NCBI RefSeq assembly: GCF_015265455.1
Contig: NZ_CP054492.1
Location: 1,488,001-1,552,000, forward strand
DNA length: 64,000 nucleotides
Direction: 5' to 3'
Source: Candidatus Sulfurimonas baltica
GTDB lineage: Bacteria > Campylobacterota > Campylobacteria > Campylobacterales > Sulfurimonadaceae
Part shown: piece by piece, positions 1 through 64,000 of the stretch
Numbering within the stretch: the stretch's first letter is position 1
Layout: the number at the start of each line of letters is the position of its first letter
The notes under the pieces: generated by a model
Database searches by the model: none
The model's input: only the letters and a program-made list of their open reading frames with translations
What the model was told of the DNA's origin: nothing
Made by a program: the position numbers and the translations under genes

Positions 1-1
1 T

Positions 2-70
2 TATGAAAGTCGAGTGCTTTCAATGTTAAATAATGATGAAGTAATTAAAAAGATAGAGAATTATCATTGA
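2..70 (+). CDS. C-terminal fragment of an unidentified protein
   Basis: An open frame enters the window at its left edge and closes with TGA at 68-70, giving about 22 residues ending in KKIENYH. It is too short to identify and may simply be a chance open frame. If real, it is the tail of a plus-strand gene lying mostly to the left. A small hairpin follows 43 bases downstream, which would fit the end of a transcription unit. Confidence 0.3.
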   Translation, partial: YESRVLSMLNNDEVIKKIENYH

Positions 71-112
71 ATAAGATATAATAACTTAGGTAGAACATCA
101 AAAGTTAAAAAA

Positions 113-129
113 AACGTTCGAGACGTTTT
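113..129. terminator. weak hairpin, possible terminator
   Basis: AAACGT and ACGTTT form a 6-bp stem around a 5-base loop and are followed by T-rich sequence. It sits just after the partial frame at 2-70. The rest of 71-295 is AT-rich with no gene I can support. Confidence 0.25.
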
Positions 130-295
130 ACAAATTTATGATTGAGTATTTCTAAACGTATAATCAGACTTTCTCTATGTCAACGGCTAATCAAAATCCG
201 GAGTCAAATCTACATAATATTACTATACTAAAAGCTTATACTTAAAATACATGCTAAAAAAAACTATATCCGATGCAAAGATGTTCAATATATAG

Positions 296-481
296 TTATA
301 TTTGGCAATCTTTAGCTTTAGGATAGAAATACGCAGCACCACCATAGGTGACTGCAAACACTACAAGGCTTATTATAGAGTTGCTAGTAAATAATTGTGT
401 AATAGTTACTGCAACTGCTGCTAATGAAAATATGATAACGAACTTGATTATAAATCCATAGGGTGTGCATTGTCCTAGCAT
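296..481 (-). CDS. small two-helix membrane protein, hypothetical
   Basis: This 61-residue protein has two hydrophobic stretches, roughly residues 9-29 and 33-52, separated by a short polar turn, and a polar tail. The start is supported by AAGAGG seven to eight bases upstream of the ATG. No family is recognised. It stands alone on the minus strand between the left edge and the first attC-like repeat, so under the cassette reading of this region it would be the cargo of the preceding cassette. Small membrane proteins are common cassette cargo and common toxins, but nothing here proves either role. It could also be a chance frame. Confidence 0.45.
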   Translation of the reverse strand: MLGQCTPYGFIIKFVIIFSLAAVAVTITQLFTSNSIISLVVFAVTYGGAAYFYPKAKDCQI

Positions 482-556
482 TTAAACCTCTTATATGTTT
501 TTGAGAAGTATAGCAGTATATTGTTAAGCAAATAGCTGTATTAATGGAAAATGTAA

Positions 557-582
557 GCTCCATAAACAGTACCTTATGGAGC
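557..582. repeat. stem-loop preceding attC-like repeat 1
   Basis: GCTCCATAA and TTATGGAGC form a perfect 9-bp stem around an 8-base loop containing AGTAC. The right arm runs straight into repeat copy 1. The same hairpin, with CACAA/TTGTG arms, can be rebuilt at copy 2 once the IS1182-like element is removed, and its right arm is present at copy 4. The gene-free stretch 482-859 holds this hairpin, repeat 1, and otherwise nothing I recognise. Confidence 0.6.
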
Positions 583-592
583 ATGTTCCAAA

Positions 593-656
593 ATTCAACT
601 CTATTTGGAGTAATCTTCCTGTTACTAAAAATTGTTCCAAATATAAGAGGTTAAGG
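593..656 (+). repeat. attC-like 60-nt hairpin repeat, copy 1
   Basis: The unit runs from ATTCAAC (593-599) to GTT (650-652), exactly 60 nt as in the other three full copies. Inside, TATTTGGA and TCCAAATA are inverted arms around a loop of about 20 nt, and the outer AAC and GTT can pair. RYYYAAC at the left and GTT at the right match the simple boxes of an integron attC. The last four bases of the right box (AAGG) do not match GTTRRRY strictly. Similarity to copies 2 and 4 extends about 27 bases to the left. Confidence 0.55.
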
Positions 657-859
657 GTTTAAGTTAAATCTCTTTAAATGGAGATAACTTAAGAACTTAG
701 AATAGCTATCATCGTACAATTACTTAGTTGGTAAGCAGCCAATATACTTGTAGAGACACAAGCTTTCATATTCTTCTAGTACACTTAGCACATAATAGTA
801 TTTTAATAAATTATTAGATAATATCTTCAATAAATTAGAAAGTATGACAAAGGTTACAA

Positions 860-3103
860 ATGGCTAGAAAACAAAAAACCATACTTGGACAAATAAACAC
901 TGCACCAGCTCAAAGGCAATTCACTGACAGAGAAGAACCTCAAAAATCATTTATAAAATCATTAGCTGATGTAAATAATAGAGAGTATAGTATACTAACT
1001 TATTATGGTGTTGGAGGTATTGGAAAAAGTTCACTACAAAGACACCTAAAGGCTGAACATCTAGATAATAATAAAGATGCTGTTTATAGTTCTGTTGATT
1101 TTGATATAGAAGCGGATAGAGTTCAACATAGAGCTTTACGTATTCTCTCCCAAAACTTTAAATCAAATTTTAAAATAAAATTTACAGTATTTGATATGGC
1201 CTACATTATATATTGGAGTAAAGCATATCCTGATCATGATATAAAGAAAGATGGATTACCATTTTTAGAAGAAGGAAGCCATCTATCCTCTATCGTTGAT
1301 ACTTTTGCAGATGTTGGAGGTATAGCAGGGGCTGCATTAAATATTTTAGATTATGCATTTAAAAAATCTAAAGAAATTTCTTTTGATAGTAATCTTCAAA
1401 CGGAACTAAAAAACTTAAATACACTTGATGAAACACAGATTGAAGAAAAGCTTCCCCTATTTTTTGCTCATGACCTTGATACTTATAAAAAGACAAGTCC
1501 AGAAAAAAAAGTAGTTATATTTTTAGATACCTATGAAGCTCTTTGGCAAAATAAGAGAAGTGATGCAAATCGTCTAAGTCAAGATGAATGGATAAGAGAC
1601 TTTGTATCTGAGTTACCAAATGTATTATTTGTAATATGTGGAAGAGAAAAGATAAGATGGGAAGAAGTAGATAAGGAATGGAAAGAAGACTTAAATCAGC
1701 ATATACTTGGAAATCTTAGTGAAGATGATGCAAAATCTTTTTTAAATAGCTGTGAAATAGTAGATACAGATATCCAAGATGAGATGATTGAGAGTAGTGA
1801 AGGCTTACCTTATTACTTAGACCTTTGTGTTGATACATACTATAAAATAAAAGACAGTGGGAATACTCCCTCAGCAAAATACTTTAGTGAAGTCGGTCAA
1901 GATGAAATATTTGAAAGATTTATGCGCTATCTTAGTCCCCAAGAACAAGAGACACTAAAAGTATTGGCTAATGCTAGATTTTATACTAAAGAGCTGTTCT
2001 CACTTCTCATAGAAGAGTTTAAAACAGGCTATCCTGTTACAGCAATGTATCAACTCAATACATTCTCTTTTATCAGAGAAGAAGATAAATCATTCTTTAT
2101 TCATGATTTAATGAGAAAAAATTTAATCTCTTTCCAGCATGATGAACTAAATCAAGATGTAAATGAGTTTTTATTTAATCACTATGATATCTTTCTTCAA
2201 GATTTAGATATTAAAAATATTTCTCAAAATAGTATAGAAGCTCTTCCTGAAGCTTTTTATCATAAAGAGCAAATGGGTGATGTTAAAGCACTAAGTGATT
2301 GGTATGGTAAACCTTTTACGAAATTTATAACTGCTGCCAAGTACAAAGTTATAATAAACCTATCTATTAAATTACAAAGTTTATTAACAAAGGAAATGAC
2401 AGATCAATATCACTTTACTGCAACAGTTAATGATCATTTAGCATGGGTTTATGAGTCAATAGGTCAGTATAAAGAAGCTTTACCTTTATACAAAGAAGCT
2501 TTGAAAATTAATATTAATATCCTCGGAATAAAACATCCAGATACAGCAGGTAGTTATAATAATTTAGCATTTATATATGAATATATGGGTAATTATGATG
2601 AAGCTCTTTTCCTTCATAAAAAAGCTTTATCTATCAGTAAGTCTCTATTGGGTGAAAATGACCCACGCATTGCTACTAGCTATAACAATATAGCAGTTGT
2701 TTATACGTCAATTGGTAACTATAGCGAGTCATTAGTAGTACATAAAAAAGCTTTATTAATTAGACAAAAACTACTTGGAGAAAAACATCTTGATACAGCT
2801 ACTAGTTGCAATAACCTTGCGATAGTTTATAAATTAATAGGGAACTATGAAGAAGCACTACTTCTTTTTAAAAAAGCGATTTTAGTAAGAGAAAAAATAT
2901 TAGGCGAAGAGCATCCAGATACTGCTACTAGTTATAATAATATTGCATCTCTTTTAGAGTCTATGGGGAATTATGATGAAGCTCTGCCACTTTATAAAAA
3001 AGCTTTAGCAATAAGAGTAAAAGTATTAGGGGAGAAGCATCCAGATACTACTACTAGTTACAATAATCTTGCTATGCTTTCTGGAATAATGGGTAATCTT
3101 TAG
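860..3103 (+). CDS. STAND NTPase with C-terminal TPR (kinesin-light-chain type) repeats
   Basis: The 747-residue protein has a P-loop NTPase core of the STAND type: Walker A GVGGIGKSS near residue 51 and Walker B KVVIFLDTYEALW near residue 220. At residues ~527-737 there are five 42-residue TPR repeats of the pattern GNYDEALPLYKKAL...HPDTATSYNNL. A sixth repeat is cut off by a stop after GIMGNL, so the C terminus looks truncated. STAND-TPR proteins generally act as switches in which the repeats sense a ligand and the ATPase oligomerises, and many bacterial examples are antiphage proteins. No effector domain is recognised at the N terminus. The gene sits alone between repeats 1 and 2. A defence role is inference. 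Confidence 0.8.
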   Translation: MARKQKTILGQINTAPAQRQFTDREEPQKSFIKSLADVNNREYSILTYYGVGGIGKSSLQRHLKAEHLDNNKDAVYSSVDFDIEADRVQHRALRILSQNFKSNFKIKFTVFDMAYIIYWSKAYPDHDIKKDGLPFLEEGSHLSSIVDTFADVGGIAGAALNILDYAFKKSKEISFDSNLQTELKNLNTLDETQIEEKLPLFFAHDLDTYKKTSPEKKVVIFLDTYEALWQNKRSDANRLSQDEWIRDFVSELPNVLFVICGREKIRWEEVDKEWKEDLNQHILGNLSEDDAKSFLNSCEIVDTDIQDEMIESSEGLPYYLDLCVDTYYKIKDSGNTPSAKYFSEVGQDEIFERFMRYLSPQEQETLKVLANARFYTKELFSLLIEEFKTGYPVTAMYQLNTFSFIREEDKSFFIHDLMRKNLISFQHDELNQDVNEFLFNHYDIFLQDLDIKNISQNSIEALPEAFYHKEQMGDVKALSDWYGKPFTKFITAAKYKVIINLSIKLQSLLTKEMTDQYHFTATVNDHLAWVYESIGQYKEALPLYKEALKININILGIKHPDTAGSYNNLAFIYEYMGNYDEALFLHKKALSISKSLLGENDPRIATSYNNIAVVYTSIGNYSESLVVHKKALLIRQKLLGEKHLDTATSCNNLAIVYKLIGNYEEALLLFKKAILVREKILGEEHPDTATSYNNIASLLESMGNYDEALPLYKKALAIRVKVLGEKHPDTTTSYNNLAMLSGIMGNL

Positions 3104-3257
3104 GATTCTTAGCTTAAATTATAAAAAACTAATACTTTTCCTAAAATCCACTATGATGAACCTCTAAAATCAAACCAGTAAAATTTATTTTCTTATTCCT
3201 AAAGATACTAAAAAAGTAGGGATAAAAAGATAAGTGTAAAAAGTTCCACAATCAGTA

Positions 3258-4961
3258 GAGACTGTGAAAGAACTCCCAAAGCAAGTGATAATCACAAATA
3301 AGCTAAAATAGATATATTATATATCTACGAAAAAGGCTTAACAATGCCAAATTACAAAGAAGGTTTAAACCGTAATCAACAACTTCTTTTTCCACCCAGT
3401 CTGGATGAGTATGTTGATGAGAATAATCTAGTAAGAGCTATTGATAGTTATGTTGACAGTATAGATATGGCTGCCTTTGGAGTCTTTACAAGTAGTGGTA
3501 GTTTGGATGGTCAACCAGCATATCATCCAGCACTACTTTTGAAGATTTATCTCTATGGATATCTCAATAGTATCCGAAGTTCTAGAAAGCTCGAACGTGA
3601 ACTTAAACGCAATGTTGAGATGATGTGGCTTTGTGCTGGACTTACTCCTGGATACAAGACTATTGCTAACTTTCGCAAAGATAATCCCAAGGTACTGAAA
3701 CAATTATTTCGTGACTTTGTAATGCTATGCCGTTCTGTCGATTTGATTGATGGAGAAGTCGTTGCCATTGACGGTGCCTTTTTACGGGCTAATGCATCAA
3801 AGAATCAACTTATCTCTGAAACAATGACTCGTAAGGATATAGAATCTGTTGATGAGAAAATAGCAGAGTATTTAAGTTCACTAGAGTATAGCGATAGCTG
3901 TGAGAAGAAAGAGATAGCACCAGTAGTACACAAGCAATATCTGGATCGACTTAAAAAATATAAATCAAAATTGAACAGTAATCTACACACATTGAAAGAG
4001 CGTAATGTAACACAATATTGCAAAAGTGATCCCGATGCTACCTTGATGCGTAAACCGGCACATCATCTTATGGCCTATAATACCCAGATTGCTGTTGATG
4101 GTAAATACAAGTTTATTGTCGCTACTGACATCTCCACCAAAGGAGTTGACTTAGATCAACTTTATCCTCTAGCAACTCAAGCTAAAGAAGCTACAGGCAA
4201 TAAACATATCAAAGTCGTAGCTGATGCAGGTTACTACAATCCAAAAGAGATTAAGAGATGTGTTGATGAGGGAATAGATGTTTATGTACCCATACAAGAT
4301 AAGCAAAAAAAGCAAGTAGACAGAGGAAAGTTTCCTCGTGATGCATTTCATTATGATGAAGCCAACGATTGCTATCACTGCCCAAACAACAAAGTGTTAA
4401 AGCGAAAAAAAACTATTTATGAGAATAAGGGTATCAAGCGTTTTATGTATTTCGGTACCCACTCTGTATGTAAAGTCTGTCCATTACGTTCAGAGTGTCT
4501 TCCTGAGAAAACACCTGCAAAACGTCTCTGGCGCTGGGAGCATGAAGCACTCATTGTCGAACACCGTACAAAGATGCAGACACCCAAGGCTAGAACTATG
4601 ATTAAACAACGTGCCGCTTTGGCAGAACATCCTTTTGGTACAATCAAACAAAATCTTGGCTGGAGCCACTTTCTGATGCGTGGTAAAACAAAAGTTGCTG
4701 GAGAAAATGCTCTCATTATGCTCACCTATAATTTCAGAAGATTGTTGAACCTGATTGGCATTGCACTGTTTCAAAAGCTTATGAAAGCGTTAAAAAGTGG
4801 CAATCTTGAGAGTATCAAGCAAGAAATAGCGGAGTATCTTGCAGTTTTATACTTTTTTAGGACATTTTTTCGTCAAAAAATGAGTTTTTCCGCCTGAACC
4901 TTAAAAATATTCTTAAGCTCGACACTTTTTACTGATACATGATTAGTTCTTTCACAGTCTC
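3258..4961 (+). mobile_element. IS1182-family insertion sequence, complete
   Basis: The 1704-bp element is bounded by perfect 17-bp inverted ends, GAGACTGTGAAAGAACT on the left and its complement on the right. The direct repeat AGTA flanks it at 3254-3257 and 4962-4965. Removing the element and one AGTA restores an inverted repeat with arms TCCACAA and TTGTGGA next to attC-like copy 2, so the insertion went into the hairpin loop. It carries one transposase gene. Isolated ends of the same kind lie at 11935 and 32437. Confidence 0.85.
3344..4897 (+). CDS. IS1182-family transposase
   Basis: This 517-residue DDE transposase starts with the family-typical MPNYKEGLNRNQQLLFPPSL. An N-terminal DUF772-like region (YHPALLLKIYLYGYLNSI) is followed by the catalytic fold. 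Visible acidic residues include the D of VVAIDGAFL near residue 145 and the D of VVADAGYYN near residue 293. A Cys-rich segment (CYHCPNNK, CKVCPLRSEC) precedes the C-terminal E region HRTKMQTPKAR. The length is normal for the family and no frameshift is visible, so it is probably active. The ATG lies 86 bases inside the left end. Confidence 0.92.
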   Translation: MPNYKEGLNRNQQLLFPPSLDEYVDENNLVRAIDSYVDSIDMAAFGVFTSSGSLDGQPAYHPALLLKIYLYGYLNSIRSSRKLERELKRNVEMMWLCAGLTPGYKTIANFRKDNPKVLKQLFRDFVMLCRSVDLIDGEVVAIDGAFLRANASKNQLISETMTRKDIESVDEKIAEYLSSLEYSDSCEKKEIAPVVHKQYLDRLKKYKSKLNSNLHTLKERNVTQYCKSDPDATLMRKPAHHLMAYNTQIAVDGKYKFIVATDISTKGVDLDQLYPLATQAKEATGNKHIKVVADAGYYNPKEIKRCVDEGIDVYVPIQDKQKKQVDRGKFPRDAFHYDEANDCYHCPNNKVLKRKKTIYENKGIKRFMYFGTHSVCKVCPLRSECLPEKTPAKRLWRWEHEALIVEHRTKMQTPKARTMIKQRAALAEHPFGTIKQNLGWSHFLMRGKTKVAGENALIMLTYNFRRLLNLIGIALFQKLMKALKSGNLESIKQEIAEYLAVLYFFRTFFRQKMSFSA

Positions 4962-4986
4962 AGTACTTTGTGGAGCATGTTCCAAA

Positions 4987-5050
4987 ATTCAACTCTATTT
5001 GGAACAACGTTGCTGTTACTAAAAACTGTTCCAAGTATAAGAGGTTATGA
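4987..5050 (+). repeat. attC-like 60-nt hairpin repeat, copy 2
   Basis: ATTCAAC (4987-4993) to GTT (5044-5046) is 60 nt. Inner arms TATTTGGAACA and TGTTCCAAGTA pair with one G-T wobble. It is nearly identical to copy 4, including the upstream 22 bases beginning AGTACTTTGTGGAGC. It follows the STAND gene, ignoring the IS, which is where an attC would sit relative to its cassette gene. The remaining gene-free bases up to 5198 show no feature. Confidence 0.55.
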
Positions 5051-5198
5051 GATTTATATTATAGGCTTGCTAGCAAGAGCAATGAAAGACGAGAGTATAC
5101 TATCTATTCTGCGCCAGTGAAACTTTGGTAGTATAAGACAATTAAGATATTTTGTTATATAATAAGTAAAGAAACATCAAGTTATAACATTTTAATTA

Positions 5199-6684
5199 CT
5201 CAACTTTCGCACATAAAACCTAACTCTTTTTGAGTATAAGCACTGAGCACAGCGATAATATTGAGTAAATTTTTATTATCCTTGACAACATTTTGGATTT
5301 CAGAGATTTTTGTCAGTATTTTAATAAAGAGTTGCATTGATATTGCCAGTGTTTCAAGCTCACATTCTAAATCTCTAAAGAGTTCTCCAAGAGTTTGTGG
5401 TTCATGCTTTATACGGTTAATATAACTTACAATGTTATATGCAAACATAGATAGTGTTATTTTTGCAATTAGTGATTCATAGATACGATTTTCTTCTTTT
5501 CCAAAACCGAAGAGGTTTCTGAGATCTTTATAGCCTTGTTCAATATTCCATCTCTTTTTATAAGTTGCTAGAATCTCTTTGCCTGCAATAGTAATATCAC
5601 TTGAGATAAAAACTAACAACTCTTTACCTGTGTGTAAAAATACGAGCTTGACTTTACCTAAAACTGCATGTTCTACAATGGCATCGAAATATTTGTACGA
5701 TATTTTGCCATGTTTACCACTACTTTTGTGACGATAGTTTTTCATACTGTCATAGATTGCATTCATAGTTTTATGTTTGCCTTTAAAGTTCCAAATAAGT
5801 TTATTGTTTGGAAGTCTTGCTATTACTGGCATACCAAGTTCATTAGCTTGATGTATGAAATTCGGTTTAGCATACCAGCTATCTACGAGCAAGTAATCTG
5901 CATCAACACCGTTATCCAAAGCTCTTTGCAGCATCTCAATAGCTAGTATATTTTTGCCTTTAGTAATTTCACTCTTTCTCTGATATGCATTACTTCTGTG
6001 ATGTAGCTTATTTGTGAACTCTGAAATATCTTTTCTATTGCTACCATTCATTTTTATAGAAAAATCTAATTGAAAAGTTGAATGTGAATCTGCATAATTT
6101 AGAGATACGATATTGAGCGCATTGATACTCCTATGTTCTTTATTGCTCCAAATATATTTACAGCTTCCCTCAATGTATTTACCTCTCTTAGACTCTACTG
6201 TATCGTCAATAATGAGTAAGCGATGTTCACCATTTTTATGTAGTGGTTTTATTCTTTGCAAAAGTGCAGTAGTACTTAGCATTAAAAACTTTCGCCAGTT
6301 GTAACGACTATCTTTGATAAATCTGTAATAGGCATCTTTCCCAAATGCACTATCGCTCTTTTTTATAAATGTTGACTGGCGTTTTTGCATCACTAACATA
6401 TAAACGAAGTGTAATATTATTTGAAATGGTGGATAGCCAACATTTCGTTTAATGAAGTTGCTCTGCTTAAGTATTTTTGTGATTTTTATCTCTGTTAGCA
6501 CTTCAAGTATTGGATTCTTTAATATGCTTCTCACTGCAGTTTGTATATAATTGTCAAGTTCCATAAAATAGCCTTGTATTTTTGATGTTGTGGTGACAAA
6601 ATTATACTAAAAAGTGGCTATTTATGGGCTTTAATACTCAAATTAAGTTCGTGGATTTAGTGAAATCTATGTGCGAAAGTTGAG
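5199..6684 (-). mobile_element. IS4-like insertion sequence, copy A
   Basis: The 1486-bp element has 16-bp inverted ends CTCAACTTTCGCACAT and its complement. TTA is repeated on both sides (extending to TTAATTA here). A copy of identical length lies at 14623-16108. The transposase stop codon lies within the left inverted end. The right flank opens directly inside the coding frame of the permease-GGDEF-EAL gene, whose start codon is missing. Confidence 0.88.
5200..6564 (-). CDS. IS4-like DDE transposase (copy A)
   Basis: The 454-residue protein shows IIDDTVESKRGK near residue 118 and LLVDSWYAK near residue 221, the first two catalytic Asp regions. A C-terminal YKKRWNIEQGYKDLR follows, which fits the Y-R-E-K signature of IS4-type transposases except that the last position is R. 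It differs from copy B by one residue (HTGKEL here, HTSKEL there). The near identity of the copies argues for recent transposition. The exact subgroup cannot be assigned by eye. Confidence 0.88.
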   Translation of the reverse strand: MELDNYIQTAVRSILKNPILEVLTEIKITKILKQSNFIKRNVGYPPFQIILHFVYMLVMQKRQSTFIKKSDSAFGKDAYYRFIKDSRYNWRKFLMLSTTALLQRIKPLHKNGEHRLLIIDDTVESKRGKYIEGSCKYIWSNKEHRSINALNIVSLNYADSHSTFQLDFSIKMNGSNRKDISEFTNKLHHRSNAYQRKSEITKGKNILAIEMLQRALDNGVDADYLLVDSWYAKPNFIHQANELGMPVIARLPNNKLIWNFKGKHKTMNAIYDSMKNYRHKSSGKHGKISYKYFDAIVEHAVLGKVKLVFLHTGKELLVFISSDITIAGKEILATYKKRWNIEQGYKDLRNLFGFGKEENRIYESLIAKITLSMFAYNIVSYINRIKHEPQTLGELFRDLECELETLAISMQLFIKILTKISEIQNVVKDNKNLLNIIAVLSAYTQKELGFMCES

Positions 6685-6688
6685 TTAA

Positions 6689-9433
6689 TTACTTGTATGC
6701 ATAGGAGAAAATATTAAAAATAAACGCCGTGAATATAACCGTCTTGTTGCTGATGAGACGATAGAAGATTATTCTCTTCGCTATACTCCAAAATCATTTA
6801 GAAAATTCTCTGAGTTACTTATAGCAAATACTGCTATTGGGAGTATCTCATTTTTAGCACTTGAAGTTATTGGTGCTTCTATCGCAATTAGTTACGGATT
6901 TTCTACTGCATTTTTGGCAATTCTTACTGCATCTATTATTATATTTTTAACAGCTATTCCTATAAGTTATCATGCCGCTAAATACAATATAGATATTGAC
7001 CTTATTACACGAGGTGCTGGATTTGGTTATGTTGGTTCAACTATCACTTCGCTTATCTATGCCTCTTTTAGTTTTATATTTTTTGCACTAGAAGCTGCAA
7101 TTATGGCACAAGCTCTTGAACTCTATTTTGGACTTCCTTTAGCTTGGGGATATTTACTTAGTTCACTCATTATTATCCCCTTAGTTTTTTATGGAATAAC
7201 ACTGATAAATAAACTTCATTTATGGACTCAGCCCATTTGGTTACTAATGATGATTGCACCTTTTGTGGCAGTTTTACTTAAGGAACCTCAAGCCGTAGAG
7301 ACATTCTTGAATTTTAATGGAACCATTTCTGGAAGTAGTGAATTTAATATTTACTATTTTGGCTTTGCAGTAGGGGTATCTCTTGCACTTATTGCTCAAA
7401 TAGGCGAACAAGTTGATTACTTACGATTTATGCCATCTTTAACAAAAGAGAATCGCTTTAAATGGTGGACATCGATGTTAATAGCTGGTCCAGGATGGAT
7501 TATACTTGGCTTTTTAAAGCAGATGGGTGGTATATTATTAGCAGGTCTTGTTCTTCTAGCCGGGTTCTCTTTACATGAAGCAAAAACTCCTATTCAGATG
7601 TACTACACGGGATATCAGTATATTTTTGATAATCCCCAAATTGCTTTAGCTGCTGCAACATTTTTTGTAGTGGTTTCTCAGATTAAGATTAATGTTACAA
7701 ATGCTTATGCAGGTTCACTTGCCTGGTCTAACTTCTTTTCTCGTGTAACGCATTCTCATCCAGGTCGTGTTGTTTGGATGGTCTTTAATATAGGTATTGC
7801 TCTTCTTCTAATGGAACTTGGACTTTTTGATGCACTTGAGAGTGTTCTTGGACTTTATTCAAATGTAGCTATTGCGTGGATTAGTGCGATTACAGCAGAT
7901 TTAATTATCAACAAGCCACTAGGACTAAGTCCAAAAATTATTGAGTTTAAACGTGCTTATCTTTACAACTTTAATCCTGTTGGTGTTGGAAGTATGGGTA
8001 TAGCATCAGTTGTCTCGATTCTTAGCTTTATGGGAATGTTTGGAGATATGGCTCAGAGTTACTCTTCTATTATTGCTATGTTTATGGCATTTTCTCTTTC
8101 CCCTTTAATCGCTTATATGACAAAAGGGAAATATTATATAGCTCGTCCAAATACACTACAAGATACCGAGGAAACAAATTATCATTGTGAAATATGTGAC
8201 AATGATTATGAAAAAGAAGATATGTCCTATTGTCCTTTACATGAAGTTGAAATATGTTCTTTATGCTGTTCTTTGGATTCTCTTTGTCATGATGTATGTA
8301 AAAAAAGCAGTCAGAAATCTCTTCGTGAACAAACAGGGAACTTAATTGGAAAACTATTCTTTGGAAAAATATCTACTATGGCATCGCTAAGAATATTTGA
8401 CTTTACGATTATCCTTTCTTTACTGCTCTTTACAATAGTTATTGCTATTTGGATGGTTTACTCTTCACAAATTAAACATCTAAGCCCAGATGTAATTATA
8501 TACTTTAAAGAATCATTTACAACTATCTTTTTTATTATTGCACTTATCGTAAGTACACTAGTCTGGTGGGTTTTACTACTTCAAGAAAATAGACTATTAG
8601 CTGAAGATGAACTTGAAGAACAAAATGAGATACTTAAAAAACAAAAAGATGTTTTATCTCAGCAAACGCAAATGATAAAACAGACACATGACAGTATGAT
8701 TTCTACAGATTTAGAAGGTAATATACTTACTTGGAATCATGGTTCGGAATTACTCTTTGGATATAAGGAAGAAGAAGCCATTGGAAAACATATATCTATG
8801 GTATATCGAAAAGAAGACCTAGAAGATTTTTCCTCAAGTATAGAAACTTTAATGCAAACAGGTGCATATAGTTCAGAGCTACAATTTATTACAAAATCCA
8901 AAAAAACAGTATGGGCATCTCTCTCGATTTCATTACTAAGAGATGAAACTGGAACGCCCATACAAATGGTTGGTTATGCTCAAGATATCACAAAAAGACA
9001 TGAACTAGGTAAAGAACTTAAATCTAGTCATGAAATGTTAAGTAAACTTAGCCAAAATGTACCTGGGGCTATTTATCAGTACAGACTTTTCCCAGATGGA
9101 CATGCAAGCTTTCCTTATGCTAGTAATGGAATAAGAGAGGTATATGAAGTTGAGCCTAAAGATATAGTCAATGATGCCCAACCAGTATTTGATATTTTAC
9201 ATCCAGATGACTTGGAGATGATAGCAACTTCTATTCGACACTCAGCTAACACTATGAATGACTGGAGTATACAATATAGAGTTAATTTACCAATAAAAGG
9301 TGTGCGTTGGCTGGAAGGATTCTCAAAACCTGAAAAACTTGAAGATGGAAGTATTTTATGGAATGGATATATTAATGATATAACCGATAGAAAGAATGCA
9401 GAGAATGAACTCAGTAAACAAAAAATATTTTAG
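6689..9433 (+). pseudogene. broken sensor gene, 5' part: NCS1-type permease plus PAS domains
   Basis: The frame is open from the IS4-like element and translates into a complete-looking transporter core of about 12 helices: ADETIEDYSLRYTPKSF at the start, then ITRGAGFGYVGSTITSLIYA, the hallmark of NCS1 purine/cytosine permeases. Next comes a Cys-rich segment of about 40 residues (CEICD, CPLHEVEICSLCC, CHDVCKK), two more helices, a coiled coil and two PAS domains (DLEGNILTWNHGSELLFGY; a PAS_3-like unit ending INDITDR). No start codon exists in frame: TAA at 6686-6688 lies at the IS edge. The frame stops at 9433 after KQKIF, and restoring one T in the run at 9428-9431 continues it into the GGDEF domain. 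Two lesions make it a pseudogene unless the T loss is a sequencing error. Confidence 0.82.
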
Positions 9434-10725
9434 ACCATCAAGCACATCATGATGCCTTAACAGGATTACCCAACAGAGTTCTTTTTAACGATAGACTTTC
9501 TCAAGCTATAGAAAAATCTAAACGTAATAAATTAAAATTAGCATTACTTTTTATAGACCTAGACCACTTTAAAGAGATAAACGATTCACTCGGTCATGAC
9601 ATAGGGGATGAAATTTTAAAAGAAGTTACACATAGACTCAGGGGAACAATAAGAGATGAAGATACAGTAGCAAGACTTGGTGGAGATGAGTTTACAGTAA
9701 TACTAGAAGACCTAAATCAAGGACAAGATGCTTCTTCTATAGCAGCTAAACTATTAGAGAGTTTAGCTAAATCTATGCATATCAATGACAATGTTCTATA
9801 TGTATCAAGTAGTATTGGAATCAGTATTTATCCTGACGATGGAGTATCTGCTAAAGACCTTCTTAAGTTTGCGGATTCTGCAATGTATAAAGCAAAAGAT
9901 GATGGGAGAAATAACTTCCAATATTATAACGCTAGCATGACAGAATTAGCATTTGAAAGAGTTGTAATGGAGACAAGTTTAAGAGCTGCTTTAAAAAACA
10001 ATGAATTTATAGTCTACTATCAACCACAAGTAAATGGTGCTACAGATAAGCTCATAGGAATGGAAGCATTAGTTAGATGGCAACACCCAACTATGGGCTT
10101 AGTAGCTCCAGATAAGTTCATCCCCCTTGCGGAATCTACAGGACTAATAGTTGAATTAGATAGATATGTTATGAAAAGAGCAATGATGCAAATATCACAG
10201 TGGTATGAGCAAGGGCTCAACCCTGGAGTATTAGCAATGAATCTTGCTATAAAACAATTTCAAAGACAAGACTTTATCCCAATGTTTAAAGAACTAATGC
10301 AAGAGACAAACTGTCAAGCAGAGTGGCTAGAACTAGAAGTAACAGAAGGTAAAATTATGACACACCCTGAAGAATCTATTAAAATACTAAACGAGATTAG
10401 TGACTTAGGTATAGAATTAGCAGTAGATGACTTTGGAACTGGATACTCTTCATTAGCATACCTCAAAAGGTTACCAATAGATAAACTAAAAATAGACCAA
10501 GCGTTTATAAGAGATTTACCAGACGATGAAGAAGATGCAGTAATTACAAAAGCTGTTATTGCTCTTTCAAAAAGTTTAAATCTCAAAGTAATAGCAGAAG
10601 GTGTTGAGACTAAAGAACAAAGAGACTTTTTAGTTGAAAATGGCTGTAAGAAAATTCAAGGATATTTTTATTCTAAACCTATTCCTGCTGATGAGTTAGA
10701 GCTTATACTAAGGAATGGGTTTTAA
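9430..10725 (+). pseudogene. broken sensor gene, 3' part: GGDEF-EAL (c-di-GMP) output
   Basis: In the +1-shifted frame the sequence continues with LDHQAHHDALTGLPNR, the standard entry to a diguanylate cyclase domain, then RLGGDEFTVILED with an intact GGDEF motif. An EAL phosphodiesterase domain follows, with EALVRWQHP, ELEVTEG, AVDDFGTGYSS and KIDQAFI, the metal and catalytic signatures. The ATG at 9775 lies inside the GGDEF domain and is unlikely to be a real start. With the upstream part it would form a transporter-sensor fused to both c-di-GMP synthesis and breakdown domains. As it stands the output domains are cut from the sensor. Confidence 0.82.
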
Positions 10726-10752
10726 ATATTAACATTTCTGTTTAAGTTCCAG

Positions 10753-10799
10753 AACTAGTTATTTTTGGAACTTTTCTATAAGTTCCAAACTAAATTGTT
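10753..10799 (+). repeat. degenerate attC-like hairpin
   Basis: AAC (10753-10755) to GTT (10797-10799) encloses a long imperfect hairpin whose core is TTTGGAACTT, a 6-base loop, and AAGTTCCAAA. Core arms and AAC/GTT ends resemble the four 60-nt repeats, but the loop is much shorter and the left box does not fit RYYYAAC. It follows the EAL stop by 27 bases, so it could equally be the terminator of that gene. Confidence 0.35.
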
Positions 10800-10858
10800 T
10801 AACTATGATACAATTTTTTACACTCTCAATTTTAATGACTATCGAGCATTATCTTAAT

Positions 10859-11770
10859 CTAATCCTCTAGATTAAGCCACCAGCCAATCACATTTTTATG
10901 TTTTTGGGCTGCTTTGTAAAACCACTCTTCAAGTGCCATTCCATCAAGACCCATGCCGTTTTTACTCTCAAACTGTTCTTCGTATTCCTCTTGCGAGCCA
11001 AAGCCCTCTAGTATTGCAACAATCGAGTATCTTGCACCAATATTGTCGTTATGGTTAGATTTTAAAAGTTCCATAAAAATATTTAAAGCAATATCTTTAT
11101 CTTCGTTTGCCCATATAAACATTCCATAGTTAAATATCATCCGTATAATATGTCTATTTTCTATAAATCCCCAAGGAAGTTCATCTGGAAATCTACCATT
11201 GTTGTCTATGAGGTCTATTGCTCTTTTAAAACCTTCTTCCATAATCTTTATAGCATTTTTAAAATCACGATCCATTAAGTGGTATTCATGGAGTGTTATG
11301 TATGGATCAAAGTAGTCAGCATCTTTTTTAACAATGCCTTTTAAAGCTTTAATGCTCTTTTTGACATCATCAGCTTCAGGAGATTCTATAAACTCCCAGT
11401 AAAGCTCATTCACTTCAAACCTGTCTTTATCTATAAACTCATAAGGTTCATCAGTTCGCAGATGCTTTGCTCTGCCCTCTAACCAAAACTCTACATCAAA
11501 TGCTTTTTGTGTAATGGCAGAGCCTTTAACATCAAAATACTCTCCAACACTTTTTGCAGTGATACCACCTCTACCGTTAAGGTTATTTCGTTTAAGATAG
11601 ATATAAACAATTGCCCCAGCCAAAAGATTTGGTTTTTGAGCATCTTGTATCATTTGTGGATTATTTTTGTTTAGAGTTTCTAACATATTTAAAGGCTCAG
11701 GACTTACTTTTAAAAACTCAAAGCTGTACTTGCGAAGTTGGTGTTCTATTGTTTTGTAATTATCTGTCAT
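10859..11770 (-). CDS. hypothetical protein with TPR-like helical C-terminal half
   Basis: The 303-residue soluble protein has an N-terminal region containing LLAGAIVYIYLKRNNLNGRG and GITAKSVGEYFDVKGSAITQ. This resembles a cyclin/TFIIB-like or HTH arrangement of the kind in DUF6398-type proteins; the assignment is from memory and uncertain. From about residue 140 helical pairs with TPR-like spacing follow (DADYFDPYITLHEYHLMDRD; NAIKIMEEGFKRAI; YGMFIWANEDKDIALNIFMELL). No catalytic motif or signal peptide is visible. It is transcribed away from the toxin-antitoxin operator region and has no close partner. Function unknown. Confidence 0.7.
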   Translation of the reverse strand: MTDNYKTIEHQLRKYSFEFLKVSPEPLNMLETLNKNNPQMIQDAQKPNLLAGAIVYIYLKRNNLNGRGGITAKSVGEYFDVKGSAITQKAFDVEFWLEGRAKHLRTDEPYEFIDKDRFEVNELYWEFIESPEADDVKKSIKALKGIVKKDADYFDPYITLHEYHLMDRDFKNAIKIMEEGFKRAIDLIDNNGRFPDELPWGFIENRHIIRMIFNYGMFIWANEDKDIALNIFMELLKSNHNDNIGARYSIVAILEGFGSQEEYEEQFESKNGMGLDGMALEEWFYKAAQKHKNVIGWWLNLED

Positions 11771-11934
11771 TTAGGTTACCTATAGAGTGTATTAATAAGC
11801 ACTGTATAAAACTTTTTTAAAAACATTGTCTCATGCACGCTATTTACTGGCTTTTTAATTCTAATTTTATTCAATATATATTCAAATATAGCTTCATTTG
11901 CTTGTGCTCTGATATAGAATTTAATGTGATGTAT

Positions 11935-11966
11935 CAGTGTTTCACAGTCTCTGTAGGTTTTGGAGC
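11935..11966. repeat. isolated right-end-like IS1182 sequence
   Basis: TTTCACAGTCTC followed 8 bases later by TTTGGAGC resembles the right end of the IS1182-like element plus its target flank at copy 2. No transposase remnant adjoins it. It may be a scar of an excised or deleted copy. The remainder of 11771-12014 contains no gene I can support. Confidence 0.4.
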
Positions 11967-12014
11967 TTTTAACTTCTTATGTTAAGAAAGCTCTTCTAAA
12001 TAAGGGTCAATTTA

Positions 12015-12293
12015 CTATGCACTAGCTTGAAGTTTCACACCAAAACTATCTAGTACTTTCATTATAGTTTCAAACCTAGGTTTAGAGTCAGCACTAAATG
12101 TTTTGTAGAGACTTTCACGTCCTAGGCCTGTATCTTTTGCTATTTGGCTCATACCTTTAGCTTTTGCTATATTTCCAATAGCTTCTAGCAGTTCATTCAT
12201 ATCACCATCTTCAAGTACTTGAGTGAGATACTCTGCTATCATCTCTTTAGAATCTAAATATTGAGACACATCGAATGTTGTTAACTTAGTCAT
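12015..12293 (-). CDS. antitoxin of RelE/HigB-type module (COG3636-like HTH)
   Basis: The 92-residue protein reads like the probable addiction-module antidote family. An N-terminal strand (TFDVSQYLDSKEMIAEYLTQVLEDGD) is followed by the HTH MSQIAKDTGLGRESLYKTFS and a tail ending FGVKLQASA. It would bind DNA through the HTH and the toxin through the rest. It begins one base after the toxin stop, so it is translationally coupled. The toxin-first order is usual for HigBA-like pairs. The operon promoter carries a perfect palindrome that is the likely site of autorepression. Confidence 0.85.
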   Translation of the reverse strand: MTKLTTFDVSQYLDSKEMIAEYLTQVLEDGDMNELLEAIGNIAKAKGMSQIAKDTGLGRESLYKTFSADSKPRFETIMKVLDSFGVKLQASA

Positions 12294-12294
12294 C

Positions 12295-12585
12295 TTATAA
12301 CTCCTTTGCTATTTTTTTAGCTTTTACAATATCTTCTGACTGGGTAGATTTATCTCCAGCAATAAGAAGAATCACTATTTCTTCCTTTCGTATGGTGTAA
12401 TAAACTCTATACCCTGGTCCAGTAGTAATTCGAAGTTCGCTAATCTCTGAAGAGATTGATTTATAATCTCCAAAATTACCCTCTTGAGCTCTTTGAATTC
12501 TTCTTAAAATAGCTACTTTAGCTTTTGTATCTTTTAACTTGAGTAGCCATTTAGAGAATATTTCAGTTTGTTTAATCATATACAT
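12295..12585 (-). CDS. RelE/ParE-family toxin (COG3657-like killer protein)
   Basis: The protein is about 96 residues from the ATG at 12585 (MYMIKQTEIFSKWL). It shows the family pattern KLKDTKAKVAILRRIQRAQEGNFGD, the strand ELRITTGPGYRVYYT, and LLIAGDKSTQ with a basic C-terminal helix. Relatives are ribosome-dependent mRNA interferases or gyrase poisons. A longer open frame reaches 12696, but the start at 12585 fits the family length and lies 6 bases downstream of a good -10 box, so the extension would be outside the transcript. The short leader leaves little room for a ribosome binding site. A second ATG at 12579 is possible. Confidence 0.85.
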   Translation of the reverse strand: MYMIKQTEIFSKWLLKLKDTKAKVAILRRIQRAQEGNFGDYKSISSEISELRITTGPGYRVYYTIRKEEIVILLIAGDKSTQSEDIVKAKKIAKEL

Positions 12586-12591
12586 GTTTAT

Positions 12592-12621
12592 ATTGTATCT
12601 AATTAGATACATATCTGTCAA
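12592..12621 (-). promoter_or_regulatory. toxin-antitoxin promoter with palindromic operator
   Basis: On the minus strand TTGACA (12616-12621) and TACAAT (12592-12597) are spaced by 18 bases, a near-consensus sigma-70 promoter. The perfect 18-bp palindrome TGTATCTAATTAGATACA (12594-12611) fills the spacer and overlaps the -10 box. A repressor bound there would block polymerase, as in autoregulated toxin-antitoxin operons. Confidence 0.8.
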
Positions 12622-12708
12622 TAACAAAATTCTTATAGAAATACCAATACTCTTTACAAACCTATTGATATATGAGATAAATAGTAAGTTCAACACAAAG
12701 GATGAACT

Positions 12709-13272
12709 ATGAACGTAGGTTATGCAAGAGTTTCAACTTCTAGCCAAAATCTTGAGAATCAAATTGATCAACTTAAAGATGCTGGCTGTGTAAAGATTTT
12801 CTCTGAAAAAAAATCTGGTAAAAATAAAGCTGATCGTCAGCAGTTCAATATCATGATGGATTTCGTTCGAGAGGGAGATATACTTTTTATTACAAAGCTT
12901 GATAGATTAGCAAGGTCTGTAATAGACCTTCAGAATATAGCGAAGTCTTTAGAAGATAAAAATATTGATCTCAAAGTCATTCAACAAAGCATTGATACTA
13001 CAACACCGGCAGGAAGATTATTATTTACAATGCTAGGTGCTATTGCAGAGTTTGAAAGAGATCTTATTAACGAGCGAGTTAGAGAAGGAATTGAAGCTGC
13101 AAAGAAAAAAGGCGTTCAATTTGGAAGAAAAGCTATTCTAAATAGTAAAGAGAAAAATGTCATATATAAGGAACACGAAAAAGGAAAGTCTGTGGCATGG
13201 CTGTCAAAATTCTTCCATGTTGCTCGTAATACGATCTATAGAGCTATTAAAGATGTAGCTAAAAAGAAGTAG
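12709..13272 (+). CDS. serine recombinase, resolvase/invertase family
   Basis: The 187-residue protein has the complete resolvase layout. GYARVSTSSQNLENQ carries the catalytic Ser near residue 10, FITKLDRLARS carries the conserved active-site Arg residues, and the E helix TPAGRLLFTMLGAIAEFERDLI is followed by a C-terminal HTH (SVAWLSKFFHVARNTIYRAI). AAAGGA seven bases upstream supports the ATG. Length matches Tn3-type resolvases and Gin/Hin invertases. No res site or invertible segment was identified beside it. Attc-like copy 3 starts about 30 bases after its stop, so it may be a cassette gene or a transposon remnant. Confidence 0.92.
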   Translation: MNVGYARVSTSSQNLENQIDQLKDAGCVKIFSEKKSGKNKADRQQFNIMMDFVREGDILFITKLDRLARSVIDLQNIAKSLEDKNIDLKVIQQSIDTTTPAGRLLFTMLGAIAEFERDLINERVREGIEAAKKKGVQFGRKAILNSKEKNVIYKEHEKGKSVAWLSKFFHVARNTIYRAIKDVAKKK

Positions 13273-13301
13273 TCAGTTTGACTACTTCATAATGTTCAAA
13301 A

Positions 13302-13365
13302 ATCCAACTCTATTTGGAACAATCTTTCTGTTACTAAAAATTGTTCCAAATATAAGAGGTTCAGA
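13302..13365 (+). repeat. attC-like 60-nt hairpin repeat, copy 3
   Basis: ATCCAAC (13302-13308) to GTT (13359-13361) is 60 nt, with inner arms TATTTGGAACAA and TTGTTCCAAATA pairing perfectly. It lacks the TTTGTGGAGC hairpin arm upstream that copies 1, 2 and 4 have. It follows the resolvase gene directly. Confidence 0.55.
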
Positions 13366-13493
13366 AACACTTTCATAAGACAGGACTTGAGATATTTATT
13401 ATACATATTAGATGGTTTTGTGAAAAGTGTATTAGGAGTCTGCTTTGTGAGACACTGAAGATATTTTTGTATAATGACTTCAAGGATTTTATA

Positions 13494-14093
13494 ATGCAGA
13501 ATGAAAGTACAGATATTAAAATAGCATTAAGGCTAGCAATTGAACAAACTAATAACGTGGCTGACTGGTTAGATGGATTAACTGTGGATATAGGATTACT
13601 TGAGAAAGTAGTTGGAGCATATGTTTTAATCACAAAAGAGCATCAACACTCAATTATTAATCTGATTGAAGATAATAGACGAATATCTGCAGCAGCTTTA
13701 GTACGTCCACAATACGATGCTATGGTTCGTGGTACTTGGTTGGCTTTTAAAGGTAATGAAGTTATAGCCAATAAAATTTATAAAGATGAATATAAATTTA
13801 AAGGACTTGAAAAAATGTGTAAACAAATTGATGTATTGTTAACTGATGACTTTTTTTCAAGAGTTCATAAAAATAATATTAATGCCTTGCATAGTTATAC
13901 ACATGGTGGATGGCATATGCTTTCAAGATGTCTAGATGAAAATTATATAGCATCTTCTTTTACAGATTCAGAAATGATAGAAATTTTAAATGCAACAACG
14001 ATGAATATGCTGATGATAGTCCTTGCTTATGCTGTTAGAATAGATGATGAAATCTTAATGAAGAAAGCTAAAAGAGAGATAATACAAAAATAG
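13494..14093 (+). CDS. hypothetical helical protein
   Basis: This soluble, mostly helical protein of about 199 residues contains ALVRPQYDAMVRGTWLAF and INALHSYTHGGWHMLSR. The latter His-rich motif recalls DUF6988/DUF5677-type proteins of unknown function, an assignment I make only loosely. I chose ATG 13494 because AAGGA lies 7 bases upstream; an in-frame TTG at 13467 would add nine residues. It is the first gene after attC-like copy 3 and is followed by a small membrane protein, an interrupted membrane protein and a possible nuclease, all on the plus strand. Confidence 0.7.
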   Translation: MQNESTDIKIALRLAIEQTNNVADWLDGLTVDIGLLEKVVGAYVLITKEHQHSIINLIEDNRRISAAALVRPQYDAMVRGTWLAFKGNEVIANKIYKDEYKFKGLEKMCKQIDVLLTDDFFSRVHKNNINALHSYTHGGWHMLSRCLDENYIASSFTDSEMIEILNATTMNMLMIVLAYAVRIDDEILMKKAKREIIQK

Positions 14094-14209
14094 TTTAACC
14101 TCATGCACTTTGTGAGTTTATTTTTATTAGTGTATTTATGCCCTTGTCTAATATCTCGATAAATTATATACTTAGAATAACAAAGTAAAAAAGCTAAAAG
14201 GATTTAAAA

Positions 14210-14422
14210 ATGGAATTAGTAATATTAGTATATATGACAATATCAATTATGGCAGGATATGCAATTGTACGTGGAGGTAAGATACTAATAACTTTAGGGG
14301 TAATTTTACTAATAGTGTCACTAAGTAGTAACCCTACGATAATGGCTTTTAACGTTATAGGATATATTATGGGAGCTATAATAGCTTATCTAATTAAAAA
14401 GAAGGCCTCAAAAAATAACTGA
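14210..14422 (+). CDS. small two-helix membrane protein
   Basis: The 70-residue protein is almost entirely hydrophobic, with helices at about 2-20 and 27-62 broken near a Pro, and ends in a basic tail KKKASKNN. AAAAGGA eight bases upstream gives a good start signal. No family is recognised. It lies 46 bases before the interrupted membrane-protein gene and may belong to the same unit. Confidence 0.6.
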   Translation: MELVILVYMTISIMAGYAIVRGGKILITLGVILLIVSLSSNPTIMAFNVIGYIMGAIIAYLIKKKASKNN

Positions 14423-14467
14423 TATTTAGCTATATATACATGAAACATAAATAAAAAGGGATTTTTA

Positions 14468-14622
14468 ATGAAAAAAATAATTTAGTTTTATTATTAAATA
14501 TTTTGAACGCTAAAGCAACCGTAAACAATGCATATATTGAAAGTATAATAATGAAAGTAGCATCAACTGGACACTTAGACAAGCAAAGTCACACATTACT
14601 TTGGAATGAATTAAATAAGTTA
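14468..14622 (+). pseudogene. 5' fragment of membrane protein interrupted by IS4-like copy B
   Basis: ATG 14468 has AAGGG upstream but meets TAG after five codons. If the A run at 14471-14477 had one more A, the frame would read MKKNNLVLLLNILNAKA, a signal-peptide-like start, and continue as NAYIESIIMKVASTGHLDKQ up to the IS. The open 47-codon stretch joins in frame to the sequence beyond the IS. Two lesions are therefore inferred: a homopolymer frameshift and the IS insertion. Confidence 0.5.
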
Positions 14623-16108
14623 CTCAACTTTCGCACATAAAACCTAACTCTTTTTGAGTATAAGCACTGAGCACAGCGATAATATTGAGTAAATTTTTAT
14701 TATCCTTGACAACATTTTGGATTTCAGAGATTTTTGTCAGTATTTTAATAAAGAGTTGCATTGATATTGCCAGTGTTTCAAGCTCACATTCTAAATCTCT
14801 AAAGAGTTCTCCAAGAGTTTGTGGTTCATGCTTTATACGGTTAATATAACTTACAATGTTATATGCAAACATAGATAGTGTTATTTTTGCAATTAGTGAT
14901 TCATAGATACGATTTTCTTCTTTTCCAAAACCGAAGAGGTTTCTGAGATCTTTATAGCCTTGTTCAATATTCCATCTCTTTTTATAAGTTGCTAGAATCT
15001 CTTTGCCTGCAATAGTAATATCACTTGAGATAAAAACTAACAACTCTTTACTTGTGTGTAAAAATACGAGCTTGACTTTACCTAAAACTGCATGTTCTAC
15101 AATGGCATCGAAATATTTGTACGATATTTTGCCATGTTTACCACTACTTTTGTGACGATAGTTTTTCATACTGTCATAGATTGCATTCATAGTTTTATGT
15201 TTGCCTTTAAAGTTCCAAATAAGTTTATTGTTTGGAAGTCTTGCTATTACTGGCATACCAAGTTCATTAGCTTGATGTATGAAATTCGGTTTAGCATACC
15301 AGCTATCTACGAGCAAGTAATCTGCATCAACACCGTTATCCAAAGCTCTTTGCAGCATCTCAATAGCTAGTATATTTTTGCCTTTAGTAATTTCACTCTT
15401 TCTCTGATATGCATTACTTCTGTGATGTAGCTTATTTGTGAACTCTGAAATATCTTTTCTATTGCTACCATTCATTTTTATAGAAAAATCTAATTGAAAA
15501 GTTGAATGTGAATCTGCATAATTTAGAGATACGATATTGAGCGCATTGATACTCCTATGTTCTTTATTGCTCCAAATATATTTACAGCTTCCCTCAATGT
15601 ATTTACCTCTCTTAGACTCTACTGTATCGTCAATAATGAGTAAGCGATGTTCACCATTTTTATGTAGTGGTTTTATTCTTTGCAAAAGTGCAGTAGTACT
15701 TAGCATTAAAAACTTTCGCCAGTTGTAACGACTATCTTTGATAAATCTGTAATAGGCATCTTTCCCAAATGCACTATCGCTCTTTTTTATAAATGTTGAC
15801 TGGCGTTTTTGCATCACTAACATATAAACGAAGTGTAATATTATTTGAAATGGTGGATAGCCAACATTTCGTTTAATGAAGTTGCTCTGCTTAAGTATTT
15901 TTGTGATTTTTATCTCTGTTAGCACTTCAAGTATTGGATTCTTTAATATGCTTCTCACTGCAGTTTGTATATAATTGTCAAGTTCCATAAAATAGCCTTG
16001 TATTTTTGATGTTGTGGTGACAAAATTATACTAAAAAGTGGCTATTTATGGGCTTTAATACTCAAATTAAGTTCGTGGATTTAGTGAAATCTATGTGCGA
16101 AAGTTGAG
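14623..16108 (-). mobile_element. IS4-like insertion sequence, copy B
   Basis: It is identical in length (1486 bp) and almost identical in sequence to copy A, with the same 16-bp ends CTCAACTTTCGCACAT. It is flanked by TTA at 14620-14622 and 16109-16111. Removing the element and one TTA restores an open frame between the two flanks, so it inserted as a single unit into a gene. Confidence 0.88.
14624..15988 (-). CDS. IS4-like DDE transposase (copy B)
   Basis: This 454-residue protein is the same as copy A apart from one residue (Ser for Gly in HTSKEL), caused by a single C/T difference. The DDE regions IIDDTVESKRGK and LLVDSWYAK and the C-terminal YKKRWNIEQGYKDLR are intact, so it is probably functional. 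Its stop codon overlaps the inverted end. Copies A and B lie in the same orientation 8 kb apart, so recombination between them could delete everything from the broken c-di-GMP gene to the genes around 14.4 kb. Confidence 0.88.
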   Translation of the reverse strand: MELDNYIQTAVRSILKNPILEVLTEIKITKILKQSNFIKRNVGYPPFQIILHFVYMLVMQKRQSTFIKKSDSAFGKDAYYRFIKDSRYNWRKFLMLSTTALLQRIKPLHKNGEHRLLIIDDTVESKRGKYIEGSCKYIWSNKEHRSINALNIVSLNYADSHSTFQLDFSIKMNGSNRKDISEFTNKLHHRSNAYQRKSEITKGKNILAIEMLQRALDNGVDADYLLVDSWYAKPNFIHQANELGMPVIARLPNNKLIWNFKGKHKTMNAIYDSMKNYRHKSSGKHGKISYKYFDAIVEHAVLGKVKLVFLHTSKELLVFISSDITIAGKEILATYKKRWNIEQGYKDLRNLFGFGKEENRIYESLIAKITLSMFAYNIVSYINRIKHEPQTLGELFRDLECELETLAISMQLFIKILTKISEIQNVVKDNKNLLNIIAVLSAYTQKELGFMCES

Positions 16109-16903
16109 TTATTAAGTATATTCATTATATCTATAGTAACAATTCAGAATACCAGATGGCATATGAATATGCAAGTAGATTATTATTTAGAAGCCCCTCA
16201 AAAAAGTTCTTTTGGATATACGAATACATATGACAAGATAGAACGATATGAAAAAGTTCGAAAATCAGTCAACACTTCTTCTAAGTGGTCAGGAGTAAGT
16301 GGTGTATTCTATTTCACTGATTTAGGTATGTTTATTAATAATCAAAAATATAATTCTGGTTTTAAAAACGATATAAAATTCAATATTAGTGATAGTCAGA
16401 TTATGAATATCTTAGATGAAAATAATTTAGTGATTAATGATTATTCAACAATTGCACAAGCTAAGAATATTGAACATTTAAAGAATTTAATTAAATTGGC
16501 AAAATTAGAAAAAAGTAATCTACATAATATAGTTTATACACTAAACAATTATGGTGATTTTGCAGAACTAAAAGTCATAACATTTGCAATGCACACTTTA
16601 TTTGACTATAAAACCTATATTTCTATTATTCTATTAATAATTGGATATTTTACTGTCAAAAAACTATTACTATTTATTTATCGTAAAGTTGTTGCAAAAA
16701 CTCAAGAGTATAAAAGAAAAATATATGAATATAAAATCAAGACAATTGCAGAAGAAGAATCCATAAGAGTTAGTGTCAAAAAATCAATGGATAATTCAGA
16801 AGACGAATCAGATTTACAAAATTTAATCAATAAAGCAGTCGCTAGTGGAGATTCTGAAACAGCACAAGCACTATTGAAAATATTAAATTCTAAAAAAAAC
16901 TAA
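16109..16903 (+). pseudogene. 3' part of interrupted membrane protein
   Basis: The frame is open from the IS edge and reads LLSIFIISIVTIQNTRWHMN before the ATG at 16163, from which 246 residues run to 16903. It has a soluble N-terminal region (DKIERYEKVRKSVNTSSKWSG), one clear membrane segment (ISIILLIIGYFTVKKLLLFIY) near residue 155, then a charged coiled coil and an acidic linker. The C-terminal helix pair NKAVASGDSETAQALLKIL resembles a small protein-interaction module. The distal part could still be made from 16163. No family is recognised. It ends 10 bases before the nuclease-like gene, suggesting joint expression. Confidence 0.6.
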
Positions 16904-16913
16904 AGATAATTAG

Positions 16914-17810
16914 TTGGATAAACTGTTTATTTTAAGAGAAGAAATAAATTATCATCAAGCATACAGAAATATTGCAGAAGAAAAATCTGAATTAGCAATG
17001 CAAGCTAAAAAATATTATCAAGATTTATATGAAACATATCAAAAAGAACAATGCGAAGAATCAAATTTTTTAGATGGTTTAGAAAAACAATGGTATACCA
17101 GAGTATGGGAGTTATACTTTGCAACTCAATTAAAAGAATTAAATTTTGATATAAGTTGTCCAAAAGCTAAAGGACATCCAGACTTAAAACTTATACATAA
17201 AGAAGAAACGATATGGATTGAATGTACAACTATCTCGAAGGGGGATAATGCTGTTGTTGAGTATGAAGATGGCGAAATACATACACTTAATGATGAAGAT
17301 TATATATCTAGAATAACATCTGCAATTGCTACAAAAAATGAACAGATTAATAAACAAATTGATAATGGTGTTATTGGTCAAAATGATATAGTTATCATAG
17401 CAATTAATACTGGTGAATTAAATTTAGCAAAAATTGCTCAAATGGATAATTCACTCATTCATAAAGCATTATATGGTATTGGAAATTTATCTTATAATTT
17501 TAAGAAAAAAGAATCTTTTAATTCTTCCAGATTTAATATTGAAAGTGCAAATGGTTCAAAAATAAAAACAAATTTATTTACTACAAATGAATATGAAAAT
17601 ATAAGTGGAATAATTTTTTCAAATTGGAAACCTACAGAAATACATGAATCTATAAAAAATGATTTTGAGTTTACTCATAATTTATTTGCGAGAAATAGTT
17701 TAGAGAATGGCTTTTTTAAAATTGGTATGGAGTATCTTCCATTTAAAAATAATGGTGTTGGTGAGTTTGAAAAAATAGGGGAGTGTAATAAATTCTGTGT
17801 CAACACCTAA
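16914..17810 (+). CDS. possible PD-(D/E)XK nuclease-fold protein
   Basis: The 298-residue protein begins at TTG with a charged helical N terminus (REEINYHQAYRNIAEEKSE). Around residues 75-105 it reads WELYFATQLKEL, then KGHPDLKL, then TIWIECTTISKG. A helix followed by PD and a strand with E-C-T is the skeleton of a PD-(D/E)XK nuclease, with T in place of the usual K two positions after E, so activity is uncertain. Codons from about 17779 onward belong to the IS256-like element: without it the protein would end EFEKIVY, whereas now it ends EFEKIGECNKFCVNT. Only the last few residues changed, so function may persist. The link to the upstream membrane protein suggests a two-component system. Confidence 0.65.
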   Translation: MDKLFILREEINYHQAYRNIAEEKSELAMQAKKYYQDLYETYQKEQCEESNFLDGLEKQWYTRVWELYFATQLKELNFDISCPKAKGHPDLKLIHKEETIWIECTTISKGDNAVVEYEDGEIHTLNDEDYISRITSAIATKNEQINKQIDNGVIGQNDIVIIAINTGELNLAKIAQMDNSLIHKALYGIGNLSYNFKKKESFNSSRFNIESANGSKIKTNLFTTNEYENISGIIFSNWKPTEIHESIKNDFEFTHNLFARNSLENGFFKIGMEYLPFKNNGVGEFEKIGECNKFCVNT

Positions 17811-19121
17811 TTTCTCTTAAAATTGTATCATAAAAATGCTAGCCAATGGCATTTTACAGACCTAATCCTAAAGCGTCTTTTAATCTCTCCTTAAAAAATA
17901 TATTGAGTTGAGAGATTGTGAGGCTCCAATTATGTATCGGCATAGTCCATTTTTTCTCAGCGTTTCTTATTCCAGCAAACAGTAATTTTAATAGGCTATT
18001 ATCATTTGGGAAGGCTCCTTTTGTCTTTGTCAATGTTCTAAATTGGCGATGTATGGATTCAATGATATTGGTAGTGTAGATAATGCGTCTAATAGGCTCT
18101 GGATACTTAAAATAGTTAGATAAATTATCCCACTTATTTCTCCAAGATTCAAATACAATAGGGTATTTTTTGCCCCATTTTGACTCAAGTTTATCTAATG
18201 CCAGTTCAGCTTCTTCTTTTGTGAAAGCCTGGTAAACACTTTTAAGTTCACCTACGAATATTTTCTGATCTTTAGATGCAATGTATTTAACGCTGTTGCG
18301 TATTTGATGGACTATGCAGAGTTGCACTTCAGTCTCTGGAAAGACAGCATTTATGGCTTCAGGAAAGCCCTTTAGCCCATCAACGGAAGCGATGAGTATA
18401 TCTTGCACTCCACGGTTCTGTAAGTCTGTAAGCACCTGCAGCCAGAACTTAGCACCTTCACTTTCATTGAGATATAATCCTAATATCTCTTTTTTACCTT
18501 CAAGGTTTATGCCGAGTACGGTATAAAAAGCCTTTGACACATAGTGACCGTCTTCTCTCACTTTATAGTGAATGGCGTCCAAATATATAAACGGATATAT
18601 GGCGTCTAGCGGTCTTATTTTCCACTCTTCAAGCATAGGTATTAGTTTATCGGTAACAGTTGTAATAGCTGGCTTGGAGAAGTGCACGCCATAGATATCT
18701 TCTATGTGTTCACTAATCTGAGAGTAGCTGCTTCCCAAGCTAAAGAGAGAAAGCATCTTTTTTTCTATCTCATCTGATAAATACGTCTGGCTTTTTTTTA
18801 CGATTTGAGGCTCGAAACTACCGTTACGGTCTCTTGGGGTTTCTAGCTCGAACTCGCCATGTTCGGTTCTCATGGTTTTTGACATATAACCATTTTTACG
18901 GTTCTTTTGGAGGTCTTGAGCTAGATGAGATTCTAGCTCTGCTTGTAAGGTCATCTCTGTAATCTGTCTAACTAAATCTGTCAAAGCTCCATCTTTGCCT
19001 GACAAACCTTTACCTGATTTTATTTTCTCTGCAAAATCCGCAACATCTATTTCTATTTTCATCTGTACTTCCTTCTGTATTCAATATTTTATCTTATTGA
19101 CACAGAATTATTTACAGTCCC
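17779..19121 (-). mobile_element. IS256-family insertion sequence, complete
   Basis: The 1343-bp element has inverted ends beginning GGGAGTGTAATAAATTCTG on the left and GGGACTGTAAATAATTCTG on the right (complement). A perfect 8-bp duplication, AAAAATAG, lies at 17771-17778 and 19122-19129. An 8-bp duplication is normal for IS256. It inserted at the last codons of the nuclease-like gene. Confidence 0.9.
17854..19062 (-). CDS. IS256-family (mutator type) transposase
   Basis: The 402-residue protein matches the family throughout. It contains TEMTLQAELESHLAQ near the N terminus, FEPQIVKKSQTYLSDEIEKK, and the first catalytic Asp in FIYLDAIHYKVRE. ILIASVDGLKGFPEAINAVF and QLCIVHQIRNSVKYI follow, and the C-terminal YTTNIIESIHRQFR carries the catalytic Glu. 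The length is normal and the frame is intact. The start is followed closely upstream by the inverted end, as usual. Confidence 0.93.
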   Translation of the reverse strand: MKIEIDVADFAEKIKSGKGLSGKDGALTDLVRQITEMTLQAELESHLAQDLQKNRKNGYMSKTMRTEHGEFELETPRDRNGSFEPQIVKKSQTYLSDEIEKKMLSLFSLGSSYSQISEHIEDIYGVHFSKPAITTVTDKLIPMLEEWKIRPLDAIYPFIYLDAIHYKVREDGHYVSKAFYTVLGINLEGKKEILGLYLNESEGAKFWLQVLTDLQNRGVQDILIASVDGLKGFPEAINAVFPETEVQLCIVHQIRNSVKYIASKDQKIFVGELKSVYQAFTKEEAELALDKLESKWGKKYPIVFESWRNKWDNLSNYFKYPEPIRRIIYTTNIIESIHRQFRTLTKTKGAFPNDNSLLKLLFAGIRNAEKKWTMPIHNWSLTISQLNIFFKERLKDALGLGL

Positions 19122-19188
19122 AAAAATAGTTTATTAAAGAAATTTTATACTTTTCCCATTAATAGTACTTTGTGGAGCATGTTCCAAA

Positions 19189-19252
19189 ATTCAACTCTAT
19201 TTGGAACAACGTTGCTGTTACTAAAAACTGTTCCAAGTATAAGAGGTTTAGG
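19189..19252 (+). repeat. attC-like 60-nt hairpin repeat, copy 4
   Basis: ATTCAAC (19189-19195) to GTT (19246-19248) is 60 nt, with the same inner arms as copy 2. The conserved block starts at 19164 with AGTACTTTGTGGAGC. It lies 60 bases beyond the IS256-like element and so follows the nuclease-like gene. The rest of 19130-19410 is AT-rich and shows no gene. Confidence 0.55.
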
Positions 19253-19410
19253 AGGCTTATATTGAAAGATTTAAGTAAACAAGGTCAAATAATCTTACAA
19301 TTATTATTTTTTTGGATAGCTTCATGTTCTCATTGCCCCTAGTTACTATATTTATAGTTAATCAAATATAACATTCTGTATACTGTCAAAAATTATATTA
19401 AGATCCATTA

Positions 19411-21391
19411 ATGAAAAAAATTATTATGTTATTTTTGAATACATTTGCCATAGTACTTAGCGCAATAGAATTACCTGTAGTTACTATTGAATCTTCAAAA
19501 CTAGAAGAAACCTCCCAAGAAAGTACAAGTACTGTAAATATAATTGACAAAAAAAAACTAGCAATCACATCAGTTAAAAGCATAAAAGACTTATCTTCAG
19601 TCATATCAAATACTAATATATCTGGCATTGGAAATAGAAGCGATAAAACTTTCACGATTAGAGGCATAAGTAATTATGTAGCATATGAAAGTAGTGTTGC
19701 CATGTACATAGATGATGTTCCAATACCATTTAGCTATGGATTTGGTATGGTTGATATGCATAACATTAAAACTATAGAAGTCTTAAAAGGGGCACAAGGA
19801 ACACTCTTTGGTAAAGGTGCTGAATCAGGTGTTATTAACATTTACACAAATAAACCTACTAAAAAGTTTCAGGCTAAGGCTAGGTTATGGCTCTTATAAT
19901 ACACAAGAGTTTTACGGTCGAGTATCAGGTCCTCTTGCAAATACTGACTGGTCCTATATATTTGCAATCACAAAAGAGAGTTCTGATGGATTTTCAAAAA
20001 ACGAATTAACTCAAAATAATTTCGATACAAAAGATTTTACATCCTTTAATACAAAACTTCGTTACAACCCATCTTCACCCCTTGACATAACCTTAGGCTA
20101 TACAAAATCTCTCAGTGATGATGGTGGTTCACCTTTTAAAATAAATACTAAAGAGAATCCTTACTTAATCGATAACGAACCGACTGACGACAGTGTAAAT
20201 ATGGATATAGATATGCTTTCGCTCGTGATGAGATATAAGACAAATAACTACACTTTTACTTCTGCAACAAGTTACTCTAAGCAGACTGTACTCAAAAATG
20301 ACTATGTAGCCATTCTCGGTGGTTTAAATATGGATTTTGATATAAATATTCAAGAAATAACACAAGAGTTTCGACTAAAACAATCTTTTGAAAATAGCGA
20401 CCTTGTAGTTGGAGCATTTTATAGTGATAAATTGCAGTTTGACTATGTAGAAAATCAAACACTCTTATCAATTCCTCTTTCAAGTAATAACTCTTTGAAA
20501 AATCCAGATGAAAATATAGCTCTCTTTACTCAGTACAAACACTACATAGGTGAAAACTACTTAGTAATGGCAGGTATTAGATACCAAGAAACTAAACGCT
20601 CATTCTCTCGAGAAATGAACAATTTTGGTGCACCATCTACCCAAGCTAGCAGTGAGACAGTATGGTCACATGCTTTACCGACACTATCACTTTCATATTA
20701 TACAGAAGATGATTCACATACCTACTTGACATACTCACAAGGATATCGTCCAGGAGGGTATAACTACAGAAGTGTAGATGCACTTGTACCATATGAACCA
20801 GAAACTACAAACTCTTTAGAACTAGGACATAAAAGATTTATTAACAAACATGGTAGTTTAAACGCAGCACTTTTTTATAATTACATAGAAAATCTACGTG
20901 TAAATACTTTTGATGATAACTTGGCAAATACAACTTTAAATGCACAAGAAGCTTATAGCTATGGAGCAGAGATAGAAGTAAACTATAAAAAAGATGCACT
21001 TTACTTATTTATGACAGCTGGAATTATCCAAACAAAAATGACACAAATGGATACAAATCCTGAATATGAAGGAAACAAAATCATTGGCGTGCCAAATATA
21101 ACTGCGAACATAGGTGGAAGATATACATTGTTCCAAAATTACTATATTCAATCAGACTTAAAGTATATGGGTGAACGTTACTACAACATTGCAAACAGTG
21201 CAAAAGAAAATGACTATACTCTCTTCAATCTTGGATTTGGATATAAAAAAGATGGCTTAGAAATACTACTATATACTAATAATATTTTTAATGAAGAGTA
21301 TGTCGACTTTATGATTTATACACCAAGTAATGACTACTATCACTTTGGTGATCCTCGAGTTTTAGGTTTTACTCTGAGTCAAGGTTTTTAA
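19411..21391 (+). pseudogene. TonB-dependent outer membrane receptor, frameshifted
   Basis: The first frame (19411-19899) encodes a signal peptide (MKKIIMLFLNTFAIVLSAI) and a plug domain with TFTIRGISN, YIDDVPIP, IEVLKGAQGTLFGKGAESG and INIYTNKP. It then ends KARLWLL. The other frame (open from 19808) continues as RLGYGSYNTQEFYGRVSGPL and runs through a full beta barrel with YSQGYRPGGYN to a terminal F (LGFTLSQGF). The break lies near 19885. The sequence around it would be in frame as RLGYG if the pentamer GGTTA were doubled, so loss of one GGTTA unit is a plausible cause. Such receptors import siderophores, cobalamin or other ligands; this one lacks a diagnostic motif. Its 3' end overlaps the convergent kinase gene by 23 bases. 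Confidence 0.88.
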
Positions 21392-23273
21392 TCTCAGGCA
21401 TAAGAACTGTAAACTCTGCTCCATCATCTCTGTTTTGAACACTAATTTGGCCGTTTAATCTTTCTTCTATAAGCATTTTCACCATAGCTAAGCCTGACCC
21501 ATGTGTTGTATTGTCTTTTTTTGTGCTTGCAAAGTACTCAAATACTTTGTCTATAGGTTTAATTTTTATTCCACCTGCGTTATCTGTATATATCAAAATG
21601 TATTTTTGCAGAGCATTGTCTTTGCGGATAGAAATGGATATTTTATTTTCTTGTGATCCTGAGTTAAACTCATCGAGAGAGTTATCTATAAGTATCATCA
21701 ATATATTTGAAAAGATATGCTCATAATCGTGCATTATCAAACCATGTTCTATATCTAAAGTGAATACTGCTTTTTTTATCAATACTTTTGAATTTAAAAT
21801 ATGGACTACCTGATTGGCAGTATCTCGTGGTGAAAAATCACATATTTGAATATTTTCAGAATAATAACCTGAAAACTCATCTAAGGTTTTTTTCATTAGT
21901 TCTATAGAATAAGCCACTTTTGGTAGTTCATCGCTTATATATTCTATTGCTTCGTCTTCTTTTTTATTTTTTAGTACAGACTCTATAAGGGTAAAGGACA
22001 TTCCTAAATGTGTTAGTGGGTGTTTCCATTGGTGAGTGATGTTATTTATTGCAAGTCCCATTGAACTAAATCGAGAATTTTCCATCAATGCAATTTTACT
22101 GTTATTTAAAAGATATAGATTATGTTGAGTTTTAAATGACTGAGCAATAAGTAAAAGTATAATATCTATAGATAAAGCAATACTTACGAGGTGTCTATAA
22201 ATATCATAATAGGTGATGATTCCAAAAATACTAAGTGTACTAAACAAGACTGCAAGGATTAGCAGAATCTGTCCAAGAAGATAAAACTTTGACCCTACTT
22301 CTTTCATGTATATACCCGCTATTAAGAGGTATATACTGTTTATTATTATTGAAATCCCTGTCAAAGAACTGTATTTAATATATATAGGATCAATGAACAG
22401 AGCATAACTAATAACACATATTACAAATGCATGAAAAACCATGAGTCCTATCATCACATAGTAAAACTTCTTGTATTGCTTCTTCATAGAGAAAAACTGA
22501 TATGTAAAAATTAAAAACACTATAGTGGTTATAGAAGGACCCACCCAAGCAACATAGGTTAATAGCGTTAAGTTTATGCCTATATCAAGGTTGTAAAGTA
22601 TCCCTTGTAGTGCGAGTATATAAAAGAGCAGACCTAACGTGTGAAGCCCAATAGTAAAGTAAGCCCAAACTCTATAAATTCCATACAAAATAAAACTTAA
22701 AAGGCTAAACAGGAGAAAGAAGCCACCTGTCAACCCAAAAATAATTAATTCTTTTGACTCTTTATTCATAAAAGAATCACTTTGACTAACAATCCAGGAG
22801 AGGTTTACAACATTAAAATTATCCACTTTTGAGATAATTGTAAAAGTTTCATCTGCCTTAAGACTAAGTTCGAACATGGAGTGTCTACCAAGTAACTCTT
22901 TACTTGATTGTGCTCTCATATCTCCTAAAAGATGTTTTTTTACTAAAGAATTGTTTTTGTAGATATAGACATCAATGTAGTTTGTGCCGGGTAAAATATT
23001 GTGAAGTATGAGATGTTGTAGTTCAGCTGTGCTGTTTTTTATCTCAAACCTACTCCAAAATGGACCTTGTAGATTTGGAAGCTGACCATTTCTTTTGAGT
23101 TGCGTTAAATTTTTATGATTTAAAACATCCTCGGGAGTAAGAGAATTATTACGGTCTTGAATATAGAAAGTAAAGGGAGCGGAGTTAAAGCTTTTTAAAG
23201 CACTTTTTATTTCAAAAGTGTCGTACCCAAAGAGGTGAACAAACAGAGTAAAAGTTATAAATAAAAATCTCAT
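21369..23273 (-). CDS. 7TMR-DISM sensor histidine kinase
   Basis: The 634-residue kinase has a signal peptide and then a 7TMR-DISM extracellular domain of about 150 residues (GPFWSRFEIKNSTAELQHLIL; GTNYIDVYIY). Seven membrane helices span about residues 175-385. The H box is INNITHQWKHPLTHLG near residue 405, and the HATPase domain has NILMILIDNSLDEF and DNAGGIKI and GSGLAMVKMLIEE. Relatives sense small ligands, often carbohydrates, but the ligand here is unknown. It starts 4 bases after the response regulator, forming an rrp-hk operon, and converges on the TonB receptor gene. Confidence 0.9.
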   Translation of the reverse strand: MRFLFITFTLFVHLFGYDTFEIKSALKSFNSAPFTFYIQDRNNSLTPEDVLNHKNLTQLKRNGQLPNLQGPFWSRFEIKNSTAELQHLILHNILPGTNYIDVYIYKNNSLVKKHLLGDMRAQSSKELLGRHSMFELSLKADETFTIISKVDNFNVVNLSWIVSQSDSFMNKESKELIIFGLTGGFFLLFSLLSFILYGIYRVWAYFTIGLHTLGLLFYILALQGILYNLDIGINLTLLTYVAWVGPSITTIVFLIFTYQFFSMKKQYKKFYYVMIGLMVFHAFVICVISYALFIDPIYIKYSSLTGISIIINSIYLLIAGIYMKEVGSKFYLLGQILLILAVLFSTLSIFGIITYYDIYRHLVSIALSIDIILLLIAQSFKTQHNLYLLNNSKIALMENSRFSSMGLAINNITHQWKHPLTHLGMSFTLIESVLKNKKEDEAIEYISDELPKVAYSIELMKKTLDEFSGYYSENIQICDFSPRDTANQVVHILNSKVLIKKAVFTLDIEHGLIMHDYEHIFSNILMILIDNSLDEFNSGSQENKISISIRKDNALQKYILIYTDNAGGIKIKPIDKVFEYFASTKKDNTTHGSGLAMVKMLIEERLNGQISVQNRDDGAEFTVLMPEIKNLDSE

Positions 23274-23277
23274 ATGT

Positions 23278-23967
23278 TTATAATTTTAACATAAATCCGA
23301 ATCCGGAAATATTTAAAATCTTATCCTTTCCTACTTTTTTTCTTAGTCGATAAATTAAACTTTTGATAGCTTGTTCTGATTTGTTTTCAGTTGGATCAAG
23401 GTTAAGCTCTATTTCGTTGTTTGAAACGATTTTATCTTTATTTTGCAAAAGAAGCTCTAAAGTGATAATCTCACTTTTAGATAGTGGAACTACTTTTTCA
23501 GAATCATGTAACTCTTTTTTTGAAGTGTCATAGCTTAACTCATCAGATATTTTATATGTCAACACTTCGGATTCTTCTAGTCTTTCGACCATGGACACTA
23601 AAGTGGATGTAAGTGTCGTATAGTCTACAGGTTTGACTAGGTAATGAGCAAGCGAAAGTGGAATGGAGTTTAAAAGTTTTTCACTATCGCTATAGTTACT
23701 CATGATGACTAAAGGAATTTTCTTGTTTTCTTTTCTGATCTCTTTAAAAAGCTCGTAACCACTCATATGAGGCATAGAATAGTCAGAGATTATCATATCT
23801 ATTTTTTGAGTTTTGTATACATCTAAAGCATCCTTACCATCAGGCATAGTGATGACCTCTTTAAAAAATATAGACAGTATAATATTTAGTTTGTTTAAAA
23901 GTTCTTCATCGTCTTCTACAAGTAAAAGAGTATATAGTTTGAGTCTACTTAGTTTTTCTTCCGTCAT
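23278..23967 (-). CDS. response regulator, OmpR-like
   Basis: The 229-residue protein has a receiver domain (LLVEDDEELLNKL, phospho-acceptor Asp in MIISDYSMPHMSG near residue 57, KPVDY switch Lys) and a C-terminal winged helix. The helix region includes PLSKSEIITLELLLQNKDKIVS and AIKSLIYRLRKKVGKDKI. It is the cognate partner of the downstream 7TMR-DISM kinase, 4 bases away. Targets are not visible; the neighbouring receptor gene is a candidate on position alone. Confidence 0.9.
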   Translation of the reverse strand: MTEEKLSRLKLYTLLLVEDDEELLNKLNIILSIFFKEVITMPDGKDALDVYKTQKIDMIISDYSMPHMSGYELFKEIRKENKKIPLVIMSNYSDSEKLLNSIPLSLAHYLVKPVDYTTLTSTLVSMVERLEESEVLTYKISDELSYDTSKKELHDSEKVVPLSKSEIITLELLLQNKDKIVSNNEIELNLDPTENKSEQAIKSLIYRLRKKVGKDKILNISGFGFMLKL

Positions 23968-24006
23968 AAAATTCCCATTAAAAAAATTGATAGTTTACTA
24001 TACACC

Positions 24007-24019
24007 AAAATAGTAGCAA
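24007..24019. repeat. direct repeat bounding hipBA (left)
   Basis: AAAATAGTAGCAA lies 6 bases beyond the hipA stop codon. The identical 13 bases occur at 25668-25680 on the other side of hipBA. It may be one half of an insertion scar of the 1.66-kb hipBA unit, or a regulatory repeat. Confidence 0.5.
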
Positions 24020-24040
24020 AGGAACTTAGGTAAGTTCTTT
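24018..24040 (-). terminator. hairpin at the 3' end of hipA
   Basis: AAAGGAACTT and AAGTTCTTT form an imperfect 9-bp stem with a 4-5 base loop overlapping the hipA stop, followed on the minus strand by ACTATTTTGG. It may terminate hipBA transcription before the response regulator. Confidence 0.4.
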
Positions 24041-25249
24041 CAAAACTAAATCAATAGTTGAAAATGAAGATGACTTAACATCCACTTTCTTCGCATATAG
24101 CTTGAAATTATCCACAACTCGTTTAATGCCATCTATGATGATTTGGGCTTCTTTAATATTGTGCTTTTTAGCTAAGTCTAGTAGATGCTTTGATGTAGGG
24201 TTCTTCCCTTCTCCAAGATAAGTTGTACTATGCTCACCTCCCGGTCCATATGAAAATGTTAGGTCATAAGCAGGACTCAACTTCCAAACGCCATCTTCAT
24301 TCATTATAAATGAGAAGTTTTTAGCATGATCATCTCTGTTGTGAGTAAAAAGATTAAACGCAGCGAGTCTAAACATTTTAACCTGTTCGTTTACATCTTT
24401 TGTGAGGTGAAGAGTTAGTGCTAGTAAGTCATCATAATCTACACTCGGCATTCTAAAGTCACTATGTGTTAAACCTGCCACAGAATGTATATGAACTCTA
24501 CTATCGCCATCTCTGTCAAATCTTTTTGTTGCAAAGTAGGAACTGTCTTCTCCATGAAGTATGGTCGTTTCGCTCATCTCTATGTTTGCATCTTTAGCCA
24601 TTAGGGAGTAAACATACTCTATTTTCCCTATCTCAGATGAATCATGTGAAGATGCGAACTTTACCATCCAATGCTCATAACCATTATGTAGTTTTTGTGA
24701 ACTATGTAGTATCTGTTTTTTGTCTTGTGAAAGCTGAAGCATAACTTTTGGTCTTGCTCCTGCTGATGAACCACCAAGAGTAAGTAAACTATCAATCATC
24801 TCTTCACTACTACCTTGGAGAATCTCTGATGAGGCAAAGGCTAGTTCATCCAAAACTATAGTCGCGTTTGAAGATGAATCTATATCGTCTATGATTGGCT
24901 CATAGCTTAATGCACCGACACCAAACTGACCAATATAGCTAAGTCTATCAAGGGGGCTTATGTCACTGTATGATACCCCTCCTTTTAAGAAGTGTCTATC
25001 GAGTAACAGTCTTCCCCATCCATCAGGTAAGGAATCTCCAAAGACTCCAAACAGTCCTTCAAACACTTTGTCATCACAAATATGCACACCGCGTTTAAGA
25101 GGAAGTTTATACGGAGATATTTGTAAATTTTTCTCTATAAAACTATCATCATATTCAAAATATATAATGCCATCTTTAAACGCAAGTGTTCCTACAACTA
25201 TTTTATCATTACTAAGGTGAAGAAAAATATTTACAGTTTTAACACTCAT
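24026..25249 (-). CDS. hipA: HipA-type serine/threonine kinase toxin
   Basis: The 407-residue protein shows all HipA landmarks. These are the N-terminal subdomain with FGVFGDSLPDGWGRLLLDR, the nucleotide loop GGSSAGARPKVML near residue 167, the catalytic NRDDHAKNFSF near residue 318, and the metal-binding Asp in LSPAYDLTFSY. HipA toxins phosphorylate glutamyl-tRNA synthetase or related targets and induce dormancy. The ATG overlaps the hipB stop (ATGA), so the pair is translationally coupled. The whole module is bounded by direct repeats. Confidence 0.9.
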   Translation of the reverse strand: MSVKTVNIFLHLSNDKIVVGTLAFKDGIIYFEYDDSFIEKNLQISPYKLPLKRGVHICDDKVFEGLFGVFGDSLPDGWGRLLLDRHFLKGGVSYSDISPLDRLSYIGQFGVGALSYEPIIDDIDSSSNATIVLDELAFASSEILQGSSEEMIDSLLTLGGSSAGARPKVMLQLSQDKKQILHSSQKLHNGYEHWMVKFASSHDSSEIGKIEYVYSLMAKDANIEMSETTILHGEDSSYFATKRFDRDGDSRVHIHSVAGLTHSDFRMPSVDYDDLLALTLHLTKDVNEQVKMFRLAAFNLFTHNRDDHAKNFSFIMNEDGVWKLSPAYDLTFSYGPGGEHSTTYLGEGKNPTSKHLLDLAKKHNIKEAQIIIDGIKRVVDNFKLYAKKVDVKSSSFSTIDLVLKELT

Positions 25250-25566
25250 TTGATTTTTCCTCTTTTTGCTGGAGTAGACTGATTCTTACTCTTGTTTATC
25301 AAATCGTCTATGGAAGTGATAGTTGGTGTTTTTATATTGGCTAGTAAGCTAAAGTCATCTAAGCATTCTAATACAAGAGAAAGTTTTAAAAGTGACTCTA
25401 GTGATATCTGTCCAGTAGATTCAAACCTTTTTAGACTTCCCAAACTCACTCCACTTCTTGAAGATAAACCCTCTTGGGTAAGCTCTAAAAAGAGTCTCCT
25501 CTCTTTGAACTTGTCTTTTAACTCAATCATTATAGATGAAGGTGTCTGTATATTTATAGATAACAT
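25246..25566 (-). CDS. hipB: HipB-type HTH antitoxin
   Basis: The 106-residue protein has a Cro/C1-type HTH in the region MIELKDKFKERRLFLELTQEGLSSRSGVSLGSLKRFE. Its position directly upstream of and overlapping hipA identifies it as the antitoxin and autorepressor. A basic tail ends KRGKIK. The true start may be the first Met (MLSINIQ) or the Met at residue 13 (MIELKDK); the ribosome binding signal does not decide it. Confidence 0.85.
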   Translation of the reverse strand: MLSINIQTPSSIMIELKDKFKERRLFLELTQEGLSSRSGVSLGSLKRFESTGQISLESLLKLSLVLECLDDFSLLANIKTPTITSIDDLINKSKNQSTPAKRGKIK

Positions 25567-25657
25567 ATTAACTCTTTTAATTTAATTAATTACATTATAG
25601 CTAAAATAATGGCTATTGTATTATTTATATAAAAGAAATAACACCACTTTCTGAAAT

Positions 25658-25680
25658 AAATAGTAGCAAAATAGTAGCAA
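25658..25680. repeat. tandem direct repeat upstream of hipBA (right)
   Basis: AAATAGTAGCAA occurs twice in tandem here, the second copy as AAAATAGTAGCAA identical to 24007-24019. They lie about 90 bases upstream of hipB, between it and the divergent surface-protein gene. Confidence 0.55.
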
Positions 25681-25760
25681 GATTAACATTTATATGACAC
25701 TTTGATGCTTTTTTACTCTGTTAATATATGAGTATTAATTTTCTCACAAAAGGAATACCA

Positions 25761-28700
25761 ATGAGAACTATGGTTTTATTTACCAATTTAAAAGAAAAAA
25801 GTAAAAATGCATGTAAGTTGTTTTTTCAAGTAAGTGCTTTGTTGCTCTTTTTTAATACTGATGCTTATGCAGTTGCTCCGACAGCAGTTGCACCAGCTGC
25901 AGGAGATGGTTCATCAGGAACTCCATATGAGATTGCCACTTTGGATAATCTATACTGGATAAGTCAAACACAAGGTGTTTGGTCAAAGACAGGATGTAGT
26001 GGAGGTCCATGTAATTTTAAACAAACAGCAGATATTAATGCTTCTACTACGAATGAAATAGTTGGTGGCGAAGGTTGGTCATCGATAGGTTATGCAAATA
26101 ATACAGGTCTTACTACATGGTTCTATGGTAACTATGATGGTCAAGGTCATACTATTTCAAACTTGTTCGCAGATAACAATACTACATTATATGAAGTGGC
26201 ACTATTTGGCAGGATAAGAGAGTCGACAATTCAAAACATTGTATTAAAAGATTTTAGTATAACTAGAGGAGAGGGGACATACGATACTGTTAAAAGTAGT
26301 ATTGCAATTGCTATAGGCTCAGCATATTCAAGCACGGTGTCTGATATTAATATTTCAGGTGGAACTTTAACCTTTAACGATTTAACAAGTGGTAAGGGTC
26401 ATGTTGCTCCACTAATTGCATACTCAAATGGAACTAGTGTCTCCAACTGCCACTCAAGTGCAAATGTAGAAGTGAGTGGTCTCAATGCTGCTGGAGCATC
26501 TGTGGGTGGATTGTTAGGATATGTTGAAGATAGTTATGACCCTTATACATTTAGTATTACTAATTCAAGTGCAACAGGTAATGTTACTCATAATACACCT
26601 AGTAATGCACAAGTAACAAATATAGGTGGTTTCACAGGAGAATTTAGTATAGCATGGAACACAGCTGTAGTATCACAAAACTTCTCTAGCGGAACAATTA
26701 CTACTGGTAATGCTAATGATGATTCATATGTAGGTGGATTTGTTGGACGAGTTGATGGTACAGTAGAATTAAAAGACAACTATACTATAGGTACTATTGT
26801 TCTTAGCGATACAGGTACAATAGCTGCTGGTTTTGTTGGTTATATTTATAGTACTGCAATTTTCCGTAGAAATTATGCTGCTACAACTATCGCATCAAAC
26901 TCAGATGGTGGATTTGGAGGAATAATCTATAATCTTACAGCTGATCCAGTTTTTGATAATAATTTTTGGGATACAGATACTACGAACAATGCAACGGGTG
27001 TTGGAGGTGAGGCTTCTGATTCTAATGTCACAGGAAAAACAACTGCTGAGATGAAAACCCCCTCAACATTTACAGGTGCTGGTTGGGATTTTGAAGTTGA
27101 AATAGCAAACGGTACTGCTAACATTTGGGATATGGACAACATTAATGGGACCATAAACAATGGTTATCCATTTTTAGCTTGGGAAAACGGCACAAGTGTT
27201 TCTTATAAAGTTATACCAACAGCCGAAGCTCCAAGTGGAACAGGTACGTCAGGCGATCCTTATCAAATAGCGACTTTAAATAATCTTGTTTGGGTAAGCG
27301 AAAACTCTTCTTCATGGGATGGAAAATACTTTACTCAAACCACTGATATAAACGCAAGCAATCTTCAAAATATAACAGGAGGTTTGACTCCTATAGGTAA
27401 TCTAGCTAACTCATTTATAGGTCACTATGATGGTGGTGGTCACACGATTTCAAATCTTTACATAAATAAAAGTGTACAGTATATTGGTCTGTTTGGACAC
27501 ATTGGCTACTTAAATAATGACGCAAGTGTTAAACATCTAAATATACAAGATGCCAACATTACAGGAAATATGCCAAATCAATACTCTAATGGTCTTGGTA
27601 TTTTAGCTGGTCATGTAAATGATAATCAGAAAACTATAGTATTTGAAGATGTCAATGTCACAGGAGGTAGTTTAACATTAGCAAGTGTTGATACTGCATA
27701 TTCTAAAGTAGGTGCTCTGATTGGTTCGGCTTCCAACACAATTTCAGTTGATAACTGTAATGTTAGTGCTACTATTGTGTCTCAAGACACAACTTTAACT
27801 AATAAAATAGGTGGTTTGATTGGGGAATTAAATAGTGACAATACAGTAGTTACTAATATCACTCGTTCAAGTTCTGCTGGATCAATTACAACAACAGATA
27901 CAGCTAAGCAAACTGTTGGTGGATTTATTGGTGAAATACTAAGTAAAAATAGAATTAAAGAATCATTTACTACGACTACAATAAATTCAAATGGCTATGC
28001 CGTTGGTGGATTTATTGGTGCATTTTCTTATTCAAATACTTATATAAGTGATTCATATTCCAAAAATGGTATCACTACTACTGCTGTTCGTTCAGGAGGT
28101 TTCTATGGCTATATAGTAGCATCTACTGTTGCACAAAACTTTGAAAATACGTATGCTGCATCAACAGTAGCTGGAACTCTTGGTGGGGGCTTTGGTGGTT
28201 ATGTTTCTTCTAGCACAGCACCTACTTTTGCTGACAGCTATTGGGATACTGACTTAAGCGGTACTACAAACGGTTACTATAATACAAATGTAGTGAATCT
28301 AGTGGGTAAAACTACAGCTGAGATGAAAGTAGAACCTACATTTACAGGTTTTGATTTTTCAACAGTCTGGGATACTAATAGTTCTATAAATGATACTTAT
28401 CCATATCTTTTATGGTTACCAAACACTGCTCCAACCTACACAATAAATCTAAGCGCGATAAGCATAAACGAAGATAATGGAACAATCTCGTACGAGATAA
28501 ATGCGACAGACACAGATAGTGATGACTTAAACATCACTGTCGATTCTAACGATACAAGTATTATGATGGTAAGCCCATCTTGGACTGGGAATCAAACTGC
28601 AGCTCAGTATGCAAATTCACTAGACTTTAACCTTACTACGGTAAATCATGCGTATGGTTCAGTGCAAATTACAGTCAGTGTGAACGACGGGACGGTAACA

Positions 28701-31379
28701 ACTTCAAACACATATGATATCAATGTAAGTGCTGTAAATGACATACCGGTGTTTAGCGGAACATTTGCTGGAACGGCTACAGAAGATATTGGAACGCAAA
28801 GTTCAGGAACAATATCAATAGATGATAATGATACAGGTGAAAATATTTTCCAAGACGTTAACGCTACGGGAACTTATGGAACATTCGTGTTAGATACAAA
28901 TGGTAGCTGGACTTACGATATAAACAGTTCTCTTTCATCTGTGCAAGAGTTAGCTGGTGGAGACATAGGAGTAGATAACTTCATAGTAACGTCAGATGAT
29001 GGAAACGTATCTCAAATTTTTTCAATAAGCATAAGTGGTGTAAACGATGCTCCAACATTCGTAACGGACTTAATCTCGTTTAGCGTTAACGAAGACAACG
29101 GAACCATATCTTATGAATTAAACGCGACGGACATAGAAGGTGAAGACCTTAACATTACAGTTGATTCAAACAATACAGATATATTAACGGTATCTCCTTC
29201 ATGGAGTGGCTTGTTAAATCAAGGTGCATATGATGGAGTTGCGTTAGACTTCAACCTGACTACGGCGCAAGATGCAAATGGACTAGTAAGAATTACCGTT
29301 ATGGTAAATGATGGAGATAAAAACTCCACTACTTTTTATGATGTAAATGTAATGGCCGTTAATGATATGCCAACATTTTCAACAAACCTAATCGCAATTA
29401 CCATAAACGAAGACAACGGAACAATTTCTTATGAACTAAACGCGACTGATGTCGATGCAGATGATCTAAACATTACAGTTGACTCTAACGATACAAGTAT
29501 CATCACGGTAAGTCCTTCATGGAGTGGAGATCAAACCGCAGCGCAATATGCAAGTTTACTTGATTTTAATCTTAGTACGGTGCAACATGCTAATGGAATA
29601 GTACAAATTACAATTACGGCTAATGATGGAATAGTAAGTAGTTCTACTACATATGATATCAATGTAAGTGCTGTAAATGACATACCGGTGTTTAGCGGAA
29701 CATTTGCTGGAACGGCTACAGAAGATATTGGAACGCAAAGTTCAGGAACAATATCAATAGATGATAATGATACAGGTGAAAATATTTTCCAAGACGTTAA
29801 CGCTACGGGAACTTATGGAACATTCGTGTTAGATACAAATGGTAGCTGGACTTACGATATAAACAGTTCTCTTTCATCTGTGCAAGAGTTAGCTGGTGGA
29901 GACATAGGAGTAGATAACTTCATAGTAACGTCAGATGATGGAAACGTATCTCAAATTTTTTCAATAAGCATAAGTGGTGTAAACGATGCTCCAACATTCG
30001 TAACGGACTTAATCTCGTTTAGCGTTAACGAAGACAACGGAACCATATCTTATGAATTAAACGCGACGGACATAGAAGGTGAAGACCTTAACATTACAGT
30101 TGATTCAAACAATACAGATATATTAACGGTATCTCCTTCATGGAGTGGCTTGTTAAATCAAGGTGCATATGATGGAGTTGCGTTAGACTTCAACCTGACT
30201 ACGGCGCAAGATGCAAATGGACTAGTAAGAATTACCGTTATGGTAAATGATGGAGATAAAAACTCCACTACTTTTTATGATGTAAATGTAATGGCCGTTA
30301 ATGATGCTCCGGTATGGCTTGCTATGAGTAATATTGCTGTTTATCAAGACTTTTCAGAAACAAATATTACCTTAGGGGTAAGTGACGTTGACAATTCGAA
30401 TCTAACTTATAGTGCAGTTGTAGATGATCCATCACTTATAAAAGATGTAACTTTCTCATCTAATATCATGACAATAATCTCGCAGGATACACCAGTAGCA
30501 GGAGATACAAATATTACTGTTTATGCTTCTGATAACGACTTTAACATTTCAAGAGAGTTTAACTTCTTCATTTTACCTATTGATGATGGCCAAGATGTAA
30601 TGGAAAATAATATTACGGTTACCAAAGATGAAAATAGTACGACTATAACATTAGGTGTGGCTCCTGGATTAAGTATGAAGACTATAGATGATGTCAATGG
30701 AACAGTTGCCCATGAAGTAACCATCTCAGGTGTTTCAGTAAGTGCAGTATCTGAGTTGAACACTTCAGTGGTAGAGTTTATGCAATCAGGTGTACGCACT
30801 ACATATAGTGATGTAAATGTTTCACTAGAAGTAAACGCGACACTAACTGGTAAAGCTACACATGAGATGACTAATACTCTTTCAGGTGCCATAACTAGAG
30901 CAATATCTGAATTTATTGGGGCAGTAACTAGAGTTTATAGAGATATAAATAATGAAGTAGAGATACTAACTTCTGTCGCTGTTAATGCAAACAGTACAGT
31001 ATCAGTAACTGCAAAAGCAGATGGAACAGCTACACATAAAGTAGTGTTTTCAGGTAAAGAATCAATTGTAGACTCGAATGTTACTGGTGCAAGTACAATC
31101 ATTAAAACAACAGGTGATGTAGAAACGACTGCAGGCCAAGTAGATGATGGAAATGGCTACGACATAAAAGCAGTAGCTATAACTAAGCCAGATGGTAAAA
31201 CAACTACCAAATTTATAAAAGTTTCACAAAGTGATGCTAACGATGTAAGTACAAGTGGAAACACACTACATATAAACAGTGCATTTACTCTTGGAAATAG
31301 TGTTAACATTTTAGAGGTTGGTGGAGTTCTTTACATTCAAGTAACAACACCACTTGCTGAAAATCTAGTAGTAGAGTAA
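25761..31379 (+). CDS. large secreted surface protein with GLUG and cadherin/VCBS-like repeats
   Basis: I place the start at ATG 25761, which has AAAGGAAT 8 bases upstream; an in-frame ATG at 25728 lacks one. A signal peptide ends near AYA at about residue 40. Two large units follow, each starting with a GTPYEIATLDNLYWIS-like segment and containing GLUG-type repeats (GQGHTISNLF, GGHTISNLY). From about residue 900 come roughly six cadherin/VCBS-like units with NEDNGTISYE and AVNDAPTF signatures, rich in D and N for calcium. A 657-bp block (28710-29366) is repeated at 29649-30305 without any difference I could find. The C-terminal 300 residues are Thr/Val-rich. No classical autotransporter barrel is seen. 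A lipoprotein and a barrel protein follow within 16 bases each, suggesting a joint surface role such as adhesion. Confidence 0.85.
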   Translation: MRTMVLFTNLKEKSKNACKLFFQVSALLLFFNTDAYAVAPTAVAPAAGDGSSGTPYEIATLDNLYWISQTQGVWSKTGCSGGPCNFKQTADINASTTNEIVGGEGWSSIGYANNTGLTTWFYGNYDGQGHTISNLFADNNTTLYEVALFGRIRESTIQNIVLKDFSITRGEGTYDTVKSSIAIAIGSAYSSTVSDINISGGTLTFNDLTSGKGHVAPLIAYSNGTSVSNCHSSANVEVSGLNAAGASVGGLLGYVEDSYDPYTFSITNSSATGNVTHNTPSNAQVTNIGGFTGEFSIAWNTAVVSQNFSSGTITTGNANDDSYVGGFVGRVDGTVELKDNYTIGTIVLSDTGTIAAGFVGYIYSTAIFRRNYAATTIASNSDGGFGGIIYNLTADPVFDNNFWDTDTTNNATGVGGEASDSNVTGKTTAEMKTPSTFTGAGWDFEVEIANGTANIWDMDNINGTINNGYPFLAWENGTSVSYKVIPTAEAPSGTGTSGDPYQIATLNNLVWVSENSSSWDGKYFTQTTDINASNLQNITGGLTPIGNLANSFIGHYDGGGHTISNLYINKSVQYIGLFGHIGYLNNDASVKHLNIQDANITGNMPNQYSNGLGILAGHVNDNQKTIVFEDVNVTGGSLTLASVDTAYSKVGALIGSASNTISVDNCNVSATIVSQDTTLTNKIGGLIGELNSDNTVVTNITRSSSAGSITTTDTAKQTVGGFIGEILSKNRIKESFTTTTINSNGYAVGGFIGAFSYSNTYISDSYSKNGITTTAVRSGGFYGYIVASTVAQNFENTYAASTVAGTLGGGFGGYVSSSTAPTFADSYWDTDLSGTTNGYYNTNVVNLVGKTTAEMKVEPTFTGFDFSTVWDTNSSINDTYPYLLWLPNTAPTYTINLSAISINEDNGTISYEINATDTDSDDLNITVDSNDTSIMMVSPSWTGNQTAAQYANSLDFNLTTVNHAYGSVQITVSVNDGTVTTSNTYDINVSAVNDIPVFSGTFAGTATEDIGTQSSGTISIDDNDTGENIFQDVNATGTYGTFVLDTNGSWTYDINSSLSSVQELAGGDIGVDNFIVTSDDGNVSQIFSISISGVNDAPTFVTDLISFSVNEDNGTISYELNATDIEGEDLNITVDSNNTDILTVSPSWSGLLNQGAYDGVALDFNLTTAQDANGLVRITVMVNDGDKNSTTFYDVNVMAVNDMPTFSTNLIAITINEDNGTISYELNATDVDADDLNITVDSNDTSIITVSPSWSGDQTAAQYASLLDFNLSTVQHANGIVQITITANDGIVSSSTTYDINVSAVNDIPVFSGTFAGTATEDIGTQSSGTISIDDNDTGENIFQDVNATGTYGTFVLDTNGSWTYDINSSLSSVQELAGGDIGVDNFIVTSDDGNVSQIFSISISGVNDAPTFVTDLISFSVNEDNGTISYELNATDIEGEDLNITVDSNNTDILTVSPSWSGLLNQGAYDGVALDFNLTTAQDANGLVRITVMVNDGDKNSTTFYDVNVMAVNDAPVWLAMSNIAVYQDFSETNITLGVSDVDNSNLTYSAVVDDPSLIKDVTFSSNIMTIISQDTPVAGDTNITVYASDNDFNISREFNFFILPIDDGQDVMENNITVTKDENSTTITLGVAPGLSMKTIDDVNGTVAHEVTISGVSVSAVSELNTSVVEFMQSGVRTTYSDVNVSLEVNATLTGKATHEMTNTLSGAITRAISEFIGAVTRVYRDINNEVEILTSVAVNANSTVSVTAKADGTATHKVVFSGKESIVDSNVTGASTIIKTTGDVETTAGQVDDGNGYDIKAVAITKPDGKTTTKFIKVSQSDANDVSTSGNTLHINSAFTLGNSVNILEVGGVLYIQVTTPLAENLVVE
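28710..29366 (+). repeat. 657-bp internal repeat, copy 1
   Basis: This in-frame block encodes two repeat units (from YDINVSAVND to VNVMAVND). It recurs at 29649-30305, offset 939 bp, with the same codons throughout. Recombination between copies would delete or add 939 bp (313 residues) without changing the frame. Confidence 0.85.
29649..30305 (+). repeat. 657-bp internal repeat, copy 2
   Basis: This is the second copy of the block at 28710. The units between the copies, and those outside, are similar in protein but differ in codons, which shows that the exact match is a recent duplication or gene conversion and not simple domain similarity. Confidence 0.85.
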
Positions 31380-31388
31380 GGAGATAAC

Positions 31389-31682
31389 ATGAAAAAATAT
31401 ATGATTACATTAACAGTAGTTTTTTTAACAGTATGGTTTACATCTTGTAGTGATGAAGGTGATGCCTCTTTTAAGAATGGTGTAACAGTCATCTCTCTAG
31501 TAGGTGTGGACTGTGTGACAACACCAACTAGTACAGATATAGCTAACTATACAACACTACTAAGTGGTGACACGATAGTAAAGGATGATGATAATGCGAC
31601 TATAAGTATCTACCATGATGCTAATGGAACAAAAAAGATCTGTCTGATCAATAATGGTAGCTCAGCGCATTTACTAAGATAA
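31389..31682 (+). CDS. small predicted lipoprotein
   Basis: The 97-residue protein begins MKKYMITLTVVFLTVWFTSC, an export signal ending in a lipobox-like FTSC with the Cys at residue 20. The mature part is short, with two further Cys (VDCVTTP, KKICLI) that could form a disulfide. AAGGAG 6 bases upstream supports the start. It follows the large surface protein by 9 bases and precedes the barrel protein by 13, so all three are probably cotranscribed. No family recognised. Confidence 0.75.
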   Translation: MKKYMITLTVVFLTVWFTSCSDEGDASFKNGVTVISLVGVDCVTTPTSTDIANYTTLLSGDTIVKDDDNATISIYHDANGTKKICLINNGSSAHLLR

Positions 31683-31695
31683 AAAGGGGATTACA

Positions 31696-32289
31696 ATGAA
31701 AAATAAGTTATTTAAAACAGTATCAGTTTGTGCATTACTTCTTAGTAGTTCACTTCTTGCACAAGACTATAAGTTTATAGCAGGAGGTTCTTTAGGCTAT
31801 ACTAGTTTAAATGTAGAACAAACTGATAAGGTCGGTTCTATGATACTTGGAAGTACACTCGAAAACACTGGATACAATGCAGAGCTAAGAGTCGGAGTCA
31901 AGTACAGAGACTACCTACAATTAACAGTGAATTATCAAAGTGTCGCAATGGATGATACTAATGAGAATAATGTTTATCTAGGGATAGATTATCTATTTGC
32001 AAACTATAAAAAAATGACTCCTTATATAGGAGGAAATTTAGGAAGTTCTACTCTTACATGGTCAAAAAATCCTATAAATACTAAAGATAACGACTCTACC
32101 TCAGGTACTCTTTTATTAGGTGCTAGACTCGGGGTCCTTTACCCTTTAACAGATGATTTTGACTTGAGTTTAGAGTACATGTACAACTATGCCAAACATA
32201 CTACACAGTTAGAATCTGGAAGTGCAAAAACTGAACTCGTTCATAGCTCTGCTAACAATCTTAATCTTGGTGTTAGATACACTTTTTAA
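31696..32289 (+). CDS. outer membrane beta-barrel protein
   Basis: The 197-residue protein has a signal peptide ending LLAQ, alternating strands (YKFIAGGSLGYTSLNVE, YLQLTVNYQSVAMDD, TSGTLLLGARLGVLYPL, DLSLEYMYNYA) and a C-terminal strand NLGVRYTF with terminal Phe, the BAM recognition end. Size fits an eight-strand OmpA/OprF-like barrel without a periplasmic domain. AAAAGGGG upstream is a strong start signal. It is the third gene of the surface-protein operon and could anchor or export the large protein; that is inference. Confidence 0.85.
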   Translation: MKNKLFKTVSVCALLLSSSLLAQDYKFIAGGSLGYTSLNVEQTDKVGSMILGSTLENTGYNAELRVGVKYRDYLQLTVNYQSVAMDDTNENNVYLGIDYLFANYKKMTPYIGGNLGSSTLTWSKNPINTKDNDSTSGTLLLGARLGVLYPLTDDFDLSLEYMYNYAKHTTQLESGSAKTELVHSSANNLNLGVRYTF

Positions 32290-32436
32290 GTGTGTCTAAT
32301 GTTAGCACTTCAATCATTAATTAAAATATATGAAGTAAATGATGAAGCTAAAACTAAAATAAGCACTACAAACTGTACTAATTCCTGTAAAAAGAAATGC
32401 TAAAATCAAGTTATTCATCTTTTACATCGATAAATT

Positions 32437-32468
32437 GTTCCAAAATCAGTAGAGACTGTGAAAGAACT
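32437..32468. repeat. isolated IS1182-like left end with its target flank
   Basis: GTTCC at 32437 through AAAGAACT at 32468 matches 3243-3274 with one difference. It comprises the 15-base target flank ending AGTA and the 17-base left inverted end. The sequence then changes abruptly to the IS3 element. It looks like the stump of an IS1182 copy removed when the IS3 element arrived or by later deletion. Confidence 0.6.
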
Positions 32469-32508
32469 ATGGAATGGTAACTTAAATTCATACACTTTTT
32501 TATAAATT

Positions 32509-33375
32509 CTAAGCAACCATTTCCATTTGTAACACTTTGTTTATTTCTTCAAATTTAACAGGTGATAAGTTTCCAAGATAACTATGTGATCTGACTCTGT
32601 TATAATGAAATTCTATATATTCAAATATCTCTTGTTTTGCCTGCCTCTTCGTATAAAAATATGTCTGATACACTAAATCACTTTTGAGTGTTTTAAAGAA
32701 GCTCTCAGCCACTGCATTATCCCAGCAGTTGCCTTTTCTGCTCATGCTTTGAATTATAGAGTGTTTTTCCAATAAATCTTTATGTGCATAAGAAGCATAT
32801 TGACTCCCTCTATCTGTGTGCCATAGTAACCCTTCGGAAGGGTTTCTATGCTTAATAGCCATGCTTAAGGCATCATTTACAAGTGAAACTTTCATAGTGT
32901 CATCCATAGACCAACCGACAACTTTTCTTGAGTATAAATCAATCACAGTAGCCAGATAGAGCCAACCTTCACCTGTATGGATATATGTAATATCTCCTAC
33001 ATATTTTTCATCTGGAGCAGATGCATAAAAATCCATGTTTAGGAGATTAGGAGCTATTGGTAAGTTATGATTAGAATCTGTCGTATTTTTATATCTTCTT
33101 TTCATGTTCACTTTTAGACCCAGTTCTTTCATGATACTGGAGATACGCTTTCTTGATACTAATACACCGTAGAGTTCTTTTAGTTTGTCTTGAATTCTTC
33201 TTGTGCCATAGTTTTTTCTACCTTGAATAAATATAACTTCAATCAAATCATTGAGTTGCTCGTCTACTTTTTTAGTAATGCATCCAGTTTTTATCCAATG
33301 ATAATAAGATGTCCTATCTACCTTGAGCACTTTACTCATAAGATTAATACTAAAACTTTTTCTATGTTCATACAT
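32509..33375 (-). CDS. IS3-family transposase OrfB (rve integrase domain)
   Basis: The 288-residue reading frame has the HTH_21 region (RKNYGTRRIQDKLKELYG) and the DDE core, with the first Asp in YVGDITYIHTGEGWLYL, the second in LLWHTDRGSQYAS, and the Glu in NCWDNAVAESFFKTLK. The C-terminal YNRVRSHSYLGNLSPVKFEE is typical. The frame is open upstream of its ATG as far as the slippery site, so the active product is probably the OrfA-OrfB fusion made by a -1 frameshift. Confidence 0.92.
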   Translation of the reverse strand: MYEHRKSFSINLMSKVLKVDRTSYYHWIKTGCITKKVDEQLNDLIEVIFIQGRKNYGTRRIQDKLKELYGVLVSRKRISSIMKELGLKVNMKRRYKNTTDSNHNLPIAPNLLNMDFYASAPDEKYVGDITYIHTGEGWLYLATVIDLYSRKVVGWSMDDTMKVSLVNDALSMAIKHRNPSEGLLWHTDRGSQYASYAHKDLLEKHSIIQSMSRKGNCWDNAVAESFFKTLKSDLVYQTYFYTKRQAKQEIFEYIEFHYNRVRSHSYLGNLSPVKFEEINKVLQMEMVA

Positions 33376-33386
33376 CCAGGCGTACT

Positions 33387-33686
33387 TTATAGAACTTCTT
33401 TGGCGAAGTACGCGGTCGCCTTTTTTAAAATGTCACGCTCTTGCTTTAAAAGCTTTACCTCTCGTCTGAGGCGTTTATTCTCTTCATCTAGTGTCTCTGT
33501 TGAAGATGATGTATTTACAACTCTCATTGGTATTCTATGCTCTTTTTTATAACTGCTCATCCAGTTATATAAAGTCTTTACATGTATATCTAAATCAGCT
33601 GCTATCTTTGAGACACTCTCGTTATTATTAAGTATTAATTGAATTGTGGAATCTTTAAATTCTTTGGTGTATTTACTAGTTCTCAT
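33387..33686 (-). CDS. IS3-family OrfA (HTH protein)
   Basis: The 99-residue protein has a helix-turn-helix (NESVSKIAADLDIHVKTLYNW) followed by a leucine-zipper-like coiled coil (LDEENKRLRREVKLLKQERDIL). It ends AYFAKEVL. It binds the element's ends and, after frameshifting at AAAAAAG, supplies the N terminus of the OrfAB transposase. Confidence 0.9.
   Translation of the reverse strand: MRTSKYTKEFKDSTIQLILNNNESVSKIAADLDIHVKTLYNWMSSYKKEHRIPMRVVNTSSSTETLDEENKRLRREVKLLKQERDILKKATAYFAKEVL
33420..33426 (-). other. programmed -1 frameshift slippery heptamer
   Basis: On the minus strand the heptamer A AAA AAG lies in the OrfA frame at the LKK codons. Slipping back one base continues as KKGDRVLRQRSSIKYAWMYEH, straight into OrfB. 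This is the usual arrangement in IS150-type elements. Confidence 0.7.
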
Positions 33687-33759
33687 GGACTACCTTTATT
33701 CGTTTTATTTTAACTTAGAATTATTTAAATTCTATGTATGAAATAAGGTTACCACTCCA

Positions 33760-34343
33760 CCCTCTGTAGGTTCATCTACTACTACAAAAGTAAAAGCATT
33801 ACCATCAGCGTCTGCACCAGTTAATTGACCTGTTACATTTGCCGGATTATCTTCCATGGCTACATTGATACCATCTTCTGCGGTTGGAGCAAAGTCATTT
33901 AAATCATCTGAGAATTCTATTGCCGAACCAATCCCATCTGCACCCAAAACTCCAGAATTTGAACCTCTTTCAAAACCTTGCACACTGGAGTCGGCAACGA
34001 CATCAATTGGAATAAATGCAGAACTTGGATCTATACCTTCTTCTCCGGCCGCTGTTTCCAATAAGTCCATAAGATTCTCATCACTAGCAATGCTATCCAT
34101 GGCATCAATACCAGCTATAACTGAGCCGTCAGCTAAAACTCTAAATATACCATCATAAGCAGTTGCCTCGGGAAGTGCTGTATACTTAATCTGAAATAGT
34201 GCCTTAGGATCACCACTTACTATCTGCTCACCCTCATACATGAGCCCATCATATGCAGTATCACGAATAACACCATCCAAACCAACAATTTTCACATTAC
34301 CAAGTGATACTTGTATCTGTCCTATTACTTTACCTGTAGACAT
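33760..34343 (-). pseudogene. N-terminal stump of a LapA-like RTX/VCBS adhesin
   Basis: The start is ATG 34343 with GGGGGTG upstream, giving MSTGKVIGQIQVSLGNVKIV and then DGVIRDTAYDGLMYEGEQIVSG. This resembles the N-terminal retention module of LapA-type giant adhesins secreted by type 1 systems. A spacer and the first Ig/VCBS-like repeat (TAEDGINVAMEDNPANVTGQ, ADADGNAFTF) follow. Coding is cut at DEPTEGG by the IS3 element, and the frame closes at 33732 inside the IS. Full-length members run to thousands of residues, so most of the gene, and probably adjacent secretion genes, are missing here. Confidence 0.75.
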
Positions 34344-34525
34344 CTCACACCCCCATAAAATATAATAATTTTTAAATGTTAACATAAGTGATATAATATG
34401 TAAATAGTACTTTGGTATTAAAATATTTTTATTTATTTGTTTATATTATTATTTGAATTTAAAAAGTGTGGTTTTATGCTCGAAATTTTGATTATATTAT
34501 GCAAAAATTATTGTAGAATTTCAAG

Positions 34526-34915
34526 ATGATAAATGATTTGGTTTTAAACTACATACTTCTTTTTGTTTTTCTTGAAGCTTATGAAATAAGCTGGCAAAAA
34601 GCACCTAGCATTATGGGTATGATTATACGCATGAATAAATATTATTCTAGAAATGTATTGCTGTTTTTAATAATGCAGCCAACATTTATATTTGCAATAT
34701 GTTTTGCAATATTAAGCAACTACAACACTTTTGCAATGATTTTACTTTTTATTAAAACTGTAGATATAGCGACAAAAATAGTTCTAATAGAACAAGTATT
34801 TACAAAAAGAGAACTTTCTCAAGATTTGACCCTTATACTTTTAGCACCAATAAATAACTTTTTGCCTTATATTGGACTTTTTATATACCCTCTCTTAATA
34901 ATATTATCTATCTAG
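34526..34915 (+). CDS. conserved-looking integral membrane protein, hypothetical
   Basis: The 129-residue protein has four hydrophobic segments (about 7-20, 44-62, 66-85, 102-128) and short polar loops including EISWQKAPSIMGMIIRM and FTKRELSQDL. No signal peptide cleavage site or known family is evident. It overlaps the 3' end of the convergent minus-strand gene by 12 bases. AT-rich sequence without genes separates it from the adhesin stump. Confidence 0.65.
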   Translation: MINDLVLNYILLFVFLEAYEISWQKAPSIMGMIIRMNKYYSRNVLLFLIMQPTFIFAICFAILSNYNTFAMILLFIKTVDIATKIVLIEQVFTKRELSQDLTLILLAPINNFLPYIGLFIYPLLIILSI

Positions 34916-36151
34916 GTCAGAATAGCTTCTTTTAACTTGAGCCTGTTTAGCCAAAAATTGAACACTTTTTGATATATCTTCACTTGCGATATTGTAATGC
35001 TTGTGTAATTTTTCAAGAGAGTTATCTATCCTTACTGTAAGTTCTACTGTCAAAGATTCCATCTGCTCTTTCACACTATTAATCTCGTTAAGTTGAGCTA
35101 TTTTAAGATCATTTACAATCAGACTTAATTGTGATTGTGATTTTACATACTCACCTTTTACAATTTCTATATCACTTACAAGCTCTTTTATACTTCCATA
35201 GAGGTCATGTAAAGAACTATTTTGTCCCTCTAATACACTCATCTTTTTTGATGATAAAATCATTTGCTTCATTATCATCTCACTCTGTTCTTTAATAGCG
35301 CTGAGCTTACTTTCACCCTCATATAAAGATGTAGCAACGCCTTCAGTATGTGATTTAAGTGATAAAATCTGCTTTTCGAATGGTTTCGTTACATGTGAGA
35401 GCTGTTCAATCGTTTGATTGGTAATATTATTTGCTATTGTTTGCGAAATATTACCAATACTCTCTAGGTTATACTTCATCTCTTCTATATCTTTTATCAT
35501 ATCATATCTACTCTCTACAGCTTTTTCAAGTGTACTTTTAACTTTGTTAAAGTGGTCTTGTTCAGCAATTCTAAGAATATCTATGTGTTTATGTACAACA
35601 TCATCCAAAGATGGTAGTTGAACTTCTGTGAAATTAGTAAATGATTTTGAGACATCTTTGTGCCACTCGTCCATCTCTAAAAATTTATCTAAAAACTTGC
35701 CTTGATTTATCTGTATTGCATCTAGTGCTTTTATATCTTGCTTGAACTTTTCTCTTATTTCTTGCTGAGACTCTCTATCTTCATCTTTGTTTAAAATCAT
35801 TTTCTTTTCAAGCTCAGATGCAAATTCTTTTAGCTGTGTTATTTGTTCTATCAAAGCTTTTGTAAACTCAAATTGTGTTTTTTCAAGCTGAGATTGCTTT
35901 GTTTGGTGAAATATATTCATAACAATATAAAGTAACATGGAGATCAACAAAGGAAAAAAGCTCTCCTTCATTACATTGAGTGTATCAATAACTTCAGGAT
36001 GTATTATGAAATGCACGAGGCTGCTAACAGCTCCTATTCCTATCATAATCGGCGCATAATTTATCTTATTTGGTTGTTTTAATATAGAAATTTGTCTTAA
36101 AAAGAGTAGTGCCATAAACGCATAAGCAAGTAGTAAATCAGCATCAAACAC
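34904..36151 (-). CDS. membrane-anchored coiled-coil protein, hypothetical
   Basis: The 415-residue protein has three to four N-terminal helices (residues ~5-20, 33-50, 63-82) and then a cytoplasmic or periplasmic region of about 320 residues that is mostly long coiled coil (KTQFEFTKALIEQITQLKEFASELEKKM; EGQNSSLHDLYGSIKELVSDIE). There is no catalytic motif, HAMP or methyl-accepting signature, so it is not a chemoreceptor despite the shape. It starts 44 bases downstream of the neighbouring HAD gene's stop and may be the last gene of the hemH operon. Confidence 0.75.
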   Translation of the reverse strand: MFDADLLLAYAFMALLFLRQISILKQPNKINYAPIMIGIGAVSSLVHFIIHPEVIDTLNVMKESFFPLLISMLLYIVMNIFHQTKQSQLEKTQFEFTKALIEQITQLKEFASELEKKMILNKDEDRESQQEIREKFKQDIKALDAIQINQGKFLDKFLEMDEWHKDVSKSFTNFTEVQLPSLDDVVHKHIDILRIAEQDHFNKVKSTLEKAVESRYDMIKDIEEMKYNLESIGNISQTIANNITNQTIEQLSHVTKPFEKQILSLKSHTEGVATSLYEGESKLSAIKEQSEMIMKQMILSSKKMSVLEGQNSSLHDLYGSIKELVSDIEIVKGEYVKSQSQLSLIVNDLKIAQLNEINSVKEQMESLTVELTVRIDNSLEKLHKHYNIASEDISKSVQFLAKQAQVKRSYSDLDR

Positions 36152-36194
36152 ATCAAGTCCTTGTTATAATATGCATATATTCTATCATAAAAAT

Positions 36195-36824
36195 TTATAA
36201 AACAATATCTAATATCTCTTTTGGATTACTTATGACCAAGCTATGATTACTTTTTGGACTAAATCCCCAAGTTGCAAAAATTGAATCTATGCCAGCACTT
36301 TTTGCACTTAGCATATCTTTTGAATTATCACCGACCATCCAGGCCTTATGACTGCCCTTGTCAAATCCATAAAACTTTAAAATATTTTCGAGCATCTCTG
36401 GGTTTGGTTTTGAAATAGCCACCTTATCTGCTCCTATAATCACATCAAAAAGCTCATAAACTCCCAAATGCTTTAACATTCTAAGAGCAAATGGAGTTGG
36501 AGCATTTGTAGCTACAGAAATTTTTATTCCATTATTAACCAACTCAAGAAGCATATCTTTTATCCCATCATAAAGATATGGATTTTGTATACACTGAATA
36601 GCATAATGAACTTCAAAAGCATTTTTATCTCTCTCATGATAAACTTCAGTATCATAAAAAAGTTTAGGTAAATTTCTAACCTCCATATTTATAGCTTCAA
36701 CTATAAACTCTTCACTAAGAGGAGGTAGATTGTAGTGTGATTCTCTTATATGATTTATAGAGATAGTAATATCTTTTTTTGAATCCAACAGAGTACCATC
36801 CATGTCAAAGATAACAACTTTCAT
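36195..36824 (-). CDS. HAD-family hydrolase, phosphoglycolate phosphatase-like
   Basis: The 209-residue protein has HAD motif I FDMDGTLLDS at residues 5-14, motif II VATNAPT near residue 103, Lys in KVAISKPNPEM, and motif III/IV MVGDNSKDMLSAKSAG. The C1-type helical cap (residues 15-85) places it with phosphoglycolate and pyrophosphate phosphatases of the Gph/PpaX type. The substrate cannot be fixed by sequence. It lies 8 bases downstream of hemH. Confidence 0.88.
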   Translation of the reverse strand: MKVVIFDMDGTLLDSKKDITISINHIRESHYNLPPLSEEFIVEAINMEVRNLPKLFYDTEVYHERDKNAFEVHYAIQCIQNPYLYDGIKDMLLELVNNGIKISVATNAPTPFALRMLKHLGVYELFDVIIGADKVAISKPNPEMLENILKFYGFDKGSHKAWMVGDNSKDMLSAKSAGIDSIFATWGFSPKSNHSLVISNPKEILDIVL

Positions 36825-36832
36825 AAACTACC

Positions 36833-37783
36833 CTACTTCATCTTATTATATATCTCTTCAAGAGCATCAATAAAGAGATTGCTGTCATTTGGACATCTAC
36901 AAACTCTATACTCTTTAAAACCTAACTCTTCTGCTATCTCTCGATACTCTATCTCTAGCTCAAAATCTGTTTCAGAGTTATCAATAGTGAAAGCTATAGG
37001 AAATATAATTACACCCCTATTTCTTATAGTTTCAAGTTTCTCCTGCAAAGATGGTTTCAACCACTCCATAGGTCCAACTTTTGATTGATACGCCAAATGT
37101 GTAGCATGAAAATTCATTTTTTCATCTTTTAGCATCTCTTTTAAAATCTCAACATGCTTTTGGACATGTCTCTCATAGACATCACCCGCATCTACTATTT
37201 TTTTAGGTAATCCATGTGCTGAAAATATAATATCAAAATCATTATAGTCGTCACTGCCCATTTTTTCTTTTATTCTCTCAATTATGGCTTTGTTATATGT
37301 TTTGTTTTCAAAAAAATGTTTTATTTCCACCAAAACAGCACTTCCTTCACTGCTGTGGTAATTCTCTTCAAAGTCTTCAAGTGATGATTTTATAGTTGTT
37401 GTTGATTGTTGAGGGTACAGAGGAATCAAGTATATCTTTTGTACTTTTTCTTTGTTTATTCTATCTATAACTTCAGGCGCAAAAGGGGGTGTATAACGCA
37501 TAGCAAAATCAACTATCACATTCTCTCCAAGTCTCTCTTGAAGTTTTTTTACTAGAGATTTCGTATGTCCTACTATTGGTGACTTGCCACCAAGTTGCCT
37601 GTATATCTCTTGTGAACTTTCAGTCCTATTAAAAACTATTAATCCACCGATAAACTTTCTCAAAAGATTACTTTTCATAGTCAATATATTTTTATCGGCA
37701 AACATATTTTTTAAAAACATCTCAACCTCTTCAAGGTTGTTTGGTCCACCCATATTTAGTAAAATAACTGCTTCTTTTTTCAT
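36833..37783 (-). CDS. hemH: ferrochelatase
   Basis: The 316-residue enzyme inserts iron into protoporphyrin IX in the last step of haem synthesis. It shows LLNMGGPNNLEEVEMFLKNM at the N terminus, YRQLGGKSPI, RYTPPFAPEVI, the catalytic His in IIFSAHGLPKKIV near residue 185, and the acidic site FTIDNSETDFELEIEY. Length is normal. The start overlaps the stop of the DUF2461 gene by four bases. Nearby ccsBA and the many haem proteins in this window make the location sensible. Confidence 0.95.
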   Translation of the reverse strand: MKKEAVILLNMGGPNNLEEVEMFLKNMFADKNILTMKSNLLRKFIGGLIVFNRTESSQEIYRQLGGKSPIVGHTKSLVKKLQERLGENVIVDFAMRYTPPFAPEVIDRINKEKVQKIYLIPLYPQQSTTTIKSSLEDFEENYHSSEGSAVLVEIKHFFENKTYNKAIIERIKEKMGSDDYNDFDIIFSAHGLPKKIVDAGDVYERHVQKHVEILKEMLKDEKMNFHATHLAYQSKVGPMEWLKPSLQEKLETIRNRGVIIFPIAFTIDNSETDFELEIEYREIAEELGFKEYRVCRCPNDSNLFIDALEEIYNKMK

Positions 37784-38484
37784 TTGCCTTCCTCTTTGAC
37801 TCTCAAACTTATCTCATAAACAACTTGTTGCAATGGTAACATATCTTCATATATCTTATAAAGTGTTTCTATCAGTTCTTCACCATTTTCTATTAAACTT
37901 GGCTCTAATATCTTATAGGTTGCCATACCCTTATATAAAAACAGATGTGAAAACATCATCTCTTTATTTATACCTGCAGGGTATCTTTTATACCCTTTCT
38001 CAATAACACTGTAACCCTTGTCCATCAAAGAGTGAAGCAGTTTATTCAGTGCTTCTCTCTTGCGTGAATCTTTTATATATTCTCGATACGCATCCAACAT
38101 AGGCTTTTCAAACCATCTTACACCTACTCCGACAAAAAGTTCTTCAGGAGAGAAGTGCATGTAAAAAGATGACGTCTGCATCCTGCTTCCATTTCCCTGC
38201 CAAAAAATAATACCAATGCGACTCTTTAATGGCTCTTTATTTGCACCCATTCTGCGAGTGTCTCTATAAATTCTGAAAAGTGATTTATTTATTTTTGGGG
38301 AAAAGTTTATAGTTGGTTCAAGAGCCATAAGATGCTCACCAAACTCCTCAACGAAGGAGCGTGATGGGTTTAGAATATAATTCTCATACTCTGTTTTATG
38401 AGCTTCAAACCACTCTTTATTGTTGTTTTCGCGGATGGCTCTCAAAAAAGGGAGTGTTTTATTAGAGAAGCCTTTAAAATCCAC
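37780..38484 (-). CDS. DUF2461 family protein
   Basis: The 234-residue protein matches DUF2461: FLRAIRENNNKEWFEAHKTEYE at the start, then SLFRIYRDTRRMGANKEPLKSRIG, FYMHFSPEELFVGVGV, and MLDAYREYIKD. The family is widespread and of unknown function, with no recognised catalytic residues. It lies 10 bases downstream of ccsBA and overlaps hemH, so it is part of the haem/cytochrome maturation operon. Confidence 0.9.
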   Translation of the reverse strand: MDFKGFSNKTLPFLRAIRENNNKEWFEAHKTEYENYILNPSRSFVEEFGEHLMALEPTINFSPKINKSLFRIYRDTRRMGANKEPLKSRIGIIFWQGNGSRMQTSSFYMHFSPEELFVGVGVRWFEKPMLDAYREYIKDSRKREALNKLLHSLMDKGYSVIEKGYKRYPAGINKEMMFSHLFLYKGMATYKILEPSLIENGEELIETLYKIYEDMLPLQQVVYEISLRVKEEGK

Positions 38485-38494
38485 ATGTAGCCTT

Positions 38495-41400
38495 TTAAGC
38501 TATTTTTCTATTTCTAAAAGCCAAAGCAATTACCACAAATATAATTGCATAAGTAATAGGAACAAAATCAGGAATAGGTACTGGGTCACCTTTAGCATAA
38601 GAGTGCATTCCCGCAAGGTAATAATTTACTCCGAAATATGTCATTATAACTGTTGAAAAAGAGAGTAATGAGATTACACTATAATTAAACTCACTATATA
38701 CTGACTTTATAAATCTTAAATGAACTACAACAGCATATACAAGAATAGTTACTAAAGCCCAAGTCTCTTTTGGATCCCATCCCCAGTATCTTCCCCAAGA
38801 CTCATTTGCCCAAACACCACCTAGGAAATTTCCAAAAGTTAAAAGCACTAAACCTACCATTAAACTCATCTCATTAATAGCATTTAACTCTTTAATTGAT
38901 AAAGATATATGTTTCTCATTTTTCTCATTTTTAAGTACAAAAAGAAGTATTGTTATAAACCCAAGAAGTGCACCCAGACCTAAAAAACCGTAACTTGCCG
39001 TAATTATTGATACATGTATGCTCAGCCAGTAAGAGTTTAGAACAGGAACTAAGTTAGTAACCTGAGGATCCATCCAGTTTAAGTGTGCAACAAAGAGGAT
39101 AAGTCCTGTCAATATCGCAGTTGAAGCCATAGTCATAGTTGAGCGCTTAGAGAAGATAAATCCTGCTAACACAGTTGCCCAAGCGATGTAAACCATAGAC
39201 TCATACCCATTTGACCATGGAGCATGTTCTGCAATATACCATCTTAAACCAAGTCCAACTGTGTGAGCTGCAAAAAGAGCAACAAGAATTAGTAAAGAAA
39301 TTTTTGAATAAATAGCCAAATTAAAACTTGGTTTTAAAATTTTAGTAAAACTTAGAATAAGAAGTACAAAACCCATTAAAAGGTATATAGGGTAAATAGT
39401 TTCAAATATATCTGCTTCATTATAAAAAACTTCCGCTCTAATTCTTCCTTCAGATGGGAGTATAGATGAACCATAAAATTTTTGATACTCAACTATTTTC
39501 TCTATTTCACTATTTGCATCATTCCAATTTCCGCTAGAAACCGCTTTGTCAAGTGTTGAAAAATAGCTATAAACAATTGCCTTAACACGTTCTACATTCT
39601 CTGGGGAAAATGTTTGTAGTGCTTCTATGGTAGAAAACCACTTATCATTAACATCATTTGGCTTAGGCCATATCTGTAAAAGATTACCAGAGTATATTGC
39701 ATAAGATATGTTAACACGCTCATCAACTTTTAAAACCTCTTTATCAAACAAGTCTCTATGTTTTGGCTCTTTTCTAACTGCTGCATCAACAGCATCAGCC
39801 AATTTATAATCACGTAAATTATCAGGATCAACAAAAAATTGAGAGAATGAAGCATATTTTGAATCTGCTTTTGCACCAATCATTTTGTTTATAATTTCAT
39901 TTTTTGTTCTGATGATTTTAACGTCTCTGTAGATATCGGGCTTCATCATCATTCCAAGCACCACTTGGTTTGAATCCAATTTTTCGCTTCCGACTTGCAC
40001 ATATGAGCCTCTGTGTATCTTCGCCAATATTTCAGTCGTCAGAGTATCCATTGGCTTCATTCTTCCTGCACTATCTTGAACAATCAGCTGACCAAATTTT
40101 TTAGAATGCTCTTTATCCAATGAGAGTATAGTTTTAATCGAAGGGCTTATTTCTTCCGCGTAAGAAGGTGTTACACTAAATAATAAACCAATAGAGAGTA
40201 ACAACCCTAATGTTTTTGCTTCACTTGCTTTTTTTGCTTTTTCTGAAAGCTTTGAAAATCTATTTCCTCTTGAAAAAAGTGACCAAAACATACCCAAGCC
40301 TAAAAGAAAATAACCTATATATGTTGGAAGTGTTCCAGGATCATTATTTACAGACAAAACTGTCCCCTTTTCATCTTGATCGTATGAAGATTGAAAAAAT
40401 CTATATCCGCGGTGTTCTAAAATATTATTCATAAAAATTCTGTACGGCATATTGATACCCTGCTCTTTGTCTATAAGTTCAACTTCACTTGCATATGATG
40501 CCGGAGACATAGAACCCGGGTATCTGTCAAGCTGAAAATCTATAAGCTTAACTCCAAACGGAAGTGTTATAATTTTAGAACCGTAAGATACATGCACGTC
40601 TACTCCATTAAACTCATTATGAGACTCACGTGCCATTCTTCCAGCTTGTCCAAAAATCATAACTTCTTTTGATATATCATCTACGCTGATTTTAAATTTC
40701 AGTGCATCTTGTCCTGGTCTTGAGGCTTTTGCCTCCGGATTGGAGACTATTTTTTCAGTCGCATGTCTGTAAAACTTGCGTAAAACAAAATTACTGCCAT
40801 CTACGCCAAAGAGTGTTCTTGTAGCAAACTCATCTCTATCACTTTTAGGCATCTCACCTTTTGCCCCACCATCCATTTTCATCCAGCTAAGAGGCATATC
40901 ATGTTGCATGTAGAGCTTACCGCCCTCTTCAAAAACTGATATAGTTGGCTTTAATAGCATTTTACCGGAGGCAAAATCCAAAGCTACAAAGTTATTTTCA
41001 TAGTATGTACCTTTTTTTAGCTTGATAGACTCGCTGGAGCCATTGCCGGTTATCATTATCTCAGCTACTTCAAAACCACCCTCAGTTCCCTCCTCTAACG
41101 TTTCAATTGCATCTGGTATATAGTCAATCAACTCTACATGTACATTTTTACCGCCAACACTTAAAGATGACGACAATGAGTTTGTAGATTTTTTTGATAA
41201 ATAGACAAATTCTGAACTTGTAGCTTTTTCATTGCCTGCTGTTGCGGTAATGTTAAAATAAGTATCTTTACTCTCCATTGTTGAAGCAGTTTCGCCCTCA
41301 CGGATAAACATTGTCCCTTCAAAACCATAAAAACGAGTTACAGCAGCGCCGATAATTATAATTAAAAAAGAGAGGTGAAAAATAAATATTGGGGCTTTTT

Positions 41401-41620
41401 TTATACTAAACATGTTGAATTTATACATATTTAGCATGAGGTTCACAGTTAAAAGTGTTAAAAGCACCTCAAACCATCTTGCATTGTAAATATCTGCCTT
41501 TGCAGTAATAGTCCCATAGTCATTTTCAACAAATGTTGCATAACCAACGGAAAATGCAAAGATTAGCATCATAATTACCATTGTTTTCATGGAGCTTAAA
41601 ACAGAGAGAAGTTGTTTCAT
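38495..41620 (-). CDS. ccsBA: fused cytochrome c biogenesis protein CcsBA (ResB-ResC)
   Basis: The 1041-residue protein joins a ResB/CcsB part to a CcsA/ResC part. The CcsB part has membrane segments near 13-30, 50-66 and 77-95, a long periplasmic region, and a further helix near 415. After an intervening periplasmic stretch (residues ~480-720), the CcsA part has eight helices and the haem-binding WWD motif GRYWGWDPKETWALV near residue 960. The system II synthase carries haem across the membrane and ligates it to CXXCH of apocytochromes; fusions of this kind are typical of Campylobacterota. The gene starts its own run after a 67-base gap from cobB. Confidence 0.95.
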   Translation of the reverse strand: MKQLLSVLSSMKTMVIMMLIFAFSVGYATFVENDYGTITAKADIYNARWFEVLLTLLTVNLMLNMYKFNMFSIKKAPIFIFHLSFLIIIIGAAVTRFYGFEGTMFIREGETASTMESKDTYFNITATAGNEKATSSEFVYLSKKSTNSLSSSLSVGGKNVHVELIDYIPDAIETLEEGTEGGFEVAEIMITGNGSSESIKLKKGTYYENNFVALDFASGKMLLKPTISVFEEGGKLYMQHDMPLSWMKMDGGAKGEMPKSDRDEFATRTLFGVDGSNFVLRKFYRHATEKIVSNPEAKASRPGQDALKFKISVDDISKEVMIFGQAGRMARESHNEFNGVDVHVSYGSKIITLPFGVKLIDFQLDRYPGSMSPASYASEVELIDKEQGINMPYRIFMNNILEHRGYRFFQSSYDQDEKGTVLSVNNDPGTLPTYIGYFLLGLGMFWSLFSRGNRFSKLSEKAKKASEAKTLGLLLSIGLLFSVTPSYAEEISPSIKTILSLDKEHSKKFGQLIVQDSAGRMKPMDTLTTEILAKIHRGSYVQVGSEKLDSNQVVLGMMMKPDIYRDVKIIRTKNEIINKMIGAKADSKYASFSQFFVDPDNLRDYKLADAVDAAVRKEPKHRDLFDKEVLKVDERVNISYAIYSGNLLQIWPKPNDVNDKWFSTIEALQTFSPENVERVKAIVYSYFSTLDKAVSSGNWNDANSEIEKIVEYQKFYGSSILPSEGRIRAEVFYNEADIFETIYPIYLLMGFVLLILSFTKILKPSFNLAIYSKISLLILVALFAAHTVGLGLRWYIAEHAPWSNGYESMVYIAWATVLAGFIFSKRSTMTMASTAILTGLILFVAHLNWMDPQVTNLVPVLNSYWLSIHVSIITASYGFLGLGALLGFITILLFVLKNEKNEKHISLSIKELNAINEMSLMVGLVLLTFGNFLGGVWANESWGRYWGWDPKETWALVTILVYAVVVHLRFIKSVYSEFNYSVISLLSFSTVIMTYFGVNYYLAGMHSYAKGDPVPIPDFVPITYAIIFVVIALAFRNRKIA

Positions 41621-41687
41621 AGATATATCCTTAAATTAAAAGGATATTCTAGTTAAAATTAACTAATGGACAATAAAACTCATCTCT

Positions 41688-42389
41688 TTAATTCAAAAAA
41701 TCTTCAATATACTCTGCTATATCAGCAATTGCTTCGGTAGCTTTTGCATAATACACCTTAGTAAAGTAGCTGTCATCTATCGCGTTGCTTTGCTCTAGAT
41801 TATTTAAAATAGATTTTTCACTCAACTGTGCAAAATAGGTCACATCCAAAACATTTCCACTTGTTCCGATGATAACCAGAAGCTCACACTCATTTAACTT
41901 TTTTGTAAGTAGTGAATATTTTGGGGCTTGTTCACCAAAAAAAATGATATTAGGTCTGAGTGGTGCGCCACAGATAGGACAGCTCTGTGCAAAGTCATCT
42001 TGCTTTTCACACCCTATATCAAAAATGGCATCACATCCCCTACATCTAATCTCTGGTAAAAAACCGTGCAAATGGACAATTTCATCTTTTTTTATACCGG
42101 CTTTTTCAAACAAATCATCTACATTTTGAGTTAATACAGATATATAATCTGGATACTTATGTTTGAGTTTTACAATAGTTTTGTGTGCATAATTTGGTTT
42201 TTTATCTTTTATATCTGCACGTCTGGCATCATAAAAGTTTTTAGTCCCCTCTTTGTTTGTTTCCAAACATCCTGCACTGCAAACATCTTCAATTCGGTGC
42301 TTTTCCCATAGCCCATCGCTATCTCTAAATGTGGATATTCCGGATTCGGCACTTATACCTGCACCTGTGAGTATTAAAACTTTTCCCAT
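41688..42389 (-). CDS. cobB: sirtuin, NAD-dependent protein deacylase
   Basis: The 233-residue protein has the NAD-binding GAGISAESGISTFRD at residues 8-22, TQNVDDLFEKAG, the catalytic His in EIVHLHGF near residue 105, and the zinc ligands CRGC...CPICG. LRPNIIFFGEQ and IIGTSGNVLDV complete the Rossmann core. The RRADI segment in place of the usual human-like sequence suits bacterial sirtuins. It removes acyl groups from lysines; substrates are unknown. It is 20 bases downstream of a small hypothetical gene. Confidence 0.92.
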   Translation of the reverse strand: MGKVLILTGAGISAESGISTFRDSDGLWEKHRIEDVCSAGCLETNKEGTKNFYDARRADIKDKKPNYAHKTIVKLKHKYPDYISVLTQNVDDLFEKAGIKKDEIVHLHGFLPEIRCRGCDAIFDIGCEKQDDFAQSCPICGAPLRPNIIFFGEQAPKYSLLTKKLNECELLVIIGTSGNVLDVTYFAQLSEKSILNNLEQSNAIDDSYFTKVYYAKATEAIADIAEYIEDFLN

Positions 42390-42409
42390 AAAAAAACCTT
42401 TATTGAAGT

Positions 42410-42694
42410 TTAGTCTATTTTAAAAGTTACTCTAAAGTCACCACTTGGGAGTTCTTTAGATTCATGGGATATATTTTTAGGAAGCCTCTCATATAGCGGA
42501 TACGGCTCATGAAAATATATACCAACCAACCTATCCTCTTTCGTTTTTAGTAAACTGATTGCGACAATTGTATTAACCATAGGTTCTGGAGGTTCGCACT
42601 CAGTTGCGTCAAACTCATAAAAAGTCAGCCCCTCTTTTTCATACTTGTATATGTCTAGTGTTGCTCTTCTTAATTCAATTAACTCTTTTTTCAT
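42410..42694 (-). CDS. hypothetical protein
   Basis: I start this protein at ATG 42694 (MKKELIELRRATLDIYKYEK), which has AAGAGAGAAG just upstream; the frame is open to 42742 but that would overlap the neighbour. The resulting 94 residues form a mixed alpha/beta soluble protein with ATECEPPEPMVNTIVAI and HEPYPLYERLPKNI. No known domain. It sits between another small hypothetical gene and cobB in the flgS operon. Confidence 0.65.
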   Translation of the reverse strand: MKKELIELRRATLDIYKYEKEGLTFYEFDATECEPPEPMVNTIVAISLLKTKEDRLVGIYFHEPYPLYERLPKNISHESKELPSGDFRVTFKID

Positions 42695-42705
42695 GCTTCT
42701 CTCTT

Positions 42706-43026
42706 TTAGTGATATATATACTTCTGCTCTTCCTGATTCCAATCAAAATAATTGGAAACTTTCTCAAAAGCTTTTAAAACAATTGTCTCATGACAATCAT
42801 TGCCGTAGATGGTTATAGGAGTATGGTAATATCTGTTATATGATTCAATTGGGTGTAGCAGTATATCTTGCCAAGTTATCTCTATTTTGCCATCATACGG
42901 CTCAAACGGCACAGTTGAGACAATTGTTTTATCTTTAATTTTACATTTAAAATGACAAACCACATAAAATCTGTCTATTTTCACATAATCGAGCAGCGGA
43001 ACTATTTTTTCACTGTTTTTGAACAT
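42706..43026 (-). CDS. hypothetical protein
   Basis: From ATG 43026 (MFKNSEKIVPLLDYVKIDRF), preceded by AGGAA at 7 bases, this is a soluble protein of 106 residues, beta-rich, with VVCHFKCKIKDKTIVSTVPF and ITIYGNDCHETIVL. A longer frame starts at 43074, 3 bases after flgS, with a weaker signal. No family recognised. Its place directly after flgS suggests cotranscription but not a flagellar role. Confidence 0.65.
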   Translation of the reverse strand: MFKNSEKIVPLLDYVKIDRFYVVCHFKCKIKDKTIVSTVPFEPYDGKIEITWQDILLHPIESYNRYYHTPITIYGNDCHETIVLKAFEKVSNYFDWNQEEQKYIYH

Positions 43027-43077
43027 GCTTATTCCTGAATATATTATATATTTAATAAGCAATTCATATTCCATTTT

Positions 43078-44061
43078 TTAAACAGCTATTTTTATCTCAA
43101 ACCCTTTTTTTTCTCCTCGTAAAAGTTCAACACTGCCCCCATGCGCTTGTGCAATTTGTCTCGACAAAACCAGTCCAAGCCCGTTACCTTTAACTTTAGT
43201 ACTTTTAAATGCTTCAAACAGCTCTGTAGTATTTTCAATTTCAACACCTGTGTCATATATATAAAAAACGTGAAAGTTGCCCTTTTTTTTGTAAATAATT
43301 TCCACAATCCCATCTTCATTCTCATCCAACTCTATTGCATCGATAGCATTTGCCAAAAAATTAGAAAAAAGCATCTCTAAAAGACCCTTATCTGCATTGA
43401 GTATAAATTTTTGAGTTGGGAAAATAAAAGTTATATCTTTGGTGTAGCCGTAATACCCGACTAACATATTTAACTCTTCTTGAAGGTCACTCCACATAAA
43501 AGGGGATATGTTTGCTTCAACTCCTTTACTAAACATTAGCGTTGCCTTGATAATCCGCTCAATTCTAGAGACTGATTTTTGTATCTCTTCGACTATTGGC
43601 AAGTTTTCTGGTAGAACTCTATTTTTAAGAGTTGAATTTAAAAGGGATATAGAACCGATTGGATTTCTTATCTCGTGTGAGAGATGAGCGGCCATTTGCC
43701 CCATAGTTGCGAGGTTCTCTTTTCTTTTTTGCTCTGTTATATCTGTAGCACTAAGCATCACTTTATCTTTGTAAGATGAGCTTTTTATCAAGTAGGAATT
43801 TTTATTAAATGATACTTCATAGTCATTGTTTTTAGGCTCAAGAAGTTCCAACAGTTCAGATAAAGATTTAGCCTGTGAGTTTTGCAAAAAAACAGAACCA
43901 TCATCGTTTAGTATCCAGATGGCATTTGGCAAAAACTCTACAACTTTCTCTACTGTATCTTGCAGATGGGCATAAGAGCTTTTTAGCTCATTAAAATCAT
44001 TCTCAACCTTGTAAGTCTGCTCTATTAAGAGGTTTAACTCTTGGGGTGTTATACTGGACAT
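43078..44061 (-). CDS. flgS: flagellar sensor histidine kinase FlgS-like
   Basis: The 327-residue kinase lacks membrane segments. An N-terminal coiled coil (LLIEQTYKVENDFNELKSSY) leads into a degenerate PAS domain (LPNAIWILNDDGSVFLQNSQ), the H box MGQMAAHLSHEIRNPIGSISLL near residue 130, and an HATPase domain with NFLANAIDAIE and GNGLGLVLSRQIAQAHGG. This cytosolic layout matches FlgS of Campylobacter and Helicobacter, which phosphorylates FlgR to switch on sigma-54 flagellar genes. The regulator is not in this window. The ATG overlaps the apeB stop by one base (TGATG). Confidence 0.85.
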   Translation of the reverse strand: MSSITPQELNLLIEQTYKVENDFNELKSSYAHLQDTVEKVVEFLPNAIWILNDDGSVFLQNSQAKSLSELLELLEPKNNDYEVSFNKNSYLIKSSSYKDKVMLSATDITEQKRKENLATMGQMAAHLSHEIRNPIGSISLLNSTLKNRVLPENLPIVEEIQKSVSRIERIIKATLMFSKGVEANISPFMWSDLQEELNMLVGYYGYTKDITFIFPTQKFILNADKGLLEMLFSNFLANAIDAIELDENEDGIVEIIYKKKGNFHVFYIYDTGVEIENTTELFEAFKSTKVKGNGLGLVLSRQIAQAHGGSVELLRGEKKGFEIKIAV

Positions 44062-45341
44062 CAGTCATTAAACCCTAAAATAATATTATACAAAGAGTAG
44101 GCATCATCTGCTCCGCAAAGCTCCCTTATTGAGTGCATGGCAAAAGTAGGAAGTCCCACGTCTAAGGTGTCAATACCAAGCCTTGTAGCTGTTATTGGAC
44201 CTACTGTTGAGCCGCATCCCATATCACTTCTTGTTACATAGTTTTGAGTTGGCTCACCCAGAGAAGATGCTACATTTAAAAACCTTGAAATTGTTTTAGA
44301 GTTTGAAGCATATCTCTGATTTGCATTTACTTTTATAACGCTCCCTCTATTTATGTATGGAGAGTGCTCTTTGTCGTGCTTAGATGGGTAGTTTGGATGG
44401 ACTGCATGTGCATTGTCCGCAGAGATAAAGAGTGATGTTCTTATTAACTGCATATACTCTTCGTAATCACTATAGAGTCTTCTAAGTGTATTTTCCAAAA
44501 ATGAACCTGCTGCACCTGAGGTGGAAGCACTTCCCACCTCTTCATGGTCGCTTGCAATAAAAAGCATAGGTGTCTGCGCATCAACACTGCAAATACTTAG
44601 CATCCCAACGTAACAGCTAAGAAGATTGTCAACTCTCGCACTTGCTATAAAATCATCATTCAACCCGACAAAAGAGGCATTTTGAGTGTCATAAAAACTA
44701 AGCTCATTCGCATATAGTTCTTTTACATCGTCAATCCCTACATGTAGAAGCTGTTCTTTTATAAAATTGTCAAATTCAAAACCTCCGGTTTCTTTAGTAA
44801 AATCTTCATTACATGTAAGAACAGGAGTTATATCTGTTTGTGCATTTATGCTTTTAGTGTTGTTAACTTCTCTGTCTAAGTGGATAGCGAGAGAGGGGAT
44901 AACAGCAATAGCTTTTTTAACATCTATCAGGGCATCTTTTATAATGTTTTGTGAATTTAAGTATGTCACTCTTCCCGCCAGAGATAAATCTCTGTCAAAC
45001 CAAGGGTTTAAAAGTAGCCCGCCGTAAGGTTCAACTCCAAGTTTTACAACCCCATGCTCTTTTATAACAGGATTTGGTTTTAGCTTCAGATTTGGGGAGT
45101 CGGTGTGCGTCCCTACCATCGTGTAGTTTTTATTATCAGAATATGTAAAAGCTATAATCGAAGAGTCGTTTCTAGTAAGGTAGTACTTCTCTCCCTTTTG
45201 CAACTCCCATTTACCGGCTTCATCAAGCTTGGTAAATCCGGCATTAGAAAACATCATTGCCATATTTTTCGTAGCATGAAAAGGTGTCGGCGAAGCATCT
45301 AAAAAGCCTAACAACCCTTCATTAAAATCTTGTTTATTCAT
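44061..45341 (-). CDS. apeB: M18 family aminopeptidase
   Basis: The 426-residue metallopeptidase has ASPTPFHATKNMA at the N terminus, zinc ligands in MVGTHTDSPNLKLK near residue 81, WFDRDLSLAGRV, DNLLSCYVGM, the catalytic acid pair in IASDHEEVGS near residue 266, and MGCGSTVGPITATRLGI near the C terminus. Family members remove N-terminal acidic or neutral residues and form dodecamers. It lies 9 bases downstream of dnaE and is coupled to flgS. Confidence 0.93.
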   Translation of the reverse strand: MNKQDFNEGLLGFLDASPTPFHATKNMAMMFSNAGFTKLDEAGKWELQKGEKYYLTRNDSSIIAFTYSDNKNYTMVGTHTDSPNLKLKPNPVIKEHGVVKLGVEPYGGLLLNPWFDRDLSLAGRVTYLNSQNIIKDALIDVKKAIAVIPSLAIHLDREVNNTKSINAQTDITPVLTCNEDFTKETGGFEFDNFIKEQLLHVGIDDVKELYANELSFYDTQNASFVGLNDDFIASARVDNLLSCYVGMLSICSVDAQTPMLFIASDHEEVGSASTSGAAGSFLENTLRRLYSDYEEYMQLIRTSLFISADNAHAVHPNYPSKHDKEHSPYINRGSVIKVNANQRYASNSKTISRFLNVASSLGEPTQNYVTRSDMGCGSTVGPITATRLGIDTLDVGLPTFAMHSIRELCGADDAYSLYNIILGFND

Positions 45342-45350
45342 CTGTTTTCC

Positions 45351-48300
45351 TTAACTTAATATATCTACATGTAGATTGCCGTCTAAAGCAGTCAATATCT
45401 TACTGTCAACTCTTATGGCAGAGTCAATCACAACGTTTTGAAGCTTAGAAATTATCGTAAGTTTTAGTTCTCTGTTACCTGGATTTTGGCGGACAAGTGT
45501 ATAAAGCTCATCTAAAATTGTTGTTTCACTATCTAGTCTAATTGCCAAATGTATAGGCTCAAGTGGTGCTTCTCTAACCTCTTTTTTAGTCTTTTTAGTC
45601 TCTTTAATTGCCTCTTTTAGTGTCATTATCTTACTTACGCCTATACGAGTAAACATCTCTGTGTGTGTTATTTTAGTTTTAAATGCCACAGGTTCTTCTA
45701 GGTTCATCTCGTTTAGTTCATCGAGCTTATCCGAGAAAAGCATAATCTCGACATTTCCATGAAAGTCCATAAGATTTACTATACCAAACTGATTTCCTTT
45801 TTTAGATACTTTTTTTTGTATCTCTTCTACTTTTCCAATAAAAATCGCACTGGAGCCGTCTTTTACACTCTCAATCTCTGATGACATAGTGTAGTTTAAT
45901 TCAGACATCTGTTCTCTATACTTATCAAGCGGATGTCCTGATACGTAAAATCCCAAGGTCTCCTTTTCAAATTCCAAAATCTCTTTTAGCTCATATTCAT
46001 CCGAGTTTTTAAGAGATAATTTTACAGTGGTAATCTCTTCATCATCGCCAAAGAGACTGCCAACGGCATTTTTTCTGGCAGTTGCAGCATCTTTAGCAGT
46101 TTCAACTATTAGTTCTATCTGGTCTAAAAGAGCTTTTCTCGAGTAGCCAAACCTGTCAAAACCACCTGACTTTATACTTGATTCTACAAATCGTTTATTT
46201 ACTTTTGATGGGTCTATACGGTTTACAAAATTCTCAATCGAGGTAAACTCACCATCTTGTTCCCTAGTTTGAATAATCGACTCAACAGCAGCCCCACCTA
46301 CTCCCTTAATGGCACCTAAACCAAAAAGAATTATCTCTTTGTCATCTTTAGTTATTGCGGAAAACTCCATGTATGAGTCATTTACATCAGGAGGAGAGAG
46401 CTCAATTCCCATTCTCTTTACCTCATCGATATAACGAACAACTTTATCTGTGTTGTCCTTGTCCGAGGTTAAAAGTGCCGCCATAAACTCATTTGGATAG
46501 TATGTCTTCAGCCATGCAGTCTGAAAGGTAATCATCGCATAGGCTGCCGAGTGAGACTTGTTAAAACCATACCCTGCAAACTTCTCAATCAAATCAAATA
46601 GTTTTGAGGCCTTATCATAATCATAACCCTGCTTTTGTGCACCGTCACTAAACTCATGATTAAAAACACTCATGTCTTTTTTCTTACCCATGGCACGACG
46701 GATAATGTCAGAATATCCAAGAGAAAAACCACCGATAGTCTGAACTATCTGCATTACCTGTTCTTGATAAACGATGACCCCGTAAGTCTTTCCAAGAATA
46801 GACTCCATAGTGTCAAAAGTGTACTCAATAGCCTCACGCCCATGCTTTCTCTCAATAAAACTGTCAAGCATTCCAGACTCCATAGGACCAGGACGGTAAA
46901 GTGCCAAGACCGCAATCAAGTCCTCAAAGTTGTCCGGCTTTAGTCGTTTATTTAAATCCTGCATACCGGAGGACTCTATTTGAAACATTCCTACAGTGTC
47001 TCCTCCACGGATTACATCATAAACCTTAGGGTCATTCTCATCTATTTTATGCCAAACTACATCTTTGTCATATCTTCTCTTTATCAGCTTAATAGCATTA
47101 TCTATAACATCAAGAGTTTTAAGACCAAGGAAGTCAAATTTTATAAGGTCAACATCTTCAAGATAGTTAAGTGAGTACTGAGTTACAAAGGTTGTCTCAC
47201 CTGAAGGTTTATATATAGGTGTCTTATACCATAGCTCTTCATTAGAGATAACAACACCCGCTGCATGTATACCTGAGTTACGTTTAAGACCCTCTAGCTT
47301 CTTAGCAAATTCCCATACTCTCTTTGAGTTTGCATCGCTCTCTATAAGCTCTTGGAGTTTTGGCTCTTTTTGAAAAGCCCCAGCTATAAAGTCGCCGTTT
47401 TTTGTTTTACCATTTAGAGTAATACCAAGTTCATCAGGTATAAGTTTTGCCATCTTGTCAGCTTGAGAAAGCGGCATATCAAGTACACGGGCAACATCTC
47501 TTATAACCCCTTTAGCTAGTAGAGAACCAAAGGTAATAATCTGAGCTACCTGATTACGTCCGTACTTCTCAACAACATAGTCTATAACCTCTCCGCGACG
47601 TGCTTGCATAAAGTCCATATCTATATCGGGCATTGAAACACGTTCAGGATTTAGGAATCTCTCAAAGAGGAGGTCGTATTTCATAGGGTCAATGTCTGTA
47701 ATATCTAGTGAATATGCAACCAGACTCCCAGCAGCAGAACCACGACCAGGACCAACCGCTATACCTCTCTCTTTAGCAACCTTTACAAAATCCCAAACAA
47801 TCAACATATAGCCGGGAAACTTCATTGAGTTTATTACATCCATCTCAAACTTAAGTCTATCTCTATACTCTTCATGCTTTTCTTCTGACACATGCTTAAG
47901 TCTCTCTATAAGGCCAACTTCACAACGATGTATAAAGTACTCTGCATCATTCTTGTCAATCCCGCTAAACCACTTTTTTTTATCTTCTAGTGAGGCATCG
48001 GATGCAAGTGGAGAATCATCTTCATGATTTATATCTAGACCATCATTTTTAGAGTACTCAGGAGTAAATTTAAAATTTGGCGGAATCGGGTCACCCAGCT
48101 TAAGCTCTAAGTTACACTTATCAACTATCTCCTGAGTGTGTGTGAGTGCTTCTGGAATATCTGCAAATATTCTTGCCATCTGCTCTGGAGATTTCAAGTA
48201 AAACTCATGTACTGAGTGGCGCATACGGTTAGGGTCATCATAGAGTTTATTCATCCCTATGCACATAAACGCTTCATGATACTGAGCATCACCCGGGTAT

Positions 48301-48956
48301 GTGTAGTGAGTGTCATTTGTAGCAACTATTTTTATATCTAACTCTTTTGATATCTTAAGTACCTGATCATCTATAAATAGCTGGTCACCTATACCATGAC
48401 GCATAAGCTCAAGGTAAAAGTCATCGCCGAATATATCCTTATACTCTTGTGCAACAGCAACCGCTCCGACGTATCCCAAAGCGCCATTTCTTACATTTCT
48501 CTCATTTTGCAGGTTAAGGTGCCAGTTTACTTCACCCTGAAGACATGCAGATGTACAGATAAGCCCTTCGCTATGTTCACGAAGCTCTTTTTTATTTATG
48601 CGGGGAAAATAGTAAAAGCCATCTATAAAAGCTTTAGAGGATAGATACATAAGGTTCTCATAACCCTTTTGATTTTTAGCAAAAAGGCAGATGTGAAAAC
48701 GCTGTTTTGTACTTTTGTCATCTAGTGTGTCGCCATTATGAATATAACCTTCCATTCCAATAATGGGTTTAATTCCCGCACCTTTCATCTGCTGATAAAA
48801 GTCGATTGCACCGAACATATTTCCATGGTCAGTCATAGCAACCGAAGTCATACCAAGCTCTTTAACGCGAGAGACTAAATTGCTTAGTTTGTTTGCACCA
48901 TCTAGTAGTGAATACTCAGTATGAAGATGTAAATGTGTGAAAGGTTGTGCACTCAT
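45351..48956 (-). CDS. dnaE: DNA polymerase III alpha subunit
   Basis: The 1201-residue replicative polymerase starts with the PHP domain (THLHLHTEYSLLDGANKL; MTDHGNMFG). The catalytic Asp pair is in VSMPDIDMDF near residue 410, PGRGSAAGSLVAY precedes it, and the palm/fingers include GYGFNKSHSAAYA and LALYRPGPMESGMLD. A beta-binding/helix-hairpin region follows, and the OB domain is SSAIFIGKVEEIQKKVSKKG near residue 1040. Length is normal for DnaE1. A CTACATGTAG word lies at its 3' end. Confidence 0.96.
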   Translation of the reverse strand: MSAQPFTHLHLHTEYSLLDGANKLSNLVSRVKELGMTSVAMTDHGNMFGAIDFYQQMKGAGIKPIIGMEGYIHNGDTLDDKSTKQRFHICLFAKNQKGYENLMYLSSKAFIDGFYYFPRINKKELREHSEGLICTSACLQGEVNWHLNLQNERNVRNGALGYVGAVAVAQEYKDIFGDDFYLELMRHGIGDQLFIDDQVLKISKELDIKIVATNDTHYTYPGDAQYHEAFMCIGMNKLYDDPNRMRHSVHEFYLKSPEQMARIFADIPEALTHTQEIVDKCNLELKLGDPIPPNFKFTPEYSKNDGLDINHEDDSPLASDASLEDKKKWFSGIDKNDAEYFIHRCEVGLIERLKHVSEEKHEEYRDRLKFEMDVINSMKFPGYMLIVWDFVKVAKERGIAVGPGRGSAAGSLVAYSLDITDIDPMKYDLLFERFLNPERVSMPDIDMDFMQARRGEVIDYVVEKYGRNQVAQIITFGSLLAKGVIRDVARVLDMPLSQADKMAKLIPDELGITLNGKTKNGDFIAGAFQKEPKLQELIESDANSKRVWEFAKKLEGLKRNSGIHAAGVVISNEELWYKTPIYKPSGETTFVTQYSLNYLEDVDLIKFDFLGLKTLDVIDNAIKLIKRRYDKDVVWHKIDENDPKVYDVIRGGDTVGMFQIESSGMQDLNKRLKPDNFEDLIAVLALYRPGPMESGMLDSFIERKHGREAIEYTFDTMESILGKTYGVIVYQEQVMQIVQTIGGFSLGYSDIIRRAMGKKKDMSVFNHEFSDGAQKQGYDYDKASKLFDLIEKFAGYGFNKSHSAAYAMITFQTAWLKTYYPNEFMAALLTSDKDNTDKVVRYIDEVKRMGIELSPPDVNDSYMEFSAITKDDKEIILFGLGAIKGVGGAAVESIIQTREQDGEFTSIENFVNRIDPSKVNKRFVESSIKSGGFDRFGYSRKALLDQIELIVETAKDAATARKNAVGSLFGDDEEITTVKLSLKNSDEYELKEILEFEKETLGFYVSGHPLDKYREQMSELNYTMSSEIESVKDGSSAIFIGKVEEIQKKVSKKGNQFGIVNLMDFHGNVEIMLFSDKLDELNEMNLEEPVAFKTKITHTEMFTRIGVSKIMTLKEAIKETKKTKKEVREAPLEPIHLAIRLDSETTILDELYTLVRQNPGNRELKLTIISKLQNVVIDSAIRVDSKILTALDGNLHVDILS

Positions 48957-49047
48957 ATTATTGCCTATATTTTATAAATTATTTTTTGATTATAGTGAAA
49001 TTGTCTTAAGCTTTAGTAATTTATTTTACTGATGTTTTATACCACTC

Positions 49048-49959
49048 TCACTTTAAAGAACTGATAATAAAATCTTTAAGAGAAGCAAACTGTGCTGAAT
49101 AGTTTTTGCTCTTATAAAAGCTCTGAGTTAATTTTGAGACCATTGTTTTTTCATGCACTGAGTTTAGACTTGAGCCGTCATTTGCAAGCAATTCTCTCCA
49201 TCTCTCTGCGGTGTATTTTTCTATTAAACTTTCACTTTTGCCATGACATAACCTACACCTGTTTGAATATATATTTTCTCCATCAGGCTTCAAAGATACT
49301 GAAACATTTCTTTTAATATTTCTTACATTTTCTACCGGTTTATCTATTTTTTTTACTTTAATCTTTTTATAATCAGACAAAACTGCAACTCTTTTAATAT
49401 CTTCTAGTTTCTTAGGTGCTTTTTCATCTTTATACTGCTTTTGTTTATAAGATTTTCTAGGATTAGTTAAAATTTCATCAGGGATGGGTGAATCAACAAT
49501 ATCAAAATTAGTATTGTCCAAAACAATAATTTCTTTTTTATATATTTTTTGTTTTTTTGTAGTTTTTGCATCATATTTATTGTAAATATCCAAAGGTATC
49601 TCTTCTACTTTTGCAACTTCTATAAATTTTCTATTTTTATTTACAAGCTTTGGTTTATGTTCTAGGATTGGTTTTTCTATTTTTTTATCTATTTTTTTTA
49701 CACTACTTATAATTTCTTTTTTTACAACAGTTGTGTTTTTATCTTGCACAACAGATAGATTGGAATCTGTTTCAGCTTTTACAGATACTTCTTCTGTTTC
49801 AATTTGTATTAGCTCAACAGTTGCTTTATCAGCATGTTCCTCTATAGTTATCGGAAAAGCGTCCTCGTTTAAAGTAATATGATATTTAGAATTGTAAAAA
49901 AAGATTATTCCCATAGCTGTAATAAAAAATAAAATCTGTAAATAAGTTTGTTTTTTCAT
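49048..49959 (-). CDS. membrane-anchored protein with one C-terminal c-type haem site
   Basis: The 303-residue protein has one N-terminal membrane helix (residues ~7-22), a long Lys/Glu-rich disordered middle (residues 50-225, e.g. KKIDKKIEKPILEHKPK), and a C-terminal domain with NRCRLCHGKSESLIEKY. The CXXCH site near residue 236 and the following ERWRELL helix resemble small dihaem/monohaem cytochromes, but no distal Met is obvious. The layout suggests a tethered periplasmic electron carrier or haem-domain sensor. It is 91 bases downstream of dnaE's upstream region and not clearly in an operon. Confidence 0.7.
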   Translation of the reverse strand: MKKQTYLQILFFITAMGIIFFYNSKYHITLNEDAFPITIEEHADKATVELIQIETEEVSVKAETDSNLSVVQDKNTTVVKKEIISSVKKIDKKIEKPILEHKPKLVNKNRKFIEVAKVEEIPLDIYNKYDAKTTKKQKIYKKEIIVLDNTNFDIVDSPIPDEILTNPRKSYKQKQYKDEKAPKKLEDIKRVAVLSDYKKIKVKKIDKPVENVRNIKRNVSVSLKPDGENIYSNRCRLCHGKSESLIEKYTAERWRELLANDGSSLNSVHEKTMVSKLTQSFYKSKNYSAQFASLKDFIISSLK

Positions 49960-50087
49960 TAGATAGCCATATGTAAATTTGATTTCAAATACTACATAAA
50001 TCTTTCTAATTTATTGTTTAATATCATTTAATAGAGTGCAAGAAAGAATTTTGAGTTTTTTTTGAGAGTAGATTTTACATGTAGAGA

Positions 50088-50116
50088 TTTTACATGTAGA
50101 AATTCTACATGTAAAA
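50088..50116. terminator. 29-base perfect palindrome, efp terminator candidate
   Basis: TTTTACATGTAGAA and TTCTACATGTAAAA form a 14-bp perfect stem around a single base, 4 bases after the efp stop. A further TTTTACATGTAGA lies at 50073. AT-rich stems are unusual for terminators, but the flanking T/A runs fit on both strands. It is built from the ACATGTA word that is frequent in this part of the window. Confidence 0.5.
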
Positions 50117-50119
50117 CAA

Positions 50120-50686
50120 TTATTTAACTTTTTCTAAATATTCACAATCAACAGTGTTTACTTTTACTAAGTCACCCTCTAAAACATGGTAAGGAACTTG
50201 AACAACAGCCCCTGTCTCAAGAGTTGCCGGTTTTTTACTTCCGCTTGAAGTATCGCCTTTAAAGTTTGGAGGAGTCTCAGTAATAATTAACTCCATTGTT
50301 TCAGGAGCAGCAACTGAAATAGCATTGCCTTTAAAGAAAATCATATCAACATTAGTTCCGTCTTTTAACCATTTTGCAGCATCGTCACACTGCTCATACG
50401 ATAGACCAAGTTGGTCATAAGTTTCATTGTCCATAAACTGGTACATTTCACCATCATCATAAAGGTACTGCATTGTTTTGAAATCAATTATCGGAACTTC
50501 AAACTTATCACCGGCATGAACTGTTTTGTCAACAACTTTACCATTTAAAAAACTTTTCATTTTCATACGTACAAATGCTGCACCCTTACCTGGTTTAACA
50601 TGTTGAAACTCTACCACTTTATATGGTACTTCACCTACAATTAGACGAACATTTTTTTTGATATCGCTCATTCCGATAGTTGCCAT
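50120..50686 (-). CDS. efp: translation elongation factor P
   Basis: The protein has about 188 residues from ATG 50686 (MATIGMSDIKKNVRLIVG), with AAAGG 7 bases upstream; an in-frame GTG two codons earlier is less likely. The KOW domain carries VKPGKGAAFVR, whose Lys is the site for beta-lysylation or other modification. OB domains with KTVHAGDKFEVP and NFKGDTSSGSKKPATLETG follow. EF-P rescues ribosomes stalled on polyproline. A typical full-length protein, divergent from tgt. Confidence 0.95.
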   Translation of the reverse strand: MATIGMSDIKKNVRLIVGEVPYKVVEFQHVKPGKGAAFVRMKMKSFLNGKVVDKTVHAGDKFEVPIIDFKTMQYLYDDGEMYQFMDNETYDQLGLSYEQCDDAAKWLKDGTNVDMIFFKGNAISVAAPETMELIITETPPNFKGDTSSGSKKPATLETGAVVQVPYHVLEGDLVKVNTVDCEYLEKVK

Positions 50687-50777
50687 AGACACACCTTTAG
50701 TTAAGTATTTTTGCGGATTCTACACTAAATGGGCTTAGAATGCTATAATGTCAAAAAAATTTACGGATTTATAAAAT

Positions 50778-51899
50778 ATGGAATTTACTTTAGATGCCAC
50801 TTCAAAAAATGCTCGCGCTTGTACAATTAAAACAGCTCACTCAACTATTAAAACACCGGTTTTTATGCCAGTTGGGACTGTTGGGAGTGTTAAGTCACTT
50901 GACATGGAGGATGTTCTTGATATACTTGGAGCTGAGATAATTCTTGCAAACACTTATCACATGTACTTAAGACCTGGCGATAAGACCGTTGCTAAAATGG
51001 GTAAACTGCACAAGTTTACGACCTTCCCTAAAAGTTTTTTAACAGACAGCGGAGGGTTTCAAGCATTTAGCCTTAGCAGCATGACCAAACATAAAGAAAA
51101 CGGCATTGAATTTCGCTCTCACATAGATGGCTCAAAACACCTTTTTACTCCTAGTAAAGTTATAGATATTCAAAACAATCTTGGCTCAGATATCATGATG
51201 ATATTAGATGATTTAGTTGCTCTTCCTGCTACTCAGGAGAGAATTGCTCTCTCTATTGACAGAACAACAAAGTGGGCGCAAGAGTCAATAGAGTACCATA
51301 AAGCAAATCAGGCAAAAGGAATCGGCACAGAGCAAAACATCTTTGCAATTATTCAAGGTGGAACGGACAAAGCTTTCAGGACTAAGAGTGCAACTGAACT
51401 TTGCGCTTTAACAGACTATGACGGTTTTGCTATCGGCGGACTAAGTGTTGGAGAGGCAAATCAGGACATGTACGATACAGTTGAGCATACTGTCCAATAT
51501 ATGCCAAAAGACAAACCTCGCTACCTAATGGGTGTTGGAACTCCTGAAGACCTAGTAGAAAACGTTGAGCGCGGTATCGACATGTTTGACTGTGTAATGC
51601 CCACAAGAAATGCTAGAAATGGAACTCTTTTTACATCATTTGGTAAAATAAACATTAAAGGGGCAAAGTTTAAAGAGGACGAGCTGCCGATAGATCCGGA
51701 GTGTACATGTCTTACATGTAAAAGATATACTCGCTCATATATCAACCATCTTATCAGAGCAAAAGAGCTCTCATACTTTAGACTAGCAACTATTCACAAC
51801 CTTCACTACTATCTAAATCTAATGAGAGAGATGAGAGAGGCTATACTTGAAGATAGATTTGCAGAGTTTAAAACAGAGTTTTATAAAAAACGCTCTTAA
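50778..51899 (+). CDS. tgt: queuine tRNA-ribosyltransferase
   Basis: The 373-residue enzyme exchanges guanine 34 for preQ1 in tRNAs with GUN anticodons. Visible sites are [13 protein letters not shown], the active Asp in [12 protein letters not shown] near residue 90, the nucleophile Asp in [20 protein letters not shown] near residue 270, and the zinc site [17 protein letters not shown] with a later His (ATIHNLHYY). Full length. Its 3' end overlaps the convergent pyrC-like gene by four bases. Confidence 0.96.
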
Positions 51900-53113
51900 A
51901 ACTCAGTTACTCTATTTCCGTCAAATATAGCAGTTACTTTTCCGCTAAGCTCTTCACCATTATAAAGTGACTGTTCATTTGTGATAGTTACTTTTATATT
52001 CGGATTAAACAACATTGCGCTTACACTCTGACCTACATGTATAGTTCCATAATCTTGTTTAATACTCTTGGCACTATTTTTAGCTGCAAGTTTTACTAAC
52101 TCACTCATGTTAATCATTTTTGACTCTACAAGTTTTGTGTAGTAAAGTGGCATCGCTTCACTAAGTGCTTCACACCCATAAGCTGCATCAAAAAAAGCAA
52201 CCTCTTTATTTACAGGAGAACTTGGCTGGTGCAGAGTAGTAAGCACATCTATCTGATTGTTTTTAAGTGCTTCTTGCAGAAGTTTTACATCACTTTTACA
52301 AGCAAGTGGCGGGTCAAGTTTTGCAGTTGTATTGAAGTTTTCACAAGCCTCATCTGACTTTATAAGATGATGAATAGAGACTTCACACCTTACATCTACA
52401 CCATCTTTTTTTGCCTGAGTTATTAAAGAGACAGAGTGAGGAGAAGCGATTGATTTAAAAAGAATTCTGATTTTAAAGTGTCTTGCTATCTCAATCATAC
52501 GAGATACATGCAAAACTTCACTAAGGTCCGGTATCCCTGCTAGACCTAGTTTCGAGCTTACATCTCCATCGAGCATCACACCACTTTTAATAAGTGAGTT
52601 ATCCTCCGCTTTACAAAACAGAGTAACATCATACATCTGACAATACTGAGCTATTTTAATTGCCACATCATTTTTGGCAATCGTACTCATATAGGGAGCT
52701 ATTGCGCCTCTTTTTAAAAGAATTGCTATATTGCTAAGGGTTGCATCCTCTTTTAGTGTGTTAATCATCAAGTCAACCTTTGCACCACTTAAGTCATGAA
52801 GACCATTTTGAGCAAATTCTAAAACTATTTCACTATCTATTGCAGGAGTGCTGTCTGCATTTAACACAACATGTCCCACCCCACCGCTAAGTGCTTGTTC
52901 TGCGATAGACCTGATGTTTTTAGAGTTTAAAATCGAGTCTTGCAGTCTTATGTTTGTCTCTACTAAAAGCGGCATAAAGTATGAGCCCTTAGCATCAACA
53001 ATATGAGCATCTGATAGATTTACATCTATCTGTGTAATAACTCCATCTTCTATGCGAATATCAGCTTCTCTTTGCCCATCACAGTCACAGATTACTGCAT
53101 TTTGTATAACCAT
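51896..53113 (-). CDS. dihydroorotase-like protein, probably non-catalytic
   Basis: The 405-residue amidohydrolase-fold protein has the N-terminal beta sandwich ([24 protein letters not shown]) and ends with the typical [17 protein letters not shown]. The metal-binding HXH that normally follows the PGLID-like turn is replaced: the sequence is [14 protein letters not shown]. The catalytic-loop Asp region near ASPHSVSLI and [12 protein letters not shown] keeps some His. Loss of HXH is the mark of PyrC' proteins, which assemble with aspartate carbamoyltransferase instead of hydrolysing. pyrB is not in the window, so this role is inference. Confidence 0.82.
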
Positions 53114-53164
53114 TTCAGACCACCTTTGCTATAATGATAAAATTATATTCTATTAAGGCTTAGA

Positions 53165-53527
53165 TTGCGTTTTTTTCTTATACTGTTTTTATTACTCTCT
53201 TTGTCCCAAGCTCAGACACCTTACGAAGCAGGGAAATATATATATATACAAAAAGGGTGCTATAGTTGCCATGGCAATAATCTCGAAGGTTTGCATGAGT
53301 ACCCACATCTGGCAAATAGAGCCAAGGGCTATATGAGTTACAAACTTAAATACTTCCGCTCCAAAAAAGCAGACACACAGCAACAAGAGATGATGATAGC
53401 TTATGCCTCTGGTCTAAGTGATGCAGATATAGACAATTTAACAACCTACATGTATGAGTTTGTAAAGGATGAGAGTGCACAAAGATATGATGACAGCTTT
53501 CAAACATCAGGAGACGGTGGATCATGA
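53165..53527 (+). CDS. small class I cytochrome c
   Basis: The 120-residue protein starts at TTG 53165 with AAGG upstream and has a signal peptide (MRFFLILFLLLSLSQAQ). A monohaem domain has GCYSCHGNNLEGLHEYPHLA near residue 32 and MSYKLKYFRS and MMIAYASGLSDADIDNLTTYM, the distal Met region of cytochrome c553-like proteins. It would carry electrons in the periplasm. The stop overlaps lpxB by four bases, an unrelated partner, so the linkage is probably only organisational. Confidence 0.88.
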   Translation: MRFFLILFLLLSLSQAQTPYEAGKYIYIQKGCYSCHGNNLEGLHEYPHLANRAKGYMSYKLKYFRSKKADTQQQEMMIAYASGLSDADIDNLTTYMYEFVKDESAQRYDDSFQTSGDGGS

Positions 53528-54570
53528 AGATTTTAGTTAGTGCCTTAGAGCACTCTGCAAATATACACCTGAAATCTCTAAAAAAAGAGTTAAGTGAAGA
53601 TGTAGAGTTTGTTGGTATATTTGACAGTGAACTCGGTGATAGCATTATTGATTTAAGAAGCCTTGCTATTATGGGTTTTGTCGATGCTATTAAAAAACTG
53701 AGATTTTTCTTTAAATTAAACACTCAGATGGCAAACTTAGCTAAAGATGTAGATAAAGTTTTACTTATAGACTCATCAGGCTTTAACCTGCCTCTTGCTA
53801 AAAAAATTAAAAAAATGCACCCCGATAAAGAGATAATCTACTATATTTTACCTCAGGCATGGGCTTGGAAACCAAAGCGTATACCAGTGCTTGAAAAAAC
53901 CATAGACCATTTAGCTTCTATACTTCCGTTTGAAAAAGGGTATTACTCAAAAAATGCTCCAATCACCTATGTAGGGCACCCTCTTCTTGATATTATAAAA
54001 GAGTATAAAGAGGAACTAAATCTACATGTAGAAAAAATTGCCTTTATGCCAGGAAGTAGAAAAGGTGAGATAAACAAGCTTATGCCCATATATAAAGAGC
54101 TTCAAAAAAAGCTACATGTAGAAGCTACTATTGTTATACCAGAACATTTCAGCCAACACGATATAAAAGAACTTTATGGTGATTTAAGCGGCTTTAAAAT
54201 AGCTCACAACGCACATAAAACACTTCTGGATTCTGACTTTGCATTTATATGCAGTGGAACTGCTACGCTAGAAGCAGCACTTATTGGAACTCCTTTTATA
54301 TTAACATATATAGCAAAACCACTTGACTACTTTATAGCAAGCAAACTTGTAAAATTAAACCATATAGGACTTAGTAATATAATGTTTACAAAGTTTAACA
54401 AGAGAGATATGCACCCTGAGTTTATCCAAGATAATGTTACGGTAGATAATTTACTTAAAGCCTTCAGTGAGTATGACAGAAGTGAATTTTTAAGTGACTC
54501 AAAAGCATTAAGAAAATACTTGCAACATGGAAGTTCAAAAAATGTTGCATTAATAATAGAGGGAAAATAA
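53524..54570 (+). CDS. lpxB: lipid-A-disaccharide synthase
   Basis: The 348-residue GT19 glycosyltransferase joins UDP-diacylglucosamine to lipid X in lipid A synthesis. It shows SALEHSANIHLKSLKKEL at the start (the SAGE-like motif is altered to SALE), LIDSSGFNLPLAKKIK, YYILPQAWAWKPKRI, YVGHPLLD, FMPGSRKGEI, and the nucleotide site FICSGTATLEAALIGTPFIL. It is somewhat shorter than the proteobacterial norm of about 380. CTACATGTAG occurs twice, each time encoding LHVE. The gene overlaps both neighbours. Confidence 0.93.
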   Translation: MKILVSALEHSANIHLKSLKKELSEDVEFVGIFDSELGDSIIDLRSLAIMGFVDAIKKLRFFFKLNTQMANLAKDVDKVLLIDSSGFNLPLAKKIKKMHPDKEIIYYILPQAWAWKPKRIPVLEKTIDHLASILPFEKGYYSKNAPITYVGHPLLDIIKEYKEELNLHVEKIAFMPGSRKGEINKLMPIYKELQKKLHVEATIVIPEHFSQHDIKELYGDLSGFKIAHNAHKTLLDSDFAFICSGTATLEAALIGTPFILTYIAKPLDYFIASKLVKLNHIGLSNIMFTKFNKRDMHPEFIQDNVTVDNLLKAFSEYDRSEFLSDSKALRKYLQHGSSKNVALIIEGK

Positions 54571-55628
54571 TGAAAATTGATTTTGTAAATTTAAAAGCAC
54601 AATATAGAGAGTATCAATCAGAAATAGAAACTGAAGTTTTAGATGTATTTAGATCAGCCGAGTTCTTGTATGGAGAGAAATTAAAATCATTAGAAACAAG
54701 TTTAGCTATATATACTGGAGCAAAACACGCTATTGGTTGCGAAAGTGGCACTGATGCCCTTATGCTATCCTTAGTTGCTTTAAACATTGGGCATGGCGAC
54801 GAAGTCATAACTACTCCATTTGCATCGAGCTCAACTGCCGAAGTAATCTCACTTTTAGGTGCACATATTGTTTTTGTAGACATTGATGAAGATAGTTACA
54901 ATATTGACCCTCTAAAAATAAGAAATGCTATAACTGAAAAAACCAAAGTAATCATACCTGTCTCACTTTTTGGACAGTGTGCAGATATGGATGCAATCAA
55001 TGAAATAGCAAAAGAGTGTAATTTACCCGTAATAGAAGATGCTTCTCAGAGCTTTGGCGCAACTTATAATGGCAAAAAATCATGCAACCTCTCAACAATA
55101 GGTTATACAAGTTTTTACCCATCAAAACCACTGGGCGCTTATGGCAACGGCGGAGCAGTTTTTACAAATGATGAGGAGCTGGCAACAAAAACTAGAGCTC
55201 TTTTGGAACATAAGATATATGGCTGTCTCGATGAGACTCAAGCAGCAATACTTGGTGTAAAACTAAAACATTTTGATAAAGAGGTAAGACTTCGAGATGA
55301 GATAGGTACAAGATACAATGACCTGCTTGAAGATGCAAATGTAATAGTTCCAAAAATCTCAGGGTCAAATACATGTGTATTTTCTCACTACTCTATAAGA
55401 GTTGAAGATAGAGAGGCTATGATGGAGAAGTTAAGAGATGAAGAAATTCCAACTATTATTTATTACCCTACTCCTCTTCACCTTCAAGAAGCGTTCAAAA
55501 AACTAGGCTACAACGAGGGAAACTACCCTGTAAGTGAAAAAATATCTTCACAAATAATGTCACTGCCTATGAGTGCTTTTCTAACAGAAACAGAGCAAGA
55601 CTTTATAGTTCAAGTAATCAAAAACTAA
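54570..55628 (+). CDS. DegT/DnrJ/EryC1 sugar aminotransferase
   Basis: The 352-residue PLP enzyme has GCESGTDALMLSL near residue 55, TTPFASSSTAEVI, the Asp that holds the pyridine ring in VIEDASQSFGATYNG near residue 157, and the Schiff-base Lys in TSFYPSKPLGAYGNGGAVF near residue 182. It most resembles WbpE/WlbC-like enzymes that add an amino group to a 3-keto or 4-keto UDP-sugar, fitting a role in lipopolysaccharide or O-chain sugars beside lpxB. The exact substrate is unknown. It begins on the last base of the lpxB stop. Confidence 0.9.
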   Translation: MKIDFVNLKAQYREYQSEIETEVLDVFRSAEFLYGEKLKSLETSLAIYTGAKHAIGCESGTDALMLSLVALNIGHGDEVITTPFASSSTAEVISLLGAHIVFVDIDEDSYNIDPLKIRNAITEKTKVIIPVSLFGQCADMDAINEIAKECNLPVIEDASQSFGATYNGKKSCNLSTIGYTSFYPSKPLGAYGNGGAVFTNDEELATKTRALLEHKIYGCLDETQAAILGVKLKHFDKEVRLRDEIGTRYNDLLEDANVIVPKISGSNTCVFSHYSIRVEDREAMMEKLRDEEIPTIIYYPTPLHLQEAFKKLGYNEGNYPVSEKISSQIMSLPMSAFLTETEQDFIVQVIKN

Positions 55629-57373
55629 ATCTTGCCAAGATGAGCCAAAAATTCATCTGGCTCTATAAAACCTACAATAGTTTTAGCGCTTAATACTTTT
55701 AAGTTTTCATCAAAAAATATCATTACCGGCGGTCCAAAAACACCATACTTTTTACTAAGCTCTTTTTGAGCCTGCTCATTATCTGTTAAATCTGCCCTAA
55801 TTAGGACAAACTCGCCAAGCTTAGCCTTTACTCTTTCGTCTGCAAATGTAATCTCATCCAACTCTTTACAAGATGCACACCAATCAGCACTAAAGTCAAG
55901 CATTATTTTTTTGCCGCTGTTCTTAGCCAAAAGTGCATCTAACTCTTTTACTGAAGTCACCTTTTCAAACTTTACATGTGAAGTAACATTCTGGCTGCCA
56001 ACCGTAGCCGAGGGAGAGTTTAAAAACCAAAGTGGCTTTGTCATACTGCTTGAACCAGCCATAACCCCAATAAAAAGAGCTATAGAGTAAACAAATATGA
56101 TTACAGCGGTAGTTCTTTTAAATATATGTCCATCACGCTCAAGAGCACCTAAGTAAATTGCAAAACCAATCCCAAGAACAGAGTATAAAAGCGTGGTAAT
56201 TTGAGCATCTACAATACGCTCTAGCATCCAAACAGCGACACCAAGCATCATTACACCAAATACTGCGCTAACCATGGTCATCCATGCTCCAGGTTTTGGC
56301 ATAAACTTACCAGCACTAACTCCTACAACAATAAGAGGAAGACCCATTCCAATACTCATAGAAAATAGAGCCATTCCACCAAGAACAGCATCACCTGTCT
56401 GCCCAATGTAGACTAAGGCACCAGCGAGTGGAGCTGCCACACATGGACCAACTATAAGAGCTGATAAAAATCCCATTATTGCAACACCGATATACCCATT
56501 AGGGTTATTGTTTGAACTAACTTTTTCAATTATAAAGTTTGGAAGTTTAAGCTCAAAAAATCCGAACATACTCATAGCAAGTACTACAAAAACTCCAGAA
56601 AAAGAGTATATAACCCAAGGAGTTTGAAGTGCTGCTTGAAGGTTTGAGCCAAACAGACCGGCTAACACACCGGCAATCGTGTAAGCTACAGCCATAGCAA
56701 GAACATAAACGATAGATAGCATAAATGCCTTCTTGGTAGTTATCCCCTCACCTTGACTTATAATAACTCCAGATATAATCGGTATCATTGGAAACACACA
56801 AGGAGTCAAAGCCAACAAAAGTCCAAAGCCTAAAAAAGTCAAAAGAATTACAATAACACTACCTGACTTTATTGTATTGGCTATAGAGTCACTCTCAGAT
56901 ACATCTTCTGCAACCTCTGATTTTTGCAACGGAAGATTTTGTCCTTCTGAAGATAGTCTTGAACTATCTACATCAAACTTAAAAGAGTTTGTATATGGCT
57001 CGTAACACAAGCCTAGCTCTGAGCAACCCTGATACGTAAGTTCAAACTCAACACTTTTTATGCCGGTAACACCACTTTCCTTTTTTAAATCTATAAAGAA
57101 AGTCGGCGACTCAAGGTAAACCATGTCTCCATCGTGTTCAACACTTTTAGGCGACTTGATGTTTTTAATGCTTATACCGCTTCCATCTTTAATAATTAAC
57201 TTAACAGCATCTTTATATAAATATATCTCTTTTGCTATCTCTATTTTAGCTTCTATTTGTGTATTGTCATTAATTTTAGCAGTTGGATTAAAAGCCTCTT
57301 CAGGCATTAAAAATTTAGGCTGTGCTCCAAATAGTAAAATAGAGGAGAGTACAAAAAGTATAATTTTTTTCAT
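55625..57373 (-). CDS. dsbD: thiol:disulfide interchange protein DsbD
   Basis: The 582-residue protein has a signal peptide, an N-terminal DsbD-alpha domain with CSELGLCYEPYTNSF, a membrane domain of eight helices with the redox Cys in LALTPCVFPMIPI and IVGPCVAAPLAGALVY, and a C-terminal thioredoxin domain with DFSADWCASCKELDEITF near residue 500. It passes reducing power from cytoplasmic thioredoxin to periplasmic proteins, including apocytochromes awaiting haem, which suits the many c-type cytochromes here. It converges with the DegT gene with a 4-base overlap. Confidence 0.95.
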   Translation of the reverse strand: MKKIILFVLSSILLFGAQPKFLMPEEAFNPTAKINDNTQIEAKIEIAKEIYLYKDAVKLIIKDGSGISIKNIKSPKSVEHDGDMVYLESPTFFIDLKKESGVTGIKSVEFELTYQGCSELGLCYEPYTNSFKFDVDSSRLSSEGQNLPLQKSEVAEDVSESDSIANTIKSGSVIVILLTFLGFGLLLALTPCVFPMIPIISGVIISQGEGITTKKAFMLSIVYVLAMAVAYTIAGVLAGLFGSNLQAALQTPWVIYSFSGVFVVLAMSMFGFFELKLPNFIIEKVSSNNNPNGYIGVAIMGFLSALIVGPCVAAPLAGALVYIGQTGDAVLGGMALFSMSIGMGLPLIVVGVSAGKFMPKPGAWMTMVSAVFGVMMLGVAVWMLERIVDAQITTLLYSVLGIGFAIYLGALERDGHIFKRTTAVIIFVYSIALFIGVMAGSSSMTKPLWFLNSPSATVGSQNVTSHVKFEKVTSVKELDALLAKNSGKKIMLDFSADWCASCKELDEITFADERVKAKLGEFVLIRADLTDNEQAQKELSKKYGVFGPPVMIFFDENLKVLSAKTIVGFIEPDEFLAHLGKI

Positions 57374-57463
57374 TAAGAATCTTTCATATGGTGTAAATGT
57401 GATAATATTATAGCAAAGTTAACAGTAAAATATAAAAAATTAATACAACTTCAGTATAAAATT

Positions 57464-57832
57464 CTACTTAGTGTTGTCAAATTGATATACAACCCCTTTT
57501 TCATAATCTTTTATTAATGCATTTAGACATTCAGATATCTCTTTCATTGTCTCAACATTAGGTTCAATATAAATCTTATTCTTACTTTTTGTCATAGTAA
57601 TTATTTTTGCATCTTTTAACTCTTTTAGATGACGTGAAATCGTTGGAAGCGCGAAATCAAATTCGTTGGCAATACTCGTCACACATGTAGCTTGGGCTAT
57701 TATGTCATCTTTTGGTTTTGTTCCATCAATTGAACAAGCATACCCTCCGCTGAAAATATTTTTAAAAATCTTAAATCTTGTCTCGTTTCCAAGGGCTTTA
57801 AAAATTTTTATCTTCTCACTCATATCAAGCAT
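57464..57832 (-). CDS. ArsR/SmtB-family transcriptional regulator
   Basis: The 122-residue protein has a winged HTH: KIKIFKALGNETRFKIFKNI, then FDFALPTISRHLKELKDAKIITM and SKNKIYIEP. Cysteines at GGYACSID and QATCVTS could bind metal or sense thiols, though the usual ELCVCDL box is absent. Its ATG could be codon 1 or the Met at codon 4. It is 90 bases upstream of dsbD on the same strand and might regulate it. Confidence 0.85.
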   Translation of the reverse strand: MLDMSEKIKIFKALGNETRFKIFKNIFSGGYACSIDGTKPKDDIIAQATCVTSIANEFDFALPTISRHLKELKDAKIITMTKSKNKIYIEPNVETMKEISECLNALIKDYEKGVVYQFDNTK

Positions 57833-57907
57833 CTGTAACCTTATGTAATTTCATGTAATGTGAATTATATCACAATGAAATCTATTTATCATCTTAGACA
57901 ATTTATT

Positions 57908-59125
57908 CTAATTTATATGCAGAACAAACACATTAAATCCATTTTTATAGTAATATAAAAGCTTGAAAGAGTGCTTTTGTAAAATTCTTTTTACTAAACT
58001 AAGCCCTAATCCATATCCAGCCTGATTTCTTGAGTTGTCTCCCTGAGTGAAAGCTTCACAGTAAAACTCCAAAGATTTATCTAACTCTTTACCGCTACTC
58101 TTTACTAAAATTTCTCCTTCTTGTGCAACAATATAAACAGGTTTTTTGGTGCTATATTTGAGTGCATTGTCAATAAGGTTTTTTAGCGCAATAGAGAGGT
58201 AATTCAGGTCTGCATTTATATAAAAGTTTGATTCTACTTTTACATCTATCAGTGTCTCATCCTCAATGAAAAGTTTTGAGAGTGACTCAGCTATTAGAGT
58301 CTCACAGCTAAACTTTTGCACATCCAGTTTATACTGGTTTGCATTTAGTTTTTCTAAATATAAAAGCTCACTAGTCATCTCGTCAATTTGAGATAATGCT
58401 CTTTTTAATATACTTTTATATTTAGAATCTTCTATCATCTCAGCTGCAAGTTTAGATTTTAATATTGGGGTTTTAAGCTCATGTCCAATATCACGCAACA
58501 GAATCTCTCTGGATGTAATTAGCTCCTCTATATTTGCAGCCATTGAGTTAAAGGTGTTAGAGACCTTTCCTATCTCGTCTTTGGAACTGTTCTCTATTCT
58601 TAGACTGTAGTCTCCATCACCAAAGTTTTTTATGCTTTTAGATATACCTCTTAGTGGGTATATAATTTTCAATATAATCAAAAACATAATTATTAAAATA
58701 GTTATATCAGCTAAAATCATATAATGCAATAGCTCTTTTTTTGTAAAATTATCATCTTGAGAGATATCAATAACTAAGATGTCATCATCCAAATACTTCA
58801 TATATAGCAGGTACTTATCATCTTCGTGTTTTAAAATATTTATAGTTGAGAGTTCTGTCTCATATCTATGTACTACTTTGGATGATTTAAAGTAGTGTTG
58901 TTTATCTTCTATTTTTTTAAACTTTAGTTCTTTTAATTTTTTTTCTAAAGCATTTTTATCATTATTTGAGAGGTATGTAAAGAGTTCTTGGGACACTTGG
59001 ATGTACTTCTCTTTTAAAAAAGACTCCATTGTCCTTTGTGTCAGTTTGTTTGTCTCATTTGACACAAAAATCATCAAAGAGAAACTTATTAAAAAGAGTA
59101 TTAAAACTTTACTAAAAATTGACAT
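57908..59125 (-). CDS. sensor histidine kinase, ArsS-like
   Basis: The 405-residue kinase has two membrane helices (residues ~5-22 and 134-152) around a periplasmic sensor of about 110 residues, a HAMP domain (PLRGISKSIKNFGDGDYSLRI), the H box LLRDIGHELKTPILKSK near residue 218, and N/G boxes NLIDNALKYS and GYGLGLSLVKRIL. The short catalytic domain resembles the ArsS/CpxA group of Campylobacterota. It is the last gene of the SHP-cytochrome operon and pairs with the regulator 3 bases upstream. Confidence 0.9.
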   Translation of the reverse strand: MSIFSKVLILFLISFSLMIFVSNETNKLTQRTMESFLKEKYIQVSQELFTYLSNNDKNALEKKLKELKFKKIEDKQHYFKSSKVVHRYETELSTINILKHEDDKYLLYMKYLDDDILVIDISQDDNFTKKELLHYMILADITILIIMFLIILKIIYPLRGISKSIKNFGDGDYSLRIENSSKDEIGKVSNTFNSMAANIEELITSREILLRDIGHELKTPILKSKLAAEMIEDSKYKSILKRALSQIDEMTSELLYLEKLNANQYKLDVQKFSCETLIAESLSKLFIEDETLIDVKVESNFYINADLNYLSIALKNLIDNALKYSTKKPVYIVAQEGEILVKSSGKELDKSLEFYCEAFTQGDNSRNQAGYGLGLSLVKRILQKHSFKLLYYYKNGFNVFVLHIN

Positions 59126-59128
59126 GTA

Positions 59129-59800
59129 TCAACCTATAAATTTATATCCAATGCCCCATACAGACTTTATATATTTTGGGTCTTTTGAGTCATCACCTAT
59201 CTTTTGTCTAATATTGCTTATATGCATATCTATAGTTCTCTCTTTTGAGTTGTACTCTATTCCGGTCACACTGTTTGATATTGACTCTCTTGATAACACT
59301 TTCCCTTGGTTTTGTAAAAATAGATGTAAAATATCGTACTCTATTTTTGTTAAGTCAAGTAACAAACCCTCTATTTTTATCTCATGCTTCTCTTCATCAA
59401 TCTCAAAATCACCTATTGTTTTAGCACTGCTTAAAGACCTTCTCAAAATCGCATTTATTCGGATAACCAATTCTCTTGGTTCATAAGGTTTTGCCAAATA
59501 GTCATCTGCACCAAAATCAAAACCCAAAATTTTATCACTTAGTTCACTTCTGGCAGATGATATAATAATAGGCACAGAGGAGAGCTGTCTAATCCTTTTA
59601 CACACATCAAAGCCATCCATCTGAGGTAGCATTAAATCAAGTACTACAATGTCATATAGATTTGTATTTTTCTCAAGGTTTTGCAAAGCTTCTTTTGGTT
59701 TTTCAAATGAAATAACTTCAAAATCGTATTTAATCAAATAATCACTAATTAGCGTCTGCATATCCAAATCGTCTTCAATCAGTAAAATCTTTTGCATCAT
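59129..59800 (-). CDS. OmpR-family response regulator
   Basis: The 223-residue protein has a receiver (LLIEDDLDMQTLI, phospho-Asp in IVVLDLMLPQMDGF near residue 55, Lys in DDYLAKPYEPREL) and an OmpR winged helix (LDLTKIEYDILHLFLQNQGKVLSRE, RTIDMHISNIRQKIG, VWGIGYKF). Its start overlaps the Spy-like gene by four bases. Paired 11-bp repeats upstream of the operon are a plausible binding site, as OmpR-type proteins bind such repeats. Confidence 0.92.
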   Translation of the reverse strand: MMQKILLIEDDLDMQTLISDYLIKYDFEVISFEKPKEALQNLEKNTNLYDIVVLDLMLPQMDGFDVCKRIRQLSSVPIIISSARSELSDKILGFDFGADDYLAKPYEPRELVIRINAILRRSLSSAKTIGDFEIDEEKHEIKIEGLLLDLTKIEYDILHLFLQNQGKVLSRESISNSVTGIEYNSKERTIDMHISNIRQKIGDDSKDPKYIKSVWGIGYKFIG

Positions 59801-60189
59801 TCAACTTCCCAATCATCAAAATAGTATATAAAATCTTTTCTTTGTTGTTGGCTTAAAATTGAGTGTAAACTCTCCAATAACCGGTTTTCTATCTCATGTG
59901 ACTTAGCATCCAATGCTTTGTTTAATCTATCTATCTCATCAACTTTAAAAACATCATCAATAAACAATTTTTCTCTTTTTGCTTTTATCTCTTCTTTATA
60001 CTCTCTAAACTCTTTTAAATGAGACATAAAATCTTTTAAAATCTTTTTTACTTTTATAGTCTGTGTTTTGGATAAGTTCAAATGAGAAAGTTCTTTATTT
60101 ATATGGCGTTCATTATAATGTTCATTACTGTCTGAAAACAGAGCGGTCACAATAAATAATATCATAATAAAATATTTCATAATATTCAC
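59797..60189 (-). CDS. Spy/CpxP-like periplasmic protein
   Basis: The 130-residue protein has a signal peptide (MNIMKYFIMILFIVTALFS) and an all-helical mature part with two LSxxQ-like motifs, LNLSKTQTIKVKKIL and HSILSQQQRKDFIYY. These are where Spy/CpxP/ZraP proteins carry LTxxQ. Such proteins modulate envelope-stress kinases and bind metal or unfolded proteins. Encoded between the cytochrome gene and the two-component system with 4-base overlaps at both ends, it is a good candidate for the accessory sensor of that kinase. Confidence 0.75.
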   Translation of the reverse strand: MNIMKYFIMILFIVTALFSDSNEHYNERHINKELSHLNLSKTQTIKVKKILKDFMSHLKEFREYKEEIKAKREKLFIDDVFKVDEIDRLNKALDAKSHEIENRLLESLHSILSQQQRKDFIYYFDDWEVE

Positions 60190-60499
60190 CTTTTAGGTAT
60201 TTTAATATCTTTATCATTTAATAAACCTTGTTCAAAGTTTACATGACATGCTTTACAGTTTGAAATATTACCTATGCTTTTACGTTTAAATATACCAACT
60301 TCTATATCTTTATGTCTCTCTTTCCAGTATGGAGTCTTTGTTATAGCTATAGTATCATTGCCATCCATACTATTCAAAATTTTAAATGATGCCTCTTTAC
60401 TGGAGTTATCACTACTGTTTTTTACTAGATACTCTTTTATAGAGAGGACATCTGCTTCATCAAGAGATGCATCATCACCAAAGTGGTTTTCTAAATTAT
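60186..60499 (-). pseudogene. 3' part of cytochrome b561-dihaem cytochrome c gene
   Basis: The stretch encodes NLENHFGDDASLDEADV and continues to CKACHVNFEQGLLNDKDI, the second half of a dihaem cytochrome c domain with one CXXCH. An ATG at 60512 is inside the IS5-like element and gives a spurious start (MQCSH). Joined across the IS, the sequence continues from WVKMMDN of the upstream part. It overlaps the Spy-like gene by 4 bases. Confidence 0.85.
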
Positions 60500-62000
60500 G
60501 GGAGCACTGCATAACAACAAGAAGTTCATTTGCATCTAATTTTGCAAATATTTAAAAAAATACACTTTCGTATATTCCAAATTGATAATATATTCCATTA
60601 ATATTATGGATATTTGAGATATTTACTTCTATCTCTTTCATCTATTAACACTCTTTCTCATGTTCATCTGTCTATATGCCAATAATCTTAGGTTAGCTGC
60701 TATACAAGCGATGGTAAAATTCATATTGTTTCTAACCAAACCTATAAATCTTGTAGTATGTCCTTTCATTTGAACTTTCAAATCTGCGAATCTATGTTCA
60801 ACTTTTGCTCTTATCTTGTGTTTTGGTTTCTCATCTTCTCGCTGGATTTTTCTCTCATCACTGCTCATTTTCTGCTTCTCTTTAAGACATATCATATTCT
60901 CAATATCTTTTGATTGCAGAAGCTCATCTATCTCTTTGGACTTATAGGCTTTATCGGCATAACAAGCTTTTACATTTGGAATTGATTCTATAAATGGTTC
61001 AAGCACATCTATATCTGAAGTGTTAGCAAATGTAGTCATTGTTTTTAGAATCACTCCGCTCTCTTCATCTGATGCAATATGAGTTTTATATCCTTGTGTA
61101 TATTGTTTTTTTGAGGATTGGTAACCTATTCTTATATCTGTATCTATTTTATTCTTATGCTCATAGCTATCTTTCTCATTTTCAATAATCTCTTGAGAAA
61201 TTTTTACATCTTTAGTATCTATATCTTGAAGTGTGTCCAGTTGAGCGTTTTTCATTGTTTTTGAATTGTATTCTTTAGCGTTTAACAATTTTTCTATTTT
61301 CTTTTTTGAAGGTGTTCTTGATTTTAGCTCTTCATTTATTTGAATGTCTAGTTTGCTATTATCAGTTTCTACTTTTAATTTATCTTCACTTTTTTGCTCT
61401 TTAGTTTTATTGTTGATTTGAGTGTTTTCACTTTTGATAAGAGAAGCATCTACTAATACTGATTTACCCTCTTTGGCGATAAAGTTATTATCTTCTAGTT
61501 GTTTGTTGACTGCATTAAAAAGCTTATCATATAGTTTATTTGCAAGTAGTGAGTTTCTAAATCTACAAATTGTAGATTCGTCTGGTACGGTATCTTCTAA
61601 ACTAAGTCCAACAAACCTTATAAACAATAAATTGACATAAAGTGCATCTTCCATTGATTGATCACTGAGGTTGTAGTATTTTTGCACGAGGAGTATTCTA
61701 AACATTAACACATTGTCATAAGCAGGCGAGCCAGTAGCATTCTTTCCGCCTCTACCATTTTTATTTAGTATTGGTCTTAGTTTCTCAAAGTTTATTATTG
61801 AATCTAACTCTTTAAGAAACGAATTTACCTTATGGAGTCTTGATGTTATTGCTATATCTGAAAATGTGTTGTTTGTATCTTTAAATGCCATGTCTCTACC
61901 TTGTTTATAGCAGATATTTTAGCCAAAAAGTGCTGTTAAAGTGCTTGTTTTAGGGAGTTTTCCTTGATGTTCTGGGGTTATTTACTGTGCAGTGGTCTCA
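60500..62000 (-). mobile_element. IS5-like insertion sequence
   Basis: The 1501-bp element has related ends GGGAGCACTGCA and TGAGACCACTGCA (complement of the right end) and a 4-bp duplication TTAT at 60496-60499 and 62001-62004. Removal of the element and one TTAT restores the codons for WVKMMDNLENHFG exactly. The insertion thus splits the cytochrome gene and is the only lesion in it. Confidence 0.9.
60638..61891 (-). CDS. IS5-family transposase
   Basis: The 417-residue transposase has an N-terminal DUF772-like domain (DNVLMFRILLVQKYYNLSDQ; PDESTICRFRNSL). The DDE core includes SVLVDASLIKSENTQ near residue 147, ACYADKAYKSKEIDEL near residue 312, and a terminal VEHRFADLKVQMKGHTTRF. A Lys/Glu-rich linker separates the first two acids. 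It is full length with an intact frame. Confidence 0.9.
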   Translation of the reverse strand: MAFKDTNNTFSDIAITSRLHKVNSFLKELDSIINFEKLRPILNKNGRGGKNATGSPAYDNVLMFRILLVQKYYNLSDQSMEDALYVNLLFIRFVGLSLEDTVPDESTICRFRNSLLANKLYDKLFNAVNKQLEDNNFIAKEGKSVLVDASLIKSENTQINNKTKEQKSEDKLKVETDNSKLDIQINEELKSRTPSKKKIEKLLNAKEYNSKTMKNAQLDTLQDIDTKDVKISQEIIENEKDSYEHKNKIDTDIRIGYQSSKKQYTQGYKTHIASDEESGVILKTMTTFANTSDIDVLEPFIESIPNVKACYADKAYKSKEIDELLQSKDIENMICLKEKQKMSSDERKIQREDEKPKHKIRAKVEHRFADLKVQMKGHTTRFIGLVRNNMNFTIACIAANLRLLAYRQMNMRKSVNR

Positions 62001-62812
62001 TTATCCATCATTTTTACCCAAGAGCTACTTGGCAATAAATTAGGTGGATAAAGAGTATGACAGCTTACACACTCATCGTAGAACAGTTTATGTTCTACTT
62101 TATAATTTACAGCTCTGTTATTGTCAGCCACTAAAACGTTAGATGGATTACTCAAAAGGTATATCAAAAGAAAAATAGATGAAGCTATCCATAAAACACC
62201 AAACAGTTTTTGCAAAAGTGTAAGTTTTAAACTTTTCTCATCACCATATTTATATCCATCTACCATTGACTCAACGGCTTTTGATTTATGAAGAAGTTTA
62301 TCAATTACTACACCTGCTACATGTATAAATATCACACCCATAAATGCATTGGAGAATAGCTCATGCACATCTTCAAAAAAATCCATATCTTTAAATAGTG
62401 AGATATTTAAAAAAGAGAGTAGTCCCATCCCCTCTTGTGTCCCATATACAACAACCCCCGTTACAACTGAGGCCAAACCTAAAATAATCATGGCCACTAT
62501 TGCCCAGCTTGAAGCCGGATTGTGACCCATATACTCTTTTTTTTCTCCAAATAAACCAAACATATACTCTATTAAATCTTTCAAGTTAAAGTTGAAATCT
62601 TTAAACTTAGAGTATCTAACATCCATAAAACCCCAAATAATTCGAAACAAAAAAAGCAAACCAATTGTGTAGCCAACTATAGCATGGTAGCTGAGTAAGT
62701 TTTCAAATTCTGCAAGTACAAATACCACTCCAACAGCAATCACAAGCAGTATATGAAAGAGTCTTGTAAAAAGACTCCATACATAAATCTTAGTCATTTT
62801 CCCATTTACCAT
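62001..62812 (-). pseudogene. 5' part of cytochrome b561 fused to dihaem cytochrome c, interrupted
   Basis: The frame starts at 62812 (or at the Met six codons in) and encodes a cytochrome b561 domain with four to five helices and candidate haem His in RLFHILLV, SYHAIVGY, EDVHELFSN and FIHVAGVV. It ends with a fifth helix and a periplasmic domain with CVSCHTLYPPNLLPSSSWVK. An IS5-like element cuts the gene after DN; the frame closes at 61982. The complete product would be about 360 residues, moving electrons between quinol or b haem and c haem. It overlaps dhc by 23 bases. Confidence 0.88.
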
Positions 62813-63314
62813 AATTTGGGATATTTATATCTCTCTCACTATATGAACCTTTGTCAGCTGTTGTATGACAGGCCATGCAGTTTGATAAAGAGCCAACCTC
62901 TTTTTGTGTTATAAGATTTTGGCGAATTTCTCTATGCTTTTTTATAAAATAGCGTGTATCAGTTACGGCTATCGGCGTTTCATCACCTCCTATACTGTTG
63001 TTTATCTTTGCACTTCTTTTATAGTTTGTAAACTTATCTGCTGAATTGTCAACAAGATAGTTCAGTATTTTTTTGTTATCTTGTGGTTCCAATGTTGCAT
63101 CTGTACCAAAGTGGTTTTCAAGATTTTTCATTAGCTTTACCCATGATCGCTCAGGAAGAAGTCCTGGCTGATATGCAAAGTGACAACTTGCACACTCTTT
63201 GATATAAAACTTATCTGTTACAGGAGCTACACCTCTATTTTCATTAAAACCCAATGAACTTGCATACACGCTTGCTGCTACAAATAGTGGCAGTAATATT
63301 AATTTTTTCATCAT
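62790..63314 (-). CDS. dihaem cytochrome c (DHC family)
   Basis: The 174-residue protein has a signal peptide (MMKKLILLPLFVAASVYASS) and two haem sites, CASCHFAYQPGLLP near residue 38 and CMACHTTADKG near residue 148, around LMKNLENHFGTDATLEPQD. This matches the DHC family, known in Rhodobacter to pair with SHP and a cytochrome b. It is strongly similar to the C-terminal domain of the neighbouring b561 fusion, indicating duplication. It starts 7 bases after the SHP gene. Confidence 0.9.
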   Translation of the reverse strand: MMKKLILLPLFVAASVYASSLGFNENRGVAPVTDKFYIKECASCHFAYQPGLLPERSWVKLMKNLENHFGTDATLEPQDNKKILNYLVDNSADKFTNYKRSAKINNSIGGDETPIAVTDTRYFIKKHREIRQNLITQKEVGSLSNCMACHTTADKGSYSERDINIPNYGKWEND

Positions 63315-63321
63315 TTATCCT

Positions 63322-63741
63322 TTATTTTTTGCTTATGATGTAAGTGATTACATCGCCTTTTTCCTGAGCACTGCCCTCTCTGGCATAAACATCTTTAAAG
63401 TTTCTGCGCAACCACTTTTGGACATCTTTAACATCTGTAAACCTCTTAGCATTAGCAGATGGAGAAAGCGGCTCTATAACTTTGTTAGTATGCTCGTTTA
63501 GTCCTTGTTTTGACAACTCATTTGTATGACAAGAGACACATGATATAAGCTTGTTGTTTTTGCCAATATGCTCAGAAGTAAAAATCTTCTCACCTCTTTT
63601 ATAATCAAATCCACTAAAACTTGGATTTTCTTTTTTTGCTTCATTATCTAAAGTTTTCATATACTTCTGCATCTCAGTATTTAGAGCTGTTGCTTGAGAC
63701 AATGAAAATACAATAGATAAAGTTATAATTACTTTATTCAT
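63322..63741 (-). CDS. SHP-like cytochrome c (DUF1924)
   Basis: The start at ATG 63741 (MNKVIITLSIVFSLSQATA) has AAAGGAG 8 bases upstream; an upstream in-frame ATG at 63792 lies in the promoter and is rejected. The 139-residue protein has a signal peptide, GFDYKRGEKIFTSEHIG, one haem site ISCVSCHTNEL, and AKRFTDVKDVQKWLRRNFKDVY. These are DUF1924 (sphaeroides haem protein) signatures. SHP is a high-spin cytochrome that can bind oxygen or NO, reduced by DHC. It is the first gene of the operon. Confidence 0.9.
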   Translation of the reverse strand: MNKVIITLSIVFSLSQATALNTEMQKYMKTLDNEAKKENPSFSGFDYKRGEKIFTSEHIGKNNKLISCVSCHTNELSKQGLNEHTNKVIEPLSPSANAKRFTDVKDVQKWLRRNFKDVYAREGSAQEKGDVITYIISKK

Positions 63742-63763
63742 TTCTAACTCCTTTAATTTCTTG

Positions 63764-63826
63764 ATATTAAAAGTATAGAAGAAGGGTGTCAATTTAGTTT
63801 AAACATTTCTTTACAATTTCTTTACA
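63764..63826 (-). promoter_or_regulatory. promoter and paired repeats upstream of the SHP operon
   Basis: On the minus strand TTGACA (63787-63792) and TAATAT (63764-63769) are spaced 17 bases, a good sigma-70 promoter 22 bases before the SHP start codon. Upstream of the -35 box, TTTCTTTACA (plus-strand reading) occurs at 63806-63815 and 63817-63826, an 11-bp spaced direct repeat like those bound by OmpR/PhoB-type regulators. The operon encodes such a regulator. Confidence 0.7.
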
Positions 63827-63917
63827 GTTTAAAACGCTATCTTCTATTACATTTTTTCTAGCTATAATCCGTTCGAATTCAATTGCAATTATAAAATTTT
63901 ATGGGAATAGTTAATAT

Positions 63918-64000
63918 ATGGGAAAATACTTGTATTTTATAAAAAGATCTGTTTTTTTATGGTCTTTTCTTCTTTTTATTATAATTTTCATCTCTCTTAA
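63918..64000 (+). CDS. N-terminal start of a membrane protein, runs off the window
   Basis: ATG 63918 opens a frame that stays open to the window edge, 27 codons beginning MGKYLYFIKRSVFLWSFLLF. A short basic start and one hydrophobic helix suggest a membrane or exported protein such as a sensor. GGGAATAG about 10 bases upstream is a weak ribosome site. It is divergent from the SHP operon, sharing the 176-base intergenic region. Confidence 0.5.
   Translation, partial: MGKYLYFIKRSVFLWSFLLFIIIFISL

Follow-up and report, generated by a model that had tools for sequence, protein, structure and literature searches.

It has long been asked how small toxin-antitoxin operons spread when no vehicle is visible. 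Integration of the prophage type into the 3' end of a gene is exemplified by e14 in icd, and operators of the OmpR/PhoB type are direct repeats about 11 bp apart. Among restriction-modification (RM) units inserted with long target duplication, one case is found in Helicobacter pylori, a member of the same order as the host of the DNA analysed here. The sources for long target duplication by RM units are reportedly Nobusato et al. 2000 (Gene 259:99) and Furuta et al. 2010 (NAR 38:2428). Some of these units, according to two reviews (PMC3874152, PMC3031569), insert with long, variable target duplications, and according to a 2016 H. pylori paper (PMC4978471) a direct repeat may have served the insertion of one RM cluster with long target duplication. 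A PabI RM unit of Campylobacter coli is described as having replaced 4 bp, with no long duplication (PMC4615327), so that target duplication is no necessary feature of compact two-gene insertions in this group. For hipBA or hipA with target duplication, no report on the point was found in the one open-access library searched.

The hipBA unit described here lies between the gene of a response regulator and the divergent gene of a large surface protein in Candidatus Sulfurimonas baltica. The window is a stretch of 64,000 nucleotides of contig NZ_CP054492.1 (positions 1,488,001 to 1,552,000). Its features are listed below in window coordinates; G077 is another of the 135 genomes of the genus that were compared.

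21369-23273, minus strand: sensor histidine kinase (7TMR-DISM), 634 aa, the likely partner of the response regulator
23278-23967, minus strand: response regulator, 229 aa, with Response_reg and Trans_reg_C domains, the proposed owner of the boxes
23997-24002, minus strand: TATAGT, a -10-like hexamer in front of the response-regulator gene, with 4-5 bases to box 1; identical in G077
24007-24019, plus strand: AAAATAGTAGCAA, box 1 of a split 11-bp array, facing the response regulator (the array is unbroken in G077)
24020-25656, minus strand: inserted stretch with hipB promoter/operator, hipB and hipA, missing from the orthologous G077 intergenic region
24026-25249, minus strand: hipA toxin kinase, 407 aa, with HipA_C and Couple_hipA domains
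25246-25566, minus strand: hipB antitoxin, 106 aa, HTH, with a 4-base overlap with hipA
25594-25616, minus strand: likely hipBA promoter/operator, a TATAAT-like -10 (25594-25599) and the palindrome ATAGCTAAAATAATGGCTAT (25597-25616)
25657-25680, plus strand: boxes 2 and 3, tandem AAATAGTAGCA, upstream of the surface-protein gene
25761-31379, plus strand: divergent gene of a large secreted/surface protein with GLUG and cadherin-like repeats

The hipBA, regulator and kinase genes all have the same direction, the hipA stop is 58 bp from the regulator start, and transcriptional read-through from hipBA into the regulator gene is possible. The open reading frame of the surface protein begins at 25728, and a ribosome-binding-like AAAGGA favours the ATG at 25761. 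Its leader (MRT..FTxLKEKxK) has, by eye, a similar counterpart in G077.

Two further genes were seen on the kinase side of the locus. A 402-aa transposase, which we take to be IS256-like, is encoded at 17854-19062 on the minus strand; the start of a closely similar gene, as judged by eye, interrupts the histidine-kinase gene in G077 (L026:1-60), at a contig end. The stretch 19411-21391 appears to be one gene, presumably for a TonB-dependent receptor, split over two overlapping frames (19411-19899; 19808-21391), as by a frameshift.

The direct repeat that the original prediction placed around hipBA is real. Exact copies of AAAATAGTAGCAA are found at 24007-24019 and 25668-25680 and a copy with one mismatch at 25657-25669, and the 6 bases claimed between box 1 and the hipA stop were confirmed (24020-24025). 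On the right, the pair is a tandem repeat of the 11-bp unit AAATAGTAGCA (25658-25680; TRF, period 11), so that the two right-hand 13-bp copies overlap by 2 bases. The 12-mer AAATAGTAGCAA occurs four times in the 2,737,757-bp genome: three times at the window locus and once at 1180508, in what by eye is a coding region. The reversed pattern, used as a control, gave three matches genome-wide, so the lone copy is unremarkable while three copies within 1.7 kb are beyond chance. With up to two mismatches the window holds 12 box matches against 7.1 expected, a number reached in 9 of 100 shuffles, and the signal is thus found only in the exact copies. Two-box patterns with at most two mismatches occur in 13 of the 135 genus genomes, the own genome (G000) included, and exact ones only in G000 and G077. 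The box is not frequent across the genome without cargo, and a dispersed repeat family was rejected on the genome count of AAATAGTAGCAA. An operator of HipB was also rejected as the nature of the box, since the palindrome of the hipB promoter (25594-25616) differs from it and, among the tested flanks of 101 hipA loci, the exact box is in those of the window locus only.

Comparison with G077 indicates that hipBA probably split an older array into one box and two. The G077 regulator is 83% identical to that of the window, the next best of the matches listed for the 135 genus genomes being 40% identical. At this locus (L026) the regulator gene and the divergent secreted-protein gene have no hipBA between them. 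The gap reads ctatacaccAAAGAAGTAGCAAAATAGTAGCAAAATAGTAGCAAAATAAA, with three boxes in an unbroken row, ctatacaccAAAGAAGTAGCA-AAATAGTAGCA-AAATAGTAGCA-AAATAAA, and its flanks match both sides of the window locus, including the TATAGT beside box 1. Of the empty site that had been foreseen, with a single repeat, the part that stood is the missing hipBA; the repeat there is three boxes. The greater age of the array is drawn from one comparison, G077 having the only orthologous locus among the matches listed.

The number of boxes is three without hipBA (G077) and one plus two with it (window), which gives no net gain, and the window repeat therefore need not stem from the insertion. The unit may have slipped between two boxes of the array without any duplication, in which case the window repeat would be unrelated to the repeats of the other hipBA loci described below, a reading that is compatible with an operator. 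The equal box numbers speak for it. Against it stand the seven other hipBA loci where significant repeats hold the same position with respect to hipA, and the box nearest the regulator, which differs at two bases between G077 and the window so that the boxes may not correspond one to one. Insertion into a pre-existing repeat is a credible alternative to which we give a little less than an even chance.

The patchy distribution of hipA in the genus (relatives at E<=1e-20 in 43 of the 135 genomes, own included) and the G077 region, as one comparison, agree with the claim that hipBA was inserted as an accessory module; hipBA is not fixed in all relatives. The same patchiness argues against hipBA being ancestral at the locus and lost from G077 by recombination between boxes. 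Flanking direct repeats would permit such an excision, but excision between boxes 1 and 2 would leave two boxes, whereas G077 has three. G077 could have lost hipBA and rearranged as well; deletion is on the whole an improbable origin of the difference, and we infer insertion rather than loss. If the insertion reading is true, the regulator's own gene now lies directly downstream of hipBA, the regulator promoter would have one box after the arrival of hipBA and the surface-protein gene two.

The box is most likely the putative operator of the response regulator rather than an att site. The regulator matches PF00072 and PF00486 above cut-off. Upstream regions of 59 homologues from the genus were scored for the agreement of neighbouring repeats. 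A score of 14 of 18 matches or better was reached by four of them at period 11 (G077, L036 and L039, the last two seen earlier, and L251, which is new) and by none at any of the 13 other periods within 7-20. The remaining 55 homologues are without a strong array by this measure. At the laxer level of 13 of 18, eight regions reach it at period 11 and six at period 19. The 59 regions were taken from the matches listed, nearly all best-ranked, and apart from G077 the homologues are 30-40% identical; the set omits the window's regulator, whose upstream region is occupied by hipBA, and G093, which has a short upstream stretch. The support that the 11-bp period lends to a predicted operator is thus real and comes from few cases. 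Binding of the regulator to the AAATAGTAGCA boxes would follow from this reading. The regulatory repeat that had been named as an alternative to recombination fits these results, the array existing without hipBA and the 11-bp period being common to a few similar regulators.

The toxin gene encodes the domains of a HipA kinase. The window HipA matches PF07804 with 155.4 bits (cut-off 30.5) and PF13657 with 51.4 bits (cut-off 22.5), while the HTH_3 match of hipB (E=0.00046, 20.6 bits) is under the curated cut-off of 23. A candidate hipB reading frame is found upstream in 66 of 92 hipA loci by our own ORF rule. In phmmer comparisons of the window HipA, E. coli HipA is matched with 27-31 bits and HipT with 42 bits. 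In 18 of 21 hipB upstream regions a motif like TAGCTAATATNTTAGCTATAAT could be aligned by eye around the -10, in some imperfectly; the other three do not align. The likely hipBA operator at 25594-25616 lies about 40 bp from box 2 and is distinct from boxes 2 and 3. A second hipA of the same genome, at 635999-637183, is 69% identical to that of the window. About 450 bp downstream of this second hipBA, a second HipA-like protein (401 aa) followed by an HTH gene was seen by eye, and upstream of the second hipBA an MNT/HEPN-like pair (features at 147-859 and 4671-6090 of L122, G000:C1:632999-640183), so the region is possibly a small cluster of toxin-antitoxin genes. A decaying hipBA was seen in another genome (L120, G129:C7, about 3020-3770), with 81% identity over window HipA residues 2-105 and residues 106-337 missing; it adjoins an apparent transposase gene.

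Direct repeats flank hipA at a small number of other loci, and their sequences are unrelated. The test compared the 45 bp that follow the hipA stop with the 500 bp ending 300 bp before the hipA start, with 10,100 swapped pairs as the null. From 144 loci with a match, all from the order, 3 without a stop, 2 interrupted, 30 duplicates and 8 with a short flank were removed, which left 101 tested loci, some of them without a recognised hipB. Seven of these have a direct repeat at p<=0.001 (0.1 expected), with scores of 32-58, and the window is the eighth (p=0.0023, score 28); in the other 93 this 45-bp comparison gave no repeat at p<=0.005. All eight repeats begin 0-19 bp beyond the hipA stop, in a test that allows up to 45. 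The aligned lengths are 14, 16, 23, 33, 36, 39, 43 and 96 columns, each repeat is private to its locus, and three of them extend across the stop codon of the gene upstream. Five of the eight are imperfect (e.g. 27/33), which makes their true length and age uncertain.

Controls gave few scores of this size. Inverted matches reached a maximum of 27, and 2 of 101 passed the 99% point of the null, which is 25. Random placements of identical geometry in these loci numbered 1571; a score of 28 was reached by two, one of which passed 32 with a score of 85. An earlier control with 385 random placements had its 99% point at 28 and its maximum at 46. A 150-bp version of the test gave 10 of 101 loci at p<=0.005 and eight at p<=0.001. 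The earlier round had started from 92 deduplicated loci, of which 62 were tested and 30 omitted (26 with hipB not found, 4 with a short flank). Four of the eight loci (L006, L007, L023 and the window) suggested the test and were then reused, and L137, L138 (earlier L084, L085) and L151 had also been seen before the final test, only L222 being new. Since seven of the eight were noticed beforehand, the test was not blind and its p-values describe rather than prove.

Some further repeats were found outside the eight. Wider flanks gave repeats at L100, L021 and L017 that start 64-111 bp after hipA, and an AT-rich repeat (p=0.005) was seen at L014, which was dropped as interrupted. The 96-column repeat of L124 (G026:C65) holds a long hairpin (AATAAGTAAATAGC...GCTATTTACTTATT) and might be a dispersed element or an attC-like site, not a plain target duplication.

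The locus-specific repeats bear on the original prediction that hipBA was inserted or excised by site-specific recombination at the box. On that account hipBA is a small element with AAAATAGTAGCAA as its att core, served by an integrase in trans. The 13-bp repeat on each side would suit it, as would the 27 matches to the tyrosine recombinase domain PF00589 in the 2.74-Mb genome, and the 17-bp core that the second hipBA has within gene-end copies resembles the att site of a phage at the 3' end of a gene. The exact box was found in the tested flanks of one of the 101 hipA loci, the window's own, and in none of the other 100, where the seven significant repeats are unrelated to it and differ in length. 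In G077 the boxes form an unbroken array without hipBA, and the nearest PF00589 match in the own genome is about 86 kb from the window hipBA and about 55 kb from the second. Recombination at a shared core is very unlikely on these grounds. A composite transposon was also considered and rejected: no transposase reading frame was seen next to hipBA, the nearest recognised one (17854-19062) being about 5 kb away.

Sites without hipBA were found for two of the other units, which by this comparison carry a target duplication. For the second hipBA of the own genome the site is in G032 (L172), and for that of G520 it is in G580 (L202); each has a single copy of the gene end. The gene before the second hipBA, which we take to be nucleotide-sugar epimerase-like, is 97% identical in G032 over the 266 aa searched, and there one gene end is directly followed by a ComEA-like gene. 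In G000 the upstream gene ends in PEFNHQKNA-stop, followed by hipBA and then by a partial gene end, LSKLKELVPEFNHQANI-stop, that is continuous with the conserved downstream sequence. The two gene-end copies are imperfect and share an exact core of 17 bp; by eye, the right-hand copy before the core resembles the alleles of G006 and G047. In G520 an exact 16-bp repeat lies across the stop codon of a GspF-like gene, and G580 has one somewhat diverged copy of the stretch, then folE, without hipBA. An exact 23-bp repeat across a stop codon is found at G077:C70; no empty site was found for it in the three viewed of the four other genomes with the upstream reading frame, where the downstream sequence differs. 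The stretch repeated at G087:C24 (L138) resembles the 3' end of a convergent gene; of 27 epimerase loci, a loose pattern for it matched once in 11 and not at all in 16, which is too loose for calling an empty site.

The diverged copies at the second hipBA could reflect transfer of the Campbell type, in which a circle or fragment with the donor's version of the target recombines by homology and leaves diverged direct repeats. By eye, the right-hand gene end (AAACTTAAAGAGCTAGTA) is closer to the G006/G047 alleles than to that of G032, and four of the five codons before the core that differ from the left copy differ synonymously. The exact repeats of 16 bp (G520) and 23 bp (G077:C70) are without donor divergence, and the first arrival at a new locus would be left unexplained. 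As a general account such transfer is on the doubtful side, and it is one possible pathway within the scheme proposed below.

In the scheme that we regard as likely, a predicted operator, AAATAGTAGCA, was invaded by a compact hipBA unit whose kin duplicate their target elsewhere, without a transposase or integrase of its own. The boxes would be an 11-bp direct-repeat operator of an OmpR/PhoB-type regulator, situated between the regulator gene and the divergent surface-protein gene. A unit of promoter/operator, hipB, hipA and almost nothing more would have entered this array and left one box beside the regulator gene and two beside the surface-protein gene. On the right the unit would end with the hipA stop codon or shortly beyond it, on the other side just outside the operator. 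Similar units would have entered some other loci of the order and there duplicated a stretch specific to the target. With a transposase the repeats should be of one length, and with an integrase they should have a common core sequence; neither was seen, which leaves recombination of a circle or fragment, or fill-in repair. Movement would thus be by recombination or by break repair that duplicates the target, as proposed for RM units. Recombination of a circle or fragment that brought target sequence along would fit the diverged copies at the second hipBA. Fill-in repair of a staggered break would fit the exact copies at G520 and G077:C70. Under either pathway the window insertion may have duplicated a box or slipped between two. 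Generalized to the HipBA modules of Campylobacterota, as self-contained mobile units with variable target duplication and without their own transposase or integrase, one of which split an operator array here, the proposal is tentative and somewhat short of probable.

The window would be a natural case of a toxin-antitoxin unit splitting an apparent two-component operator, and the part worth following is the occurrence of some hipBA units between target duplications. If the scheme is true, addiction modules with unrelated chemistries may enter genomes by a common route, with the repeats as scars that can be studied.

Compared with known systems, the module resembles HipBA of type II (E. coli HipA, e.g. 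3DNT; HipT, 8EZR) in its HipA_C and N-terminal domains, in the HTH gene just upstream and in a conserved palindrome at the -10. It differs in being accessory, with two copies in this genome, and in the phmmer bits given above. The array is like operators of the OmpR/PhoB group (pho-box type) in its winged-helix regulator, 11-bp tandem repeats and adjoining -10-like hexamer, but the exact two-box match is confined to this genome and G077 among the 135, and in the window hipBA splits the array. As in integration of the e14 type, the second hipBA lies between a complete gene end and the former one; unlike it, no integrase was seen in the unit and the repeats are unrelated between loci. The RM units with long target duplication, as they are quoted, differ in cargo, which is hipBA here, and in scale, the repeats of 14-96 bp being mostly below the quoted order of 100 bp; the window itself, with three boxes against three, shows no net duplication. 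Like the RM units, hipBA is an addiction-type unit without a transposase, flanked by direct repeats that derive from the target and vary in length. The unit is missing at the orthologous sites of relatives (L026 of G077, L172 and L202), and a two-sided repeat together with a single-copy empty site is found at the second hipBA and at G520.
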